A stretch of DNA of 47,516 nucleotides. Source: an uncultured Oscillospiraceae bacterium (GTDB lineage: Bacteria > Bacillota > Clostridia > Oscillospirales > Oscillospiraceae). The notes beneath the pieces are model-generated. The model was not told the DNA's origin, ran no database searches, and was given only the letters and a program-made list of their open reading frames with translations. Made by a program: the position numbers and the translations under genes. Below are positions 1 to 47,516 of this stretch, one piece after another (position 1 is the stretch's first letter; every line of letters begins with the position of its first letter). The DNA is taken from the NCBI GenBank assembly GCA_934670025.1, contig CAKUOS010000009.1, forward strand, positions 1 through 47,516. Direction: 5' to 3'.

Positions 1-2204
1 CCATCAAGAGCCCGTACTACATCAACAAGGCCGACTTCGTCGCCTGCCACAACCCGTCCTACATCACCAAGGGCTTCCCGATCGTCCGTGACGTCAAGCC
101 CGGCGGCGTGTTCATGATCAACTGCCAGTGGTCGACGGAAGAGCTCGCACATCATCTCGACGCCGCTTCCAAGCGCTACATCGCCGAGAACAACATCCAG
201 CTCTACACCATCGACGCCATCGATCTGGCCCAGAAGATCGGCATGGGCAAGCGCACCAACACCATCCTCCAGTCCGCATTCTTCTCCCTGGCCAAGGTCC
301 TGCCCGAGGCAGACGCCATCGCCTACATGAAGGAAAAGGCCACGCAGTCCTACTCCAAGAAGGGCATGGACATCGTTGAGATGAACCACAAGGCCATCGA
401 CGCCGGCGCCACCGCCTACGTCAAGATCGATGTTCCCGCCGATTGGGCCAACGCGGAAGACGTTGTCGTCGACCACGCGCTCGAAGGCAAGCCCGAGCTT
501 GTCAAGCAGGTCAAGAACATCCTCTTCCCGGTCGACAAGATGGACGGCGACTCGCTGCCTGTCTCCACGTTCCTGGATCATGTCGACGGCCAGTTTGAGC
601 TGGGCGCTGCCGCTTACGAAAAGCGCGGCGTTGCCGTCGCCGTTCCGGAATGGGATTCCGCGAAGTGCATCCAGTGCGGCAACTGCGCTTACGTCTGCCC
701 GCACGCCACCATCCGCACGGTCGCGCTGACCGATGAGGAAGCCAAGAACGCGCCCGCAGCCGCCAAGATCGTTCCCGTCAAGGCCGGCAAGGGCAAGGGC
801 GTCTATCAGTTCACCATGGCCATCTCCCCGCTCGACTGCATGGGCTGCGGCGTCTGCGTCGGTGCCTGCCCGGACAAGGTTCAGGCCATCAAGATGGTCC
901 CGCAGGAGACCCAGCTTGACCAGCAGCCGGTCTTCGACTACTGCGTGTCCAAGGTCTCCGAGAAGAAGGAGCTCCAGACGCCCGACGTCAAGGGCAGCCA
1001 GTTCCGCAAGCCGATGCTCGAGTTCTCCGGCTCCTGCGCAGGCTGCGCCGAGACGAGCTACGCACGTCTGGTCACGCAGCTGTTCGGCGACAAGATGTTC
1101 ATCTCCAACGCCACCGGCTGCTCCTCCATCTGGGGCAACCCGGGCGCTACCAACCCGTACTGCACGAACGCCGAGGGCAAGGGCCCGGCATGGTGCAACT
1201 CCCTGTTCGAGGATAACGCGGAGCACGGCTTCGGTATGTACCTCGGCCAGAAGGCCATCCGCGACAGCCTGATCGAGAAGACCAAGGCTCTGATTGCCGT
1301 CGAATGGACCAACGCCGAGCTCAAGGCCGCCGCGCAGAAGTATCTCGACACCGTCAACGATCTCGAAGCCAACACCGAGGCCACCAAGGCTTACGTTGCG
1401 GCTCTGGAAGAGAACGTTGCGACCGTTGACGAGCTCGCTTCCGTCGAAAAGTTCGCCGCACACGCCGCAGAGCTCAAGGCCAGGGGCGAAAAGTACTGCG
1501 ACTGCGACGCCTGCAAGCTGGGCGCGGACATCCTCTCCAAGAAGGATTACCTCAGCAAGAAGTCCGTCTGGATCTTCGGCGGCGACGGCTGGGCATACGA
1601 CATCGGCTTCGGCGGCGTGGACCATGTCCTCGCTTCCGGTGAAGACGTCAACATCTTCGTCTTCGACACCGAAGTCTACTCCAACACCGGCGGACAGGCT
1701 TCCAAGGCTTCCAACATCGGTCAGGTCGCACAGTTCGCGGCTGCCGGTAAGGAGACCAAGTCCAAGTCCCTGGCTGAGATCGCAATGAGCTATGGCTACG
1801 TCTACGTGGCGCAGGTCGCCATGGGTGCAAGCCCGGCGCAGACGCTCAAGGCCATCCAGGAGGCCGAGGCTTATCATGGCCCGTCCCTCATCATCGGCTA
1901 TGCACCGTGCGAGATGCACTCCATCAAGGGCGGTATGCAGAACTGCCAGAAGGAAATGAAGAAGGCTGTCGACTGCGGTTACTGGAATATGTTCCGCTTC
2001 AACCCGGCCGCCGACAAGAAGTTCACGCTCGACTCCAAGGCGCCCGCCGGCGGCTATCAGGAGTTCCTGATGAACGAGGCCCGTTACAGCCGTCTGACCC
2101 GCGAGTTCCCGGAGCGCGCCACCGTCCTGTTCGCCAAGAACGAAGAGAACGCCAAGGCCCGTTACGAGCACCTGCTCAAGCTGGTCGATATGTACGCCGA
2201 CTGA
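1..2204 (+). CDS. nifJ: Pyruvate:ferredoxin (flavodoxin) oxidoreductase, C-terminal part (5' end outside window)
   Basis: The reading frame is open from base 3, so the gene starts upstream; about 734 C-terminal residues of a usual 1170-1200 are present. The enzyme oxidises pyruvate with CoA to acetyl-CoA and CO2 and reduces ferredoxin or flavodoxin in the cytoplasm. Two [4Fe-4S] motifs are visible, CIQCGNCAYVCP (about 667-702) and CMGCGVCVGACP (about 838-873). A further cysteine region begins CAGCAETSYARL, followed by SNATGCSSIWG. The thiamine-diphosphate domain shows GGDGWAYDIGFGG and YSNTGGQASKAS near 1580-1710. This order (domain III, ferredoxin-like domain, TPP domain) is that of the single-chain homodimeric enzyme. 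Codon choice is strongly biased to C-ending codons, as expected for a highly expressed gene. A strong terminator follows 17 bases after the stop. Confidence 0.97.
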   Translation, partial: IKSPYYINKADFVACHNPSYITKGFPIVRDVKPGGVFMINCQWSTEELAHHLDAASKRYIAENNIQLYTIDAIDLAQKIGMGKRTNTILQSAFFSLAKVLPEADAIAYMKEKATQSYSKKGMDIVEMNHKAIDAGATAYVKIDVPADWANAEDVVVDHALEGKPELVKQVKNILFPVDKMDGDSLPVSTFLDHVDGQFELGAAAYEKRGVAVAVPEWDSAKCIQCGNCAYVCPHATIRTVALTDEEAKNAPAAAKIVPVKAGKGKGVYQFTMAISPLDCMGCGVCVGACPDKVQAIKMVPQETQLDQQPVFDYCVSKVSEKKELQTPDVKGSQFRKPMLEFSGSCAGCAETSYARLVTQLFGDKMFISNATGCSSIWGNPGATNPYCTNAEGKGPAWCNSLFEDNAEHGFGMYLGQKAIRDSLIEKTKALIAVEWTNAELKAAAQKYLDTVNDLEANTEATKAYVAALEENVATVDELASVEKFAAHAAELKARGEKYCDCDACKLGADILSKKDYLSKKSVWIFGGDGWAYDIGFGGVDHVLASGEDVNIFVFDTEVYSNTGGQASKASNIGQVAQFAAAGKETKSKSLAEIAMSYGYVYVAQVAMGASPAQTLKAIQEAEAYHGPSLIIGYAPCEMHSIKGGMQNCQKEMKKAVDCGYWNMFRFNPAADKKFTLDSKAPAGGYQEFLMNEARYSRLTREFPERATVLFAKNEENAKARYEHLLKLVDMYAD

Positions 2205-2221
2205 TCCCCCTGACAAATCGC

Positions 2222-2256
2222 AAAAAGGACGGTACCGCAAGGTACCGTCCTTTTTT
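2222..2256 (+). terminator. Rho-independent terminator of nifJ
   Basis: Perfect hairpin: the GGACGGTACC arm, a GCAA tetraloop and GGTACCGTCC, flanked by an A run and followed by six T. It lies just after the nifJ stop. The A/T flanks also allow function on the other strand. Confidence 0.9.
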
Positions 2257-2294
2257 CTGTCTGTTTGCAGAGACTGCCGAATTTCATATGCATC

Positions 2295-2328
2295 CTGTAG
2301 GGGCCGATGCCCACATCGGCCCCTACAG
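2295..2328. repeat. Solo palindromic copy of the GTAGGGGCCGATG repeat family
   Basis: Perfect 15-bp arms (CTGTAGGGGCCGATG and its complement) separated by CCCA. The same arm sequence recurs at 6619, 6701, 30062, 30145 and 33220, and in variant form at 10282, 17579 and 33140. It lies in the 356-bp gene-free stretch 2205-2560, which otherwise holds only terminator-like hairpins. Confidence 0.9.
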
Positions 2329-2425
2329 GGACTTGCGCCCGCAGGCGCACATCGCAAGTTTTTGAGCGCCGACACCGCCATCACCAACAAGGACGGGATC
2401 TTTCGGCAGTGAAAGTCAGATAGGC

Positions 2426-2459
2426 AAAAGGGGCGGTCGATAACGACCGTCCCTTTTTT
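2426..2459 (+). terminator. Orphan terminator-like hairpin
   Basis: AAGGGgCGGTCG, loop ATAA, CGACCGtCCCTT, followed by a T run. It ends no intact gene; the 15 codons before it (2365-2412) read as a short open tail with a TGA, possibly a remnant. The A run on the left means it could also serve the leftward DHHW gene. Confidence 0.6.
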
Positions 2460-2506
2460 GAGAAGATACGTGATGGCGGTTTCTGAGTCAATAGCGTCCT
2501 TTTCTC

Positions 2507-2575
2507 CCCAATCTTTTCCCACGCACGGGAAAAGATTGGGCCGTCGGAGACATCGGCGCATCATTTCACCCCGGC
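2507..2575. repeat. 14-bp perfect hairpin with a block shared with 17548-17576
   Basis: CCCAATCTTTTCCC, loop ACGCAC, then the exact complement (2507-2540). The right part, CACGGGAAAAGA followed by TGGCCGTCGGAG with small changes, is repeated at 17548-17574, so this is a second dispersed repeat type. The last bases overlap the end of the DHHW gene. There is no T run on either side, so a simple intrinsic terminator is unlikely. Confidence 0.6.
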
Positions 2576-4021
2576 CAGGGCGTTGAGATAGCGCACATAC
2601 GCCTTGCTGTTGATCATATAGGGGTAATTGATGACGATCAGATCGTCGACGCCCTCGTTTTCGGCCAGCGCGGCCAGATCCAGAGACGGCTTGCCGTCCT
2701 GATTGAACTCGCGCGGGTCGACGACGATGATGCGCCCGTAATGGCTCGTGAGGAACGGCACGAAAGCGTTGCCGTAGGACTCCTTGAGCACGATGCACGT
2801 CGGCCCCTGCACGTCGCTTTCCACGATGCAGATGGGCGTGTCGCCGCCGATGAAGCAGAGGTATTTATTCGTCACGGCCTCGTCCAGCTGCGTATACACG
2901 ACGCTCACCGGCGTGCCGTTTTCGAGCGTCCCGTCGGCATAATACCGCGCGTGCGTGTCCTTGATGGGCAGATAGTAGTCGAGATAGTCGGGATTCTGCT
3001 TCAGAACGTCGCTCTGCGGATAGCCCTTCGTGAAGGTGTACATGGAGCCGAGGAACGTGTCGTACCGGCCGGTCTGGAAGTCCTCCAGCGGCACGGCCTC
3101 GAAGCCCGCGGCCTCGCAGAACGCCGTGTAGGCGTAGTACGCGCCGAGCTGCGTCCAGTGGTGGTCGGTGCGGAAGTAGATATACTCGTCGGTGTGGCTG
3201 CGGAGCTTTGCATAGGCGTCGACGGTCACGACGCCGTCGGGCATCCGGCTGTAGCAGAAGTCGATCATATCCTTCTGGCTGTGTTCGCCGGTGTGCAGGC
3301 TCTCGGGCGAGTAAAATTCGCCGCCGTTCGGCGTGACGATCGAGATCGTGCGCACGTCCGGGCCGAGCGCGCTCTGGAGATTCGCAACGGCCCCGGCGTA
3401 GCTCGTGATGATATCGTCGAGCCGCGTGGGGATCTCCATCGCGCGGTCGCCGACGACCACGACCGAGCCCGCGTAGCTGGCGTCGGATTCGTCAGGCGTG
3501 TCGAGCGCGGGATCGGCCTCCGGTTCGGGCTGCGTCTCAGGCGGCTGCGGCGCCTCTGCGGGCGGCTCCTGCGCGGCAGGGTCCGTAGATCCGGCAGGTT
3601 CGGACGGCGCATCCGCGGGCGTTTCGGCGGGCTCGGACGGCGTCCCGGGCTGCGCAGCGCCGTTCAGCTCATCGAGTGCCTTCTGCACGTTGTCGAGCCG
3701 CTCGCCGCCGTGCGCGGCTTCGTCGGTCTGGCCGACGATCAGAACATTGTCCTCGCCGAAACCGGAGAAGGAATAGAGCTGATTGAGCGCGCGGTTCGCT
3801 TGCAGAAGCGTCTGCCGCGCCGGGAACGTATCGGAATAATACTGCTCAAGCGCCGGGATATACGTTCCGTCCAGCAGCGTCTGAACGGAAAATTCCGGTT
3901 TTTTGAACGTCTTTTTTTCATCCACAGAGACGGTCTGATCCACGTCGGCGAGCGAATACACGCCGACAAACAGCAGCGCGGCCAGCAGGACGAGCAGCAG
4001 TGCGGTATAGAGCTTTTTCAT
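2561..4021 (-). CDS. DHHW-family protein (AlgJ/AlgX-like O-acetylation partner)
   Basis: 486 aa. An N-terminal membrane segment (about residues 5-25, rich in Leu/Ala/Val) suggests an anchored or exported protein. The signature DHHW is at residues 286-289 within YFRTDHHWTQLGAYYAY. Family knowledge: these SGNH-like proteins work with an MBOAT protein to O-acetylate an exported polysaccharide or wall polymer. The MBOAT gene lies immediately upstream, 12 bases away on the same strand, which supports that role. Residues about 121-180 form a low-complexity Pro/Glu/Ala linker between the anchor-proximal part and the catalytic region. The ATG at 4021 is preceded by a GGAGG-like site. The polymer modified cannot be told from the sequence. 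Confidence 0.88.
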   Translation of the reverse strand: MKKLYTALLLVLLAALLFVGVYSLADVDQTVSVDEKKTFKKPEFSVQTLLDGTYIPALEQYYSDTFPARQTLLQANRALNQLYSFSGFGEDNVLIVGQTDEAAHGGERLDNVQKALDELNGAAQPGTPSEPAETPADAPSEPAGSTDPAAQEPPAEAPQPPETQPEPEADPALDTPDESDASYAGSVVVVGDRAMEIPTRLDDIITSYAGAVANLQSALGPDVRTISIVTPNGGEFYSPESLHTGEHSQKDMIDFCYSRMPDGVVTVDAYAKLRSHTDEYIYFRTDHHWTQLGAYYAYTAFCEAAGFEAVPLEDFQTGRYDTFLGSMYTFTKGYPQSDVLKQNPDYLDYYLPIKDTHARYYADGTLENGTPVSVVYTQLDEAVTNKYLCFIGGDTPICIVESDVQGPTCIVLKESYGNAFVPFLTSHYGRIIVVDPREFNQDGKPSLDLAALAENEGVDDLIVINYPYMINSKAYVRYLNALAGVK

Positions 4022-4033
4022 CGTCCCGCCTCC

Positions 4034-5440
4034 TTAATACCGGAAATAGATGAATGCGTTGTACGTCGAGCCGACGAGCGCGACGGTCGACAGTGCGAGC
4101 AGCGCCGCGTCGAACACGAACGTGACGAGCGCATAGACGATCTGCCCGGACGTCTTGCCGTTCTGCGCGCACATACCGCCGAAGAGGTTGCCGAGATTCC
4201 GCGGGATCGACGTTGCGCCGACCACGCACACGAGCAGCAGCGGCAGACTGTTCGTCAGCTGGATGCGCGTCTGCGCGTTGAACAGGCCCGCGCCCGAAAG
4301 GCCGAACAGCACGCGGAAATTCTCCGTCAGGCGCGAAAGATCGGTAAAATAGAAGATGTTCCAGCCCAGGATCACGAGCAGCATCGTGACCAGCTGCCGC
4401 ACGGGCGCGGGAATTTTGCGCGTGCGCGCGCCGAGCGCCTTTTCGATGACGAGCAGTACGAAGAAATACACGCCCCAGAGGATGAAATTCCAGCTTGCGC
4501 CGTGCCACAGGCCCGTCAGGAACCAGACGACGGCCATGTTGAGGATCTGATGCTTTTTCTTGCCGCCCAGCGGGATATAGACATAATCGCGGAAGAACGA
4601 GCCGAGCGAAATATGCCAGCGCCGCCAGAAGTCCGTGATCGACCGCGCGGTATACGGCAGGCGGAAGTTCTCCATGTACTTGAAACCGAAGATGCGGCCC
4701 ATGCCGATGGCCATATCGGAATACCCGGAGAAGTCGAAGTAGATCTCATACGTGTACAGAAGCAGGCCCAGCCACGCGGCCGCCGTCGTATTGGCGCTCA
4801 GCACCCCGCCGAGCAGCTGCTCGGCGACCTTGCCGGCCGCGTCGGCGAGCAGGACCTTCTTCGCAAGGCCGATCGAAAAGCGCGTCGCGCCGTAGAATGC
4901 GTCGGTGGGGCTGTAGGTGCGGCTGCCGAGCTGCTTTTCCACGTCCGCATAGCGGACGATGGGCCCTGCGATGAGCTGCGGAAAGAGCGAGATATAGAGC
5001 AGAAATCTTGCAAACGACCGCTGCGCGGGCACATCGCCGCGCCAGACGTCGACCGTGTACGACAGCGCCTGGAACGTATAGAACGAGATGCCGATGGGCA
5101 GCGTGATCTGCGGCGCGGCCAGCGCCGTGCCAAGCAGCGCGTTCACATTCTCCACAAAGAAGCCCGCGTATTTGAACACTGCCAGACAGCCGAGATCCAG
5201 CGCCAGCGCCGTGACGAGCCAGCACGTTTTATGCCATTTTGCAAGCACAAGCCCAAATCCCCAGTTGACCGCGGCCATCGCCAGCAGCAAAAACAGGTAT
5301 ACCGGCTCGCCCCAGGCGTAGAAGAACAGGCTGAAGACGAGCAGCACGGCGTTTTTCGCCCGAATGCCCGGACAGAGGAAATACACGGCCATGCAGACCG
5401 GCAGAAACAGATATAAAAAGATCAGATTGGAAAATACCAT
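4034..5440 (-). CDS. MBOAT family O-acyltransferase (AlgI/DltB-like)
   Basis: 468 aa polytopic membrane protein with many hydrophobic segments. The MBOAT core is clear: WRRWHISLGSFFRDYVYIPL in the middle, then FLTGLWHGASWNFILWG, which holds the presumed catalytic His. The family moves acyl groups, usually acetyl, across the membrane onto a polymer; the next gene, a DHHW protein, is the usual partner. Length fits the AlgI group. A promoter (TTGCAA, 17 bp, TACAGT on the minus strand) lies 5488-5516, so the two genes probably form one operon divergent from the DeoR gene. Substrate specificity is unknown; alginate itself is not implied. Confidence 0.93.
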   Translation of the reverse strand: MVFSNLIFLYLFLPVCMAVYFLCPGIRAKNAVLLVFSLFFYAWGEPVYLFLLLAMAAVNWGFGLVLAKWHKTCWLVTALALDLGCLAVFKYAGFFVENVNALLGTALAAPQITLPIGISFYTFQALSYTVDVWRGDVPAQRSFARFLLYISLFPQLIAGPIVRYADVEKQLGSRTYSPTDAFYGATRFSIGLAKKVLLADAAGKVAEQLLGGVLSANTTAAAWLGLLLYTYEIYFDFSGYSDMAIGMGRIFGFKYMENFRLPYTARSITDFWRRWHISLGSFFRDYVYIPLGGKKKHQILNMAVVWFLTGLWHGASWNFILWGVYFFVLLVIEKALGARTRKIPAPVRQLVTMLLVILGWNIFYFTDLSRLTENFRVLFGLSGAGLFNAQTRIQLTNSLPLLLVCVVGATSIPRNLGNLFGGMCAQNGKTSGQIVYALVTFVFDAALLALSTVALVGSTYNAFIYFRY

Positions 5441-5487
5441 GTGCGAACGCTCCGACTCTCAGGCTTGATTTACATAATTCTTTTGAT

Positions 5488-5516
5488 ACTGTACCAGAAG
5501 CGTCCGCATTTTGCAA
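5488..5516 (-). promoter_or_regulatory. Candidate sigma-A promoter of the MBOAT-DHHW operon
   Basis: On the minus strand, -35 TTGCAA (5511-5516), 17-bp spacer, -10 TACAGT (5488-5493), about 48 bases before the ATG. Confidence 0.6.
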
Positions 5517-5567
5517 GCGGATACGGCAAACTTCCGCAAATTTTTTACAGCCCTGCGCGGCCTGCGC

Positions 5568-5596
5568 TTGCGTGCGCAAAATGTTTGTGATATACT
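5568..5596 (+). promoter_or_regulatory. Candidate promoter of the DeoR-type regulator
   Basis: TTGCGT (5568-5573), 17-bp spacer, TATACT (5591-5596), 36 bases before the ATG. Confidence 0.6.
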
Positions 5597-5632
5597 ACGT
5601 GTATTCTGATTTTAACATACGAGGGCGAAACA

Positions 5633-6403
5633 ATGCTGGCGATCGAACGCAAAAATGAGATCCTGGAAAAGCTGCGCGCAGAGCAGCGTGTGCTGGTCAG
5701 CGATCTGGCCGCGCAGTACAACGTCACGGAGGAGACGATCCGCCGTGATCTTGACAAGCTGGAAAAAGAGGGCTACGCGACCAAGACCTACGGCGGCGCG
5801 ATCCTCGGCAACAGCACCAAGCTGGATCTTTCCTATTCCATCCGCAACAAGACGAACGTCGACGCAAAGAATCAGATCGCGCTGCTGGCCAGCCAGCTGG
5901 TCGAGGACGGCGATCATCTGATGCTCGACGACAGCTCCACGGCGCTGTATCTGGCGAAAAAGCTCAAGGAAAAAAAGCGCCTGACAGTCATCACCAACTC
6001 GGTCGAGCTCGTGGTGGAGCTCAGCGCCGTCGAGGGCTGGACGATCCTGCTGACCGGCGGACGGCTCAAGCCAGAGGCTCTCGCGCTCATCGGCGATCAG
6101 GCGCAGCGGATGCTGCGGCAGTATCACGTCGACAAGGTCTTCCTGTCGTGCAAGGGACTCGACCGCGGCGCGGGCGCGACCGACTCGTCGGAGTTCACCT
6201 CCCTCATGAAGCAGGCCATGTTACAGGGTGCGCGGCAGAAGATCCTCATTCTCGACAGCAGCAAGTTCGACAAGGTTTCGTTCATCAACGTTGCGCCGCT
6301 CGAGGCGTTCGACGCCGTCGTGACCAACACCGCGCCGAGCGCCGAATGGCTCGAACACTTCAAGGCGCGCGGCGTGCGCTGCATCTATCCGACCGGCGGC
6401 TGA
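5633..6403 (+). CDS. DeoR/GlpR-family transcriptional regulator
   Basis: 256 aa, the usual length. An N-terminal winged HTH begins MLAIERKNEILEKL, and the recognition helix is ETIRRDLDKLEKEG followed by TYGGA, the DeoR signature. The rest is the phosphosugar-sensing domain, with LDDSSTALYLAKKL, TNSVELVVEL, LTGGRL and DSSKFDK motifs. Such proteins usually repress sugar or polyol genes and are released by a phosphorylated sugar. No sugar gene is adjacent: the neighbours are the MBOAT pair (divergent) and a tRNA, so its target is not evident. Start ATG follows an AGGGCGA-like, weak ribosome site. Confidence 0.93.
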   Translation: MLAIERKNEILEKLRAEQRVLVSDLAAQYNVTEETIRRDLDKLEKEGYATKTYGGAILGNSTKLDLSYSIRNKTNVDAKNQIALLASQLVEDGDHLMLDDSSTALYLAKKLKEKKRLTVITNSVELVVELSAVEGWTILLTGGRLKPEALALIGDQAQRMLRQYHVDKVFLSCKGLDRGAGATDSSEFTSLMKQAMLQGARQKILILDSSKFDKVSFINVAPLEAFDAVVTNTAPSAEWLEHFKARGVRCIYPTGG

Positions 6404-6431
6404 AGTTTTCCCCTGTTTTTCATTTTTTCTC

Positions 6432-6459
6432 TTGACTTTTTCCGAAATGGTGTTATAAT
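6432..6459 (+). promoter_or_regulatory. Promoter of the tRNA-Gly gene
   Basis: TTGACT (6432-6437), 16-bp spacer, perfect TATAAT (6454-6459), 19 bases before the mature tRNA 5' end. Confidence 0.85.
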
Positions 6460-6478
6460 AATCCTGCATTTGAGAGAT

Positions 6479-6554
6479 GCGGGTGTAGCTCATCCGGTAG
6501 AGCGCCACCTTGCCAAGGTGGAGGTAGCGAGTTCGAGCCTCGTCACCCGCTCCA
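6479..6554 (+). tRNA. tRNA-Gly (anticodon GCC)
   Basis: 76 nt including an encoded CCA. The acceptor stem GCGGGTG pairs with CACCCGC (7 bp). The anticodon loop CTTGCCAAG gives GCC, closed by the stem CCACC/GGTGG. The T arm holds GTTCGAGCC. The tRNA is transcribed alone from its own promoter and ends in a strong terminator. Confidence 0.97.
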
Positions 6555-6555
6555 T

Positions 6556-6591
6556 ATCGCTGCGAACAGTTTTGTTCGCAGCGATTTTTTT
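6556..6591 (+). terminator. Terminator of tRNA-Gly
   Basis: 13-bp perfect stem ATCGCTGCGAACA / TGTTCGCAGCGAT with loop GTTT, followed by a T run. Confidence 0.93.
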
Positions 6592-6618
6592 GCGTTTTTG
6601 ATGAGGCTTCCCGGGGTG

Positions 6619-6729
6619 GTGTAGGGGCCGATGCCCACATCGGCCCGGCAGCAGGCATACCCGAAACGCGAAGCCCTTCGGCGAATTCGATAGTTCCCAA
6701 CGGGCCGATGTGGGCATCGGCCCCTACAC
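6619..6729 (+). repeat. MITE-like element, copy A (29-bp perfect inverted ends)
   Basis: Left arm 6619-6647 and right arm 6701-6729 are exact inverted repeats beginning GTGTAGGGGCCGATG. The 53-bp centre carries GCGAATTCGATA and matches, in reverse orientation, the centre of the copy at 30062-30173. It lies between the tRNA and the end of the histidine kinase and has no coding capacity. Confidence 0.85.
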
Positions 6730-6748
6730 AAATTTGGAAGATCAATGC

Positions 6749-6783
6749 AAAAATCCGGACCGCAGACTCTGTCTGCGGTCCGG
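6749..6783 (-). terminator. Terminator of the two-component operon
   Basis: 13-bp arms CCGGACCGCAGAC and complement with a 3-base loop. On the minus strand it is followed by ATTTTT. Confidence 0.88.
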
Positions 6784-6800
6784 TACGGGAAACAGGTTGT

Positions 6801-8672
6801 TTACGCTTCGAGCGCTCTGGGGAAGGCCACAATGGCCTTGAACAGATCGCCGTCGACCTCGATATGGAACGCGCCGCCCTGCAATTCGGTCAGGCTCTGC
6901 GCGATGGAAAGGCCAAGGCCGCTGCCCTCGGTGTGGCGCGAGCGGTCGCCGCGCACAAAGCGCGCCATCAGCTCCTCGGCAGGGATATCGAGCTCGTACT
7001 TCGAGATGTTCTTGAACGTCAGCGTGACGGTCTTTTCGTCCGACGCGCTCTCAAAATAGACTCTCGTGCCGGGCATGGCGTATTTGCAGATGTTGGAGAA
7101 GAGATTCCCCAGCACGCGGGACAGCAGCTGCCCGTCGGCCTCGATCTGCGGCTGTGCGGGGTCTGGCTTGAAAACCGCGTCGAGCTGCGCCGCGGTCAGC
7201 TTGTCGGCGTATTCGCCCGCCAGCTGGCTCAGAAGCACGTTCACGTCCGTCCGCGCCAGATGCACGGGCATACTGCCCGACGACGCCTTCGACGCTTCCA
7301 TCAGGTCCTCGGTCAGCTTTTTGAGGCGTGCGGACTGGCGGCTGAGCACCGCGACGTATTCCTTCGCCTGTTCGGGCTGCACGTCCTCCTTTTCAAGCAG
7401 GTCGACGTAGTTGACGATGGACGTGAGCGGCGTTTTGATATCGTGCGAAACATTCGTGATGAGCTCCGTTTTCATGCGCTCGGCGCGCGTCTGCTCGGCC
7501 ACGGCCTTTTCAATGCCCGTGCGGATGCTTTGCAGATTCTCTGCGTGCCCTTTTAAGTCCGGGAGCCAGCGCGGGATGGGCTTGCCGGTGTAGCTCAGGT
7601 TGCCGCTGGCGATGGCCTTCCCCTGCTGCTGCAAAATTTTCAGGCTCGACGCGAGGTAGAGAATCGCAACCGTCAGAATCCCGCGCGACACGAGCCACCA
7701 GAACGCCGCCGCGGCGCTGCCGTTGAACGTGAAGAGCAGATCGACGAAGCAGAAGCCCGTCCAGATGAGCATCGTCCGCCAGACCATCGGGATGCGCCCA
7801 AGTCCCCGGAAAATCCACGCGAAAACGATATAGATGAGCGAGTTTTTGAAGGGGCTTGGCGCCTTGACGCGGCCCGCGAAGCTCAGAACGAACACCAGCA
7901 GCAGCACCGCGATGCCCGCAGCGAGCAGAATATACCACCAGAAGTCCAGCCCGAGACCGTATTGCATTTCCGACATCAGCCCGACCCAGCCCACGCCGAG
8001 CAGGAGAAGCAGACAGACGGCAAGATCGAGCGGCACGCGGTTGAACCAGTAGAGGTACACGCCGTCCACACCCTCCTTGTGCCCCATCGCGCACAGCAGG
8101 AAGATAAACAGGAACAGGCACACCGCGAGGCAGAACACGGCCAGCACAATCAGCCACACGCGCGCGGCGATGAACCGGTCGACCCATTTGAGCGCGTTGT
8201 ATACGCGGTCGTGCGCGGAAAGCGGGTCGCGCAGATACACGTACAGCTCATACGTCACGTCGTCGCCGTCAAAGGACATTCTGGAACAAATCCTGCGTGT
8301 GCTGTAATGGCTGTCTGCGAACGAAGCCGCATCGGCCTCGCCGACCTGAACGAGCGATTCGCCGGTGGCTTCATTGACCCACTCAAAATACACATTGGAC
8401 TTGTCTGCGGTATAGCGCTCCTGCATGATCTCCAGCTCCTGCGGCTGACCGGTCCGGTATGCCGTCAGCGCTTCCTGTGCGTCCGAAAAACACGCATTGC
8501 TCATGGCAGCGTTCGTACGCTCCTGCCGCAGCTGCGCGCCGCCGTCCTCATAGACCTGCTCCTGCGCCAGATACGCAATGCCGAGCGCCGACGCGGCCAG
8601 CAGCGCGGCAAACACGATCAAAAGCGCGACAGCCGTACATTTGACCCAGAGCTTTCCCTGTAACTGTTTCAT
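6801..8672 (-). CDS. Membrane sensor histidine kinase
   Basis: 623 aa. One N-terminal membrane segment (about 10-36) is followed by an extracytoplasmic stretch (about 37-165). A block of about five further membrane segments spans 170-345, unusual compared with the simple two-segment sensors. The HisKA box NVSHDIKTPLTSIVNY places the phosphorylated His at residue 410. The ATPase domain has NLFSNICKYA and the G box GSGLGLSIAQ. It is co-transcribed with the OmpR-type regulator just upstream (ATGA overlap at 8669-8672). The signal sensed is unknown; the multi-span region could bind a lipid-soluble or envelope ligand. Confidence 0.94.
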   Translation of the reverse strand: MKQLQGKLWVKCTAVALLIVFAALLAASALGIAYLAQEQVYEDGGAQLRQERTNAAMSNACFSDAQEALTAYRTGQPQELEIMQERYTADKSNVYFEWVNEATGESLVQVGEADAASFADSHYSTRRICSRMSFDGDDVTYELYVYLRDPLSAHDRVYNALKWVDRFIAARVWLIVLAVFCLAVCLFLFIFLLCAMGHKEGVDGVYLYWFNRVPLDLAVCLLLLLGVGWVGLMSEMQYGLGLDFWWYILLAAGIAVLLLVFVLSFAGRVKAPSPFKNSLIYIVFAWIFRGLGRIPMVWRTMLIWTGFCFVDLLFTFNGSAAAAFWWLVSRGILTVAILYLASSLKILQQQGKAIASGNLSYTGKPIPRWLPDLKGHAENLQSIRTGIEKAVAEQTRAERMKTELITNVSHDIKTPLTSIVNYVDLLEKEDVQPEQAKEYVAVLSRQSARLKKLTEDLMEASKASSGSMPVHLARTDVNVLLSQLAGEYADKLTAAQLDAVFKPDPAQPQIEADGQLLSRVLGNLFSNICKYAMPGTRVYFESASDEKTVTLTFKNISKYELDIPAEELMARFVRGDRSRHTEGSGLGLSIAQSLTELQGGAFHIEVDGDLFKAIVAFPRALEA

Positions 8673-9364
8673 AGCTTCCCTCCTTCGAGCTTATAGCCCT
8701 TGCCCCAGACGACCTTCAGATAGCGCGGGTTCGACGGGTCGATCTCCAGCTTTTCGCGCAGATGGCGGATGTGGACGGCCATCGTGTTGTCGCTGCCCAT
8801 GGGCGCTTCGTTCCACACGGCGGCGTAGATCTCGCCGGGCGTGAAGACCTTGCCGGGATTGCGCATGAGAAAGTAGAGAATGTCATACTCCTTCGGCGTC
8901 AGCGCGACCGGCTGGCCGTCGAGTGTGACGCGCTTGGCGTCGTGATCGAGCTCGATGCCGCCGGCCGTGAGCACCGACGGCGCTTTGACGGCCGCGCCGA
9001 GCTGCAAAAACCGCCGCAGCTGCGATTTGACGCGCGCGAGCACCTCGACCGGGTTAAAGGGCTTCGTGATGTAGTCGTCCGCGCCGACGCTCAGGCCCAG
9101 AATTTTGTCCGAATCCTCGGATTTGGCCGTGAGCAGGATGACGGGGATGTTGGAAAACTCGCGCAGCTTGGCCATCGTGGTGATGCCGTCCATGCCGGGC
9201 ATCATGATGTCGAGCAGCGCCAGCTGTACCTGTCCGCCGCGCGCGATCTGCAAGGCTTCTGCGCCGTTCGACGCGGTATGGACGCAGTAGCCGTCCGATT
9301 CGAGATAAATTTTTAACGCCGCGACGATATCGGCCTCATCGTCGCAGACCAGAATGTGATGCAT
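8669..9364 (-). CDS. OmpR/PhoB-family response regulator
   Basis: 231 aa. In the receiver domain the acidic pair is at residues 8-9, the phospho-acceptor is D52 in LLDIMMPGMDG, and the conserved Lys is K99 in YITKPFNP. The C-terminal winged helix has VALTPKEYDILYFLMRNPGKV and MAVHIRHLREKLE, resembling VanR-type regulators. RBS GGAGGAAGG precedes the ATG. It is the first gene of the leftward operon and overlaps the kinase start by four bases. The promoter at 9412-9440 is divergent from that of the flavoprotein gene, which makes that gene a possible target (inference). Confidence 0.96.
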   Translation of the reverse strand: MHHILVCDDEADIVAALKIYLESDGYCVHTASNGAEALQIARGGQVQLALLDIMMPGMDGITTMAKLREFSNIPVILLTAKSEDSDKILGLSVGADDYITKPFNPVEVLARVKSQLRRFLQLGAAVKAPSVLTAGGIELDHDAKRVTLDGQPVALTPKEYDILYFLMRNPGKVFTPGEIYAAVWNEAPMGSDNTMAVHIRHLREKLEIDPSNPRYLKVVWGKGYKLEGGKL

Positions 9365-9411
9365 GGGCCCTTCCTCCGTTTCTTCTTCCGTGCTTCTTTC
9401 TCTGTGCCTTC

Positions 9412-9440
9412 ATGATACCGGAAAAAAGATGAACAAACAA
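9412..9440 (-). promoter_or_regulatory. Candidate promoter of the two-component operon
   Basis: Minus strand TTGTTT (9435-9440), 17-bp spacer, TATCAT (9412-9417). Confidence 0.55.
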
Positions 9441-9480
9441 GCGGCAAACAGCTTAAGATTTTATGAAGACGCGGATGCGC

Positions 9481-9509
9481 TTGCAATTTCCGCGTATTTA
9501 TGATATGTA
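9481..9509 (+). promoter_or_regulatory. Candidate promoter of the flavoprotein gene
   Basis: TTGCAA (9481-9486), 17-bp spacer, TATGTA (9504-9509). The RBS AGGAGG lies at 9526-9531. Confidence 0.5.
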
Positions 9510-9539
9510 AGATTCATCAAGTCTCAGGAGGGATTCTCT

Positions 9540-10160
9540 ATGAAGGTATTGCTCATCAACGGCAGCCCGCACAAAGACGGCTGCACCGCCCGCGCGCTGC
9601 GTGAAATTGCGGACACGCTGACGCAGGAGGGCATCGACGCCGAAATTTTCTGGATCGGCAGCGAGCCTGTCGGCGGCTGCATCGGCTGCGGCGGCTGCGC
9701 AAAGGCCGGCAAGTGCGTCTTCGGCGGCGTGGTCAACGAATGCGCGGAGAAGGCGCAAACGGCCGACGGCTTCGTGTTCGGTTCGCCGGTGCACTTCGCG
9801 GCGGCCTCGGGCAACATGACCGCGTTCATGGACCGGCTGTTCTACTCGGCAAAGGGCGCGCTGCATCACAAGCCGGCGGCCGTCGTCGTCTCGGCGCGGC
9901 GCGCAGGCACGACTGCGGCCTATGACCAGCTGCTGAAATATCCCGGCATCACGGAAATGCCCGTCGTGTCGTCGAGCTACTGGAACAATGTCCACGGCAA
10001 CTGCGCCGAAGAGGTCGAGCAGGACGGCGAGGGACTCAGGACCATGCGCGTGCTTGCGCGGAACATGGCGTGGATGCTGCGCTGCCTCGCCGCCGGTCAG
10101 GCTGCGGGCGTGCCCATGCCGAGGACGGAAGCGAAGATCCGCACAAATTTCATCCGGTAA
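9540..10160 (+). CDS. Iron-sulfur flavoprotein-like NAD(P)H-dependent oxidoreductase
   Basis: 206 aa flavodoxin-fold protein. The N-terminus MKVLLINGSPHKDGCT is the FMN-phosphate loop. Residues C47, C50, C53 and C59 form CX2CX2CX5C, the compact cysteine motif known from Isf-type iron-sulfur flavoproteins, so a [4Fe-4S] cluster beside FMN is plausible. FGSPVHFAAASGNMTAFMDR is the usual second FMN contact. Likely role: small-molecule or oxygen/ROS reduction with ferredoxin or NAD(P)H; no specific substrate is visible. Single-gene unit with strong RBS and terminator, divergent from the two-component operon. Confidence 0.88.
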   Translation: MKVLLINGSPHKDGCTARALREIADTLTQEGIDAEIFWIGSEPVGGCIGCGGCAKAGKCVFGGVVNECAEKAQTADGFVFGSPVHFAAASGNMTAFMDRLFYSAKGALHHKPAAVVVSARRAGTTAAYDQLLKYPGITEMPVVSSSYWNNVHGNCAEEVEQDGEGLRTMRVLARNMAWMLRCLAAGQAAGVPMPRTEAKIRTNFIR

Positions 10161-10176
10161 GTCTCCCGCACATACG

Positions 10177-10208
10177 AACCCCGGGCCGCAGCCGCGGCCC
10201 GGGGTTTT
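10177..10208 (+). terminator. Terminator of the flavoprotein gene
   Basis: 11-bp GC arms CCCCGGGCCGC and complement with loop AGCC, then TTTT. Confidence 0.88.
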
Positions 10209-10229
10209 GCGCCTGTAGGACGGTTCCGC

Positions 10230-10311
10230 GGGCGGGCAGAGTCGCCCGCCCCTACAAGGTGCGGTGTCTCGAATATGCGTTGTAGGGGCCGACGCCCGCG
10301 TCGGCCCCTAC
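10230..10311. repeat. Composite palindromic repeat (two hairpins)
   Basis: First hairpin GGGCGGGC/GCCCGCCC (10230-10251). A spacer follows that matches 33116-33147. The second hairpin is GTAGGGGCCGACG, CCCG and its complement (10282-10311). The final CTAC supplies the stop codon of the leftward small gene (TAG at 10310-10308). The spacer 10256-10288 differs from that at 33116 only by four G-to-A changes. Confidence 0.85.
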
Positions 10312-10493
10312 GGGTCTGGCTGTGGGCTGAGGAGCTGAAAAATACGCTCCGGCTGCGGCGCGTCGCCGCCCGCGGCAAGCCACCCGGCGGTAAACGCCGC
10401 GCGGACGATCGCAAACAACGCGCTTTCCGCGTCGTCATATTCGTGCCGGTCAAGAAACGCGCCAAATGCCACTTCGAAATCATTCGTTTGCAC
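10308..10493 (-). CDS. Small hypothetical protein
   Basis: 61 aa from a GTG at 10493, chosen because TTGGAGGATACT gives a good GGAGG site six bases before it; a longer TTG start at 10505 would place the RBS inside the gene. The sequence is acidic at the N-terminus (NDFEVAF, DRHEYDDAES), then has a hydrophobic segment AFTAGWLAAGG. No domain is recognised. It diverges from the ribbon-helix-helix gene and shares an AT-rich intergenic region with it. Its last codons and stop come from the palindromic repeat, so the repeat probably inserted at its 3' end and altered the tail. Confidence 0.6.
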   Translation of the reverse strand: MQTNDFEVAFGAFLDRHEYDDAESALFAIVRAAFTAGWLAAGGDAPQPERIFQLLSPQPDP

Positions 10494-10522
10494 AGTATCC
10501 TCCAATGTAATACATATTGATA

Positions 10523-10551
10523 TTGAAATTTATATCATATTGTAATATATA
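10523..10551 (+). promoter_or_regulatory. Candidate promoter of the RHH-XRE pair
   Basis: TTGAAA (10523-10528), 17-bp spacer, TATATA (10546-10551), within a markedly AT-rich stretch (10500-10600). Confidence 0.6.
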
Positions 10552-10565
10552 ACGTACATTTCTGT

Positions 10566-10589
10566 CAATCTATAATCGATTACAGATTG
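10566..10589. promoter_or_regulatory. 24-bp dyad, probable operator of the small regulators
   Basis: CAATCTATAATC followed by GATTACAGATTG: a palindrome centred between 10577 and 10578 with one mismatch per half, containing AATCGATT. It lies just downstream of the predicted start of transcription and ends 14 bases before the ATG, a position suited to repression. Either of the two following DNA-binding proteins could be the binder. Confidence 0.6.
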
Positions 10590-10603
10590 AGAGGTATTGT
10601 GCA

Positions 10604-10786
10604 ATGAAGAACGAACCACTGAAGATCAAGCGGCGCGGTGAAGACGGCAACCGCATCATCACTGTCCGTATCCGGGAAGAAACATTGAGCGAGCTCGACC
10701 GCATCGCTGCGGAAAGCAATCGCTCCAGAAATGAGCTCATCAATATTATCCTCGCGCACGGCGTGAAAAACATCGAAATCGAATAA
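10604..10786 (+). CDS. Ribbon-helix-helix (CopG/Arc-type) DNA-binding protein
   Basis: 60 aa. A basic start (MKNEPLKIKRRGED) leads to the beta strand NRIITVRIREETL. Helix A follows (SELDRIAAESN), then the turn-helix RSRNELINIILAHGV, the usual RHH layout for a dimeric DNA binder. RBS AGAGGT is eight bases before the ATG. It is followed after a short gap by an XRE protein on the same strand. No toxin gene is present, so this is not a recognisable toxin-antitoxin pair. Likely role is local or autogenous regulation through the palindrome at 10566-10589 (inference). Confidence 0.82.
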   Translation: MKNEPLKIKRRGEDGNRIITVRIREETLSELDRIAAESNRSRNELINIILAHGVKNIEIE

Positions 10787-10811
10787 CGGTACGGCAAAAG
10801 AGGTGCTGTGT

Positions 10812-11042
10812 GTGCAATATCGACAGGATGCGGCCGGGACGGTGATCCGAAGGCTGCGGTTGGAAAAGGGAATGTCGCAGGAGCTTTTGAGCGGACTGGC
10901 CGGTATCGCGCGGACGCATCTGAGCATGATTGAAACAGAGCAAAAGCAGCCGAATTTTGAAACTGTCTGGAAACTCGCGCTGGCGCTTGATCTTCGCCCG
11001 AGCGAACTGGTCGCGCAGATCGAGGCCGTTTGCATTTCATAA
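10812..11042 (+). CDS. XRE-family HTH transcriptional regulator
   Basis: About 76 aa. The HTH reads GTVIRRLRLEKGMSQELLSGL, then ARTHLSMIETEQKQPNFETV, a clear lambda-Cro-like domain filling nearly the whole protein. Start is uncertain between GTG at 10803 and GTG at 10812; the second is preferred because AGAGGT then sits at a usual distance. Homologues of this size are often phage-like or small regulatory proteins in Clostridia. It is the second gene after the RHH protein and ends in a strong terminator. Confidence 0.88.
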   Translation: MQYRQDAAGTVIRRLRLEKGMSQELLSGLAGIARTHLSMIETEQKQPNFETVWKLALALDLRPSELVAQIEAVCIS

Positions 11043-11044
11043 TC

Positions 11045-11077
11045 AACGCCCCCGGTTCATAGGAACCGGGGGCGTTT
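11045..11077. terminator. Bidirectional terminator between the XRE and chaperonin genes
   Basis: 12-bp arms CGCCCCCGGTTC and complement with loop ATAG, flanked by AA and TTT. It serves converging genes at 11042 (+) and 11084 (-). Confidence 0.8.
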
Positions 11078-11083
11078 CCCATT

Positions 11084-12664
11084 TTATTTCTGCTCCAGCA
11101 CGGCTGCGTTCGTGGTCAGAAGCGCGCCGGCTGTCTCCGCGGCGGTGGTGAGGATGGCCTCGGCCGTCGCGCGCGGCGTGAGGATCCCGGCCTCGCGCAG
11201 GTCGACCATCCGGTGCTGCACCACGTCGTAGCCCTGCCAGGCGCTCTTTGCGCTGTCGAGCTTCGCCAGCACGGCGCTGCCGTCGTCCCCGGCGTTCTCC
11301 GCCAGTCTGCCCGCCAGCGTCCGCAGCGCGTCCGCAAAGCACCGCATCCCGGCCCGCTCCGCCTCGCGCAGGCCGCTTCCCTCTGCGCGCAGACGCTTCG
11401 CCAGACGCACATATGCGCTGCCCGCGCCCGGCACAAGGCCCGACCGTGCGGCGCTTTGCAGCGCCCGGACGGTGTTTTCGTAGAGGTATTTCTTCTCGAA
11501 CATCTCGTATTCCGTCACGCCGCCGGCCAGGATCTCCGCCGTCCTGCCGTTGAGGATCGAAAGCGTGATCTGGAGCTTCTCCCGCTCGTCCTGACTCGTC
11601 TCCTGATCCAGACGGCCCAGCGTGTGCCGCCGCAGGATCTGCGTCATCTCCTCGGAGCTGTGCTCAAAGCCGTACAGGATCGTCGCGTCCTTGTCGATCT
11701 CGGCCCGCGCGACCTGCGCGCAGACCTCCAGCCCGCAGTCGGCGATGTTGTGGCCGCTGTTTTCGTCGAACAGCAGTGAACCCGTCTTCGCCGCAAGCGC
11801 GAGCATATTGCGCCGCCGCGTATCGCCGAAGCCCGGCGCTTTGGCGACGGCGACCCGAAGCCCGGCGCGGGCCTTGTTGACGAGCAGCGCGCGCCGGACC
11901 TCTTCCGTCATGTCGTTTGTGATGATGAGCAGCTCACCCGAGGCGCGCATCGTCTGCTCCAGCATCCGTCGGATCTGCGCCAGGGAGTTGATCTTGATGT
12001 TGCTGAGCAGCACATACGGATGCGTCAGCACCGCGCGGCGGCGCTCGGAGTCGGTCATGAAGCACGTGTTCAGCAGACCGTATTCATACCGCACGCCGTC
12101 CCAGATGTTGACGGCCGTATCGCGCGACTGCGTATCCTCCACCGTGATGACGCCCTCCGCGCCGACCGCCGCGAACGCCTTGAGGGAATTTTCCGCGACC
12201 TCGTCGTTTTTCGCGCACGCGGCGGCGAATTTTTCCGCCGGGACAGTCTCGAACGGCACGGTAAGCGCGTCCAGCTCCGCCCGCAGAACGGGCAGTGCCT
12301 TTTGCAGACCGCTGCGCAGCTCCATCGGGTTATATCCCGCGGCGACGAGGCGGCTGCCTGCGCGCAGAAGCTCGGCCGTCAGCAGCGTCGTGGTGATCGA
12401 GCCGTCGCCGCACGTCGCGGCGACCTTCAGCGCGGCCTCGCGGATGAGCACCGCCGCAAGATCCTCGCCCGCGTCCGGCAGCGACATCTCCTGCAAAATG
12501 CGCCGGCCCGTGTTCGCCACGAGCGGCAGATCGTATTTCTGGTCGCGGATGGTGTTGCGGCCCTCGGGGCCGAAATTGGACGCGACCGTGCCGCACACGG
12601 CGGCGGAGCCCGCCGCCAGCGCCTCGCGCAGCTGCGGGTCAAACATCAGTTTCTTTCCGGACAT
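11084..12664 (-). CDS. Divergent GroEL/Cpn60-like chaperonin of a corrinoid locus
   Basis: 526 aa, nearly GroEL length and co-linear with it. Landmarks align without gaps at the start: GPEGRN at 32-37 (GroEL GPKGRN) and GDGSITTT at 86-93 (GroEL GDGTTTAT, keeping D87). Later come KAPGFGD at 275-281 (apical domain), DEREKLQ, and VPGAG near 411-415. By eye, three aspartates of the GroEL nucleotide site are changed: D52 to T52 (VANTGRR), D398 to N397 (YENTVRAL) and D495 to T (GILTPRA). K34 and K51 are also replaced. In GroEL, D52 and D398 drive ATP hydrolysis, so this protein may bind but hydrolyse poorly. The Gly-Met tail is absent and no groES is nearby. It is the last gene of a LysR-corrinoid-chaperonin unit, 27 bases after the corrinoid gene, with RBS GGAGA. 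Proposed client: corrinoid proteins (inference). Confidence 0.85.
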   Translation of the reverse strand: MSGKKLMFDPQLREALAAGSAAVCGTVASNFGPEGRNTIRDQKYDLPLVANTGRRILQEMSLPDAGEDLAAVLIREAALKVAATCGDGSITTTLLTAELLRAGSRLVAAGYNPMELRSGLQKALPVLRAELDALTVPFETVPAEKFAAACAKNDEVAENSLKAFAAVGAEGVITVEDTQSRDTAVNIWDGVRYEYGLLNTCFMTDSERRRAVLTHPYVLLSNIKINSLAQIRRMLEQTMRASGELLIITNDMTEEVRRALLVNKARAGLRVAVAKAPGFGDTRRRNMLALAAKTGSLLFDENSGHNIADCGLEVCAQVARAEIDKDATILYGFEHSSEEMTQILRRHTLGRLDQETSQDEREKLQITLSILNGRTAEILAGGVTEYEMFEKKYLYENTVRALQSAARSGLVPGAGSAYVRLAKRLRAEGSGLREAERAGMRCFADALRTLAGRLAENAGDDGSAVLAKLDSAKSAWQGYDVVQHRMVDLREAGILTPRATAEAILTTAAETAGALLTTNAAVLEQK

Positions 12665-12691
12665 GGTATCGTCTCCTGTCTGTGTGCCGCC

Positions 12692-13348
12692 TTATGCTTC
12701 GGACGGCGCGGTATCGTTTTTCTCTTTTGCCGCGAGGAAGATCGCGGCGGTATCCTCGGGCGTCTTGCCGTAGGCGTCGGCGCCGATCTTTTTTGCCACA
12801 ATATCGTTGACGCACGCGCCGCCGATGACGATCGTCACCCGTTCGCGCAGACCCGCGCCCCGAAACGCCTGCACCGTGCGCTCCATCGCGCTCAGCGCCG
12901 ACGTCAGGACCGCCGACAGCGCGACGAAGCGCGCGCCCTCTTCGATGGTCCGCCTCAAAATCACCGCCGGCGAGACGTTGACGCCCAGATCAACGACCCG
13001 GAAGTGCTTGGCCTCGAGCGTGACCTTGACGATGCTCTTGCCGATATCGTGCAGATCGCCCTCGACCGTGGCGAGAATGACCTTCTCTCCGTCCGGGCGG
13101 CTGACGTCGAAGACCGGCTTGACCAGCTCGATGGCCTCCATGAAGATCTCACCCGCAAAGATGAGGTCGCCGACGAAGTATTCAAACGTATCAAATTTTT
13201 CCCCGATGATATCCATGCCCGCCGAGAGCGCGTCGAGCGCCTGCTGGGCGTGTTCGGGCTCGTTTTTTACAAGTTCGCGGACGGCGCGGAGGACCTTTTC
13301 CTCGCTGAGCGCGCCCATATCCGCAGTCAATGCCGCAAAATCCGTCAA
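12692..13348 (-). CDS. Corrinoid (B12-binding) methyl-carrier protein 1
   Basis: 218 aa from a TTG at 13348, which has AAAGGA eight bases upstream and gives the normal family N-terminus (DFAALTADMGAL). An alternative GTG at 13375 overlaps the LysR stop as GTGA but lacks an RBS. The N-terminal helical cap domain is followed by the Rossmann B12 domain with GDLHDIG. H100 there is the lower axial cobalt ligand, and SAVLTSAL and VIGGA contact the nucleotide tail. It belongs to the MttC/MtgC/MtaC group that carries a methyl group between two methyltransferases. It is a paralogue of the protein at 15333-15971 on the other side of the divergent promoter. Confidence 0.92.
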   Translation of the reverse strand: MTDFAALTADMGALSEEKVLRAVRELVKNEPEHAQQALDALSAGMDIIGEKFDTFEYFVGDLIFAGEIFMEAIELVKPVFDVSRPDGEKVILATVEGDLHDIGKSIVKVTLEAKHFRVVDLGVNVSPAVILRRTIEEGARFVALSAVLTSALSAMERTVQAFRGAGLRERVTIVIGGACVNDIVAKKIGADAYGKTPEDTAAIFLAAKEKNDTAPSEA

Positions 13349-13371
13349 TCCTGTTGTCCTTTCCCGCTCCG

Positions 13372-14253
13372 TCACTGCAAAAACGACATCCGCACGCAGT
13401 TCAGGAAGATCTCGAGCCGTTCTTCATTCTTTTCAAAATACCACAGATAGAGCATCCGCCTGGCGCTGTTTCCCGTCACCTTGGCGATCTCACAGCGGCG
13501 CTTGCGCGCCTTGATCATGTTGTGCGTGACGAACGACGCCGACGTGTCGAAGCACAGCGGGACGTTGCCCATATAGCTGCCCCAGTAATACGTCCACGTC
13601 TGGCTGTCGACCGACCACGGCAGATTCAGCTTCACGTGGTTGGCCGCGGCGATCTCGTCGAGCCAGAAGTTCGTGTTCAGGCGCATGATGGGATAGTCCG
13701 CAAGCTCCGTGATGTCGACCGTCGAGCGGCCGCACAGCTCGTGCCCGTGCGGGATCATGAGCAGCAGCTGCTCGCTCAGGATCGGGATGCGCTTGAGCCC
13801 GACCTTGGGATCGACCTGCAAATACGTATCGTCGGCGATGGCGACGTCCGCGTCACCGGAAAAAAGCGCCTCGGCGATGGCCGCGTTCGGCACGAGCTTC
13901 AGATTGAGCGCGCGCGTATCGTACTGGAAGTAATTTTTCATGATGAACGAAAAATAATTTCCGATCGAATACAGCGTCAGGCTCTCGGCGGCCTCCTCCT
14001 TTTCCGTGAAGCGCGTGCGGATCTGCGAAAAGATCGCATCGATCTGATTGGCATATTCCAGAAGCGCCTTGCCGTCGCTGTTGAGATAGAGCCGGCCGCC
14101 GACGCGGTTGAACAGGCTCCTGCCCAGCTCTTTTTCCAGATTTGCAAGGCTTTTGCTCAGCGCGGGCTGCGAAATATGCAGCTCCCGCGCCGCCTGCGTC
14201 AGACTTTCGGCCTCGGCGATGGCTTTGAAGTAGAGTAAATGTGTGCTTTCCAT
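13372..14253 (-). CDS. LysR-family transcriptional regulator of the corrinoid island
   Basis: 293 aa. The N-terminal HTH reads LLYFKAIAEAESLTQAAREL, then HISQPALSKSLANLEKELG, the LysR signature. The effector-binding domain follows, with the usual alternating folds (DADVAIADD, ILSEQLLLMIPHGH). It is divergent from the methyltransferase gene and the first gene of a leftward unit with corrinoid protein 1 and the chaperonin. A palindromic T-N11-A site at 14311-14325 lies at about -66 from the predicted methyltransferase start point, the classical LysR activation position. The ATG has no clear RBS, and the predicted start of transcription is almost at the ATG, so its message may be leaderless. Confidence 0.94.
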   Translation of the reverse strand: MESTHLLYFKAIAEAESLTQAARELHISQPALSKSLANLEKELGRSLFNRVGGRLYLNSDGKALLEYANQIDAIFSQIRTRFTEKEEAAESLTLYSIGNYFSFIMKNYFQYDTRALNLKLVPNAAIAEALFSGDADVAIADDTYLQVDPKVGLKRIPILSEQLLLMIPHGHELCGRSTVDITELADYPIMRLNTNFWLDEIAAANHVKLNLPWSVDSQTWTYYWGSYMGNVPLCFDTSASFVTHNMIKARKRRCEIAKVTGNSARRMLYLWYFEKNEERLEIFLNCVRMSFLQ

Positions 14254-14260
14254 ACTTTAA

Positions 14261-14290
14261 ACTATAACACCGGCAGGGAAGGGGTGTCAA
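14261..14290 (-). promoter_or_regulatory. Candidate promoter of the LysR-corrinoid-chaperonin unit
   Basis: Minus strand TTGACA (14285-14290), 18-bp spacer, TATAGT (14261-14266). The start point would fall within a few bases of the LysR ATG. Confidence 0.6.
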
Positions 14291-14310
14291 TGGCGAATTG
14301 CGTTTTTCCG

Positions 14311-14325
14311 ATAACTATTGGTTAT
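14311..14325. promoter_or_regulatory. LysR operator (ATAAC-N5-GTTAT)
   Basis: ATAAC TATTG GTTAT is a 15-bp inverted repeat that fits T-N11-A. It lies 23 bases before the -35 of the rightward promoter, centred near -66, and also upstream of the leftward promoter. Confidence 0.7.
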
Positions 14326-14348
14326 ACGTAGCGATAAAAAATATATAG

Positions 14349-14377
14349 TTGTCTGTCGAATTGCTTCGTGCTATGAT
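14349..14377 (+). promoter_or_regulatory. Candidate promoter of the methyltransferase-corrinoid unit
   Basis: TTGTCT (14349-14354), 17-bp spacer, TATGAT (14372-14377). It leaves a leader of nearly 100 bases, including a CCCGC/GCGGG hairpin, before the GTG start. Confidence 0.6.
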
Positions 14378-14480
14378 GAACTCACCAAAAAGATTCAGCA
14401 ATTTTTCCCGAAGGTTCCCGCCCTTCCGCGGGCCGCGGGATACGGTTCCTATAATTCACGGTTATTGGAGGTCATAAACA

Positions 14481-15290
14481 GTGATTATCATCGGCGAAAA
14501 GATCAACGGCGCGATCCCTTCCATCAAGCAGGCGATCGCGGACCACAACGAGGCTCTCATCATCGAGCGCACGAAGGCGCAGGCAGAGGCCGGCGCAAAC
14601 TTCCTCGACTGCGCGCCGTCGACCGCAACGGAAATTGAATACGAGACCATGTGCTGGCTCATCGATCTCATGCAGGGCGCGACCGACGTTCCCCTCTGCA
14701 TCGACAGCCCGAACGCGCATCTGCTGGCCCGCATTCTGAATGAAGGCCGCGTAAAGAAGCCCGGCATGGTCAACTCCGTCAACGAAGAGGGCGACAAGTG
14801 CGAGACCATCTTCCCGCTGATCGCCGGCTCCGACTGGAACGTACTCGGCCTGACCTGCGACAAGGACGGCATCCCGTACGACAGCCAGAAGAAGATCGAC
14901 ATTGCAAAGCGCATCATCGACAAGGCTGACCACTACGGCGTCGCGCTCAAGAATCTGCACATCGATCCGTGCGTCATGGCGCTCGCTACGCTGCCGAACG
15001 CGCTCGAGGACTTCGTCACCTGCATCAAGGGCATCCATGAATACGCACCGGAAGTCAAGGTCACCGGCGCCATCTCCAACATCTCCTTCAATATGCCCGC
15101 CAGAAAGTACATCAACACCAACTGCATGGCCTACGCGATTGAGGCCGGTCTTGACTCCGCGATCTGCGACCCGTGCAGCGTGGACATGATGTCCACCATC
15201 TACGCCTGCGAAGCGCTCACCATGAAGGACAAGGCAGGCCGCAAGTATAACCGTGCTTACCGCCAGGGGAGAATTGGCGTTAAGAAATAA
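14481..15290 (+). CDS. Methyltetrahydrofolate:corrinoid methyltransferase (MtgA/AcsE-type)
   Basis: 269 aa, pterin-binding TIM-barrel family. The start is GTG, with GGAGG nine bases upstream, and gives the family N-terminus IIIGEKINGAIPSI. Further family motifs are GANFLDCAPS, PLCIDSPNAHLLARIL, GMVNSVNEEGDK, HIDPCVMALAT and GAISNISFNMP. It moves a methyl group between N5-methyl-THF and the Co of a corrinoid protein. In demethylating systems (MtgA) the flow is from methyl-Co to THF, in AcsE the reverse. The next gene is its likely corrinoid partner. No acsCD genes are present, so a demethylation role is more likely (inference). Confidence 0.9.
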   Translation: MIIIGEKINGAIPSIKQAIADHNEALIIERTKAQAEAGANFLDCAPSTATEIEYETMCWLIDLMQGATDVPLCIDSPNAHLLARILNEGRVKKPGMVNSVNEEGDKCETIFPLIAGSDWNVLGLTCDKDGIPYDSQKKIDIAKRIIDKADHYGVALKNLHIDPCVMALATLPNALEDFVTCIKGIHEYAPEVKVTGAISNISFNMPARKYINTNCMAYAIEAGLDSAICDPCSVDMMSTIYACEALTMKDKAGRKYNRAYRQGRIGVKK

Positions 15291-15332
15291 GAGGAACCAC
15301 ATATTTTATTTAAAAAACAGGGGGATCATACA

Positions 15333-15971
15333 ATGTTTGATTTTGAAAAGCTGGCACAGGCCATGGGCGAACTCGACGAAGACGCCGTTAAGGAAATGCT
15401 GAACGAAGTGATGGCCGAGGGCGGCAAGGACGCTGCCGACGCCATGAGCGCCTGCCAGAAGGGCATGGACATCGTCGGCAAGCTGTTTGAGGACGGCGAA
15501 TACTTCGTCGGCGACCTCATCTACGCCGGTGAGCTGATGACCGACGCCGTCGCCATTCTGAAGGACGCGCTGGTCTCCGGCGGCGACGAAGGCGCTGCCA
15601 AGACCAAGATGGTCCTGTGCACCGTCAAGGACGACCTGCACGACATCGGCAAGAACATCGTCCGCGCCATGCTCGAGGCTGCCGGTTTCGACGTCATCGA
15701 CCTGGGCATCGACGTTCCCGCCGACAAGATTGTGGAAGCTGTCAAGGCCAACAACGTCAAGATCGTTGCGCTGTCCGGTGTTCTGACGCTCGCGCTCGAC
15801 TCCATGAAGGCTACCGTTGAGGCGCTCAAGGCCGCGGGTCTTGACGACGTCAAGGTCATCATCGGCGGCGCTCCCGTCTCCGCGGAAGCCTGCACCGCTG
15901 TCGGCGCTGACGAGTGGGCCCACAGCCCGCAGAAGACCGTCCAGACCTGCAAGGCCTGGTCCGTCGCCTGA
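15333..15971 (+). CDS. Corrinoid (B12-binding) methyl-carrier protein 2
   Basis: 212 aa. An N-terminal cap domain (MFDFEKLAQAMGELDEDAVK and following helices) precedes the B12 domain. DLHDIG places the cobalt-ligand His at residue 103, with SGVLTLALDSM and IIGGAPVS as further contacts. It is 42 bases after the methyltransferase with RBS GGGGG, so the two are co-expressed and probably act as a pair. Codon choice is as strongly biased as in nifJ, suggesting high expression, whereas the leftward paralogue is less biased. No substrate-specific methyltransferase (MttB/MtgB, MtaB) or reductive activase (RamA) is in the window. Confidence 0.95.
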   Translation: MFDFEKLAQAMGELDEDAVKEMLNEVMAEGGKDAADAMSACQKGMDIVGKLFEDGEYFVGDLIYAGELMTDAVAILKDALVSGGDEGAAKTKMVLCTVKDDLHDIGKNIVRAMLEAAGFDVIDLGIDVPADKIVEAVKANNVKIVALSGVLTLALDSMKATVEALKAAGLDDVKVIIGGAPVSAEACTAVGADEWAHSPQKTVQTCKAWSVA

Positions 15972-16014
15972 TCGATTCGTTTTTTCCAATCTCCTTTCTT
16001 TTATTCGATACCCT

Positions 16015-16044
16015 GGAAACGCCCGGAGCGATCCGGGCGTTTCC
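16015..16044 (+). terminator. Strong stem-loop after corrinoid protein 2
   Basis: 13-bp perfect arms GGAAACGCCCGGA and complement with loop GCGA. No T run follows, so it may be an RNA-stabilising 3' end or a Rho-dependent stop rather than a classical terminator. Confidence 0.5.
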
Positions 16045-16232
16045 GGAACCGTCGGTCTGTCCGCCGGTCCCATCTGCCGGTTCCGACAGGCGCGTCTGGC
16101 TACGCAGCCCTGTCGTGACACGCGGCGCAGACGCTTGCAGACCGTTTCGTGCCGCCATAGCCGTTCCTTGAACCAGAACGGCGCCTCCTCCTGACCGGAG
16201 AGCTTCCCTTTCACATGATCGGCTCACCGGTC
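16045..16232. other. Gene-free, hairpin-rich stretch; possible structured RNA
   Basis: This is the main part of the 349-bp gap 15972-16320. It holds successive inverted repeats: GGAACCG (16045-16051) with 16078-16084, and CGACAGG (16084-16090) with 16109-16115, with GGCT/AGCC inside. GCGTCTG (16092-16098) pairs with 16128-16134, competing with the previous stem. GCCGTTC (16160-16166) pairs with 16176-16182, and GACCGG plus GAGC (16193-16203) with 16222-16232. No reading frame here has a good start or codon pattern. I do not recognise a known riboswitch or RNA family; strand is undetermined. Confidence 0.45.
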
Positions 16233-16273
16233 ACAATCCTCCGCAGCTGCGTGACACCCTCTTCGCAACTGCA

Positions 16274-16314
16274 AAAACGCGCACAGGAGCCGTTCCCTCT
16301 CCTGTGCGCGTTTT
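16274..16314 (-). terminator. Terminator of the DUF2087/small membrane protein unit
   Basis: 16-bp perfect arms AAAACGCGCACAGGAG and complement. On the minus strand it ends in a T run. Confidence 0.85.
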
Positions 16315-16320
16315 CCCTTT

Positions 16321-16614
16321 TTATGATTCCTTCTTTTTGACACCCGTGCCGCCGCCGAGGCCGACGCACATCCCGATGGCCAGACACAGCCCCAGATTGA
16401 GGTCGAGGCACCGGCTCAGCACGATCCCGATCGCCACGCCGAGGAGCATTCCCTCGGTGCTGTAGTCGCCGGCCGGCTTTTTCTCCGTGCTTTCTGCATT
16501 TTCCGTCTCTTCCGCGCCGGCGGCCGTTTTTTCCTTCTGCCGCCGAACGGCCCAGAATGCGACGCACAGGCCCATCAGGACCCACGGCAGCGCCGCAGTC
16601 ACGAATTCCTTCAT
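16321..16614 (-). CDS. Small membrane protein of unknown function
   Basis: 97 aa from the ATG at 16614, which has AGAAGG six bases upstream; longer in-frame starts would run into the DUF2087 gene. There is an N-terminal membrane segment (residues about 4-22, ALPWVLMGLCVAFWAV), then a charged linker rich in Glu/Lys/Ala (about 23-50). A C-terminal hydrophobic, Gly-rich part follows (GMLLGVAIGIVLSRC, then LCLAIGMCVGLGGGTG), resembling a glycine-zipper hairpin, with a basic end. No family is recognised. It follows the DUF2087 gene by 16 bases and shares its promoter. Confidence 0.75.
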   Translation of the reverse strand: MKEFVTAALPWVLMGLCVAFWAVRRQKEKTAAGAEETENAESTEKKPAGDYSTEGMLLGVAIGIVLSRCLDLNLGLCLAIGMCVGLGGGTGVKKKES

Positions 16615-16630
16615 GATATGCCTTCTTTCG

Positions 16631-16939
16631 TTATGTATGATCCGCGACGAACTGCGCGGGCTCCGGAAGCGTATCGGCGCGCCAATAGCGCGCGCCGTCG
16701 TCCGTGCGGTCGAGCAGGCGCTTGTTATACAGCTCGCGGCGCAGCGTGGCATGGTCGCGGAAGGTCATCCAGTCGTCGAGCGCGTCGTTGATCGCAGACT
16801 CGGTGTATTCTCTTCCCGGTTCGAGCTTCGCGGCCAGATACCAGATGGCCAGCAGCTTCTTTTTATTCTTTGCCGGCAGTGCGGTCAACTGTCCTTTTTC
16901 GTTCAGAAACGGCTGAAGCTCGCGGAATGCTGCGTCCAT
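16631..16939 (-). CDS. DUF2087 domain-containing protein
   Basis: 102 aa, the whole protein being the domain: FLNEKGQLTALPAKNKKKLLA, then AAKLEPGREYTESAINDALDDWM, then DHATLRRELYNKRLLDR and the final ARYWRADTL. In other proteins this domain follows an HTH or acetyltransferase, and its winged-helix-like LRREL motif suggests nucleic-acid binding. The function is not established. A perfect promoter lies upstream. It is the first gene of a two-gene leftward unit. Confidence 0.88.
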   Translation of the reverse strand: MDAAFRELQPFLNEKGQLTALPAKNKKKLLAIWYLAAKLEPGREYTESAINDALDDWMTFRDHATLRRELYNKRLLDRTDDGARYWRADTLPEPAQFVADHT

Positions 16940-16989
16940 GCCCTCACGCTCCGTTCATTTAAAAAATATCGTTGCACATCGGTCGGTGT

Positions 16990-17018
16990 ATTATAGCGCC
17001 GTTTCCTCCTTTTGTCAA
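16990..17018 (-). promoter_or_regulatory. Consensus sigma-A promoter of the DUF2087 unit
   Basis: Minus strand TTGACA (17013-17018), 17-bp spacer, TATAAT (16990-16995): a perfect match. Confidence 0.88.
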
Positions 17019-17044
17019 CCGGCGTGCGATTTTTTCGCCGGGGC

Positions 17045-17073
17045 TTGCAAAAACCGCCTGCGGCGGGTATAAT
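17045..17073 (+). promoter_or_regulatory. Promoter of the 17120 membrane protein
   Basis: TTGCAA (17045-17050), 17-bp spacer, TATAAT (17068-17073). It is divergent from the DUF2087 promoter 26 bases away. Confidence 0.8.
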
Positions 17074-17119
17074 ACATACAATAAATTCCGGATATTTGAC
17101 CGCAGAAGGAGGTTTTTTT

Positions 17120-17479
17120 ATGAAATTACAGGAAGTTTTCTGCCGAAATGACGCGATGGCCGACGACCCGGCCGTCATCGAGATCGTCCGCGGCGGCCGT
17201 CTCGGCTCGAAGCACGTTGTGCGCCGCTCGGAGATGCGGAAATTTGCGCTGATCGCCGGCGGTGTGGCCGCGGCCTGCTGCGCGCTGCATACGCTGAATC
17301 AGTATCTGTACCACAAACGGCTGACGGAAAAGGCGCTGCAAAAGCAGCTTGCGCCCATGCACGCGCAGATCGACGCGCTGATGCACGACAATATGACGCT
17401 CCGCCAGGAGCTTGCCGCGCTGCAAGCCGCGCAGGAGCCGCCCGCGGAAGCTGCCCCGGCAGAAAACACGGAAGCATAA
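17120..17479 (+). CDS. Single-span membrane protein with coiled coil, unknown function
   Basis: 119 aa from the ATG at 17120, preceded by AAGGAGG. A soluble N-terminus (about 1-40) leads to a short hydrophobic segment FALIAGGVAAACCALHTL (about 42-60). A heptad-like helix follows (EKALQKQLAPMHAQIDALMHD and on), with an Ala/Pro/Glu-rich tail. The layout suggests a membrane-tethered coiled-coil protein. No domain family is recognised and no neighbour explains it. It is a monocistronic unit with its own promoter and terminator. Confidence 0.8.
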   Translation: MKLQEVFCRNDAMADDPAVIEIVRGGRLGSKHVVRRSEMRKFALIAGGVAAACCALHTLNQYLYHKRLTEKALQKQLAPMHAQIDALMHDNMTLRQELAALQAAQEPPAEAAPAENTEA

Positions 17480-17486
17480 AAAACGC

Positions 17487-17525
17487 TCCAGGCTGCGAAT
17501 CCGGTTCGCAGCTTGGGCATTTTTA
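17487..17525 (+). terminator. Terminator of the 17120 gene
   Basis: GCTGCGAA (17492-17499) pairs with TTCGCAGC (17505-17512), with partly paired extensions, then a TTTTT run near 17520. Confidence 0.65.
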
Positions 17526-17547
17526 TGCGGCATTCACAACGTCCCAC

Positions 17548-17600
17548 ACACGGGAAAAGACATGGCCGTCGGAGGCGCGGGCCGACAGAGTCGTCGGCCC
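17548..17600. repeat. Dispersed repeat block plus palindrome
   Basis: CACGGGAAAAGA followed by TGGCCGTCGGAG matches the block at 2525-2550. It is joined to the hairpin GGGCCGAC, AGAGTC, GTCGGCCC (17579-17600), a variant of the GTAGGGGCCGA family. Confidence 0.65.
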
Positions 17601-17625
17601 CTGCACCGTTCTGGAGATTTTCCGC

Positions 17626-17665
17626 AAAAAGCAAGCCGCAGACCAGGTCTGCGGCTTGCTTTTTC
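17626..17665. terminator. Terminator of the SLH protein gene
   Basis: 16-bp arms AAGCAAGCCGCAGACC and complement (17629-17661) with A and T runs on both sides. It serves the leftward gene ending at 17684. Confidence 0.88.
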
Positions 17666-17683
17666 AGGTTTTGCGTGAAAGTT

Positions 17684-20524
17684 TTATTTCGTCAGGAAGC
17701 GGTGGAGCATGACGGCCACCTCGGCGCGCGTCGCATTGTTCTTCGGGTTCAGCTTCGCGCCGCTGCCCTTGACATAGCCGTAACCCACGGCCCAGCTCAT
17801 GGCGCTCTGCGCGTAGGCGCTGATGGAGGTGTAGTCCGTGTAGCTGCGCAGGCTGACGGAGTACGAAGGCTCCTTTGCAAGCCGCCAGAGGATGGAGGCG
17901 ATCTGCTCGCGCGTGATGTTGCCCTTCGGGCTGAAGGTCGTGCTGCCTGTGCCGTTCACAACGCCGTTGCGATAGGCCCAGAGGACAGCCTCGTAGTAGT
18001 AATCCGTGCTCTTCACGTCCGTGAACGGGTTCGACACGCCGTAGACCGACGGAGAACCGGCGTTGCGGTAAAGGATGAGCACAAAGTCGCCGCGCGTCAT
18101 GTTGCCGCCGTAGTTGAAGGTCGAAGTGCTCGTGCCCTTGACAAGGCCGTAGTAATTCATGAAATCGACCGCGTCAGCCGCCCACGAACACGTCCGCGCC
18201 GTGACGTCGGAGAAGACCGCGGAGGCCGTCTTCGTCGCCACGCGGAGCACGACGTCGGTCGTGCCGAGCAGACGGTCGGACGAGGAATAGACGCTCACGG
18301 GGAACTTGATCTGCGAAGCGCAGTCGGCCGCCGGGAGGAAATAGACGTTGTCGACGGTCTTGTTCTTCGAACCGGAGGTCGTGCTGAGGTAGAATTTATC
18401 GCTTGCAAAGTCGATCTTCGTGTAGTTTTCGTTCACGATGCTGCTGAAGTTGTACAGCAGCTGACCTTCACTCGCAAGCGGGCTCTTGAACGTGACATAC
18501 GCGCCGTCGGGGTACGCCATGAGGATCTGCTCGGCCAGCTGGATGGACTTCATGCTTGCGCCGACGGCGGTGAGCGTGTCGTCGCCGCTGACATTCACGG
18601 CCATAAAGCCGTTATACGTGCTGCCGGATGTGCCGGTAGCGGTATACGGGATGTAAACGGTATATTTCGTCGTGTAGGTACCGGCCTGATACGTCACGGC
18701 GTCGAGATCGAGCTGCGAATACGTCGCCTGATAGTAGCACTTGTCGGTGCTCGAGAGCTTCGTCGTGCCGTTCTTCGTGGCATAGGCCCAGCCGAAGATG
18801 GAGGCGTTGCCGCTGTCGTTGAGGTTATAGGTGCGGTTGTTCATGCGGACCGTGGCGTTTTTGAGGTAGAACTGCACGTAATCGAGCGTTTCGTTCGTCT
18901 TGCCCTGACCCTTGAACGCCTTGGCGAAATCGTCCTCGATAAACGTGACGCTGCCGCCGAACGTCGTGGAATACTCCACGTCGACGCTTACGCCGCCGAC
19001 CGTCACGCGGCCCGTGGCGATGACCTTGCCGTTCGCGTCATAGCCCACGTAGGTGAAATACGGCGTGGAAGAGACGCTGCTGTTCGCCTTAAAATACAGG
19101 CTCGAAATGCGGTTCGAGGAGCCTGTGACGTAATACTTCGTCGACGTGCCGACGCGGCTGCTTCCGGAATAGACCGAGCCGCCGGACGTACCGGAAATGG
19201 TGATGGCGTCGAGCCGGTTCGCGTTCTCGCCGGTGACGGCGTTGACGGCAGAGGTGAAATCATCCTCGTCGAACTGCTCTTCGTCGCTGACGGAGAAGCT
19301 GCTTGCCGTCGCCGGGACGATCTTGACGGACGTCTCGGGCGCGGTATACGTCTGGCCGTCGATCGTCGCGGTGACAGTCAGCGTGACGCTCGTGCCGTCA
19401 GCAGAGGAACCGGCCGAGTAGGTGCGCAGTTCCTTGCGGGAGGTGCCGCTGCTCGTCTCGCTCGTGACGGGCTGCGTGGACGTCTCGCCGGCGAACGCGG
19501 CCACATCCGCGGTATACGCCTTCCAGCTGAGCGCGACTTTTCCGGTGTACTGCTGCATGGTTTCGTTCATCGCGTTGTACTGATAGACGCTTGCCGTGAC
19601 ATAGGCTGCGTCGCCCGCGCTGATGGACGTGGGCGCGTCGAGCGCGATGGTGTACAGATCCGCGACCGTCAGGCTGTACGACGCCGTCATGACCTCGATG
19701 CCATTGGCCTTCGCCGTGGCGGTGATCGTGATACGGGAGCCGGCGGCAATGCCGGTCACTTCGCCGGTCGTCGCGTTGACAGACGCCTGATAGCTGTTCT
19801 GACTGGAATAGGTGATGACGTCGGTTGATGTTGCAGAGGTGGCGGTATTGGTCTTCTTTTGCCCCTTTGCAACGGTCATGCTGCTGTGCGCAAAGCGCAG
19901 CTTATGGGACTCGCTGGCCGTGACCGTGACGGCGAAGCTTGCGCTCTTGCCGCCGCAGGCGACGGTGATCGTTGCCGTGCCGAGCTTTTTCGGCGTGATG
20001 GTAACAGTCGCCGTGCCGGTCTGGTTGGAAACCGTCAGTGCGGAAGCGGCTGCCGCGGCGACCGTCTCATCCGAGGACGTGACCATCAGCGTATCGCCGG
20101 TGATCGCGCCCGCGACCGTCGCGGTGAAGCTCACGGGCGAAGCGGGAGAATAGGCATCCGCATCGATCGCAACAGCGCCGTCGGGCGCATTGGTCGTGAC
20201 AGACGAGACCGCCTCTACAACGGTAACTGTGACAGGTGTGCCGACAGGCACATCATCGATCTTTGCGGAAATAACCGTCGTTCCGGTGGTAAGCGCCGTG
20301 ATCACGCCGGTCGTTTCGTTGATGGATGCAACAGCCTTGTTGGAACTGCTGAAAACGGCGACGCCCTCTGCGCCAGCAACCGACGCGGTAGTCGTTTCGC
20401 CAATACGGAGCGTCGATTTGCCCACGCTCAGCACCGGGCCGTCTGCCAGCGCGGCCGGGATCATGGCCGTCAGCATGGCCAGCGCGAGAAGGAAACTGAG
20501 GATCCTGCCTGTTGTTCGTTTCAT
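17684..20524 (-). CDS. Large secreted surface protein with Ig-like repeats and three SLH domains
   Basis: 946 aa from the ATG at 20524 (RBS AGAGG). The signal peptide is MKRTTGRILSFLLALAMLTA ending near ALADG. Residues about 25-330 form tandem bacterial Ig-like (BIG2-type) domains, each with the pattern S-x-N-x-x-V-A-x-I-N-x-x-T-G-x-I-T (e.g. NKAVASINETTGVITALTTG). A middle region (about 330-770) is Ser/Thr/Tyr-rich and beta-like, with no domain I can name. The last 175 or so residues are three SLH domains (FSDVTARTCSWAADAVDFM; NPFTDVKSTDYYYEAVLWAY; YTDYTSISAYAQSAMSWAV) with the usual TRxx motifs, binding the protein to secondary wall polymer. Likely an S-layer-associated or adhesive surface protein; ligand unknown. 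It is monocistronic. Confidence 0.92.
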   Translation of the reverse strand: MKRTTGRILSFLLALAMLTAMIPAALADGPVLSVGKSTLRIGETTTASVAGAEGVAVFSSSNKAVASINETTGVITALTTGTTVISAKIDDVPVGTPVTVTVVEAVSSVTTNAPDGAVAIDADAYSPASPVSFTATVAGAITGDTLMVTSSDETVAAAAASALTVSNQTGTATVTITPKKLGTATITVACGGKSASFAVTVTASESHKLRFAHSSMTVAKGQKKTNTATSATSTDVITYSSQNSYQASVNATTGEVTGIAAGSRITITATAKANGIEVMTASYSLTVADLYTIALDAPTSISAGDAAYVTASVYQYNAMNETMQQYTGKVALSWKAYTADVAAFAGETSTQPVTSETSSGTSRKELRTYSAGSSADGTSVTLTVTATIDGQTYTAPETSVKIVPATASSFSVSDEEQFDEDDFTSAVNAVTGENANRLDAITISGTSGGSVYSGSSRVGTSTKYYVTGSSNRISSLYFKANSSVSSTPYFTYVGYDANGKVIATGRVTVGGVSVDVEYSTTFGGSVTFIEDDFAKAFKGQGKTNETLDYVQFYLKNATVRMNNRTYNLNDSGNASIFGWAYATKNGTTKLSSTDKCYYQATYSQLDLDAVTYQAGTYTTKYTVYIPYTATGTSGSTYNGFMAVNVSGDDTLTAVGASMKSIQLAEQILMAYPDGAYVTFKSPLASEGQLLYNFSSIVNENYTKIDFASDKFYLSTTSGSKNKTVDNVYFLPAADCASQIKFPVSVYSSSDRLLGTTDVVLRVATKTASAVFSDVTARTCSWAADAVDFMNYYGLVKGTSTSTFNYGGNMTRGDFVLILYRNAGSPSVYGVSNPFTDVKSTDYYYEAVLWAYRNGVVNGTGSTTFSPKGNITREQIASILWRLAKEPSYSVSLRSYTDYTSISAYAQSAMSWAVGYGYVKGSGAKLNPKNNATRAEVAVMLHRFLTK

Positions 20525-20655
20525 CTCTTGTACACCTCTTTCTGCGGCGCAATGCCGCATCTTGTTTTGAGTCCAGTTTAGCGTAGAAAATAAAAATTGC
20601 AACACTTTTGTAAATAATTCAGAAATTCTTCATAATTTGATTGGAAGCGGAGGCA

Positions 20656-20693
20656 GAAAAAGCCTCCCGCCGGTGTTGGCGGGAGGAATTTTT
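20656..20693 (-). terminator. Terminator of the P-type ATPase gene
   Basis: CCTCCCGCC / GGCGGGAGG (20663-20686) with loop GGTGTT, flanked by AAAAA and TTTTT; it lies seven bases after the stop. Confidence 0.85.
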
Positions 20694-20699
20694 GCGGGT

Positions 20700-22790
20700 T
20701 TACTGCTGTTTCGGCTCGTCCAGGAGGTCTGTCATGCTCTTGAGACTGATGCCGAGCGTCGAGGCGTTGTGCAGCAGCGCCGACGTTGTCGGCGGCAGGA
20801 TGCCCGCGACGCCGAGCGCGATCAGCGTTGCGTTGAACGAGACGATGAAGCGGTAATTGCGGTGGATGCGGCGCATGAGCGCCTCGGAGATCTTCCGCAG
20901 CGCGACGAGCGAGAACAGATCCTCCGACGCGATGGTGATGTCGGCGATCTCGCGCGCGATTGCCGCGCCCGTCGAGATGGCGACGCCCGCGTCGGCCTCG
21001 GACAGGGCGGGAGAATCGTTGACGCCGTCGCCGATCATGACGACCGTGCGGCCCGCGGCCTTTTCCGCACGGACGAACGCGGCCTTGTCCTCGGGCAGGA
21101 CCTCGCTGTAGACCTCGTCGACGCCGACCTCGCGCGCCACGGCCTCGGCCGTGCGGCGGTTATCGCCGGTCATCATGACGAGCTTTCCGACGCCGCAGTC
21201 GTGCAGCGCGCGGATGGCCTCCTTCGCGTCCTTGCGCAGCGGATCCGCGATGCACACGACGGCGGCAAGCTCGCCTGCGATGCACAGATACAGATGCGAA
21301 TACCGCTCGGGCAGGGACGCGAATTTTTCCTCTTCACCCGCCGGGACGACGCAGTGCTCATCCTCAAAGACGAAGTGCGCGCTGCCGATAAGCACGGTCT
21401 TGCCCTCGACCATGCTGGAAATGCCGTGCGCGACGATGTACTGCACCTGCGAATGGTATTCCTCGTGCGACAGACCGCGGCGCCTGGCCTCTTCGACAAC
21501 GGCATTGGCCATCGAGTGCGGGTAATGCTCCTCGAGGCACGCGGCCAGCCGCAGCATATCCTCTTCGTTTCGTCCGCCGAAGGTCACGATCTGCGCGACG
21601 GTCGGCGTGGCATACGTCAGCGTGCCGGTCTTGTCGAACACGATGGTGTCCGCGCGCGCGACGGCTTCGAGGAAGCGGCCGCCCTTGACGGAAATATGGT
21701 GCGCGCTGCTCTCGCGCATGGCGGAAAGCACGGCGATGGGGATCGCCAGCTTCAGCGCGCACGAGAAATCGACCATCAAAACGGCCAGCGTCTTTGTAAT
21801 GTTGCGCGTGAGCGCGTAGGTCAGGACTGTGCCGCCCAGCGTATACGGCACCAGCCGGTCGGCCAGCCGCGCGGCCTTGTCCTCGGCGGTGGATTTGAGC
21901 TTTTCGGACTCCTCGATCATGTGCACGATGCGGTCGTACCGGCCGGAGCCCATGCTCTTTTCCACGCGGATGACGCATTCGCCCTCTTCGGCGACGGTGC
22001 CCGCGTAGACGAAGCTGCCCGGGCGCTTCGGAACCGGCATGGATTCGCCGGTCATCGACACCTGATTGACCATCGTCTCGCCGCTTACGACCTTGCCGTC
22101 CAGCGGGATCATGCCGCCCGTGCGCACGACGATCTCGCTGCCGGGACGCACGTCCGCCACCGGCATGAGGACTTCCGTTTCCTCTGTTTTCACCCAGACC
22201 TGGTCGACGTTCAGCGCCATCGCGCCCGCAAGATCGGCCACGGACTTCTTATGCGTCCACTCCTCGAGGATCTCGCCCAGCCGCAGCATGAACATCACGG
22301 AGCCCGCGGTATTGAAGTCGCCGCGCAGCATCGAGACGGTCACGGCCGTCGCGTCGAGCACGGCGACGGACAGCTTGCCGTGCCAGAGCGCCTTGAGGCC
22401 CTCTTTGATGTATTTGACCGAGCGGAACAGCGCGATGGCCGTCGTGACCGGCAGCGGCAAAAACAGCCGCGAAAACGCACGGCGCATGACGGTCATGGCG
22501 AGCTTGTCTTCAAACTCGCGGTTCAGTTCGCGCGGCGTATGCGCCGGGACAAGATCCCGCTTTTCCGCCGCCGCGAAGGAAAACGCGGCCAGCGCGCGGC
22601 GCAGCGCGCCGCGGCTGCCGGTATAGGTGATGACGGCGTCGCACGTGCGGTCGAAGACCTTGACGTCCGCGACGCCCTGGACGCTGCGCAGGCTGTATTC
22701 CAATACGTCGGCCTCGTGCAGCGTCATACGCGCGCAGACCAGATGCACCCGCATCCGCCCGCGCGATTCATGCAGAATGATACATTTCAT
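20700..22790 (-). CDS. Heavy-metal-type (P1B-like) P-type ATPase with an SCA membrane motif
   Basis: 696 aa from the ATG at 22790 (GGAGAG upstream). A short N-terminal HMA-like fold (about 1-75) lacks a CxxC metal site. The actuator motif MTGES is at 246-250, the phosphorylation site DKTGT at 386-390, and GDGVND near the C-terminus. The membrane metal motif, normally CPC/CPx, is SCALKLA at 343-349, so Pro is absent and only one Cys remains. The expected ion is therefore not the usual Cu/Zn/Cd; Mn, Fe or another ion is possible (inference). A DUF6110 membrane protein gene precedes it, a pairing common in Clostridia, but an intercistronic terminator may limit read-through. Confidence 0.92.
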   Translation of the reverse strand: MKCIILHESRGRMRVHLVCARMTLHEADVLEYSLRSVQGVADVKVFDRTCDAVITYTGSRGALRRALAAFSFAAAEKRDLVPAHTPRELNREFEDKLAMTVMRRAFSRLFLPLPVTTAIALFRSVKYIKEGLKALWHGKLSVAVLDATAVTVSMLRGDFNTAGSVMFMLRLGEILEEWTHKKSVADLAGAMALNVDQVWVKTEETEVLMPVADVRPGSEIVVRTGGMIPLDGKVVSGETMVNQVSMTGESMPVPKRPGSFVYAGTVAEEGECVIRVEKSMGSGRYDRIVHMIEESEKLKSTAEDKAARLADRLVPYTLGGTVLTYALTRNITKTLAVLMVDFSCALKLAIPIAVLSAMRESSAHHISVKGGRFLEAVARADTIVFDKTGTLTYATPTVAQIVTFGGRNEEDMLRLAACLEEHYPHSMANAVVEEARRRGLSHEEYHSQVQYIVAHGISSMVEGKTVLIGSAHFVFEDEHCVVPAGEEEKFASLPERYSHLYLCIAGELAAVVCIADPLRKDAKEAIRALHDCGVGKLVMMTGDNRRTAEAVAREVGVDEVYSEVLPEDKAAFVRAEKAAGRTVVMIGDGVNDSPALSEADAGVAISTGAAIAREIADITIASEDLFSLVALRKISEALMRRIHRNYRFIVSFNATLIALGVAGILPPTTSALLHNASTLGISLKSMTDLLDEPKQQ

Positions 22791-22805
22791 AGCGTGTCTC
22801 TCCAA

Positions 22806-22835
22806 GGAAAAAGAGCCGCGCGGAAGCGGCTCTTT
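22806..22835 (-). terminator. Intercistronic terminator/attenuator between DUF6110 and ATPase genes
   Basis: AAAGAGCCGC / GCGGCTCTTT (22810-22835), followed on the minus strand by a T run. It lies only 16 bases before the ATPase ATG, so the ATPase is either attenuated or expressed from read-through. Confidence 0.7.
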
Positions 22836-22842
22836 CGGATTT

Positions 22843-23103
22843 TTATTCAGCCTGCTCAACTTCGTCTTCGATGACGGCGGCGGCCTCTGCCTCGGCGCGT
22901 TCGTCGTTGATGGCCTTTGCGTCGGCGTAGATGTCCTCCGCGCCCTCACGGACGGCGGTCACGGTGCGCATGACGCAGTCCTTCGCGCGAAGAACGGCGG
23001 CGGTGGTGTGTGCGTAGACCTTTTTGGCGTCCTTGCTGCTGAGGATCTGAAGACCGGCCGTTCCAAACAGAACGCCCGCTGCAAACAATCCGATGTGCTT
23101 CAT
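22843..23103 (-). CDS. DUF6110 family small membrane protein
   Basis: 86 aa. The family motif is clear: an N-terminal membrane segment (HIGLFAAGVLFGTAGLQIL), then SSKDAKKVYAHTTAAVLRAK, then MRTVTAVREGAEDIYADAKA and an acidic tail. RBS AGGAGAGG precedes the ATG. It is regularly found beside P-type metal ATPases of the type downstream. A role as accessory or stabilising subunit is an inference from that context. Confidence 0.88.
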   Translation of the reverse strand: MKHIGLFAAGVLFGTAGLQILSSKDAKKVYAHTTAAVLRAKDCVMRTVTAVREGAEDIYADAKAINDERAEAEAAAVIEDEVEQAE

Positions 23104-23169
23104 TTGAAACCTCTCCTGTTAAATCTGTTAAACTCTTTTTTTGCAGACACAATATACCACGGCGTTTTC

Positions 23170-23220
23170 AAAAAAACAAGACCGGAATTGTAAAAATTTC
23201 TTACAATCCCGGCCTGCTTT
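23170..23220. terminator. Terminator between the sugar operon and the DUF6110 gene
   Basis: CCGGaATTGTAA / TTACAATcCCGG hairpin with AAAAAA and TTTTT flanks (23170-23220), after the leftward MFS gene ending at 23229. Confidence 0.8.
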
Positions 23221-23228
23221 TTGTGGAT

Positions 23229-24596
23229 TCAGTCCGCTTTTGCCGCTTCGCGCGCGCGGATATCGGCGAGCATCCGCTCGTAGAATTCGCGGCTGATCTT
23301 ATACTTCTTCAGATAGATCACATAGCCCGCCACGATGAGCGCCAGCGGCACGGCGAACATCGCCAGCTTGACCGTCAGCTTGCCCGAAGCGCCGATGGCC
23401 GCGGCCGCGGTATCGCTGCCTGCGGTCTTGATGCCGGCCAGGATGAGGCTGAGACTGATGAGGCCCGTGGAGAGCGCGCCGCCGATCTTGTTGACGAGCG
23501 GCTGAATGGAGAACGTGATGGACTCCGAGCGGCGGCCGAGCTTCCACTGGCCGTATTCGATCGTGTCGGCGAGGAACATGAGCATCAGCAGCTGGATGAA
23601 CGCCTGTCCGACGAACATCAGCACCGCCGACACCGCGATGAGCGCCAGCGAACGCTCGGCAAAGAAGAATACCGCATAGCCCGCCACGACGAGCACCGTC
23701 GCGCCCGTATAGAGCCGCCGGCGGTCGTATTTCTTCGAAAACAGCGGGAAGATCATCAGCGCCGCCAGCTGCGCCACGCCGCAGACCGCGGCAAGCACGG
23801 CATACATATTGATATCGCCGTAGAGATACTGCATATAATACGTGGCGAAGCCCGTCGTCGTGCAGTAGCCGACCATGAACAGGCCCATGGAGAGCGTCGT
23901 CCACATGAGCTGATCGTTTTTCGTCAGCGCGTTCCACATATCGCGGAAGGTGAACTTTTCCTCGTCCTCTTTGATCTCCCGGTTTTCCTTCACGCCGAAC
24001 AGCGGGAAGCACAGGCCCGCAAGATAGATGACGCTCACGGCCACGGCGACCGTCATCCACGCCTGCGGCGTGTTGCCGAGCGCGGATGTGATCGGCTGCC
24101 AGCCGACCATGATGATGTACATACCGATGTTCGCGCAGATGCGCGCGAACGCGCCGTAGTTCTCGCGCTGCTTCTGATCCTGCGTCAGCGCAGGCAGCAT
24201 CGTCCAGTAGGCGATGTCGTTGATGCCGTAGCTGATGTCCCAGAGCACATATGCCACGGCGAAAAACACGACGTACGACACGCCGGTGCCGACGTTGCCG
24301 AACAGGATCAGATAGAATACGACCGACACCACGCCGCCGACTAAAATCGCGGGCTTGAACTTGCCCCATTTCGTGTGGATATTGTCGATGACGAGGCCCG
24401 TGATGGGGTCGTTGAGCGCGTCGGCGATGCGCAGCACGGACAAAACGAGACTCACCGCCGCAAAGACGCGCAGCGGCAGCGAGAGGATATTGGACAGGAA
24501 ATACAGAAGCGCGTTGGCCTCAAAGGCGTAGAACATATCGCGTCCGACGGTGCCGAGGCCGAAGAAATATTTGTTGCGGCGGTCAGAATTTTTCAT
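23229..24596 (-). CDS. GPH-family sugar:cation symporter (MFS)
   Basis: 455 aa with about 12 membrane segments. The glycoside-pentoside-hexuronide signature DALNDPITGLVIDNIHTKWG is near residues 75-95, with KFKP after it, as in MelB-type transporters. RREN-like loops and the C-terminal basic tail are typical. It is the last gene of a leftward operon with GH1 and GH36 enzymes; its start overlaps the GH36 stop by 14 bases. Likely substrate is an alpha-galactoside or beta-glucoside taken up unphosphorylated and split in the cytoplasm (inference from the neighbours). Confidence 0.93.
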   Translation of the reverse strand: MKNSDRRNKYFFGLGTVGRDMFYAFEANALLYFLSNILSLPLRVFAAVSLVLSVLRIADALNDPITGLVIDNIHTKWGKFKPAILVGGVVSVVFYLILFGNVGTGVSYVVFFAVAYVLWDISYGINDIAYWTMLPALTQDQKQRENYGAFARICANIGMYIIMVGWQPITSALGNTPQAWMTVAVAVSVIYLAGLCFPLFGVKENREIKEDEEKFTFRDMWNALTKNDQLMWTTLSMGLFMVGYCTTTGFATYYMQYLYGDINMYAVLAAVCGVAQLAALMIFPLFSKKYDRRRLYTGATVLVVAGYAVFFFAERSLALIAVSAVLMFVGQAFIQLLMLMFLADTIEYGQWKLGRRSESITFSIQPLVNKIGGALSTGLISLSLILAGIKTAGSDTAAAAIGASGKLTVKLAMFAVPLALIVAGYVIYLKKYKISREFYERMLADIRAREAAKAD

Positions 24597-26874
24597 CTGC
24601 CGAAACCTCCTTGATCACATAGACATTCGAGCCGAAGTCGCCCTGCATCCGGCCGTCCGGGTCGTAGCCCGTGCCCGCGAAGCGCGGCGCGAGCTGCACA
24701 CCTGCGCCAAGCGCCGCACCGGAGGCCGTGCAGGTCTGCTGCCCGTCGTACATTTTATAACGACTGTCCGCCGTGCGGACGGCAAGGCCGTTCGGGTCGA
24801 GCTTCACGGGCAGCACGTGGCGCAGCAGCGTCCCGAAATCGCCCACGCGCAGAAGCTGCGGGCGGCTTTGCAGCCGGTAGCGCCTTGCCGGGTCAAGCCC
24901 GGCCACGCGCAGGCGCTCATAGCCCGGCGCGGCATTCTGGATCCCGTGGAACACGCCCGCGATGGTCTCCTGCGCCGTCTGCGCCTGAAAGACCGTCCCG
25001 CCGCCGTCCGTTCTGCCGCGCGAAAACGCGCCGAATTGCAGCGTGCGGCGGTGCTGCTTGTAAAACGCGGTCTGCGCGCGGATCTCCTCTTCCTCCACGG
25101 GCAGAAGCTCCGCAAGATCAAGCTCGTAGCCGAAACAGCCGAAGAGGCTGACGTTGCCGCGCGTGGAAAGCGGCGTCGCGCGCAGCGTCTGCGCGTGCGG
25201 CCCTGCCGAGACGTGCGCACCGAACGTCGAGGGCGGATAGAGGTAGCTCAGACTCTTCTGGATGCGCAGCCGCTCGACCGGGTCGGTGTCGTCCGAGCAC
25301 CAGATCTGCGGCGAAAAATACAGCATTCCGCAGTCGAAGCGGTTGCCGCCCGACGAGCAGCTTTCAAGCAAAATATGCGGCCGCGGATCAAAAATGCGGT
25401 GCAGCACGTCATACAGGCCTAGAATGCAGGCGTGCTGCTTCGCTCCGGACGCGCAGCAGTGGCGGTTCATGTCCCATTTGACATACGAAATGGGCGCGGA
25501 ATCGAGCGTTTTTCCGACGTTTTCGACGATATAGTCGCGCACCTCCGGCTTTGACAGGTCAAGAAGCAGCTGATGGCGGCCAAGCAGATCCTTCCTGCCG
25601 AGGCTGTCGTGCAGCGCCCAGTCGGGATGCGCGCGGTACAGCGCTGAATCGGGGCTGACGGACTCAGGCTCAAACCAGAGGCCGAAGCCAAGGCCCATCG
25701 TGTGGAGCTTTTCGCCAAGGCCGCGCAGACCGTTCGGCAGTTTCTTTTCATTCACCGTATAGTCGCCGAGGCTGCACGTGTCGCTGTCGCGCTTTCCAAA
25801 CCAGCCGTCGTCCAGCACAAACAGCTCGCAGCCGAGCTGCGCGGCCTTTTTGCCGAGCCGCAGGAGCTTCTGCTCGGTAAAATCGAACATACAGCCCTCC
25901 CAGCTGTTGTAGACGATGGGCCGCGCGCGGTTCTGCCAGTACGGCGGGACGAGATGGTGGTTTACATAAGAATGCATACACGCGCTCAGTCCGCCAAACC
26001 CCGCGTCCGAGCAGGCCATGACGGCCTCGGGCGTCTCAAAGCGCGCGCCGGGCGCGAGCGTCCACGCGAAATTCGCGGGTGAGATGCCCTGCATGACGCG
26101 CGTGAGGCCCTGCAGGCTCCGCTGTGCGCTGAGATAGTGGCTGCCCGAATAGAGCAGATTGAAGCCGTAGACCAGACCCGCTTCCTCCGTCGCGTCGGAC
26201 GCGGCCAGCAGGAAGCCGGGGTTCGCGCGGCTCGACGACGCGCCGGTCGTGCTTTCGAGCGCGCTGCGCGCCATCGTGACCGGCGCGGCAGTATGCTGCA
26301 TCTCGGCGATCCAGCCGCCTGAGAACGTGTGCAGCATCAGCTCGCCCGGCAGGTCGAGGCTCATGCTCATCAGCTTGCGCACGGTCACGGCCGTTTTCCC
26401 GCAGTTTTCGAACACCGCGCGGCGCGTAAACGCCGCCGGCGTCACGCCGTAGTAAAGCGTCAGGCGCAGCTCGGCTGCGGCGTCCTCCAGATAGACCGCA
26501 AGCAGCTTTTCGCCGCGCGTGCGCGGCAGCCGGGACGCGGGCGGCTCGCGCAGCGCCTCGCAGCCAAGATAGCGGAATTCGGTTTCGATCGCTTCACCGC
26601 CGCGTTCAAGCTCGATGGGACTTTCACGGAAGTCGCCGCGGCCGTGGCCGCTCCACTCGAGCGGCAGAATATCCATGCAGCAGGCGTTTGACCGCTCGTC
26701 ATACTGCACGCTGTCACCCCAGCCGCAGCCCGGCTGCACGGCGAACGCCTGCGCGTCGGAAAATTCCGCGCGCGGGCCGAAATGCAGATGCTCCAGGAAG
26801 CCGTCCTTCACGCGGAACAGGTACGACGCCGTCTCATTGCGCAGATGGAACACGCTGTTTTTCACTTCGATCAT
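24583..26874 (-). CDS. Alpha-galactosidase, GH36
   Basis: 763 aa, the usual GH36 length, from an ATG overlapping the GH1 stop as ATGA. The N-terminal beta-sandwich (about 1-310) is followed by the TIM barrel with RPIVYNSWEG and LFVLDDGWFGKRDSDT. YVKWDMNR places the nucleophile at D468, then come LLESCSSGGNRFDCGML and the acid/base region IWCSDDTDPVERLRIQ. No signal peptide is present, so it acts in the cytoplasm on imported sugar such as melibiose or raffinose-type oligosaccharide. It sits between the GH1 enzyme and the GPH symporter. Confidence 0.95.
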   Translation of the reverse strand: MIEVKNSVFHLRNETASYLFRVKDGFLEHLHFGPRAEFSDAQAFAVQPGCGWGDSVQYDERSNACCMDILPLEWSGHGRGDFRESPIELERGGEAIETEFRYLGCEALREPPASRLPRTRGEKLLAVYLEDAAAELRLTLYYGVTPAAFTRRAVFENCGKTAVTVRKLMSMSLDLPGELMLHTFSGGWIAEMQHTAAPVTMARSALESTTGASSSRANPGFLLAASDATEEAGLVYGFNLLYSGSHYLSAQRSLQGLTRVMQGISPANFAWTLAPGARFETPEAVMACSDAGFGGLSACMHSYVNHHLVPPYWQNRARPIVYNSWEGCMFDFTEQKLLRLGKKAAQLGCELFVLDDGWFGKRDSDTCSLGDYTVNEKKLPNGLRGLGEKLHTMGLGFGLWFEPESVSPDSALYRAHPDWALHDSLGRKDLLGRHQLLLDLSKPEVRDYIVENVGKTLDSAPISYVKWDMNRHCCASGAKQHACILGLYDVLHRIFDPRPHILLESCSSGGNRFDCGMLYFSPQIWCSDDTDPVERLRIQKSLSYLYPPSTFGAHVSAGPHAQTLRATPLSTRGNVSLFGCFGYELDLAELLPVEEEEIRAQTAFYKQHRRTLQFGAFSRGRTDGGGTVFQAQTAQETIAGVFHGIQNAAPGYERLRVAGLDPARRYRLQSRPQLLRVGDFGTLLRHVLPVKLDPNGLAVRTADSRYKMYDGQQTCTASGAALGAGVQLAPRFAGTGYDPDGRMQGDFGSNVYVIKEVSADEKF

Positions 26875-28157
26875 TCGACGCGGTACGCCTCCCCTCTCAC
26901 ATATTGCGCATACGCCTCGTCGGTCACGCCGCCGTGCGCGATCACGTCGGCGAAGAATTCGCCCGAGCGCTTGACGGTGCGCGTCTGCGTGGCGTAATCG
27001 ACGTTCACGAGGCCAAAACGCGCGCTCTGGCCCTCGATCCACTCAAAATTGTCGCAGAAGCACCAGTGGTAATACCGCTCGAACGGCAGCGCGGACTGCG
27101 CCATGACCTCCAGATGCTCGTAGATATAGCGCGCGCGGAAGGCGTCCTGATTGTCGCAGGTGCCGTTCTCCGTGACCCAGATCGGGCGCGGGAAGCGCTT
27201 TTGCAGCTGCGCGGCGCACTGCGCAAGCCCCTCGGGATAGATCTCCCAGCCGAGGTCGTTGCGCGGGCTGTTTTTCCGCACGCCGTCGCGCAGCCCGGAC
27301 ACCGTCGAGCGCGAGTAATAATTCACGCCGTGGAAATCGCAGTATTCGCCCTTTTGGATCTTCCAGCGGTTTCGCAGCGGCAGACGGAACACGCCGCAGG
27401 ACATCGCGTCCGTGATCGCGTCCTGAAACAGATATGCAACGGCCTTCGCCGCGGCGATGTGCACAGGATTTTTCGGGTCCTCCGGTTCAAACACGCGCAG
27501 ATGGTTCGCAAAGCCGACCTTCGTGTCGCTGTAGCCCATCGCCCCGCGCACGGCGTGGAGCATCTCATAGCAGCGGATGTGGCAGTACGCCATATTTTCC
27601 AGCACCGTGAACGTCTCTTTGAAGCTCTTATGGCCCGGCGGCCAGTCGCCGAAGAAATAGCCGTTGGTCGCGTAGACGTTCGGCTCGTTGATGGTGATCC
27701 AGTCGCTCACCAGATCGCCGAAGCGGTCGGCGCACAGGCGGGCAAAGGAAAGAAAATCGTCCAGATTCTCGCGCTTTGCAAACGCGCCCATATCCTCGAA
27801 CCACATGGGATTCGAAAAGTGGTGGATGGTCAGGAGCGGGCGGATACCGGCTGCGCGCATGGCCTCCAGCTCCTCGCGGTAGCGCGCGACGGCGCGCTCG
27901 TCCACCTCGCCGCGCCGCGGCATGATCCGCGCCCACTCCACGCCGATGCGCGCCGCGGGCAGGCGCATCTGCGCCATCTGCGCCACATCCTCGCGCCAGC
28001 GGTTCCAGTGGTCGTCGGCGACGGCCGGGTCGGAGCCGTCCTTGATATGGCCTTTATGATACCAGTCGTTCCAGCTGCTGCCGACCTCGCCGCCCTCGAT
28101 CTGCGCCGAGGCCGAGCTGACGCCGAGCAGAAAGCCGTTCGGAAGCTGTAAACGCAT
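26871..28157 (-). CDS. GH1 glycosidase (beta-glucosidase/beta-galactosidase type)
   Basis: 428 aa. Catalytic motifs: WITINEPNVY with acid/base E158, and VTENGT with nucleophile E330. The N-terminus begins PNGFLLGVSSASAQIEGG as usual. It lacks the basic loop typical of 6-phospho-glycosidases as far as I can judge, consistent with uptake by a GPH symporter rather than a PTS. It is the first gene of the GH1-GH36-symporter operon, with RBS AGGAGG. Exact substrate is uncertain. Together with GH36 the operon could process mixed alpha- and beta-linked galactosides or glucosides. Confidence 0.94.
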   Translation of the reverse strand: MRLQLPNGFLLGVSSASAQIEGGEVGSSWNDWYHKGHIKDGSDPAVADDHWNRWREDVAQMAQMRLPAARIGVEWARIMPRRGEVDERAVARYREELEAMRAAGIRPLLTIHHFSNPMWFEDMGAFAKRENLDDFLSFARLCADRFGDLVSDWITINEPNVYATNGYFFGDWPPGHKSFKETFTVLENMAYCHIRCYEMLHAVRGAMGYSDTKVGFANHLRVFEPEDPKNPVHIAAAKAVAYLFQDAITDAMSCGVFRLPLRNRWKIQKGEYCDFHGVNYYSRSTVSGLRDGVRKNSPRNDLGWEIYPEGLAQCAAQLQKRFPRPIWVTENGTCDNQDAFRARYIYEHLEVMAQSALPFERYYHWCFCDNFEWIEGQSARFGLVNVDYATQTRTVKRSGEFFADVIAHGGVTDEAYAQYVRGEAYRVE

Positions 28158-28204
28158 TGTGATCCTCCTTCATGTTGTCTGCATATCCACATATAGATGG
28201 TATT

Positions 28205-28233
28205 ATTGTATGGGCTGCGCGGTCTTCCTGCAA
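28205..28233 (-). promoter_or_regulatory. Candidate promoter of the GH1-GH36-symporter operon
   Basis: Minus strand TTGCAG (28228-28233), 17-bp spacer, TACAAT (28205-28210), 47 bases before the ATG. No sugar regulator gene is adjacent. Confidence 0.6.
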
Positions 28234-28361
28234 GTGTCAATTTTGGACGAAAGGAAGCATGAAAATCTGTTCAGGTTTCCAACTGGCGAAATCTGTCCGG
28301 TATGTTACAATAAGAATGTTGTTATGGTAACTAAATTCATTATGGTGTGGGGAGAAACGGC

Positions 28362-30011
28362 ATGGAGCATACAAAATGGTATAAGGACATGGTTTTTTAT
28401 CAGATCTGGCCCAGGAGCTTCCGCGACGGCAACGGCGACGGCATGGGCGATCTGTGGGGCGTTCTGGAAAAGCTCGACTATCTGAAGGATCTCGGCATGG
28501 ACGGCGTGTGGTTTTCGCCGCTGTATCCGTCGCCCGGGGCCGACTGCGGCTATGATATCTCGGATTATATGGACATCGCGCCCGAGTTCGGCGGCATGGA
28601 CGCCTTCCGCGCAGTATTGGACGGGCTGCACCAGCGCAGCATGAAGCTCATCATGGATCTGGTCATCAATCACACGAGCGACGAGCACGAGTGGTTCCAG
28701 AAATCGCGGCGGCGCATCGAGCCGTATACCGATTATTACATCTGGCGGCCGGCAAAAAAGAACGGCAAGCTGCCGAACAACTGGGACAGCCACTTTGAGG
28801 GCAAGGCGTGGCAGTGGGACGATCTGCGGCAGGAGTATTACCTGCACCTGTTCGCCGTCAAGCAGCCCGATCTCAACATGGACAATCCGCTCGTGCGGAC
28901 GGAGGTCAAGAAGATTCTGAAATTCTGGCTCGACATGGGCGTCGACGGCTTCCGCGAGGACGTCATCACGTTCATCTCCAAGCGCGAGGGACTGCCAAGC
29001 GACCGTCTGTTCCCGGTCTACAAGGGCATCCGGTTTTACAACCACGGCCCGCATATCCACGAATATTTGCAGGAATTCCGCCGCGACGTGCTGGAAAATT
29101 ACGACTGCATGACGCTGGCCGAAGCGCCGCTCGTCACGCCGCAGCGCGCGCTGGACTACATCCGCGAGACAGGCTCGAACGACATGGACATGATGATCCA
29201 GTTCCAGTGTATGTGCGCCGACTGCTTCTTTTCCGACTTCATGCCGCGCAGATTCTCGCTCGGGCGGCTGCGCAAAGCGTTTTCAAGCTGGCAGACCGCG
29301 CTCGACGGGCAGGCGTGGAATATGCTCTATCTTGAAAATCACGACCATCCGCGCGTCATCTCGCGCTACGGCAGCGAGAAATACCGCGTCGAGAGCGGCA
29401 AAATGCTCGCCGCGAGCTATCTGTTCCTGAAGGGCACGCCGTTTGTCTATCAGGGACAGGAGATCGGCATGACGAACTGGTATCCGGAAAGCACGTCCAT
29501 GTACGAGGACGTGCAGACGCGCAACCAGCACCCGGACTGGCCCGAGGACAAGCGCCTCGCGCTCTATCACCGCGCCTCGCGCGACTCCGCGCGCACACCG
29601 ATGCAGTGGTCCGCGGCGGAAAACGCAGGCTTCACGACCGGAAAGCCGTGGTTTTATGTAAACGGAAATTACCCGCGCATCAACGTCGAGCAGGCGCTCG
29701 CGGATCCCGATTCCATCCTGAATTTCTACAAAAAGGCCATCGCGCTGCGCAAGAGCCTGCCCGTCGTGCGCGACGGCAGCTATCAGGCGTATGACCGGCA
29801 CTCGAAGGATCTGTATGTCTACGCGCGCGAGACGAAGGAGCAGCGGCTGCTGGTTCTGTGCTCGTTTACCGACAAGCCCGTGCGGTTTTACGCGCCGCGG
29901 AACTTTTCGCTCGGCGATATGAAGCTGCTGCTGTCGAACTATCCGGTCACGGAGCCGGGCGACGGCTTCCTCACCCGGCCATACGAAACGCGCGTGTATC
30001 TGTACGAGTAA
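28362..30011 (+). CDS. GH13 alpha-glucosidase (oligo-1,6-glucosidase / GH13_31-like)
   Basis: 549 aa from the ATG at 28362, which follows GGGGAG. Conserved regions: DLVINHTSDEH (99-109), GFREDVI with nucleophile D200, TLAEAPL with acid/base E254, and LENHDHPR with H327-D328. The N-terminus KWYKDMVFYQIWPRSFRDGN is the usual one for cytoplasmic oligo-1,6-glucosidase, dextran glucosidase or alpha-glucosidase. No signal peptide. It is divergent from the GH1-GH36-symporter operon, 204 bases away, so the two units may answer to the same sugar (e.g. isomaltose- or sucrose-type oligosaccharides). Whether it is co-regulated cannot be seen. Confidence 0.95.
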   Translation: MEHTKWYKDMVFYQIWPRSFRDGNGDGMGDLWGVLEKLDYLKDLGMDGVWFSPLYPSPGADCGYDISDYMDIAPEFGGMDAFRAVLDGLHQRSMKLIMDLVINHTSDEHEWFQKSRRRIEPYTDYYIWRPAKKNGKLPNNWDSHFEGKAWQWDDLRQEYYLHLFAVKQPDLNMDNPLVRTEVKKILKFWLDMGVDGFREDVITFISKREGLPSDRLFPVYKGIRFYNHGPHIHEYLQEFRRDVLENYDCMTLAEAPLVTPQRALDYIRETGSNDMDMMIQFQCMCADCFFSDFMPRRFSLGRLRKAFSSWQTALDGQAWNMLYLENHDHPRVISRYGSEKYRVESGKMLAASYLFLKGTPFVYQGQEIGMTNWYPESTSMYEDVQTRNQHPDWPEDKRLALYHRASRDSARTPMQWSAAENAGFTTGKPWFYVNGNYPRINVEQALADPDSILNFYKKAIALRKSLPVVRDGSYQAYDRHSKDLYVYARETKEQRLLVLCSFTDKPVRFYAPRNFSLGDMKLLLSNYPVTEPGDGFLTRPYETRVYLYE

Positions 30012-30033
30012 CAGGCAGAAACGAGCTTGTATT

Positions 30034-30191
30034 TCGGTTTTTTGCAAAACCTTCCTGAAAGGTGTAGGGGCCGATGCCCACATCGGCCCGTTGGGAAGTA
30101 TCGAATTCGCCGAAGAGTATCGCGTTTCGGCTGTGCATTCTGCGCGGGCCGATGTGGGCATCGGCCCCTACGCAAATTTGAAAAACAATGC
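30034..30191 (-). repeat. MITE-like element, copy B (reverse orientation)
   Basis: Arms at 30062-30090 and 30145-30173 (29 bp, one mismatch) enclose a 54-bp centre that matches, reversed, the centre of copy A at 6648-6700. The left flank (GGTTTTTTGCAAAACCTTCC) reappears inverted beside the copies at 33248 and 33400. The right flank CAAATTTG then CAATGCAAAAA reappears after copy A. The real unit is thus longer than its arms. Confidence 0.85.
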
Positions 30192-30230
30192 AAAAAGGTA
30201 CAGCCCTGGAAATTTGGGCTGTACCTTTTT
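30192..30230. terminator. Bidirectional terminator between GH13 and the sigma-factor partner
   Basis: 15-bp perfect arms AAAAAGGTACAGCCC and complement with a 9-base loop; T runs on both strands. Confidence 0.9.
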
Positions 30231-30245
30231 GTAATCATATACGCA

Positions 30246-31508
30246 TTACCACTCCGGGGCAAGCGTGAAGGCCTTTTCGATCATGTCCCACGCGATGGGG
30301 AACACGCACTGCTCGATGCGCGTCAGCGCACCCGCCGGGTCTTCGTTCGCCTCCAGCGCGGCGGCGAACGCCGCTTCGTCCTCCAGCCGGTAGATCGCGC
30401 CGGGCGTGTCCGCGCCGTCCGCGCCATAGAGCGCGGCGACGCCGCCCGATTCAAACACCAGCCACAGCTGCACATCGCCCGAAGTCTCGCCCGGCTCCGG
30501 GTCGGAGATGTTGAGGCACGTGACAAGATGCTTGGCCTGCGGGCCGGTGAGCGTCTGCTTTTCCCAGCCCGTTTCCGTGCGTGTATAGGCCGTGACCGTA
30601 TCGCCCGAGAGCGTCTCATAGGGCGTAAAGGTATACGGGTCGGCCTCCGGTTCTGCTGCCGCGTCCGGATCGTGGTCGGCGTTCAGGCCGCCAAGCTCGA
30701 TCGACGCGACCGCTTCGTCCCGCAGCGTGATCGTCAGATACAGGTCGCCCGCGCGGTAATAGAACTGCTCCCAGTTGCGGTCCGCCGCGACGCCGTCGGC
30801 GGTGTCGGAGTCCAGCTCCGCATCCGGATAGGCCGCAAGGACCTCGTCCCGCGTGCTGCCGATGCCGACGCCGGTATCGAGCGTCCACGCGCCGGGGCTC
30901 GACGCCCGGATCCCGCTCAGCTCCGCATCCGCGCCGTCGCGCAGATCATCGCCCACGAACGTCAGCTGCACATCAGACAGCACGTCCGCGCTCCCGGACG
31001 TGTTGTAGAACCAGCAGATCTCCTGCAACCCGTCGGCGCGCTCCACCGGGCCGCTGTTGCTGTAGGCATCCGGTCCGCCGATCCGGGCGGCGACTTCCCC
31101 GCTCGTCATGCCGAGGCGCAGATCGCCGAGCGTCGCCGAGAGAATGCGCGCGGCGATCGGGTCGCCGTCCTCCCAGCCGCCGCTGTGATCCTTCGCCGGT
31201 TCTTCGGCGGGCGCTTCCGCGGCCGGCTCCTCCGCAGCGGCCGGCTCTTCAGCGGCAGGCATCTCCGCGGGCGTTTCGGCTGCAGGCGGTTCCGACGCGG
31301 CGGGCGTCTGGGCCGGGTTCGGCGCTTCGCTCGACGCGCCGAAGCCCGGCAGACCGTGGACGGCCAGCGGAATGGCGATGGCCAGCGCTGCGCACGCAGC
31401 GAGCGCCGCGATGGGCAGCCAGCGCGGACGGCGCTTTACTTCGGCGGCTTCCTCGATCAGCGCATCGTCGATCCCGCCGATGCAGCGGTAGATATCCCGT
31501 GACGTCAT
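30246..31508 (-). CDS. Membrane-anchored partner of the ECF sigma factor (anti-sigma-like, unknown family)
   Basis: 420 aa. A short cytoplasmic N-terminus (MTSRDIYRCIGGIDDALIEEA) precedes one membrane segment (LPIAALAACAALAIAIPLAV, about 31-50). A Pro/Ala/Glu-rich linker with repeated PAEEPAAEAP-like units follows (about 60-110). The large extracytoplasmic domain has two similar-looking parts (GDLRLGMTSGEVAARIGGPDA and VGIGSTRDEVLAAYPDAEL), like the repeated G-x-S-x-x-E-V-x-x-x-x-G motif of small lipoprotein-type domains. The start overlaps the sigma-factor stop (ATGA). The context and topology suggest control of the sigma factor by an envelope signal, but no known anti-sigma domain is recognised. 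Confidence 0.8.
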   Translation of the reverse strand: MTSRDIYRCIGGIDDALIEEAAEVKRRPRWLPIAALAACAALAIAIPLAVHGLPGFGASSEAPNPAQTPAASEPPAAETPAEMPAAEEPAAAEEPAAEAPAEEPAKDHSGGWEDGDPIAARILSATLGDLRLGMTSGEVAARIGGPDAYSNSGPVERADGLQEICWFYNTSGSADVLSDVQLTFVGDDLRDGADAELSGIRASSPGAWTLDTGVGIGSTRDEVLAAYPDAELDSDTADGVAADRNWEQFYYRAGDLYLTITLRDEAVASIELGGLNADHDPDAAAEPEADPYTFTPYETLSGDTVTAYTRTETGWEKQTLTGPQAKHLVTCLNISDPEPGETSGDVQLWLVFESGGVAALYGADGADTPGAIYRLEDEAAFAAALEANEDPAGALTRIEQCVFPIAWDMIEKAFTLAPEW

Positions 31509-32065
31509 ACGGCGATCCCCTCCTTCAAAAGCGCGTCGCGCAGGCCGTTCCGCATCCGGAACAGGCGCGATTTGACGGTGTTCTCGCTCATTCCGAACAG
31601 ACCTGCCAGCCGCTTCACAGAGTCGCTGTAATAATACCGGCGCACGAACAGCTGCCGGTTCTCACGCGACTGCGCGCGCAGAAACGACTCGATCGTCTGC
31701 GTGACCGCGCGCATATCGAGCGCAGCCTCCACGCTGCTGCCCGACGGCAGACATTCCTCCAACTCCGAGAGCAGGACATCCGTCTGGCCGCCGCCGCGCT
31801 TCTGCGCCGACTGCGCCTCCCAGCGTGTAAACGACAGATTGCGCGTGATGCGCCCGAGGAACGCGCGCAGGCAGTTTGGCCGCGTGGGCGGCATGGCGTT
31901 CCACGCGCGCAGATACGTGTCGCTGACGCACTCCTCCGCGTCCTCCCGGCTGCGGAGGATGTTGAAGGCGATGGTGCGGCAGTAGCTGCCGTATTTTTTG
32001 CCGGTTTCGCCGATGGCCCGCTCTTCGCGGGCGAAATACAGGTCGATGATCGCTGTGTCTTCCAT
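31505..32065 (-). CDS. ECF-type RNA polymerase sigma factor
   Basis: 186 aa. Region 2 contains NILRSREDAEECVSDTYLRAW. Region 4 holds YYYSDSVKRLAGLFGMSENTVKSRLFRMRNGLRDAL, a clear sigma-70 region 4 HTH. RBS AAAAGGAGG precedes the ATG. It forms an operon with the membrane protein downstream. An ECF-like promoter (TGCAAC and CGGTC) lies just upstream, consistent with autoregulation. It is divergent from the YitT gene. Confidence 0.94.
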   Translation of the reverse strand: MEDTAIIDLYFAREERAIGETGKKYGSYCRTIAFNILRSREDAEECVSDTYLRAWNAMPPTRPNCLRAFLGRITRNLSFTRWEAQSAQKRGGGQTDVLLSELEECLPSGSSVEAALDMRAVTQTIESFLRAQSRENRQLFVRRYYYSDSVKRLAGLFGMSENTVKSRLFRMRNGLRDALLKEGIAV

Positions 32066-32091
32066 GGCAGACCCTCCTTTTCACTCTTCCA

Positions 32092-32117
32092 GACCGGATT
32101 TTTGCGCGAAGGTTGCA
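32092..32117 (-). promoter_or_regulatory. Candidate ECF-type promoter (autoregulation)
   Basis: Minus strand TGCAACC (-35 side, 32112-32117) and CGGTC (-10 side, 32092-32096), spaced by 15 bases, resembling the AAC ... CGTC pattern of ECF promoters. There is no good sigma-A promoter in the same place. Confidence 0.45.
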
Positions 32118-32126
32118 GAATTCCGG

Positions 32127-32155
32127 TTGCTTTTTTTGCCGCTGCATGGTATGCT
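32127..32155 (+). promoter_or_regulatory. Candidate promoter of the YitT gene
   Basis: TTGCTT (32127-32132), 17-bp spacer, TATGCT (32150-32155), 45 bases before the ATG. Confidence 0.6.
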
Positions 32156-32200
32156 CTTCCTGCATCAAAACATTCAGATTTTCGGGAGGCGTTTGCCGTT

Positions 32201-33091
32201 ATGCAATCCGTCCTGCAAAAGTATCTTGTTTCGAAAAACGATCTGCTCCGCTGCGCGGGCATCGTCGCGGGCGCGGTGCTGTATGCGCTGAGCATGAACT
32301 TCTTCATCGTCCCGGCAAATCTCTACACCGGCGGTGTGATGGGCCTGTCGCAGCTGCTGCGCACGCTGTTTCTGCACGTCACGGGGCTGGAGCCCAGCTT
32401 TGAGATCGCGGGTATCATCAACTGGGCCATCAACGCGCCGCTGCTGCTTCTGGCGTGGCGGCGGCTCGACCGCCGCGTGGTCTTCAAGACGCTGCTGGCC
32501 GTCACCGCGTCGACGCTGTTCCTGTCCGTCATTCCGCGCACCGACGTGCTCGGCAGCGACAAGCTGGCTGAGTGCCTCATCGGCGGCATGGTCTGCGGAT
32601 GCAGCGTGGGGCTGATCCTCTGGATGGGCGGCACGCTCGGCGGCATGGACGTGGTGGGCATGATGCTCATCAAAAAGGGGTCGCACACGTCCATCGGCCA
32701 TGTGAATCTGCTGTGGAACCTGGCGCTGTACACGATCTGCGCCGTCGCGTTCAACCTCTCCACGGCGATCTATTCCATCCTCTTCTCGTTCATCTCCACC
32801 ACGGCGATGGACAAGCTGCATATGCAGAACATCAACGTTGAGGTCACGGTCGTCACCAAGCTCCTCGACCCCGAGATGGAGCGCGAGATCCTCGTCGACC
32901 TGCACCGCGGCATCACGCGCTATGAGGGCATCGGCGAATACACCGGCCAGCCGGTGCATATCTTCTACATCCTCGTCAACAAGTATGAGATCAGCCGTCT
33001 GCGCGCGATCGTCCTCAAATACGACCCGCACGCCTTCATCGTCGCCAAGGACGGCGCGGTGGTGTACGGGAATTATAAGAAGAAGCTGTAG
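32201..33091 (+). CDS. YitT family membrane protein (DUF161/DUF2179)
   Basis: 296 aa from the ATG at 32201, with GGGAGG eleven bases upstream. About five to six membrane segments fill residues 15-200, with the family signature NFFIVPANLYTGGVMGLSQLL near the start. The C-terminal soluble DUF2179 domain reads VTKLLDPEMEREILVDLHRG, then YILVNKYEISRLRAIV. The molecular function is not settled for the family; transport has been suggested. The stop codon TAG is the first part of a GTAGGGG repeat, so the repeat abuts and ends the coding sequence. Confidence 0.92.
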   Translation: MQSVLQKYLVSKNDLLRCAGIVAGAVLYALSMNFFIVPANLYTGGVMGLSQLLRTLFLHVTGLEPSFEIAGIINWAINAPLLLLAWRRLDRRVVFKTLLAVTASTLFLSVIPRTDVLGSDKLAECLIGGMVCGCSVGLILWMGGTLGGMDVVGMMLIKKGSHTSIGHVNLLWNLALYTICAVAFNLSTAIYSILFSFISTTAMDKLHMQNINVEVTVVTKLLDPEMEREILVDLHRGITRYEGIGEYTGQPVHIFYILVNKYEISRLRAIVLKYDPHAFIVAKDGAVVYGNYKKKL

Positions 33092-33115
33092 GGGCAAAGA
33101 AATGCTTGCCCCTGC

Positions 33116-33318
33116 AAAGTGCGATATCTCAAATATGCGTTGTAGGGGCCGACGACTCTGCCGGCCCGCCCAGAAATTGCGAATTCTCCGTAGATCTCCG
33201 TAAAAACGGTGCTTTCTGCCGGGCCGATGTGGGCATCGGCCCCTACACCTCCGAGGGCAGATTTTGCAAAAACCAGAGTGCAAACCAGCGAAGCGTTTGC
33301 GTTCTGGAAAGGAGGAAA
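33116..33318. repeat. MITE-like element, copy C, with flanking repeat modules
   Basis: The left module 33116-33147 matches 10256-10288. The degenerate left arm is at 33140-33168, the right arm at 33220-33248 (identical to copy A), and the centre is homologous to copies A and B. A flank 33249-33318 (CCAGAGTGCAAACCAGCGAA and GCGTTTGC) recurs at 33402-33455. Together with the next partial copy it fills the 424-bp gap 33092-33515, where I see no gene. Confidence 0.8.
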
Positions 33319-33378
33319 CGAGCTTAGAGGATAAGAAGCATCGCTCCGCGATGATTCGTTCCGTCAAGGTCGTTTCAG

Positions 33379-33455
33379 ACGCGGGCATCGGCCCCTACAC
33401 CTCCCCGGAAGGTTTTGCAAAAAACCAGAGCGCAAACCAGCGAAGCGTTTGCAGG
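33379..33455 (+). repeat. Partial copy of the repeat (right arm and flank)
   Basis: Starts GACGCGGGCATCGGCCCC, continues CTACACCTCC, then TTTTGCAAAAAACCAGAGCG and GCAAACCAGCGAAGCGTTTG. It is the right end and flank only, in direct orientation to 33231-33302. Confidence 0.75.
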
Positions 33456-33469
33456 CCGGAAAGGAAGAA

Positions 33470-33502
33470 AAAGATCCGCACCCGGTCAAGGTGCGGATCT
33501 TT
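33470..33502 (-). terminator. Terminator of the zinc-ribbon gene
   Basis: 13-bp arms AAAGATCCGCACC and complement. On the minus strand it ends in a run TTTTTC. Confidence 0.85.
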
Positions 33503-33515
33503 GTTGCGGTGCAGA

Positions 33516-33794
33516 TTAGCCCTGTGCCTTCATGCGGGCGAAGCAATCGCTGCAGTAAACCGGGCGATCGGACTTCGGCTCGAACGGAACACGCGCTTCG
33601 CCGCCGCAGGCAGCGCAGGTAGCGGTGTAATACTCTCTCGGGCCACGGGTGGCGTTCTTGCGGGCGTCACGGCAGGCCTTGCAGCGCTGCGGCTCATTCT
33701 GGAAGCCACGCTCTGCGTAGAATTCCTGCTCACCGGCGGTGAAAACGAACTCTTTGCCACATTCTTTGCAGACCAACGTCTTGTCTTCGTACAT
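33516..33794 (-). CDS. Small zinc-ribbon protein
   Basis: 92 aa from the ATG at 33794 (GAGAGGTAAC upstream). The first zinc ribbon, CKECGKEFVFTAGEQEFYAE with its partner CKACRDAR, matches the 'probable zinc-ribbon' family (zf-trcl). The second has CAACGGEARVPF with YCSDCF, the CxxC...CxxC type found at the C-terminus of many such proteins. Likely a nucleic-acid- or protein-binding factor; function is not known. It is monocistronic. Confidence 0.87.
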   Translation of the reverse strand: MYEDKTLVCKECGKEFVFTAGEQEFYAERGFQNEPQRCKACRDARKNATRGPREYYTATCAACGGEARVPFEPKSDRPVYCSDCFARMKAQG

Positions 33795-34046
33795 TTCTGT
33801 TACCTCTCTTTTGCGATTAAAAAATGGATTTGCCCTGCAATTGCGGCTCACGCTCGTATGCTATAGGGCTGTATATGCGATCAGCGGATGCTGATAACGC
33901 CGAAAAACGCGCCAGTCAATCTTGCCAGGGTCCATACACGAAGAGAGGGTGCAACGGAGTGATGAAAGATCTGCGTGGCTCCAGATGGAAATTCCTGATT
34001 CCCAACACTTGCGATTATATGCGAAATTTTCGCGGTTGTCAATAGT

Positions 34047-34066
34047 AAATAAAACTTATTTTATTT
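34047..34066. other. Palindrome over the glmM stop codon
   Basis: AAATAAAA, CTTA, TTTTATTT covers the end of glmM and could act as a weak AT-rich terminator. The 250-bp stretch 33795-34046 upstream of it is gene-free, less GC-rich, and holds a short GCGAAA/TTTCGC palindrome at 34021 but nothing else I recognise. Confidence 0.4.
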
Positions 34067-35419
34067 GCCAAGTGATTTTTGTAGATTTTCGACGTGCTGC
34101 GCCAGACGCCCGGTGACGTCCTGCGCCTGCTCCTCGGTCCCGGCCTCGACCATCACGCGGATCAGAGGCTCCGTGCCCGACGGGCGGATGAGCACACGGC
34201 CGTTGCCGCCAAGCTCCGCCTCCGCCGCACAGACAGCAGCCTTGAGGCTTTCGGAGGCCATGATGGCTTCCTTCTGCGCGTTATTGTCCACGCGCACGTT
34301 TTGCAGCAGCTGCGGATACTGCGTGATCTGCGCGGCCAGTTCGCTGGCCTTTTTCCCGGTATGCGACAGGATGCCCAGCATTTGCAGCGCGGCCAGCTGG
34401 CCGTCGCCGGTGGGCATATAATCGAGGAAGATGATATGTCCCGACTGTTCGCCGCCGAGGCGCATCCCCTCCTTCTGCATGAGTTCCAGCACGTTGCGGT
34501 CGCCGACGGACGCGCACAGGAGCCGCAGGCCGTGCGTCTCGCAGAATTTATGTAAACCGATGTTGGACATGACCGTCGCCACGAAGCCCTCGCCGGCCAG
34601 ACGGCCCTTTTCGCGCATCACACCGGCGCAGATGGCCATCATCTTGTCGCCGTCGATGATATTGCCCTGCTCGTCGACGGTCAGGCAGCGGTCGGCGTCG
34701 CCGTCGAACGCGATGCCGAGATCATATCCGCCCTCGCGCACGGCCTGGCACAGCGCCTCCATGTGCGTCGAGCCGCAGTGGTCATTGATGTTGACGCCGT
34801 TGGGCTTGTCGTTCATATAATCGGCCTCCAGCGGGAACCGGCCGAACAGATACCGCGCCGTGGTCGAGGCCGCGCCGTTGGCGCAGTCGATGAGCACGCG
34901 CAGCGGCTCGATATCGTCGACCGAGGAGGCCAGATGGTCGAGATAATACTCCGCGGCAAAGCTCCCGGACATGACCTGACCGAGTTCACCGTGCGTCTTG
35001 ACGGGCAGTTCGCCCTCCTGCAAGATCAGATCCTCGATCTGCGCCTCGAGCGCGTCGCTGAGCTTGAATCCCTCGGACGAGAACATCTTGATGCCGTTAT
35101 GCTCGAACGGATTGTGCGAGGCCGAGATGACCACGCCCGCGTCGGCGTGGAGATAGACCGTGAGATATGCAACGGCGGGCGTCGGGATGACGCCGAGCAA
35201 AATCGCGTTGCAGCCGCACGCCGTCAGGCCCGCAACGAGCGCGCCTTCGATCATATCGGAGGAAATGCGCGTATCCTTGCCGATGACGACGGTCGGCTTC
35301 GTACCGGATCTGTCGGACAGCGAGATGGCCGCCGCCTGACCCACGCGATAGGCCAGATGCGCGTCCAGCGTTTCATTGGCAACGCCGCGGATGCCGTCGG
35401 TTCCAAATAATTTTCCCAT
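34061..35419 (-). CDS. glmM: Phosphoglucosamine mutase
   Basis: 452 aa from the ATG at 35419, which has GGAGG upstream and gives the canonical MGKLFGTDGIRGVAN. The phosphoserine loop VISASHNP puts the catalytic Ser at 101. The metal loop is DGDADRC near residue 244, and the phosphate-binding IRPSGTEPLIRVMVE is at the C-terminus. It converts glucosamine-6-phosphate to glucosamine-1-phosphate for UDP-GlcNAc and peptidoglycan synthesis. It is the last gene of the ruvC-ruvA-ruvB-glmM series, 23 bases after ruvB. Confidence 0.97.
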   Translation of the reverse strand: MGKLFGTDGIRGVANETLDAHLAYRVGQAAAISLSDRSGTKPTVVIGKDTRISSDMIEGALVAGLTACGCNAILLGVIPTPAVAYLTVYLHADAGVVISASHNPFEHNGIKMFSSEGFKLSDALEAQIEDLILQEGELPVKTHGELGQVMSGSFAAEYYLDHLASSVDDIEPLRVLIDCANGAASTTARYLFGRFPLEADYMNDKPNGVNINDHCGSTHMEALCQAVREGGYDLGIAFDGDADRCLTVDEQGNIIDGDKMMAICAGVMREKGRLAGEGFVATVMSNIGLHKFCETHGLRLLCASVGDRNVLELMQKEGMRLGGEQSGHIIFLDYMPTGDGQLAALQMLGILSHTGKKASELAAQITQYPQLLQNVRVDNNAQKEAIMASESLKAAVCAAEAELGGNGRVLIRPSGTEPLIRVMVEAGTEEQAQDVTGRLAQHVENLQKSLGK

Positions 35420-35442
35420 ATGCAAAGCTCCTCCGTGATACA

Positions 35443-36492
35443 TCAGAATGATAATTGCGCCGGTTCCTCCGCCGGCAGCGGAGACGGCAGGTGCAGATGA
35501 TCGTAGGCCAGCCGCGTGACGCAGCGGCCGCGCGGTGTGCGCGTCAGAAATCCGATTTGCAGCAGATACGGCTCGTAGACGTCCTCGAGCGTGACGGCCT
35601 CTTCGCCGATGGTCGCGGCCAGCGTCTCAAGGCCCACCGGCCCGCCGCCGTAATTTTTGATGATGGCCGTCAGCATCCGCCGGTCGATGGCGTCGAGGCC
35701 GAGCTTGTCGACCTCCAGCTTGCCGAGCGCATGGTCGGCCGCCTCGGTGGTGATAACGCCGTCGTGGCAGACCTGCGCGAAGTCGCGCACGCGGCGCAGC
35801 AGCCGGTTTGCAATACGCGGCGTGCCGCGCGAACGCGACGCGATCTCCCGCGCACCGGCAGGCTCGATCTCAATGCCGAGCAGCGCCGCCGAGCGCATGA
35901 CGATGCGCTGCAATTCCTCCGTGGTATACAGCTCCAGCCGCAGCTGCACGCCGAAGCGGTCGCGCAGCGGACTTGAAAGCTGACCGGCGCGCGTCGTGGC
36001 GCCGATGAGCGTGAATTTCGGCAGATCGAGCCGGATGGAGTTGGCCGACGGCCCCTTGCCGACGATGATATCGATCGCAAAATCCTCCATCGCGGGGTAC
36101 AGGATCTCCTCCACCGCGCGGTTGAGGCGGTGGATCTCGTCGATGAACAGGATGTCGCCCGGCGCGAGATTTGTTAAGAGCGCGGCCAGATCGCCGGCCT
36201 TTTCGATGGCCGGTCCGGACGTGATGCGGATGCCCGCGCCCATCTCGTTGGCGATGACGCCCGCAAGCGTCGTCTTGCCGAGGCCCGGCGGGCCGTAGAG
36301 CAGCACGTGATCGAGCGGCTCATTTCTGCGGCGCGCGGCCTCGATGTACACGGCGAGATTCCCCTTCGCCTTTTCCTGCCCGGTATAGTCGTTCAGGAGC
36401 CGCGGACGGAGGCTGACCTCGCCCTCATCCTGCGGCGTGAGGCTCGTCGTGACGATCGGCGCATCGTATTCCTGTGAAAAATCAAGACTCAT
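35443..36492 (-). CDS. ruvB: Holliday junction branch migration DNA helicase RuvB
   Basis: 349 aa AAA+ motor. Walker A is [13 protein letters not shown], Walker B is LFIDEIHRL, and sensor 1 is IGATTRAG. The arginine-finger region SPLRDRFG and the C-terminal winged helix ([11 protein letters not shown]) follow. It works with RuvA to move Holliday junctions during recombination and repair. It lies 12 bases after ruvA, in the usual order. Confidence 0.98.
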
Positions 36493-36504
36493 AGCTGCGT
36501 CTCC

Positions 36505-37110
36505 TTACTGCATGGCCGCCGCGCGCAGCGCCTGGCGGATGATCTCCTCGATGGGCAGATTCTCCACATCGACCTTTTTGAGCGCCGCCGCGGCCTCGGT
36601 CTGCGAATAGCCGAGCCCGACGAGCGCAGCGGTGGCCTCATTGCGCTTGCTGCCGCGCACGGCCGCGCCGGCCGGTGCGGCAAGCTCCGCCGTGTTCAGC
36701 TCCAGCTGGCTCGCGCCGAGCTGATCCTTAAGCTCCAGAATGATGCGCTGCGCGAGCTTTTTGCCCACGCCCTGCGCCATCGTGATGGTCTTGTCGTCCT
36801 GCGTCATGACGGCCAGCACAAGCTGATCCGGGGAGACGACCGACAGGATCGACAGCGCCGCCTTCGTCCCGACGCCCGTCACGCCGAGGAGCTTGCGGAA
36901 GCAGTTCAGCTCCTCGCGCGTGGAAAAGCCGAAGATGTCAAAGGCGTCCTCTTTGATGTTGCAATACGTAAAGAGCTTCGCGGGCTTGCCCAATTGCAGG
37001 CGCGCAAGCGTAAAATTCGACGTGTAGCACGCATAGCCCACGCCGCCGCAGTCGATGACCGCGAGATTGGCGTCCAGCAGCGCGACGGTGCCGCTCAGAT
37101 AATAAAACAT
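36505..37110 (-). CDS. ruvA: Holliday junction branch migration protein RuvA
   Basis: 201 aa from the ATG at 37110, overlapping the ruvC stop by one base (TAATG). The N-terminal OB fold (MFYYLSGTVALLDANLAVID) is followed by helix-hairpin-helix motifs (LLGVTGVGTKAALSILS; ITMAQGVGKKLAQRIILELK). The C-terminal RuvB-binding domain reads AALVGLGYSQTEAAAALKK. It tetramerises on Holliday junctions and loads RuvB. Length and order are standard. Confidence 0.97.
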   Translation of the reverse strand: MFYYLSGTVALLDANLAVIDCGGVGYACYTSNFTLARLQLGKPAKLFTYCNIKEDAFDIFGFSTREELNCFRKLLGVTGVGTKAALSILSVVSPDQLVLAVMTQDDKTITMAQGVGKKLAQRIILELKDQLGASQLELNTAELAAPAGAAVRGSKRNEATAALVGLGYSQTEAAAALKKVDVENLPIEEIIRQALRAAAMQ

Positions 37111-37607
37111 TACCGGTATCCTTTCTGCCCCAGAAGCGACGTCGCGCTCCGCGCGTGACACAGCGCGATGGCGATGGCGTCGGCGGCGTCGTCCGGGCGC
37201 GCGACCTTTTCCATCTTCAAAATGCGCCGCGTCATCTCCATGACCTGATGCTTATCCGCGCTGCCGTAGCCGACGACGGCCTGCTTGACCTGATTGGGCG
37301 TGTATTCAAACAGCGGCGTGCGCGATTTGCAGATCGCAAGTAAGATCACGCCCCGGCCGTGGCTCACGCCGATGCCGGTCGTGACGTTGTGGCCCCAGAA
37401 CAGCTCTTCGACGGCCACGGCGTCGGGCTTTACCACATCGATGAGCCGCGCCATATCGTCATAGAGCATTTCCAGCCGCTCGGGAAACGAGAGCGTCGTG
37501 GGCGTGGTGATGGTGCCGTAGTTGAGCAGCTGCACGCTGCCGCGTCCGGACTCCAGAACGCCAAACCCGGTCGTTGCGTAGCCGGGGTCGATCCCTAAAA
37601 TACGCAT
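37110..37607 (-). CDS. ruvC: Crossover junction endodeoxyribonuclease RuvC
   Basis: 165 aa from the ATG at 37607, giving MRILGIDPGYATTGFG. The acidic active site is visible: D7 in GIDPG, E in VEELFWGHNV, and the two Asp of DDAADAIAIALCH. It resolves Holliday junctions and is co-transcribed with ruvA and ruvB. One base separates its ATG from the stop of the small membrane gene upstream. Confidence 0.97.
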   Translation of the reverse strand: MRILGIDPGYATTGFGVLESGRGSVQLLNYGTITTPTTLSFPERLEMLYDDMARLIDVVKPDAVAVEELFWGHNVTTGIGVSHGRGVILLAICKSRTPLFEYTPNQVKQAVVGYGSADKHQVMEMTRRILKMEKVARPDDAADAIAIALCHARSATSLLGQKGYR

Positions 37608-37608
37608 A

Positions 37609-37794
37609 TCAGAATTTCCCGAAGATCTGCCAGTAGCACATCCCGAGAATGCCGAACACCACCACGGCAATCAGCACCCACGCGAGGACGATCTGGCTTT
37701 TCGGCCGCGGGGTATATTCGCCGCGCGGCTTTTCGCCGTCCGCATGGTGCGCGCTCTGGTATTCCAGCCGCTCGGTACTGTAGTCGTTGTTCAT
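37609..37794 (-). CDS. Small single-span membrane protein before ruvC
   Basis: 61 aa. A hydrophilic N-terminus (MNNDYSTERLEYQSAHHADG) with a basic PRGEYTPRPK stretch precedes one membrane segment QIVLAWVLIAVVVFGILGMC and a short tail. RBS GGGAGA precedes the ATG. A TATAAT -10 box on the minus strand (37827-37832) suggests transcription of the ruv operon starts here. Unknown function; its tight coupling to ruvC is probably regulatory rather than functional. Confidence 0.75.
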   Translation of the reverse strand: MNNDYSTERLEYQSAHHADGEKPRGEYTPRPKSQIVLAWVLIAVVVFGILGMCYWQIFGKF

Positions 37795-37863
37795 AGCAAT
37801 GTCTCCCGCTTTTCCAAATCCGTTATATTATAGCACACCCGGCCGCAAAAGAACAGAGAAACT

Positions 37864-38508
37864 TCAGCAGCACAGGATCACCGGGCAGCCGCCGCGGCCA
37901 AACAGGCACGAGAGGAATTGCAGCGCCAGACAGAAGCCGCACGCGCCGCGGCTGACGTTAAAATCGCCGAAGCCCGCGTCCTGCTGCCGGTCGTGATAGG
38001 CCACGCCGCGCATCCGGATCTGCTCGCGCGCGGCGGCGTATTCCGCGTTGCCGGGATCCATCGCGCACGCCCGCGTGATCTGCTCATAGCCCAGCACGCG
38101 GTTGCCGAGGTTCGTGTTGCAGACGGCCGCGAGATAGTACCACTGCGCGGTGCGCGCAGCTTCCTGCACGCGCGCAAGCTCACGCAGCGCGCGTTCGTAT
38201 TCCTGTATATAGATGTACCGCCGCGCAGACTCCATCGGATCGGCCGACTGTGCGTTCTGCCGGCTCTGGTGATACCAGCCCGCGAACGGGTCTTCATAGC
38301 TGCCGCGCTGCTGCGTCCTGGTGTACTGCTGCGGATTTTTGATCTGATCGTAAGCGGCGTTGATCCTGTTCATCATCTCCGCCGCGTGCGGATCGCCGGG
38401 ATTCATATCCGGGTGGTACTTCTTGGCCAGCGCGCGGTAGGCGCGCTTGACCTCCTCGTCGCTTGCATCCGGGGTCAGCCCCAGCACGCCGTAGGGATCG
38501 TTCATCAT
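37864..38508 (-). CDS. J-domain protein with TPR-like part and Cys-rich tail
   Basis: 214 aa. The N-terminal J domain (1-65) reads DPYGVLGLTPDASDEEVKRA, with HPD at residues 32-34, then MMNRINAAYDQI. A Gln/Arg-rich linker follows, then TPR-like helices (YIYIQEYERALRELARVQEA; AVCNTNLGNRVLGYEQITRA). The tail is hydrophobic with five Cys (GFCLALQFLSC, then GGCPVILCC), perhaps a membrane- or metal-linked anchor. There is no Gly/Phe or DnaJ zinc domain, so it is a class-C J protein that would recruit DnaK to a specific client. Start overlaps the DUF5685 stop (ATGA), a pairing frequent in Clostridia; function unknown. Confidence 0.88.
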   Translation of the reverse strand: MMNDPYGVLGLTPDASDEEVKRAYRALAKKYHPDMNPGDPHAAEMMNRINAAYDQIKNPQQYTRTQQRGSYEDPFAGWYHQSRQNAQSADPMESARRYIYIQEYERALRELARVQEAARTAQWYYLAAVCNTNLGNRVLGYEQITRACAMDPGNAEYAAAREQIRMRGVAYHDRQQDAGFGDFNVSRGACGFCLALQFLSCLFGRGGCPVILCC

Positions 38509-39332
38509 GTCGTTTGTCCCTCCTTCCGGGCAAATGCGGCGGAAAACCGCGTCCAGACACCGGAATATAAGATGTTTTCCAGAAGCGCCGCGTCCTGCAC
38601 GACCGGCAGACGCGAAAAAACGTCTGCCGCGTCGCCGGCCAGCAGCTCCAGCTGCGGCAAAAACGATGCGCCGTCCGTCACGCCGAGCAGCGCAAGCGGA
38701 TTATACTGGTGTTTTTTCCGGTCGCGCGCAAGATCGCACGCGGCGTCCATAAAATAGATGAGCTTGCCGAGCCTGCGGCCGAATTCCCGCAGAACGGGCG
38801 TCCAGCGGTCGTCCCTGACCGTAAACAGCGCCGCCATGAGCTCCCCGAAGGCGTTGGCCGGTGCTTCGGAATAGGCGCTGCGGTCTTCCTCGGCCTGCGC
38901 GATCTCCGCAAGCGCGCGGCGCACGGCGGCCGCCTGCGCAGGATACGATGCGGCGGCCTTTTTCGCGCCGCGGGAGAGCAGCCGCATCGCGGCCGCGGAG
39001 AGGCAATTCCCCTCGTCCTCCAGATCGTCGCGGCAGTTTTCATATGCCAGCAGGCAGTTCATCGCCGCGGCGTAGGCCGTAAACTCCGTCTGCACCCACG
39101 GCTGCGGATGCAGCGGATGGCGCAGGCAGCGCGCGCTGCCGCATCGCTCGTCCGGTTCGTAGAGCGCGGACAAAACCAGCGTCAAAAACGCCATATCGTA
39201 GGTCAGCGCCAGCGCCGGGACCGGGCCGCAGCCCGTATACAGCGCGCGGCACAGGCCGCAGTAGACGCTGTGATACCGCGCGCGCTGCGCCTCGCTCAGG
39301 CGCGCGAGATCCGCGATCACGTATCCGAACAT
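38505..39332 (-). CDS. DUF5685 family protein
   Basis: 275 aa from the ATG at 39332 (RBS AAGGAG). The N-terminus MFGYVIADLARLSEAQRARY, then YCGLCRALYT, carries the CGLC motif of the family. Further cysteines sit in CLRHPLHPQP- and YENCRDD-containing segments. The body is alpha-helical, with KLIYFMDAACDLARDRKKHQ near the end, resembling the aspartate-rich helices of prenyl-synthase-like folds (DDLEDE and DAACDLARD). Function is not known. It lies between YihY and the J-domain protein with overlaps on both sides. Confidence 0.87.
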   Translation of the reverse strand: MFGYVIADLARLSEAQRARYHSVYCGLCRALYTGCGPVPALALTYDMAFLTLVLSALYEPDERCGSARCLRHPLHPQPWVQTEFTAYAAAMNCLLAYENCRDDLEDEGNCLSAAAMRLLSRGAKKAAASYPAQAAAVRRALAEIAQAEEDRSAYSEAPANAFGELMAALFTVRDDRWTPVLREFGRRLGKLIYFMDAACDLARDRKKHQYNPLALLGVTDGASFLPQLELLAGDAADVFSRLPVVQDAALLENILYSGVWTRFSAAFARKEGQTT

Positions 39333-40159
39333 CCGCCCGTCTCCTTTTCGTTTTTCCAGCCAAACAGGAAATGATTCAAAAGCGCGCCGTAAAACAGGAT
39401 CGAAATGCACGCATACAGCCACAAAAGCATCAGAAGCGGCACCGACAGGCTCCCGTAGAGCGCGGACGCGCGCGCCATATGGTTTACATAATACGAATAC
39501 CCTTCCGAAAACAGGATCCATGCCCCGGCTGCGCCGGCCGCGCCCGGTAGGACCTGCACCAGCCGCCGGCGCACGTTCGGCAGCGCGAGAAACAGCGCCG
39601 TGAACAGCGCCGTGAGCAGCACGAACGAATACAGGTGCAGATGGCGCAGCAGCGATTCGAGCGTGATGGCAAAGCCGAAGCCGCGCGCCTGCAAAAACGC
39701 CTGCACCGCCTGACCCGCGACATACAGGCCCAGCGTCAGCAGCAGCGCCAGCAGCATCCCCGCCGTGTGCGCCACGCACAAAAGCCGCTTTTTGAGATAG
39801 CCGCGCGTCTCCGCCGTCTCGGCCACGGCGTTGAGTCCGTACAGAAGGCTCAGCATCCCCTTTGAGGCCGACCAGAGCGTCAGCACGGCGCTCGCCGACA
39901 CGACGGCCGCCGACCGCGAGGCATAGAGCGTGCGCACGAAAAACGCCACCGCGCCCTGCATCCACTGCGGCACGAGCTGTTCGCACAAGGACAGCAGCTG
40001 CGTGAGCGTCAGCGTGGTATACGGCAGGATGGACAGAAACAGGCTCAGGATCGGGAACAGCGACAGCAGCAGAAAGAACGATGCGTTCCCGGCGTAGACC
40101 GGGATGCGCATCGCGGCAATGCGGCGGTAAAATGACAGAAACCGATCTTTTTCTTGCAA
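39317..40159 (-). CDS. YihY/BrkB-family inner membrane protein
   Basis: 280 aa from a TTG at 40159, chosen because AGGAGGGAGCC lies just upstream and the family N-terminus (FLSFYRRIAAMRIPVYAGNA) follows; no ATG fits. Six membrane segments with the family motifs: ASFFLLLSLFPILSLFLSIL, LTLWSASKGMLSLLYGLN, and the final YGSLSVPLLMLLWLYACISI. It was once called ribonuclease BN; the family is now treated as membrane proteins of unclear, possibly transport, function. It overlaps the DUF5685 start by 16 bases. Confidence 0.93.
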   Translation of the reverse strand: MQEKDRFLSFYRRIAAMRIPVYAGNASFFLLLSLFPILSLFLSILPYTTLTLTQLLSLCEQLVPQWMQGAVAFFVRTLYASRSAAVVSASAVLTLWSASKGMLSLLYGLNAVAETAETRGYLKKRLLCVAHTAGMLLALLLTLGLYVAGQAVQAFLQARGFGFAITLESLLRHLHLYSFVLLTALFTALFLALPNVRRRLVQVLPGAAGAAGAWILFSEGYSYYVNHMARASALYGSLSVPLLMLLWLYACISILFYGALLNHFLFGWKNEKETGGCSDT

Positions 40160-40264
40160 CGCGGCTCCCTCCTGCGGTAAAAAGATGACAAAAAGTTTTC
40201 GACATTTCCTCACACAACATTGTGGAAGTTTGCCGGGATCGCCCTGCCGGTTTTGTGTAAAATC

Positions 40265-40286
40265 CACGGAATTCGACGATTCCGTG
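40265..40286. other. Inverted repeat before the DUF6514 gene
   Basis: CACGGAAT, TCGACG, ATTCCGTG: 8-bp perfect arms in the divergent gap between the YihY and DUF6514 genes. It could be an operator or a leader hairpin. Confidence 0.45.
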
Positions 40287-40361
40287 TCGAACCGGCGCGA
40301 ATTCTTCCTGTTTTCGAATGCGGCATTTTATGCTTCAATAATGACGGGAGGTAGAGACACC

Positions 40362-40637
40362 ATGAGAAATAAAAGTCTGATTCACACCAAGGACGTCAAG
40401 ACCCAGACGGGCGAACCGCTGCATCTGGAATACTATCTGCTCAACGACAGCCTGCTGGACGGCTGCGCGGAGTGCTATGGCGTAGAGGTGCTGGCAAGAT
40501 CGGCCTCGGCGCAGAGCTACGCCGGCATTCCGCGCATCACGATGCGCGGCACGCGGATCTTCACGCTGCTGGATCAGCTGGCCTACTTCGCGGTCACGCC
40601 TGAGACATTATACGATGTTGTGCAGGATTGGCTGTAG
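40362..40637 (+). CDS. DUF6514 family protein
   Basis: 91 aa from the ATG at 40362 (RBS GGGAGGT). The protein is small and soluble: LHLEYYLLNDSLLDGCAECYG, then VEVLARSASAQSYAGIPRIT, then a C-terminal helix LLDQLAYFAVTPETLYDVVQ. The family is widespread in Clostridia and has no known function. It is followed by a short TTGGCTG/CAGCCAA hairpin and then nrdR with its own promoter. Confidence 0.87.
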   Translation: MRNKSLIHTKDVKTQTGEPLHLEYYLLNDSLLDGCAECYGVEVLARSASAQSYAGIPRITMRGTRIFTLLDQLAYFAVTPETLYDVVQDWL

Positions 40638-40655
40638 CGTCAGCCAACAAAGAAG

Positions 40656-40684
40656 TAGACAAGGCCGCTCTTTTTTGCTACAAT
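40656..40684 (+). promoter_or_regulatory. Candidate promoter of nrdR
   Basis: TAGACA (40656-40661), 17-bp spacer, TACAAT (40679-40684), 46 bases before the ATG. Confidence 0.65.
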
Positions 40685-40730
40685 CATAGCAGAAAATGGA
40701 CACATACGCAAGAGGAGAGGAGTTTTCGCC

Positions 40731-41186
40731 ATGAAGTGCCCGTATTGCGGCTATCAGGAAAGTAAGGTCGTCGATTCCCGCCACTCTGACGACGGGCTGA
40801 GCATTCGCCGCCGCCGCGAATGCCTGCAATGTCAGAAGCGGTTCACCACATATGAAACGGTCGAGAGTCTGCCCATCGTCGTCATCAAGCGCGACAGCAG
40901 CCGGCAGCAGTTCGACCGCAACAAGATCCTCAACGGGATGCTGCGCGCGTGCGAAAAACGGCCGGTGCCGCTGGCCGAGCTCGAGCGCGCCGCCGATGAG
41001 ATCGAACAGGCCATCCAGAACTCGCTCGACCGCGAGATCTCCACAGAAAAAATCGGCGAGCTCGTCATGGAGCGGCTCAAGCCGCTCGACGAAGTCGCCT
41101 ATGTCCGCTTCGCGTCTGTCTACCGTCAGTTCAAGGACATCGACAGCTTTATGCGCGAACTCAACAAGATCCTGGAAGAACGATAA
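40731..41186 (+). CDS. nrdR: Transcriptional repressor NrdR
   Basis: 151 aa, the usual length. The N-terminal zinc ribbon is [20 protein letters not shown] with [16 protein letters not shown]. The ATP-cone domain follows ([22 protein letters not shown], and on to [20 protein letters not shown]). It represses ribonucleotide reductase genes in response to ATP/dATP by binding NrdR boxes. No nrd gene is in the window. RBS GGAGAGGAG precedes the ATG. Confidence 0.98.
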
Positions 41187-41212
41187 AAAAGAACGGCGCG
41201 CACCGTCTCAGA

Positions 41213-41239
41213 CCCCCGCTGCAACCGCAGCGGGGGTTT
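41213..41239. terminator. Terminator between nrdR and DUF4363
   Basis: CCCCCGCTGC, AACC, GCAGCGGGGG, then TTT; it serves convergent genes. Confidence 0.75.
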
Positions 41240-41251
41240 GCGTTGTTCCGC

Positions 41252-41632
41252 CTACAAAATGTTTTCCACCGTCGGCAGCTCCATGCGGCGCACGTGCTCG
41301 ATGCGCGCGATGAGCTCGTGACAGGCCGCGAGATAATCGTCCTGATCGCCGAGACGCGCGAACTGCTCCAGCTGCGCGAAAAGCGCCACGACCTCGTCGA
41401 CCTCCTCATGGTGCAAAAACACGCCGAGCAGCGTTTCCCTGCCCTCCCATGCGTCCTTCGCTTCCGAAAGCGCCCGCAGCGCATCGTCATACCGCTCGTC
41501 CTCCGCCGCTGCGGCCGACCGCCGCAAACGTTCATTCGTCTGCGCGCCGGCCGCGCGGACGCTGAACACAGACAGCAGGCCCACCGCCAGCGCCAGCGCA
41601 AACACAATGGCCGCGATCCGGGTCCGCTTCAT
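41252..41632 (-). CDS. DUF4363 family protein
   Basis: 126 aa. An N-terminal membrane or signal segment (MKRTRIAAIVFALALAVGLL) is followed by an all-helical extracytoplasmic part (DDALRALSEAKDAWEGRETL; HHEEVDEVVALFAQLEQFAR; HELIARIEHVRRME). This matches the DUF4363 proteins that usually follow a DUF421 gene, as here (ATGA overlap with it). Role unknown, probably linked to the DUF421 protein in spore or envelope physiology. Confidence 0.88.
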   Translation of the reverse strand: MKRTRIAAIVFALALAVGLLSVFSVRAAGAQTNERLRRSAAAAEDERYDDALRALSEAKDAWEGRETLLGVFLHHEEVDEVVALFAQLEQFARLGDQDDYLAACHELIARIEHVRRMELPTVENIL

Positions 41633-42309
41633 GCCGTTTCCTCCTGCATGGCCGCGAAATAGAGCTTGCCGCCCGGCTCGCTCGTAAGCAGGTACACATC
41701 CTGCACACGGCAGTTATACTGCTTCAATACCTCCTGCACCCACGCCTCGTCGCGGCCGAGCAGCGGCAGATTCTCGCGCAGCAGCCGCCCCGAGGAGATG
41801 ACCGTCACGGGCAGCTTCCGCCCGGACACCTGCACGCCGGCGTCTTTGGCCGGCGCGGGCTCGAATTTCGGATATAAAAACGTGGAGATCGACCCGCTCG
41901 TCTCCAGGATCGCATACTGCACCTGCGTCAGATCCGTCACGCCGCGGATGCGCAGATATTCGCTGAGCTCGTCGGTGTTGACGCGCGTCTTGCGCAGATT
42001 CTGCTGCAAAATGCGCCCGTTTTCGATCAGGATCACCGGCTTCCCGCACAGCAGCCGCCGCATCGGAACGCTTTTGTAGATGAGCACGGACAAAACCAGC
42101 TCCACGCTCAAAACCACGAGGATCGGCAGCAGACCCGCCAGCAGCGGCGTGCCCGTCTCCTGCATCGGCACGGCCGCAAGGTTTGCAATGAGCATCGTGA
42201 CGACGAATTCCATCGGCTCCATCTCGCCGAGCTGACGCTTGCCCATCAGGCGCACGGTCAAAATCAGTGCCAGATACAAAATCACGGCGCGAATGAGTGA
42301 AATCAGCAT
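41629..42309 (-). CDS. DUF421 (YetF-type) membrane protein
   Basis: 226 aa. The three N-terminal membrane segments read ISLIRAVILYLALILTVRLM, then EFVVTMLIANLAAVPMQETG, then LLPILVVLSVELVLSVLIYK. Family motif GKRQLGEMEPMEFV is present. The soluble C-terminal domain includes GKPVILIENGRI, LSEYLRIRGVTDLTQVQYAI and GSISTFL. Function is not defined; paralogues occur in spore formers. RBS GGAGGG precedes the ATG; it is first in the DUF421-DUF4363 operon. Confidence 0.94.
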   Translation of the reverse strand: MLISLIRAVILYLALILTVRLMGKRQLGEMEPMEFVVTMLIANLAAVPMQETGTPLLAGLLPILVVLSVELVLSVLIYKSVPMRRLLCGKPVILIENGRILQQNLRKTRVNTDELSEYLRIRGVTDLTQVQYAILETSGSISTFLYPKFEPAPAKDAGVQVSGRKLPVTVISSGRLLRENLPLLGRDEAWVQEVLKQYNCRVQDVYLLTSEPGGKLYFAAMQEETA

Positions 42310-42378
42310 AAAAATCCCTCCGGGCGTAGCTTTTGCAGCAATTGGGCGGGATATACCGTCCGTTCGCGCACAGAATAA

Positions 42379-42408
42379 AAAAACGCTTCGCCACAGCGAA
42401 GCGTTTTT
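42379..42408. terminator. Terminator downstream of the SASP gene
   Basis: 12-bp arms AAAAACGCTTCG and complement with loop CCACAG; T run on the minus strand. Confidence 0.85.
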
Positions 42409-42431
42409 ACATATTATGTACAGAAGCGTGA

Positions 42432-42457
42432 GGAGCTGCCGCCCAGACGGCAGCTCC
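42432..42457 (-). other. GC-rich hairpin after the SASP gene
   Basis: GGAGCTGCCG, CCCAGA, CGGCAGCTCC. It lacks a T run; it may protect the 3' end of the spore-protein message, with the terminator at 42379-42408 behind it. Confidence 0.5.
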
Positions 42458-42490
42458 CGTCTTCGCCTTCGGTCACCCGAAAGAAAAGAC

Positions 42491-42694
42491 TTACTTCATG
42501 TTGCGCTCGTAGGACTCGATCATTTTCTTGACCATCTGGCCGCCGACCGAGCCGGCCTCGCGGGAGGTCAGGTCGCCGTTGTAGCCGTTCTTCAGGTTGA
42601 CGCCGACCTCAGAGGCGGCTTCCATCTTGAACTTGTCCATTGCGTCGCGGGCTTCCGGGACGTTGATGCTGTTGGAAGAGTTACGGTTCGTCAT
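42491..42694 (-). CDS. Alpha/beta-type small acid-soluble spore protein
   Basis: 67 aa. The family motifs are complete: VPEARDAMDKFKMEAASEVG (with the germination protease cleavage site region near MEAASEVG) and LTSREAGSVGGQMVKKMI. Such proteins coat DNA in the spore core and protect it from UV and heat. The gene is isolated, as usual, and should be under forespore sigma-G, though I could not find a convincing sigma-G promoter. RBS AGGAGAT precedes the ATG. Good evidence that the organism forms spores or recently did. Confidence 0.96.
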   Translation of the reverse strand: MTNRNSSNSINVPEARDAMDKFKMEAASEVGVNLKNGYNGDLTSREAGSVGGQMVKKMIESYERNMK

Positions 42695-42873
42695 TTCGTT
42701 GCATCTCCTTCGATCGTTATTCAGGAAACCGTGTTTTGATTTCCTTCACCCGTAGTTTGACCAGCCGCACGCGCGATATGTCTGCCAATTTACGCCGCCG
42801 TTGGCAGCGTCCGCGCGGCTGTGTCAAACAGGGCGCTGCATTTTTGTTGATCCTGCTGAAATTTTTTTGCGGA

Positions 42874-42902
42874 TTGACACGGATTTCGGGCAGGTCTATA
42901 AT
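42874..42902 (+). promoter_or_regulatory. Consensus promoter of the TetR-kinase-aldolase operon
   Basis: TTGACA (42874-42879), 17-bp spacer, TATAAT (42897-42902): a perfect sigma-A match, which implies strong expression unless repressed. Confidence 0.9.
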
Positions 42903-42928
42903 AAGACGTGAACTTATATTCACGTCTT
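42903..42928. promoter_or_regulatory. TetR operator palindrome
   Basis: AAGACGTGAA, CTTATA, TTCACGTCTT: 10-bp perfect arms directly after the -10 box and over the predicted start point. The core GTGAA-N6-TTCAC is typical for TetR-type operators. It ends 13 bases before the TetR ATG, indicating autorepression of the whole operon. Confidence 0.8.
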
Positions 42929-42941
42929 GCAGAGGTGTTTT

Positions 42942-43649
42942 ATGTATCGAAAACTGGACGAGGCCGCGCTGGCTGCAATTCTGGAGGCCGGGATCGCGGA
43001 ATTTGCCCGCTGCGGCTTTCAGCCGGCGTCCGTCGCCGCGGTCGCAGCGCGCGCGGGCGTGAGCGTCGGCGTCATCTATAAATATTTCGGCGACAAGGAC
43101 GCGCTGTTTCTGGCCTGCGTGCGCCATTCGCTCGAGCTGCTCGACGCAACGTTGCAGGAGGCCGCCGCAGGCGGCGGCACGCTCGAAGCGCGCATCCGCC
43201 GCCTCATCCTCGCGCTCATCCGTCAGTCGCGCGCGCACGCGAGCTACAACGTCATGTACAACGAGATCACGGCCGGCAGCTGCCGCAAATATGCCGCCGC
43301 GCTGGCCGAAGAGATCGAGACGCGCACGGCCGTTTTATACACGCGCCTGTTTGACGGCGCACGGCAGGACGGCGTGCTGACGCAGGACATCGAACCGTCG
43401 TTTTTTGCATTCTTCTTCGACAATCTGCTGATGATGCTGCAATTTTCGTGCAGCTGCGAATATTATCAGCAGCGGATGCGGATCTTCTGCGGCGACGCCG
43501 CATGGGATGATACCACAATGGCCGACAGGCTGACGCGCTTTGTGCTTGGCGCGATGAAAGGAGACGTATGCAGTACCTCATTGCCTACGACTTCGGAACG
43601 ACCGGAGTCAAAACCTGCCTGTTCGCAATCGAACGGGACATCGTCCTGA
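42942..43649 (+). CDS. TetR/AcrR-family transcriptional regulator
   Basis: 235 aa from the ATG at 42942 (RBS AGAGGT). The N-terminal HTH reads AAILEAGIAEFARCGFQPAS, then VAAVAARAGVSVGVIYKYFGDKDALF, the TetR signature. The C-terminal ligand domain is helical with a Phe-rich segment (SFFAFFFDNLLMMLQF) and three nearby Cys. The last 27 residues, after LGAMKGDV, are Ser/Pro/Thr-rich and lie wholly over the start of the next gene in another frame (82-base overlap), so a normal stop near 43565 may have been lost. Likely autorepressor of the downstream kinase-aldolase operon via the palindrome at 42903-42928. Confidence 0.92.
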   Translation: MYRKLDEAALAAILEAGIAEFARCGFQPASVAAVAARAGVSVGVIYKYFGDKDALFLACVRHSLELLDATLQEAAAGGGTLEARIRRLILALIRQSRAHASYNVMYNEITAGSCRKYAAALAEEIETRTAVLYTRLFDGARQDGVLTQDIEPSFFAFFFDNLLMMLQFSCSCEYYQQRMRIFCGDAAWDDTTMADRLTRFVLGAMKGDVCSTSLPTTSERPESKPACSQSNGTSS

Positions 43650-45172
43650 TCGCCAGCGCCTACGCGGGCTACGGGCTGTACATTCTGCCGAACGGCGGCG
43701 CGGAGCAGGACGCGGACGAATGGTGGGACGCCATGTGCCGCACGACGAAGGCCGTGTTTGAAAAGACCGACGTCATGCCCGCGCAGGTGGCGGGCGTCTC
43801 GTTCTGCTCGCAGATGCAGGGCATGGTGCTTGTGGACGAGCAGGGCCGCGCGCTGCGCCGCCCGATGAGCTACATGGACCAGCGCGCGGCGGCGGAGTTC
43901 CGCGCCTGTCAGACGCACGGACCGTGCATCTCGGGCGTCAACGCCGGGATGCTGCTGCGTTCGCTGCGCGCGACGCACGCCGCATCCACGAGCGTCAAGG
44001 ACCCGCTCTGGAAGTATAAATGGGTGCAGGCGCACGAACCGGAGATCTTCAGCCGGGCGTATAAATGGCTGGACGTCAAGGAATCGCTCATCGCCCGCGC
44101 GACGGGACAGTTCGTCATGACGCGCGACTCGGCGTATTCCACCTTCCTCTATGACACCCGTCCCGGCCGCGAGGGCTGGAACGAGGGGCTTTGCCGTATG
44201 TACGGCGTCGATCCGCGCCATCTGCCGCGGATCATCGAATGCACCGACGCGGCCGGCGTTCTGACGGACGAGGCCGCGCGGGAGCTGGGCCTGCTGCCGG
44301 GCACGACGGTCTACGGCGGCGGCGGCGACGCGACGCTCATCGGCGTCGGCGCGGGCTGCACGGCCGTCGGCAGCACGCATATCTACTCCGGGACGTCCGG
44401 ATGGGTCGGGACAGTGATGGATCATCAGGCGGTCGACATCGTCTCGATGATCGCAGGCATCGTCGGCGCAGAAAAGGGCAAATACAATTATTTTGCCGAG
44501 ATGGAGACGGCGGGCAAGTGCTTTGAATGGGTCAAGGATCATCTCGTGCTCGACGAGGTGAACATCTACCTCTCCAAGACCGACGTGGCAGAGAGCCGGG
44601 AGTCGGTCTACGAGAGCCTGTACGACTATATGTCCGACACCGTGGCGCAGGTCGCGCCGGGCGCCGGCGGCGTCATCTTCACGCCCTGGCTGCACGGCAA
44701 CCGCTGCCCGTTTGAGGATGCGGCCGCGGCCGGGATGTTCTTCAACATCCGCCTCGGGACCGGCAAGGCGCAGATGCTGCGCGCGGTGCTCGAGGGTATC
44801 TGCTTCCATCTGCGCTGGATGCTCGAATGCGAGGAAAAGAAGACGAAAACAGCCGGCGTCATCCGCTTTGTCGGCGGCGGTGCGCTGTCAAAGGTCACGT
44901 GCCAGATGCTTGCCGACATCACGGGCCGAACGATCGAGACGGTAGAGAATACCAAGGACGTCGGCGCGATCGGCGCGGCGATGCTGGCCGCGGTCGGCGG
45001 CGGACTTTATTCCGATCTGACCCAGGCGGCCGCGCACGTGAGGGTCAACGGCCGCTATACGCCGAACGCGGCGGTAAAGCCGGTCTATGACCGCAATTAC
45101 CGCGTATTCAGGCAGCTTTATGCGTCGAATAAGAAAAACTTCTCCCTTTTGAACCGAACGGAGGCGGTATGA
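43568..45172 (+). CDS. FGGY-family carbohydrate kinase (xylulokinase-like)
   Basis: 534 aa, two ribonuclease-H-like domains. The N-terminal phosphate-1 loop is YDFGTTGVKTCLFAI. The sugar-site region is SYMDQRAAAEF, and the adenosine-site region is GGGALSKVTCQMLADITGR, then DVGAIGAAMLAA. It phosphorylates a sugar or polyol such as a ketose; the exact substrate cannot be assigned. The start ATG has AAAGGAG upstream, inside the TetR gene. The stop overlaps the aldolase start (ATGA), so kinase and aldolase are translationally coupled, like fuculokinase/fuculose-phosphate aldolase pairs. Confidence 0.93.
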   Translation: MQYLIAYDFGTTGVKTCLFAIERDIVLIASAYAGYGLYILPNGGAEQDADEWWDAMCRTTKAVFEKTDVMPAQVAGVSFCSQMQGMVLVDEQGRALRRPMSYMDQRAAAEFRACQTHGPCISGVNAGMLLRSLRATHAASTSVKDPLWKYKWVQAHEPEIFSRAYKWLDVKESLIARATGQFVMTRDSAYSTFLYDTRPGREGWNEGLCRMYGVDPRHLPRIIECTDAAGVLTDEAARELGLLPGTTVYGGGGDATLIGVGAGCTAVGSTHIYSGTSGWVGTVMDHQAVDIVSMIAGIVGAEKGKYNYFAEMETAGKCFEWVKDHLVLDEVNIYLSKTDVAESRESVYESLYDYMSDTVAQVAPGAGGVIFTPWLHGNRCPFEDAAAAGMFFNIRLGTGKAQMLRAVLEGICFHLRWMLECEEKKTKTAGVIRFVGGGALSKVTCQMLADITGRTIETVENTKDVGAIGAAMLAAVGGGLYSDLTQAAAHVRVNGRYTPNAAVKPVYDRNYRVFRQLYASNKKNFSLLNRTEAV

Positions 45173-46173
45173 GCATGGATGAAACGACACTGCGGCAGTG
45201 CATCTGCCGGACCGGCCGCGAACTGCTGGAGCAGGGACTTGTCGCCCGCACGTGGGGCAACGTCTCGGCGCGGCTGGACGGGACGCGCTATCTCATCACG
45301 CCGAGCGGCATGGACTACCGCGGCCTGACGCCCGATGATATCGCGGCGGTCGACCGCGCAGACGGCAGCCGGACGGGGCTCCATAAGCCCTCCGGAGAGC
45401 GGAAGCTCCACGCGCTTTCCTACGCGGTGTTTGACGACGTGAACTTCGTCATCCACACGCACCAGACCTACGCCACGGCGCTCAGCCTGTGCGGCTTCCG
45501 CCCCGGCTGCTTCACGGGCGAGGAGCGGCGGCAGCTCGGCGGCGTTGCCGCCGCGGCCTACGCGCTGTCCGGGACGAACGCGCTGCGCAGCGCCGTGCGT
45601 GCGGCAATGCAGACCGGCGCGCACACGATCCTGCTGGCACACCACGGCGCGCTGATCTGCTCGGGCAGCCACGACGAGGCGCTCGCGCGCGCGGCGCTCC
45701 TCGAGCGGCTGTGCCGCCGCTGCTGGCAGGGCGTGTTTGAGGAGGATCCGCCCGTTTTGCCGCAGGCGCAGGCGGACGCGGTGCTGGCCAAGGTCCGTCA
45801 CGCACATCCGCACGCCCGCATCGCGCAGACGCCGGCGCTTCTGACCATGGCGGCGCTGCGCCGCCCCATCCGCGCGCAGCTCGACGATATGGCGCAGATG
45901 ATCGGCACCGTCATCCCGGCCGCAGACAGTGCCGCCGCAGGCACAATTTCCGACGCGCTGGACAGGCGCTGCGCCGTGCTCGTGCCGGGCCTCGGCGCAG
46001 TCGTAAGCGGACGGGACGAAGACGACACGCAGGCGCTGGCGATCCTCGCGGACAAGGCCGCCGTGTGCGCGCTGCACGCGGCCGCGCTCGGCGTTTCCGC
46101 GCGGCTGCCGCTGGCGGATGTCGCCGTGCAGCATCTGGTATATCAGAAAACCTACGCAAAACGGAAAGGATGA
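45169..46173 (+). CDS. Class II aldolase/adducin-family protein with extended C-terminus
   Basis: 334 aa, longer than fuculose- or ribulose-phosphate aldolases (about 215-230). The aldolase domain fills residues 1-220: TWGNVSARLDGTRYLITPSG, catalytic Glu in KPSGERKLH (E77), zinc ligands H96 and H98 in HTHQTYATAL, and H159 in AHHGALICSG. The C-terminal 110 or so residues (from about 225) contain a second, degenerate-looking aldolase-like segment (GTISDALDRRCAVLVPGLGAV) without zinc ligands. Likely splits a sugar 1-phosphate made by the upstream kinase, to DHAP or similar and an aldehyde (inference). Confidence 0.9.
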   Translation: MSMDETTLRQCICRTGRELLEQGLVARTWGNVSARLDGTRYLITPSGMDYRGLTPDDIAAVDRADGSRTGLHKPSGERKLHALSYAVFDDVNFVIHTHQTYATALSLCGFRPGCFTGEERRQLGGVAAAAYALSGTNALRSAVRAAMQTGAHTILLAHHGALICSGSHDEALARAALLERLCRRCWQGVFEEDPPVLPQAQADAVLAKVRHAHPHARIAQTPALLTMAALRRPIRAQLDDMAQMIGTVIPAADSAAAGTISDALDRRCAVLVPGLGAVVSGRDEDDTQALAILADKAAVCALHAAALGVSARLPLADVAVQHLVYQKTYAKRKG

Positions 46174-46177
46174 GATC

Positions 46178-46612
46178 ATGAGGCAGGAAAAACGGAAAGA
46201 ACTGTGGCGCGCGGTCAAATTCGTGCTCTTCTCCGCGTCGGCGGGCATCATCCAGATTGGCCTGTTTACGCTCTTCAACGAGCTTTGCAGATGGAGCTAC
46301 TGGCCGTGCTATCTGCTGGCGCTGATCGCGTCGGTGGTGTGGAATTTCACGCTCAACCGGAAATTTACGTTCAAAAGCGCCAACAACGTGCCGAAGGCGA
46401 TGGCGATGGTGCTCGGCTACTACGCCGTGTTCACGCCGCTGTCAACGATTCTCGGCAACTGGCTGGCGGAGGGCTGCGGCTGGAACGAATATCTGGTCAC
46501 GGTCCTGAATATGCTGCTCAATTTTGTCACGGAATATCTGTTCGACACGTTCGTGGTGTTCCGCGGCAGCATGGACACGAATGACCTTGCGAAAAAGGAG
46601 GAACAGAAATGA
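46178..46612 (+). CDS. GtrA-like membrane protein
   Basis: 144 aa from the ATG at 46178 (GGAAAGGATGAG upstream). Four membrane segments: FVLFSASAGIIQIGLFTLFN, WPCYLLALIASVVWNFTLNR, the AMVLGYYAVFTPLSTILGNW segment, and VTVLNMLLNFVTEYLFDTFV. FTLNRKFTF is the family signature. GtrA proteins are linked to flipping or transfer of lipid-linked sugars. It is unusual between an aldolase and an aminotransferase, four bases after one and overlapping the other (ATGA), suggesting a sugar-precursor or envelope role for the operon. Confidence 0.93.
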   Translation: MRQEKRKELWRAVKFVLFSASAGIIQIGLFTLFNELCRWSYWPCYLLALIASVVWNFTLNRKFTFKSANNVPKAMAMVLGYYAVFTPLSTILGNWLAEGCGWNEYLVTVLNMLLNFVTEYLFDTFVVFRGSMDTNDLAKKEEQK

Positions 46613-47516
46613 CAAACTGCGGCATCAGCCGCTGGGACGATCCCAACGAGATCAACGCCCGGCTCAAAGCGCTCACGAGTCAGCCCATCTGGGAAGTCTC
46701 GGACGAGTATTACAACAACGTCATCCTCAAATACTTCGATGAGAAGTGCAAAGGCTCCCGCGCCGTCTATGAGGAATCGAAGGACTATATCCCCGGCGGC
46801 GTCCAGCACAATCTGGCCTTCAACAAGCCGTTTCCCATGTGTATGGCGCGCGCCGACGGCGCGTATCTCTACGATAAGGACGGCAACCGCTACATCGACT
46901 TTTTACAGGCCGGCGGCCCGACGATCCTCGGCAGCAACTATCCCGCCATCCGCGAAGCGGTCATCGGGCTGCTGAACGAATGCGGCCCGGTCACGGGTCT
47001 GCTGCACGAGTCGGAGCTGATGATCGCGCGCGAGATCAACCGCCATATGCCGAACGTGGAGATGTTCCGGATGCTCGGCAGCGGCACGGAGTCGGTCATG
47101 GCGGCGCTGCGCATCGCGCGCATCGCCACGGGCAAAAAGCGCATCATCAAGATCGGCGGCGCGTATCACGGCTGGTCCGATCAGATGGTCTACGGCCTAA
47201 AGATCCCCGGCAGCCGCGCGCTTCTGGAGTCGCACGGCATCCCCGGCGGCTGCTATGAGGCGACGGACGAGGTCCGCCCCAACGATCTGGAGATGCTCGA
47301 GGATATGCTCAAACGCAACCGGCTGCTCGGCGGCACGGCGGGCGTCATCGTCGAGCCGGTCGGCCCGGAGAGCGGCACGCGGCCCGTCGCGCACGACTAT
47401 AACGCGGGTGTGCGTGCGCTGTGCGACAAATACGGCGCGCTGATGATCTTCGACGAGGTCGTCACGGGCTTCCGCGTGGCGCTTTCGGGCGCGCAGGGCT
47501 ATTTCGGCGTCGTGCC
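46609..47516 (+). CDS. Class-III aminotransferase, glutamate-1-semialdehyde aminomutase-like (3' end outside window)
   Basis: 302 residues are present; the catalytic Lys would lie beyond the end. Family motifs: YIPGGVQHNLAFNKPFPMCM, RADGAYLYDKDGNRYIDFL, MLGSGTESVMAALRIARIAT, GAYHGWSDQMVYG, and IVEPVGPESGTRPV. MIFDEVVTGFRVALSGAQGY contains the PLP-contacting Asp. An N-terminal extension of about 50 residues (SRWDDPNEINARLKALTSQP) is not typical of HemL, and the context (kinase, aldolase, GtrA) argues against haem synthesis. More likely a transaminase acting on a sugar-derived aldehyde or ketone (inference). ATG overlaps the GtrA stop; RBS AAGGAGG. Confidence 0.92.
   Translation, partial: MTNCGISRWDDPNEINARLKALTSQPIWEVSDEYYNNVILKYFDEKCKGSRAVYEESKDYIPGGVQHNLAFNKPFPMCMARADGAYLYDKDGNRYIDFLQAGGPTILGSNYPAIREAVIGLLNECGPVTGLLHESELMIAREINRHMPNVEMFRMLGSGTESVMAALRIARIATGKKRIIKIGGAYHGWSDQMVYGLKIPGSRALLESHGIPGGCYEATDEVRPNDLEMLEDMLKRNRLLGGTAGVIVEPVGPESGTRPVAHDYNAGVRALCDKYGALMIFDEVVTGFRVALSGAQGYFGVV

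Follow-up and report, generated by a model that had tools for sequence, protein, structure and literature searches.

The carboxylates that support ATP hydrolysis in GroEL have been removed in the laboratory, and the resulting proteins are among the closest described counterparts of the chaperonin analyzed here. Cryo-EM density between D52 and D398 has been attributed to the attacking water (PMC10723157). GroEL D398A binds ATP normally and still folded proteins with 3% ATPase activity (PMC3326522), and another report on this mutant gives ~2% ATPase activity and football complexes (PMC5855711). Altered GroELs also occur naturally in chlamydiae, where the extra paralogues GroEL2 and GroEL3 show differences in the GroES-binding and ATP binding/hydrolysis regions (PMC1892554). 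Finally, MmoG and a mycobacterial monooxygenase chaperonin are encoded by GroEL-like genes lying beside those of metalloenzymes that need them for expression (PMC7994243).

Here we describe a GroEL-like protein encoded in a stretch of 47,516 nucleotides (the window) from an uncultured Oscillospiraceae bacterium. What is new, as judged from sequence, is a natural clade of GroELs whose hydrolysis site appears to be dead; divergent and dedicated GroEL paralogues were already known. To our knowledge, a hydrolysis-dead GroEL is otherwise a laboratory construct. The mutants D398A and D52A/D398A lack the same carboxylates as the clade, but D398A keeps GroES binding and folding, whereas the groove used for both GroES and clients is gone from the natural proteins. 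Evolution has apparently made and kept a hydrolysis-dead GroEL, found in 34 full-length proteins in which the rest of the nucleotide site is conserved. No description of this clade was found among titles and abstract openings of the open-licence literature.

Locus and family assignment

The gene lies on the minus strand next to genes of corrinoid-dependent methyl transfer:

11084..12664, minus strand: variant Cpn60 of 526 aa, with group I fold and without the Gly-Met tail
12692..13375, minus strand: corrinoid protein 1, with PF02607 and PF02310 over cut-off and a DLHDIGK motif
13372..14253, minus strand: LysR-type regulator, whose gene shares 4 bases with corrinoid gene 1
14261..14290, minus strand: promoter-like site TTGACA-18-TATAGT, an 11/12 match to consensus only, directly before the LysR gene
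14481..15290, plus strand: methyltetrahydrofolate:corrinoid methyltransferase (PRK07535, 295.8 bits against a cut-off of 259), in a divergent operon
15333..15971, plus strand: corrinoid protein 2, adjoining the methyltransferase

The Cpn60 open reading frame (ORF) runs from an ATG at 12664 to a stop at 11084, is preceded by a Shine-Dalgarno-like GGAGA, and is absent from the plus-strand reading of 11084-12664. Its GC content at the three codon positions (0.68, 0.47, and 0.87) follows the pattern of a real gene in a window of 61% GC. The gap of 27 bases to the upstream corrinoid gene (12665-12691) agrees with the spacing given in an earlier, sequence-only reading of this DNA. The LysR, corrinoid, and Cpn60 genes form one probable operon, starting at the 14261..14290 site; three promoter-like sites were found in the region, with 1.1 expected. 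Corrinoid protein 1 has both B12-binding Pfam domains and the DxHxxG motif (DLHDIG) of a methyl carrier and falls under the cut-offs of all NCBIfam models, which leaves its methyl substrate unassigned by family. Minus-strand ORFs over the methyltransferase and corrinoid 2 genes have a third-position GC of 0.53 and 0.65, compared with 0.84 and 0.84 for the genes, and are thus unlike the real genes of the window. The sequence-only reading had also held that groES is missing from the window, and an E. coli GroES query indeed gave nothing there better than E = 1.8; as a positive control, the same query finds the groES of G001, a related genome described below, at 1.9e-15. No relative of the MTTB-type methyltransferase of G001 was found in the window at E 1e-6.

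Elsewhere in the window, a 698-aa ORF at 108-2204 (plus strand) has ferredoxin, TPP-binding, and end of POR domains, as in pyruvate:ferredoxin oxidoreductase. A 486-aa ORF without an NCBIfam match (2561-4021) adjoins the gene for a DltB-like protein (4034-5440, minus strand; 133.6 bits, below its cut-off of 375). A sensor kinase and a response regulator (6801-9364, minus strand) have VanS/VanR as their best NCBIfam models, under the curated cut-offs, and a 973-aa protein (17684-20605, minus strand) carries three S-layer homology repeats.

The three-domain Cpn60 fold spans the full length of the window protein, as in group I chaperonins, and Pfam Cpn60_TCP1 (PF00118) matches at 3.7e-49. Identity to the canonical GroELs listed is 33-37%. 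The protein scores below the cut-off of the NCBIfam GroEL equivalog TIGR02348 (340.4 bits; cut-off, 582) and of the four other GroEL subfamily models listed and above that of the subfamily PRK12849, "chaperonin GroEL" (364.4 bits; cut-off, 352), so automatic annotation may label it plain GroEL. It resembles GroEL in its full-length fold, in a pocket with D87, GDG, and G32/P33, and in passing PRK12849, but differs in lacking D52, D398, the GroES/client groove, and the Gly-Met tail, in scoring below the equivalog cut-off, and in having no groES beside its gene, either in the window or in G001, where groES is on another contig. Chlamydial GroEL2 and GroEL3 are likewise altered extra GroELs but belong to a different family, since their models (NF038370 and NF038369) give 81 and 153 bits, where 600 is required. 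Kinship with group II chaperonins is limited to a distant likeness of fold, the thermosome and group II models giving at most 86 bits with cut-offs of at least 400.

A rare clade of GroEL-like proteins

In the first homologue search, 37 clusters of this clade came ahead of the first canonical GroELs. Among the best 120 rows of a profile search, outside of which the fragments P0026 and P0032 fall, clade members score at least 580 bits (at least 678 if full length), a single protein, P0049, scores 518, and all others score at most 461. The 34 full-length clade proteins are 37-98% identical to the window Cpn60. In a tree of 58 rows, built after removal of 17 trait columns, the clade is monophyletic (support 100/100), P0049 is its sister (100/100), and both lie within a 47-row branch (100/100) together with Kyrpidia (Bacillota) and other N51 GroELs. 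The clade probably originated from a Bacillota-type GroEL that was remodelled in a rare lineage, with named members in metagenome-assembled genomes (MAGs) of Oscillospiraceae and Lachnospiraceae.

The sources are almost only metagenomes. The named members are L001, an Oscillospiraceae MAG of goat rumen, and P0018 and P0036, whose source labels point to an Oscillospiraceae and a Lachnospiraceae MAG, respectively. Among sampled genomes, the sole carrier was G001, the genome of L001, which was the one genome with a clade member out of 400 in the family sample (E 1e-100), 99 near relatives (E 1e-85; the other match, in G003, is a canonical GroEL with 33% identity), 394 in the order sample (E 1e-94), and 391 in the class sample (query P0036; E 1e-105). 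These samples overlap, each includes G001, and in those for family, order, and class, up to three candidates were scored per listed genome. A contig scan with peptides taken from the window protein alone, which brings only close relatives within reach, had 15 pattern matches and led to one locus. A phage origin was considered and rejected: a scan of viral contigs yielded 19 pattern matches with no relative among them, and the 198 matching records of a phage collection are all <60% identical (29-32% for the ten listed).

One fragment, P0026, shares 95% identity with the window Cpn60 over residues 1-280 and is unlike it thereafter. It comes from a contig of 34,047 bases and may reflect a disrupted gene in a close relative or a misassembly.

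Loss of the catalytic aspartates

Residues are numbered as in E. coli K-12 GroEL, to which the window protein was aligned, with the window codons read back. By alignment and codon read, the positions that matter most are as follows:

12509..12511, minus strand: codon for T52 (E. coli GroEL D52)
12404..12406, minus strand: codon for D87 (the kept Mg2+ ligand)
11474..11476, minus strand: codon for N397 (E. coli GroEL D398)
11177..11179, minus strand: codon for T496 (E. coli GroEL D495)
12062..12064, minus strand: codon for C201 (E. coli Y203, client/GroES groove)
11969..11971, minus strand: codon for R232 (E. coli L234, client/GroES groove)

The substitutions are K34 to E34, K51 to N51, D52 to T52, D398 to N397, and D495 to T496, with D87 retained. 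This bears out the sequence-only reading, which had described a 526-aa Cpn60 with T52, N397, a Thr at D495, and an unchanged D87. That reading had allowed that the aspartates might prove to be present but shifted, which did not occur on alignment: chance or misalignment was ruled out, the aspartates being replaced and not displaced. It had also pointed to K34 and K51, and both are altered, but neither was kept as evidence, K51N because it is ordinary outside the clade (28 of 155 GroELs and the groEL of G001) and K34 as a position that is variable within it.

The losses extend across the clade. Among the 34 full-length members (window protein included), position 52 is T in 22, S in 9, A in 2, and D in 1, position 398 is N in 33 and S in 1, and position 495 is M in 13, T in 11, D in 8, I in 1, and S in 1. 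D398 is thus lost in all 34 and D495 in 26, while D87 is present in every one. All four aspartates are D in 155/155 GroELs outside the clade, P0049 included, these being the best-scoring ones and not a random sample. The fewest changes on the tree are one for D398, two for D52, and one for D495. The member that keeps D52, P0037, has S at 398, and its placement, on a long branch, is weak (86/38).

The rest of the pocket is retained. The window Cpn60 itself has G32, P33, G53, GDG with D87, and GxG at 414-416, and in the clade G32, P33, G53, G86, D87, and G88 are found in 34/34 members and GxG in 33/34. The entropy at 15 nucleotide-contact positions is 0.18 of the clade mean (0.25 in canonical GroELs), the lowest among 15 regions compared, in a comparison of 34 clade rows with 23 canonical rows that form groups of different depth. 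Since this set omits positions 34, 52, 89, 90, 398, and 495, it indicates that the remainder of the pocket, not the whole of it, is kept. The labels for contacts, groove, helices, and stem-loop are those of GroEL structure work, some of them as named in PMC8440773.

Asn398 is almost invariant (33/34), which suggests that it was selected and is not random. It would also fit an ATPase that works normally but more slowly, with Asn and Thr substituting for Asp. However, the side chains near the gamma-phosphate, 52, 90, and 398, are all three replaced together in the window protein, and the single mutation D398A leaves ~3% activity (PMC3326522), so that we regard an ATPase of this kind as rather unlikely; some slow turnover might nevertheless be sustained by N397 or T52. 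From the behavior of D398A GroEL and the role of D52 and D398 in positioning water, we infer that nucleotide is bound by the clade but hydrolyzed very slowly, if at all.

Decay of a duplicate that is losing its function might be suspected from the long branches, from changes at positions that do not vary in the canonical set, and from P0026, the near-identical protein that matches residues 1-280 only. It is disfavored as very improbable, given 34 full-length proteins with identities down to 37%, conserved nucleotide contacts, and new motifs, namely the near-invariant EYEMFE at 386-391 and RRRNM at 285-289.

Groove, tail, and ring contacts

The hydrophobic groove of GroEL for clients and GroES consists of Y199, Y203, F204, L234, L237, L259, V263, and V264. 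The window protein has L, C, F, R, L, R, L, and V at these positions, so that F204, L237, and V264 are kept and two positions are now Arg. Throughout the clade, the GroES/client groove and the Gly-Met tail are lost and the other nucleotide contacts are conserved. Relative entropy rises from 0.41 in canonical GroELs to 0.97 in the clade at nine groove/GroES positions and from 0.28 to 1.13 in helix I. As the GroES surface is lost too, the variant cannot be read as a GroEL-GroES machine that has merely stalled. The sequence-only reading had offered a holdase as one possible role, which becomes less likely than claimed because the hydrophobic capture groove is also missing.

P0049 has D52, D87, D398, and D495 together with Y203S, V263A, V264T, and K390F and has no Gly-Met tail. 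As its catalytic acids are kept and its groove and tail are altered, the change of the groove seems, on this one sequence, to have preceded the loss of hydrolysis, and P0049 is possibly an evolutionary intermediate. With some groove residues and the tail lost and the catalytic acids kept, P0049 would, together with the clade, inform the order in which a chaperonin gives up its parts.

Stem-loop 34-52, an intra-ring contact in GroEL, is conserved within the clade (0.65; canonical, 0.68), yet with clade-specific residues, including Q for K42 in 32/34 and D for G45 in 34/34 members. Judged by sequence alone, such conservation with residues of its own suits self-assembly better than mixing, as a regulatory or structural subunit, into rings with canonical GroEL or a second variant. 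Mixed rings have a precedent in chloroplast Cpn60 alpha/beta, and the separate groEL in G001 is compatible with them. So are P0029 and P0033, two variants from different sub-branches that are 40% identical and have a common source, both on contigs of 7658; they may be neighbors and perhaps form a mixed ring. Overall, we consider a mixing subunit unlikely.

The AF2 model of the variant has a pLDDT of 89, and its fold is confirmed by structure matches. Among these is the football structure 3WVL, reportedly that of the double mutant D52A/D398A; PMC5941174 prints the mutant as D52A/D358A. The equatorial stem-loop 36-50 has a pLDDT of <50 in this model and of ~81-85 in the control model, so that assembly of the variant into its own rings stays a prediction. 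By rmsd, the variant model is nearest to GroES-bound chains among its full-length matches; its conformation was dropped as evidence because the control model, that of P0049 with its catalytic Asp, behaves alike.

The reading that we favor, with slightly better than even confidence, is that of a second, divergent, GroES-independent group I chaperonin that binds nucleotide with very slow or no hydrolysis and serves a dedicated client. The variant would form rings of its own, with Mg-nucleotide bound as a structural or switching ligand that is hydrolyzed very slowly or not at all, and would not use GroES. It might then serve as a long-lived chamber or scaffold reserved for a single client or a small set of them, with the ordinary GroEL-GroES doing the general folding. 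Such a clade would allow one to ask what a chaperonin does with nucleotide binding alone, with no GroES and no cycling.

Canonical chaperonin genes in G001 and linkage to corrinoid proteins

A separate groES-groEL is present in G001, the one relative whose genome could be searched, and its variant Cpn60 is on another contig than groES, which supports a role for the variant as a second chaperonin. The canonical groEL found there (L003, G001:C23:67-801) is the N-terminal part only, on which its canonical status depends, and reaches the contig end; it has D52 and D87 and, in this assembly, an internal TAG. The check for a separate canonical groEL proposed with the sequence-only reading thus succeeded in a relative. 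Together with the clade-wide loss of D52 and D398 and the retention of D87 and the other contacts, this agrees with the specialized, slow- or non-cycling chaperonin proposed there, and such a mechanism appears well supported at the level of sequence.

The sequence-only reading had further suggested the B12 protein encoded upstream as a possible client. We hypothesize that the corrinoid protein is the best client lead, and within the window operon the likeliest client would be this protein or a methyltransferase working with it, an assignment that we hold tentatively. A related possibility is a chaperonin dedicated to assembling corrinoid methyl-transfer proteins or to loading their cofactor, similar to MmoG. 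MmoG and MimG (the latter being the mycobacterial monooxygenase chaperonin) are dedicated GroEL-like proteins for soluble methane monooxygenase and a monooxygenase, respectively, whereas the client class in the window would be a different one.

The LysR, corrinoid, and Cpn60 genes within one probable operon speak for such a chaperonin. Genomic context rests on the window, L001/G001, and contig-size matches, the last being indirect: linkage in other members was inferred from the same source and equal contig size, with one contig each. Relatives of Cpn60 and of corrinoid 1 were matched by size in this way for P0011 with P0163 (contig of 6415) and P0022 with P0151 (8282), with 0.2-0.3 such matches expected by chance and 0/82 among canonical GroELs, so P0011 and P0022 seem to share contigs with the corrinoid-1 relatives. 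The three corrinoid pairs are ~60% identical, compared with 52-60% for the Cpn60 pairs, and the three linked Cpn60s are in separate branches of one 21-row group (100/99). Close relatives of the Cpn60 and of corrinoid 1 are also both rare in the sampled genomes.

On the other side, no relative of corrinoid 1, corrinoid 2, the LysR regulator, or the methyltransferase was found at E 1e-4 along the entire 34-kb contig that carries the variant in G001. Near neighbors of the variant there are of the tRNA pseudouridine synthase, CorA, class I tRNA synthetase (E and Q), and RNA pseudouridylate synthase families. A distant LysR-corrinoid pair, 47% and 41% identical to that of the window, is on another contig of G001 (C29, L014) of 8.9 kb. 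Genes for an EamA transporter and an MTTB-family methyltransferase lie close to this pair, and no Cpn60 was found on that contig. Among the clade clusters with a longest contig of >4 kb, 26/28 are without a corrinoid size match, which counts weakly. For the window species itself, clusters P0002 and P0123 are listed with 2180 and 6105 and go unmatched although the genes adjoin in the window, and P0026 (longest contig, 34047) has no match either; size matching thus misses known links, and its failures were mostly dropped as evidence of non-linkage.

Linkage to this enzyme system is accordingly seen in the window, inferred on two other contigs, and absent in L001/G001, where the case that the sequence-only reading had named as counting against it, a homologue not linked to corrinoid genes, did arise. 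We regard the MmoG-like chaperonin for corrinoid proteins as possible but doubtful. A bolder version, which we think improbable, is a GroES- and hydrolysis-free class of chaperonins in which a nucleotide-locked ring, with the nucleotide as a permanent ligand or one-way switch, would provide a chamber for folding the corrinoid protein, loading B12, or keeping it reduced.

The corrinoid-1 query found a relative in 0/382 genomes of the class sample (E 1e-50; a blank that, without a positive control, carries no weight by itself) and in 7/325 genomes of the family sample (E 1e-46), none of them >46% identical. Six of these seven, all but that of G001, match corrinoid 2 better. The methyltransferase adjoins a relative of corrinoid 2 in 4/6 other genomes, and the methyltransferase-corrinoid-2 pair is an ordinary module.
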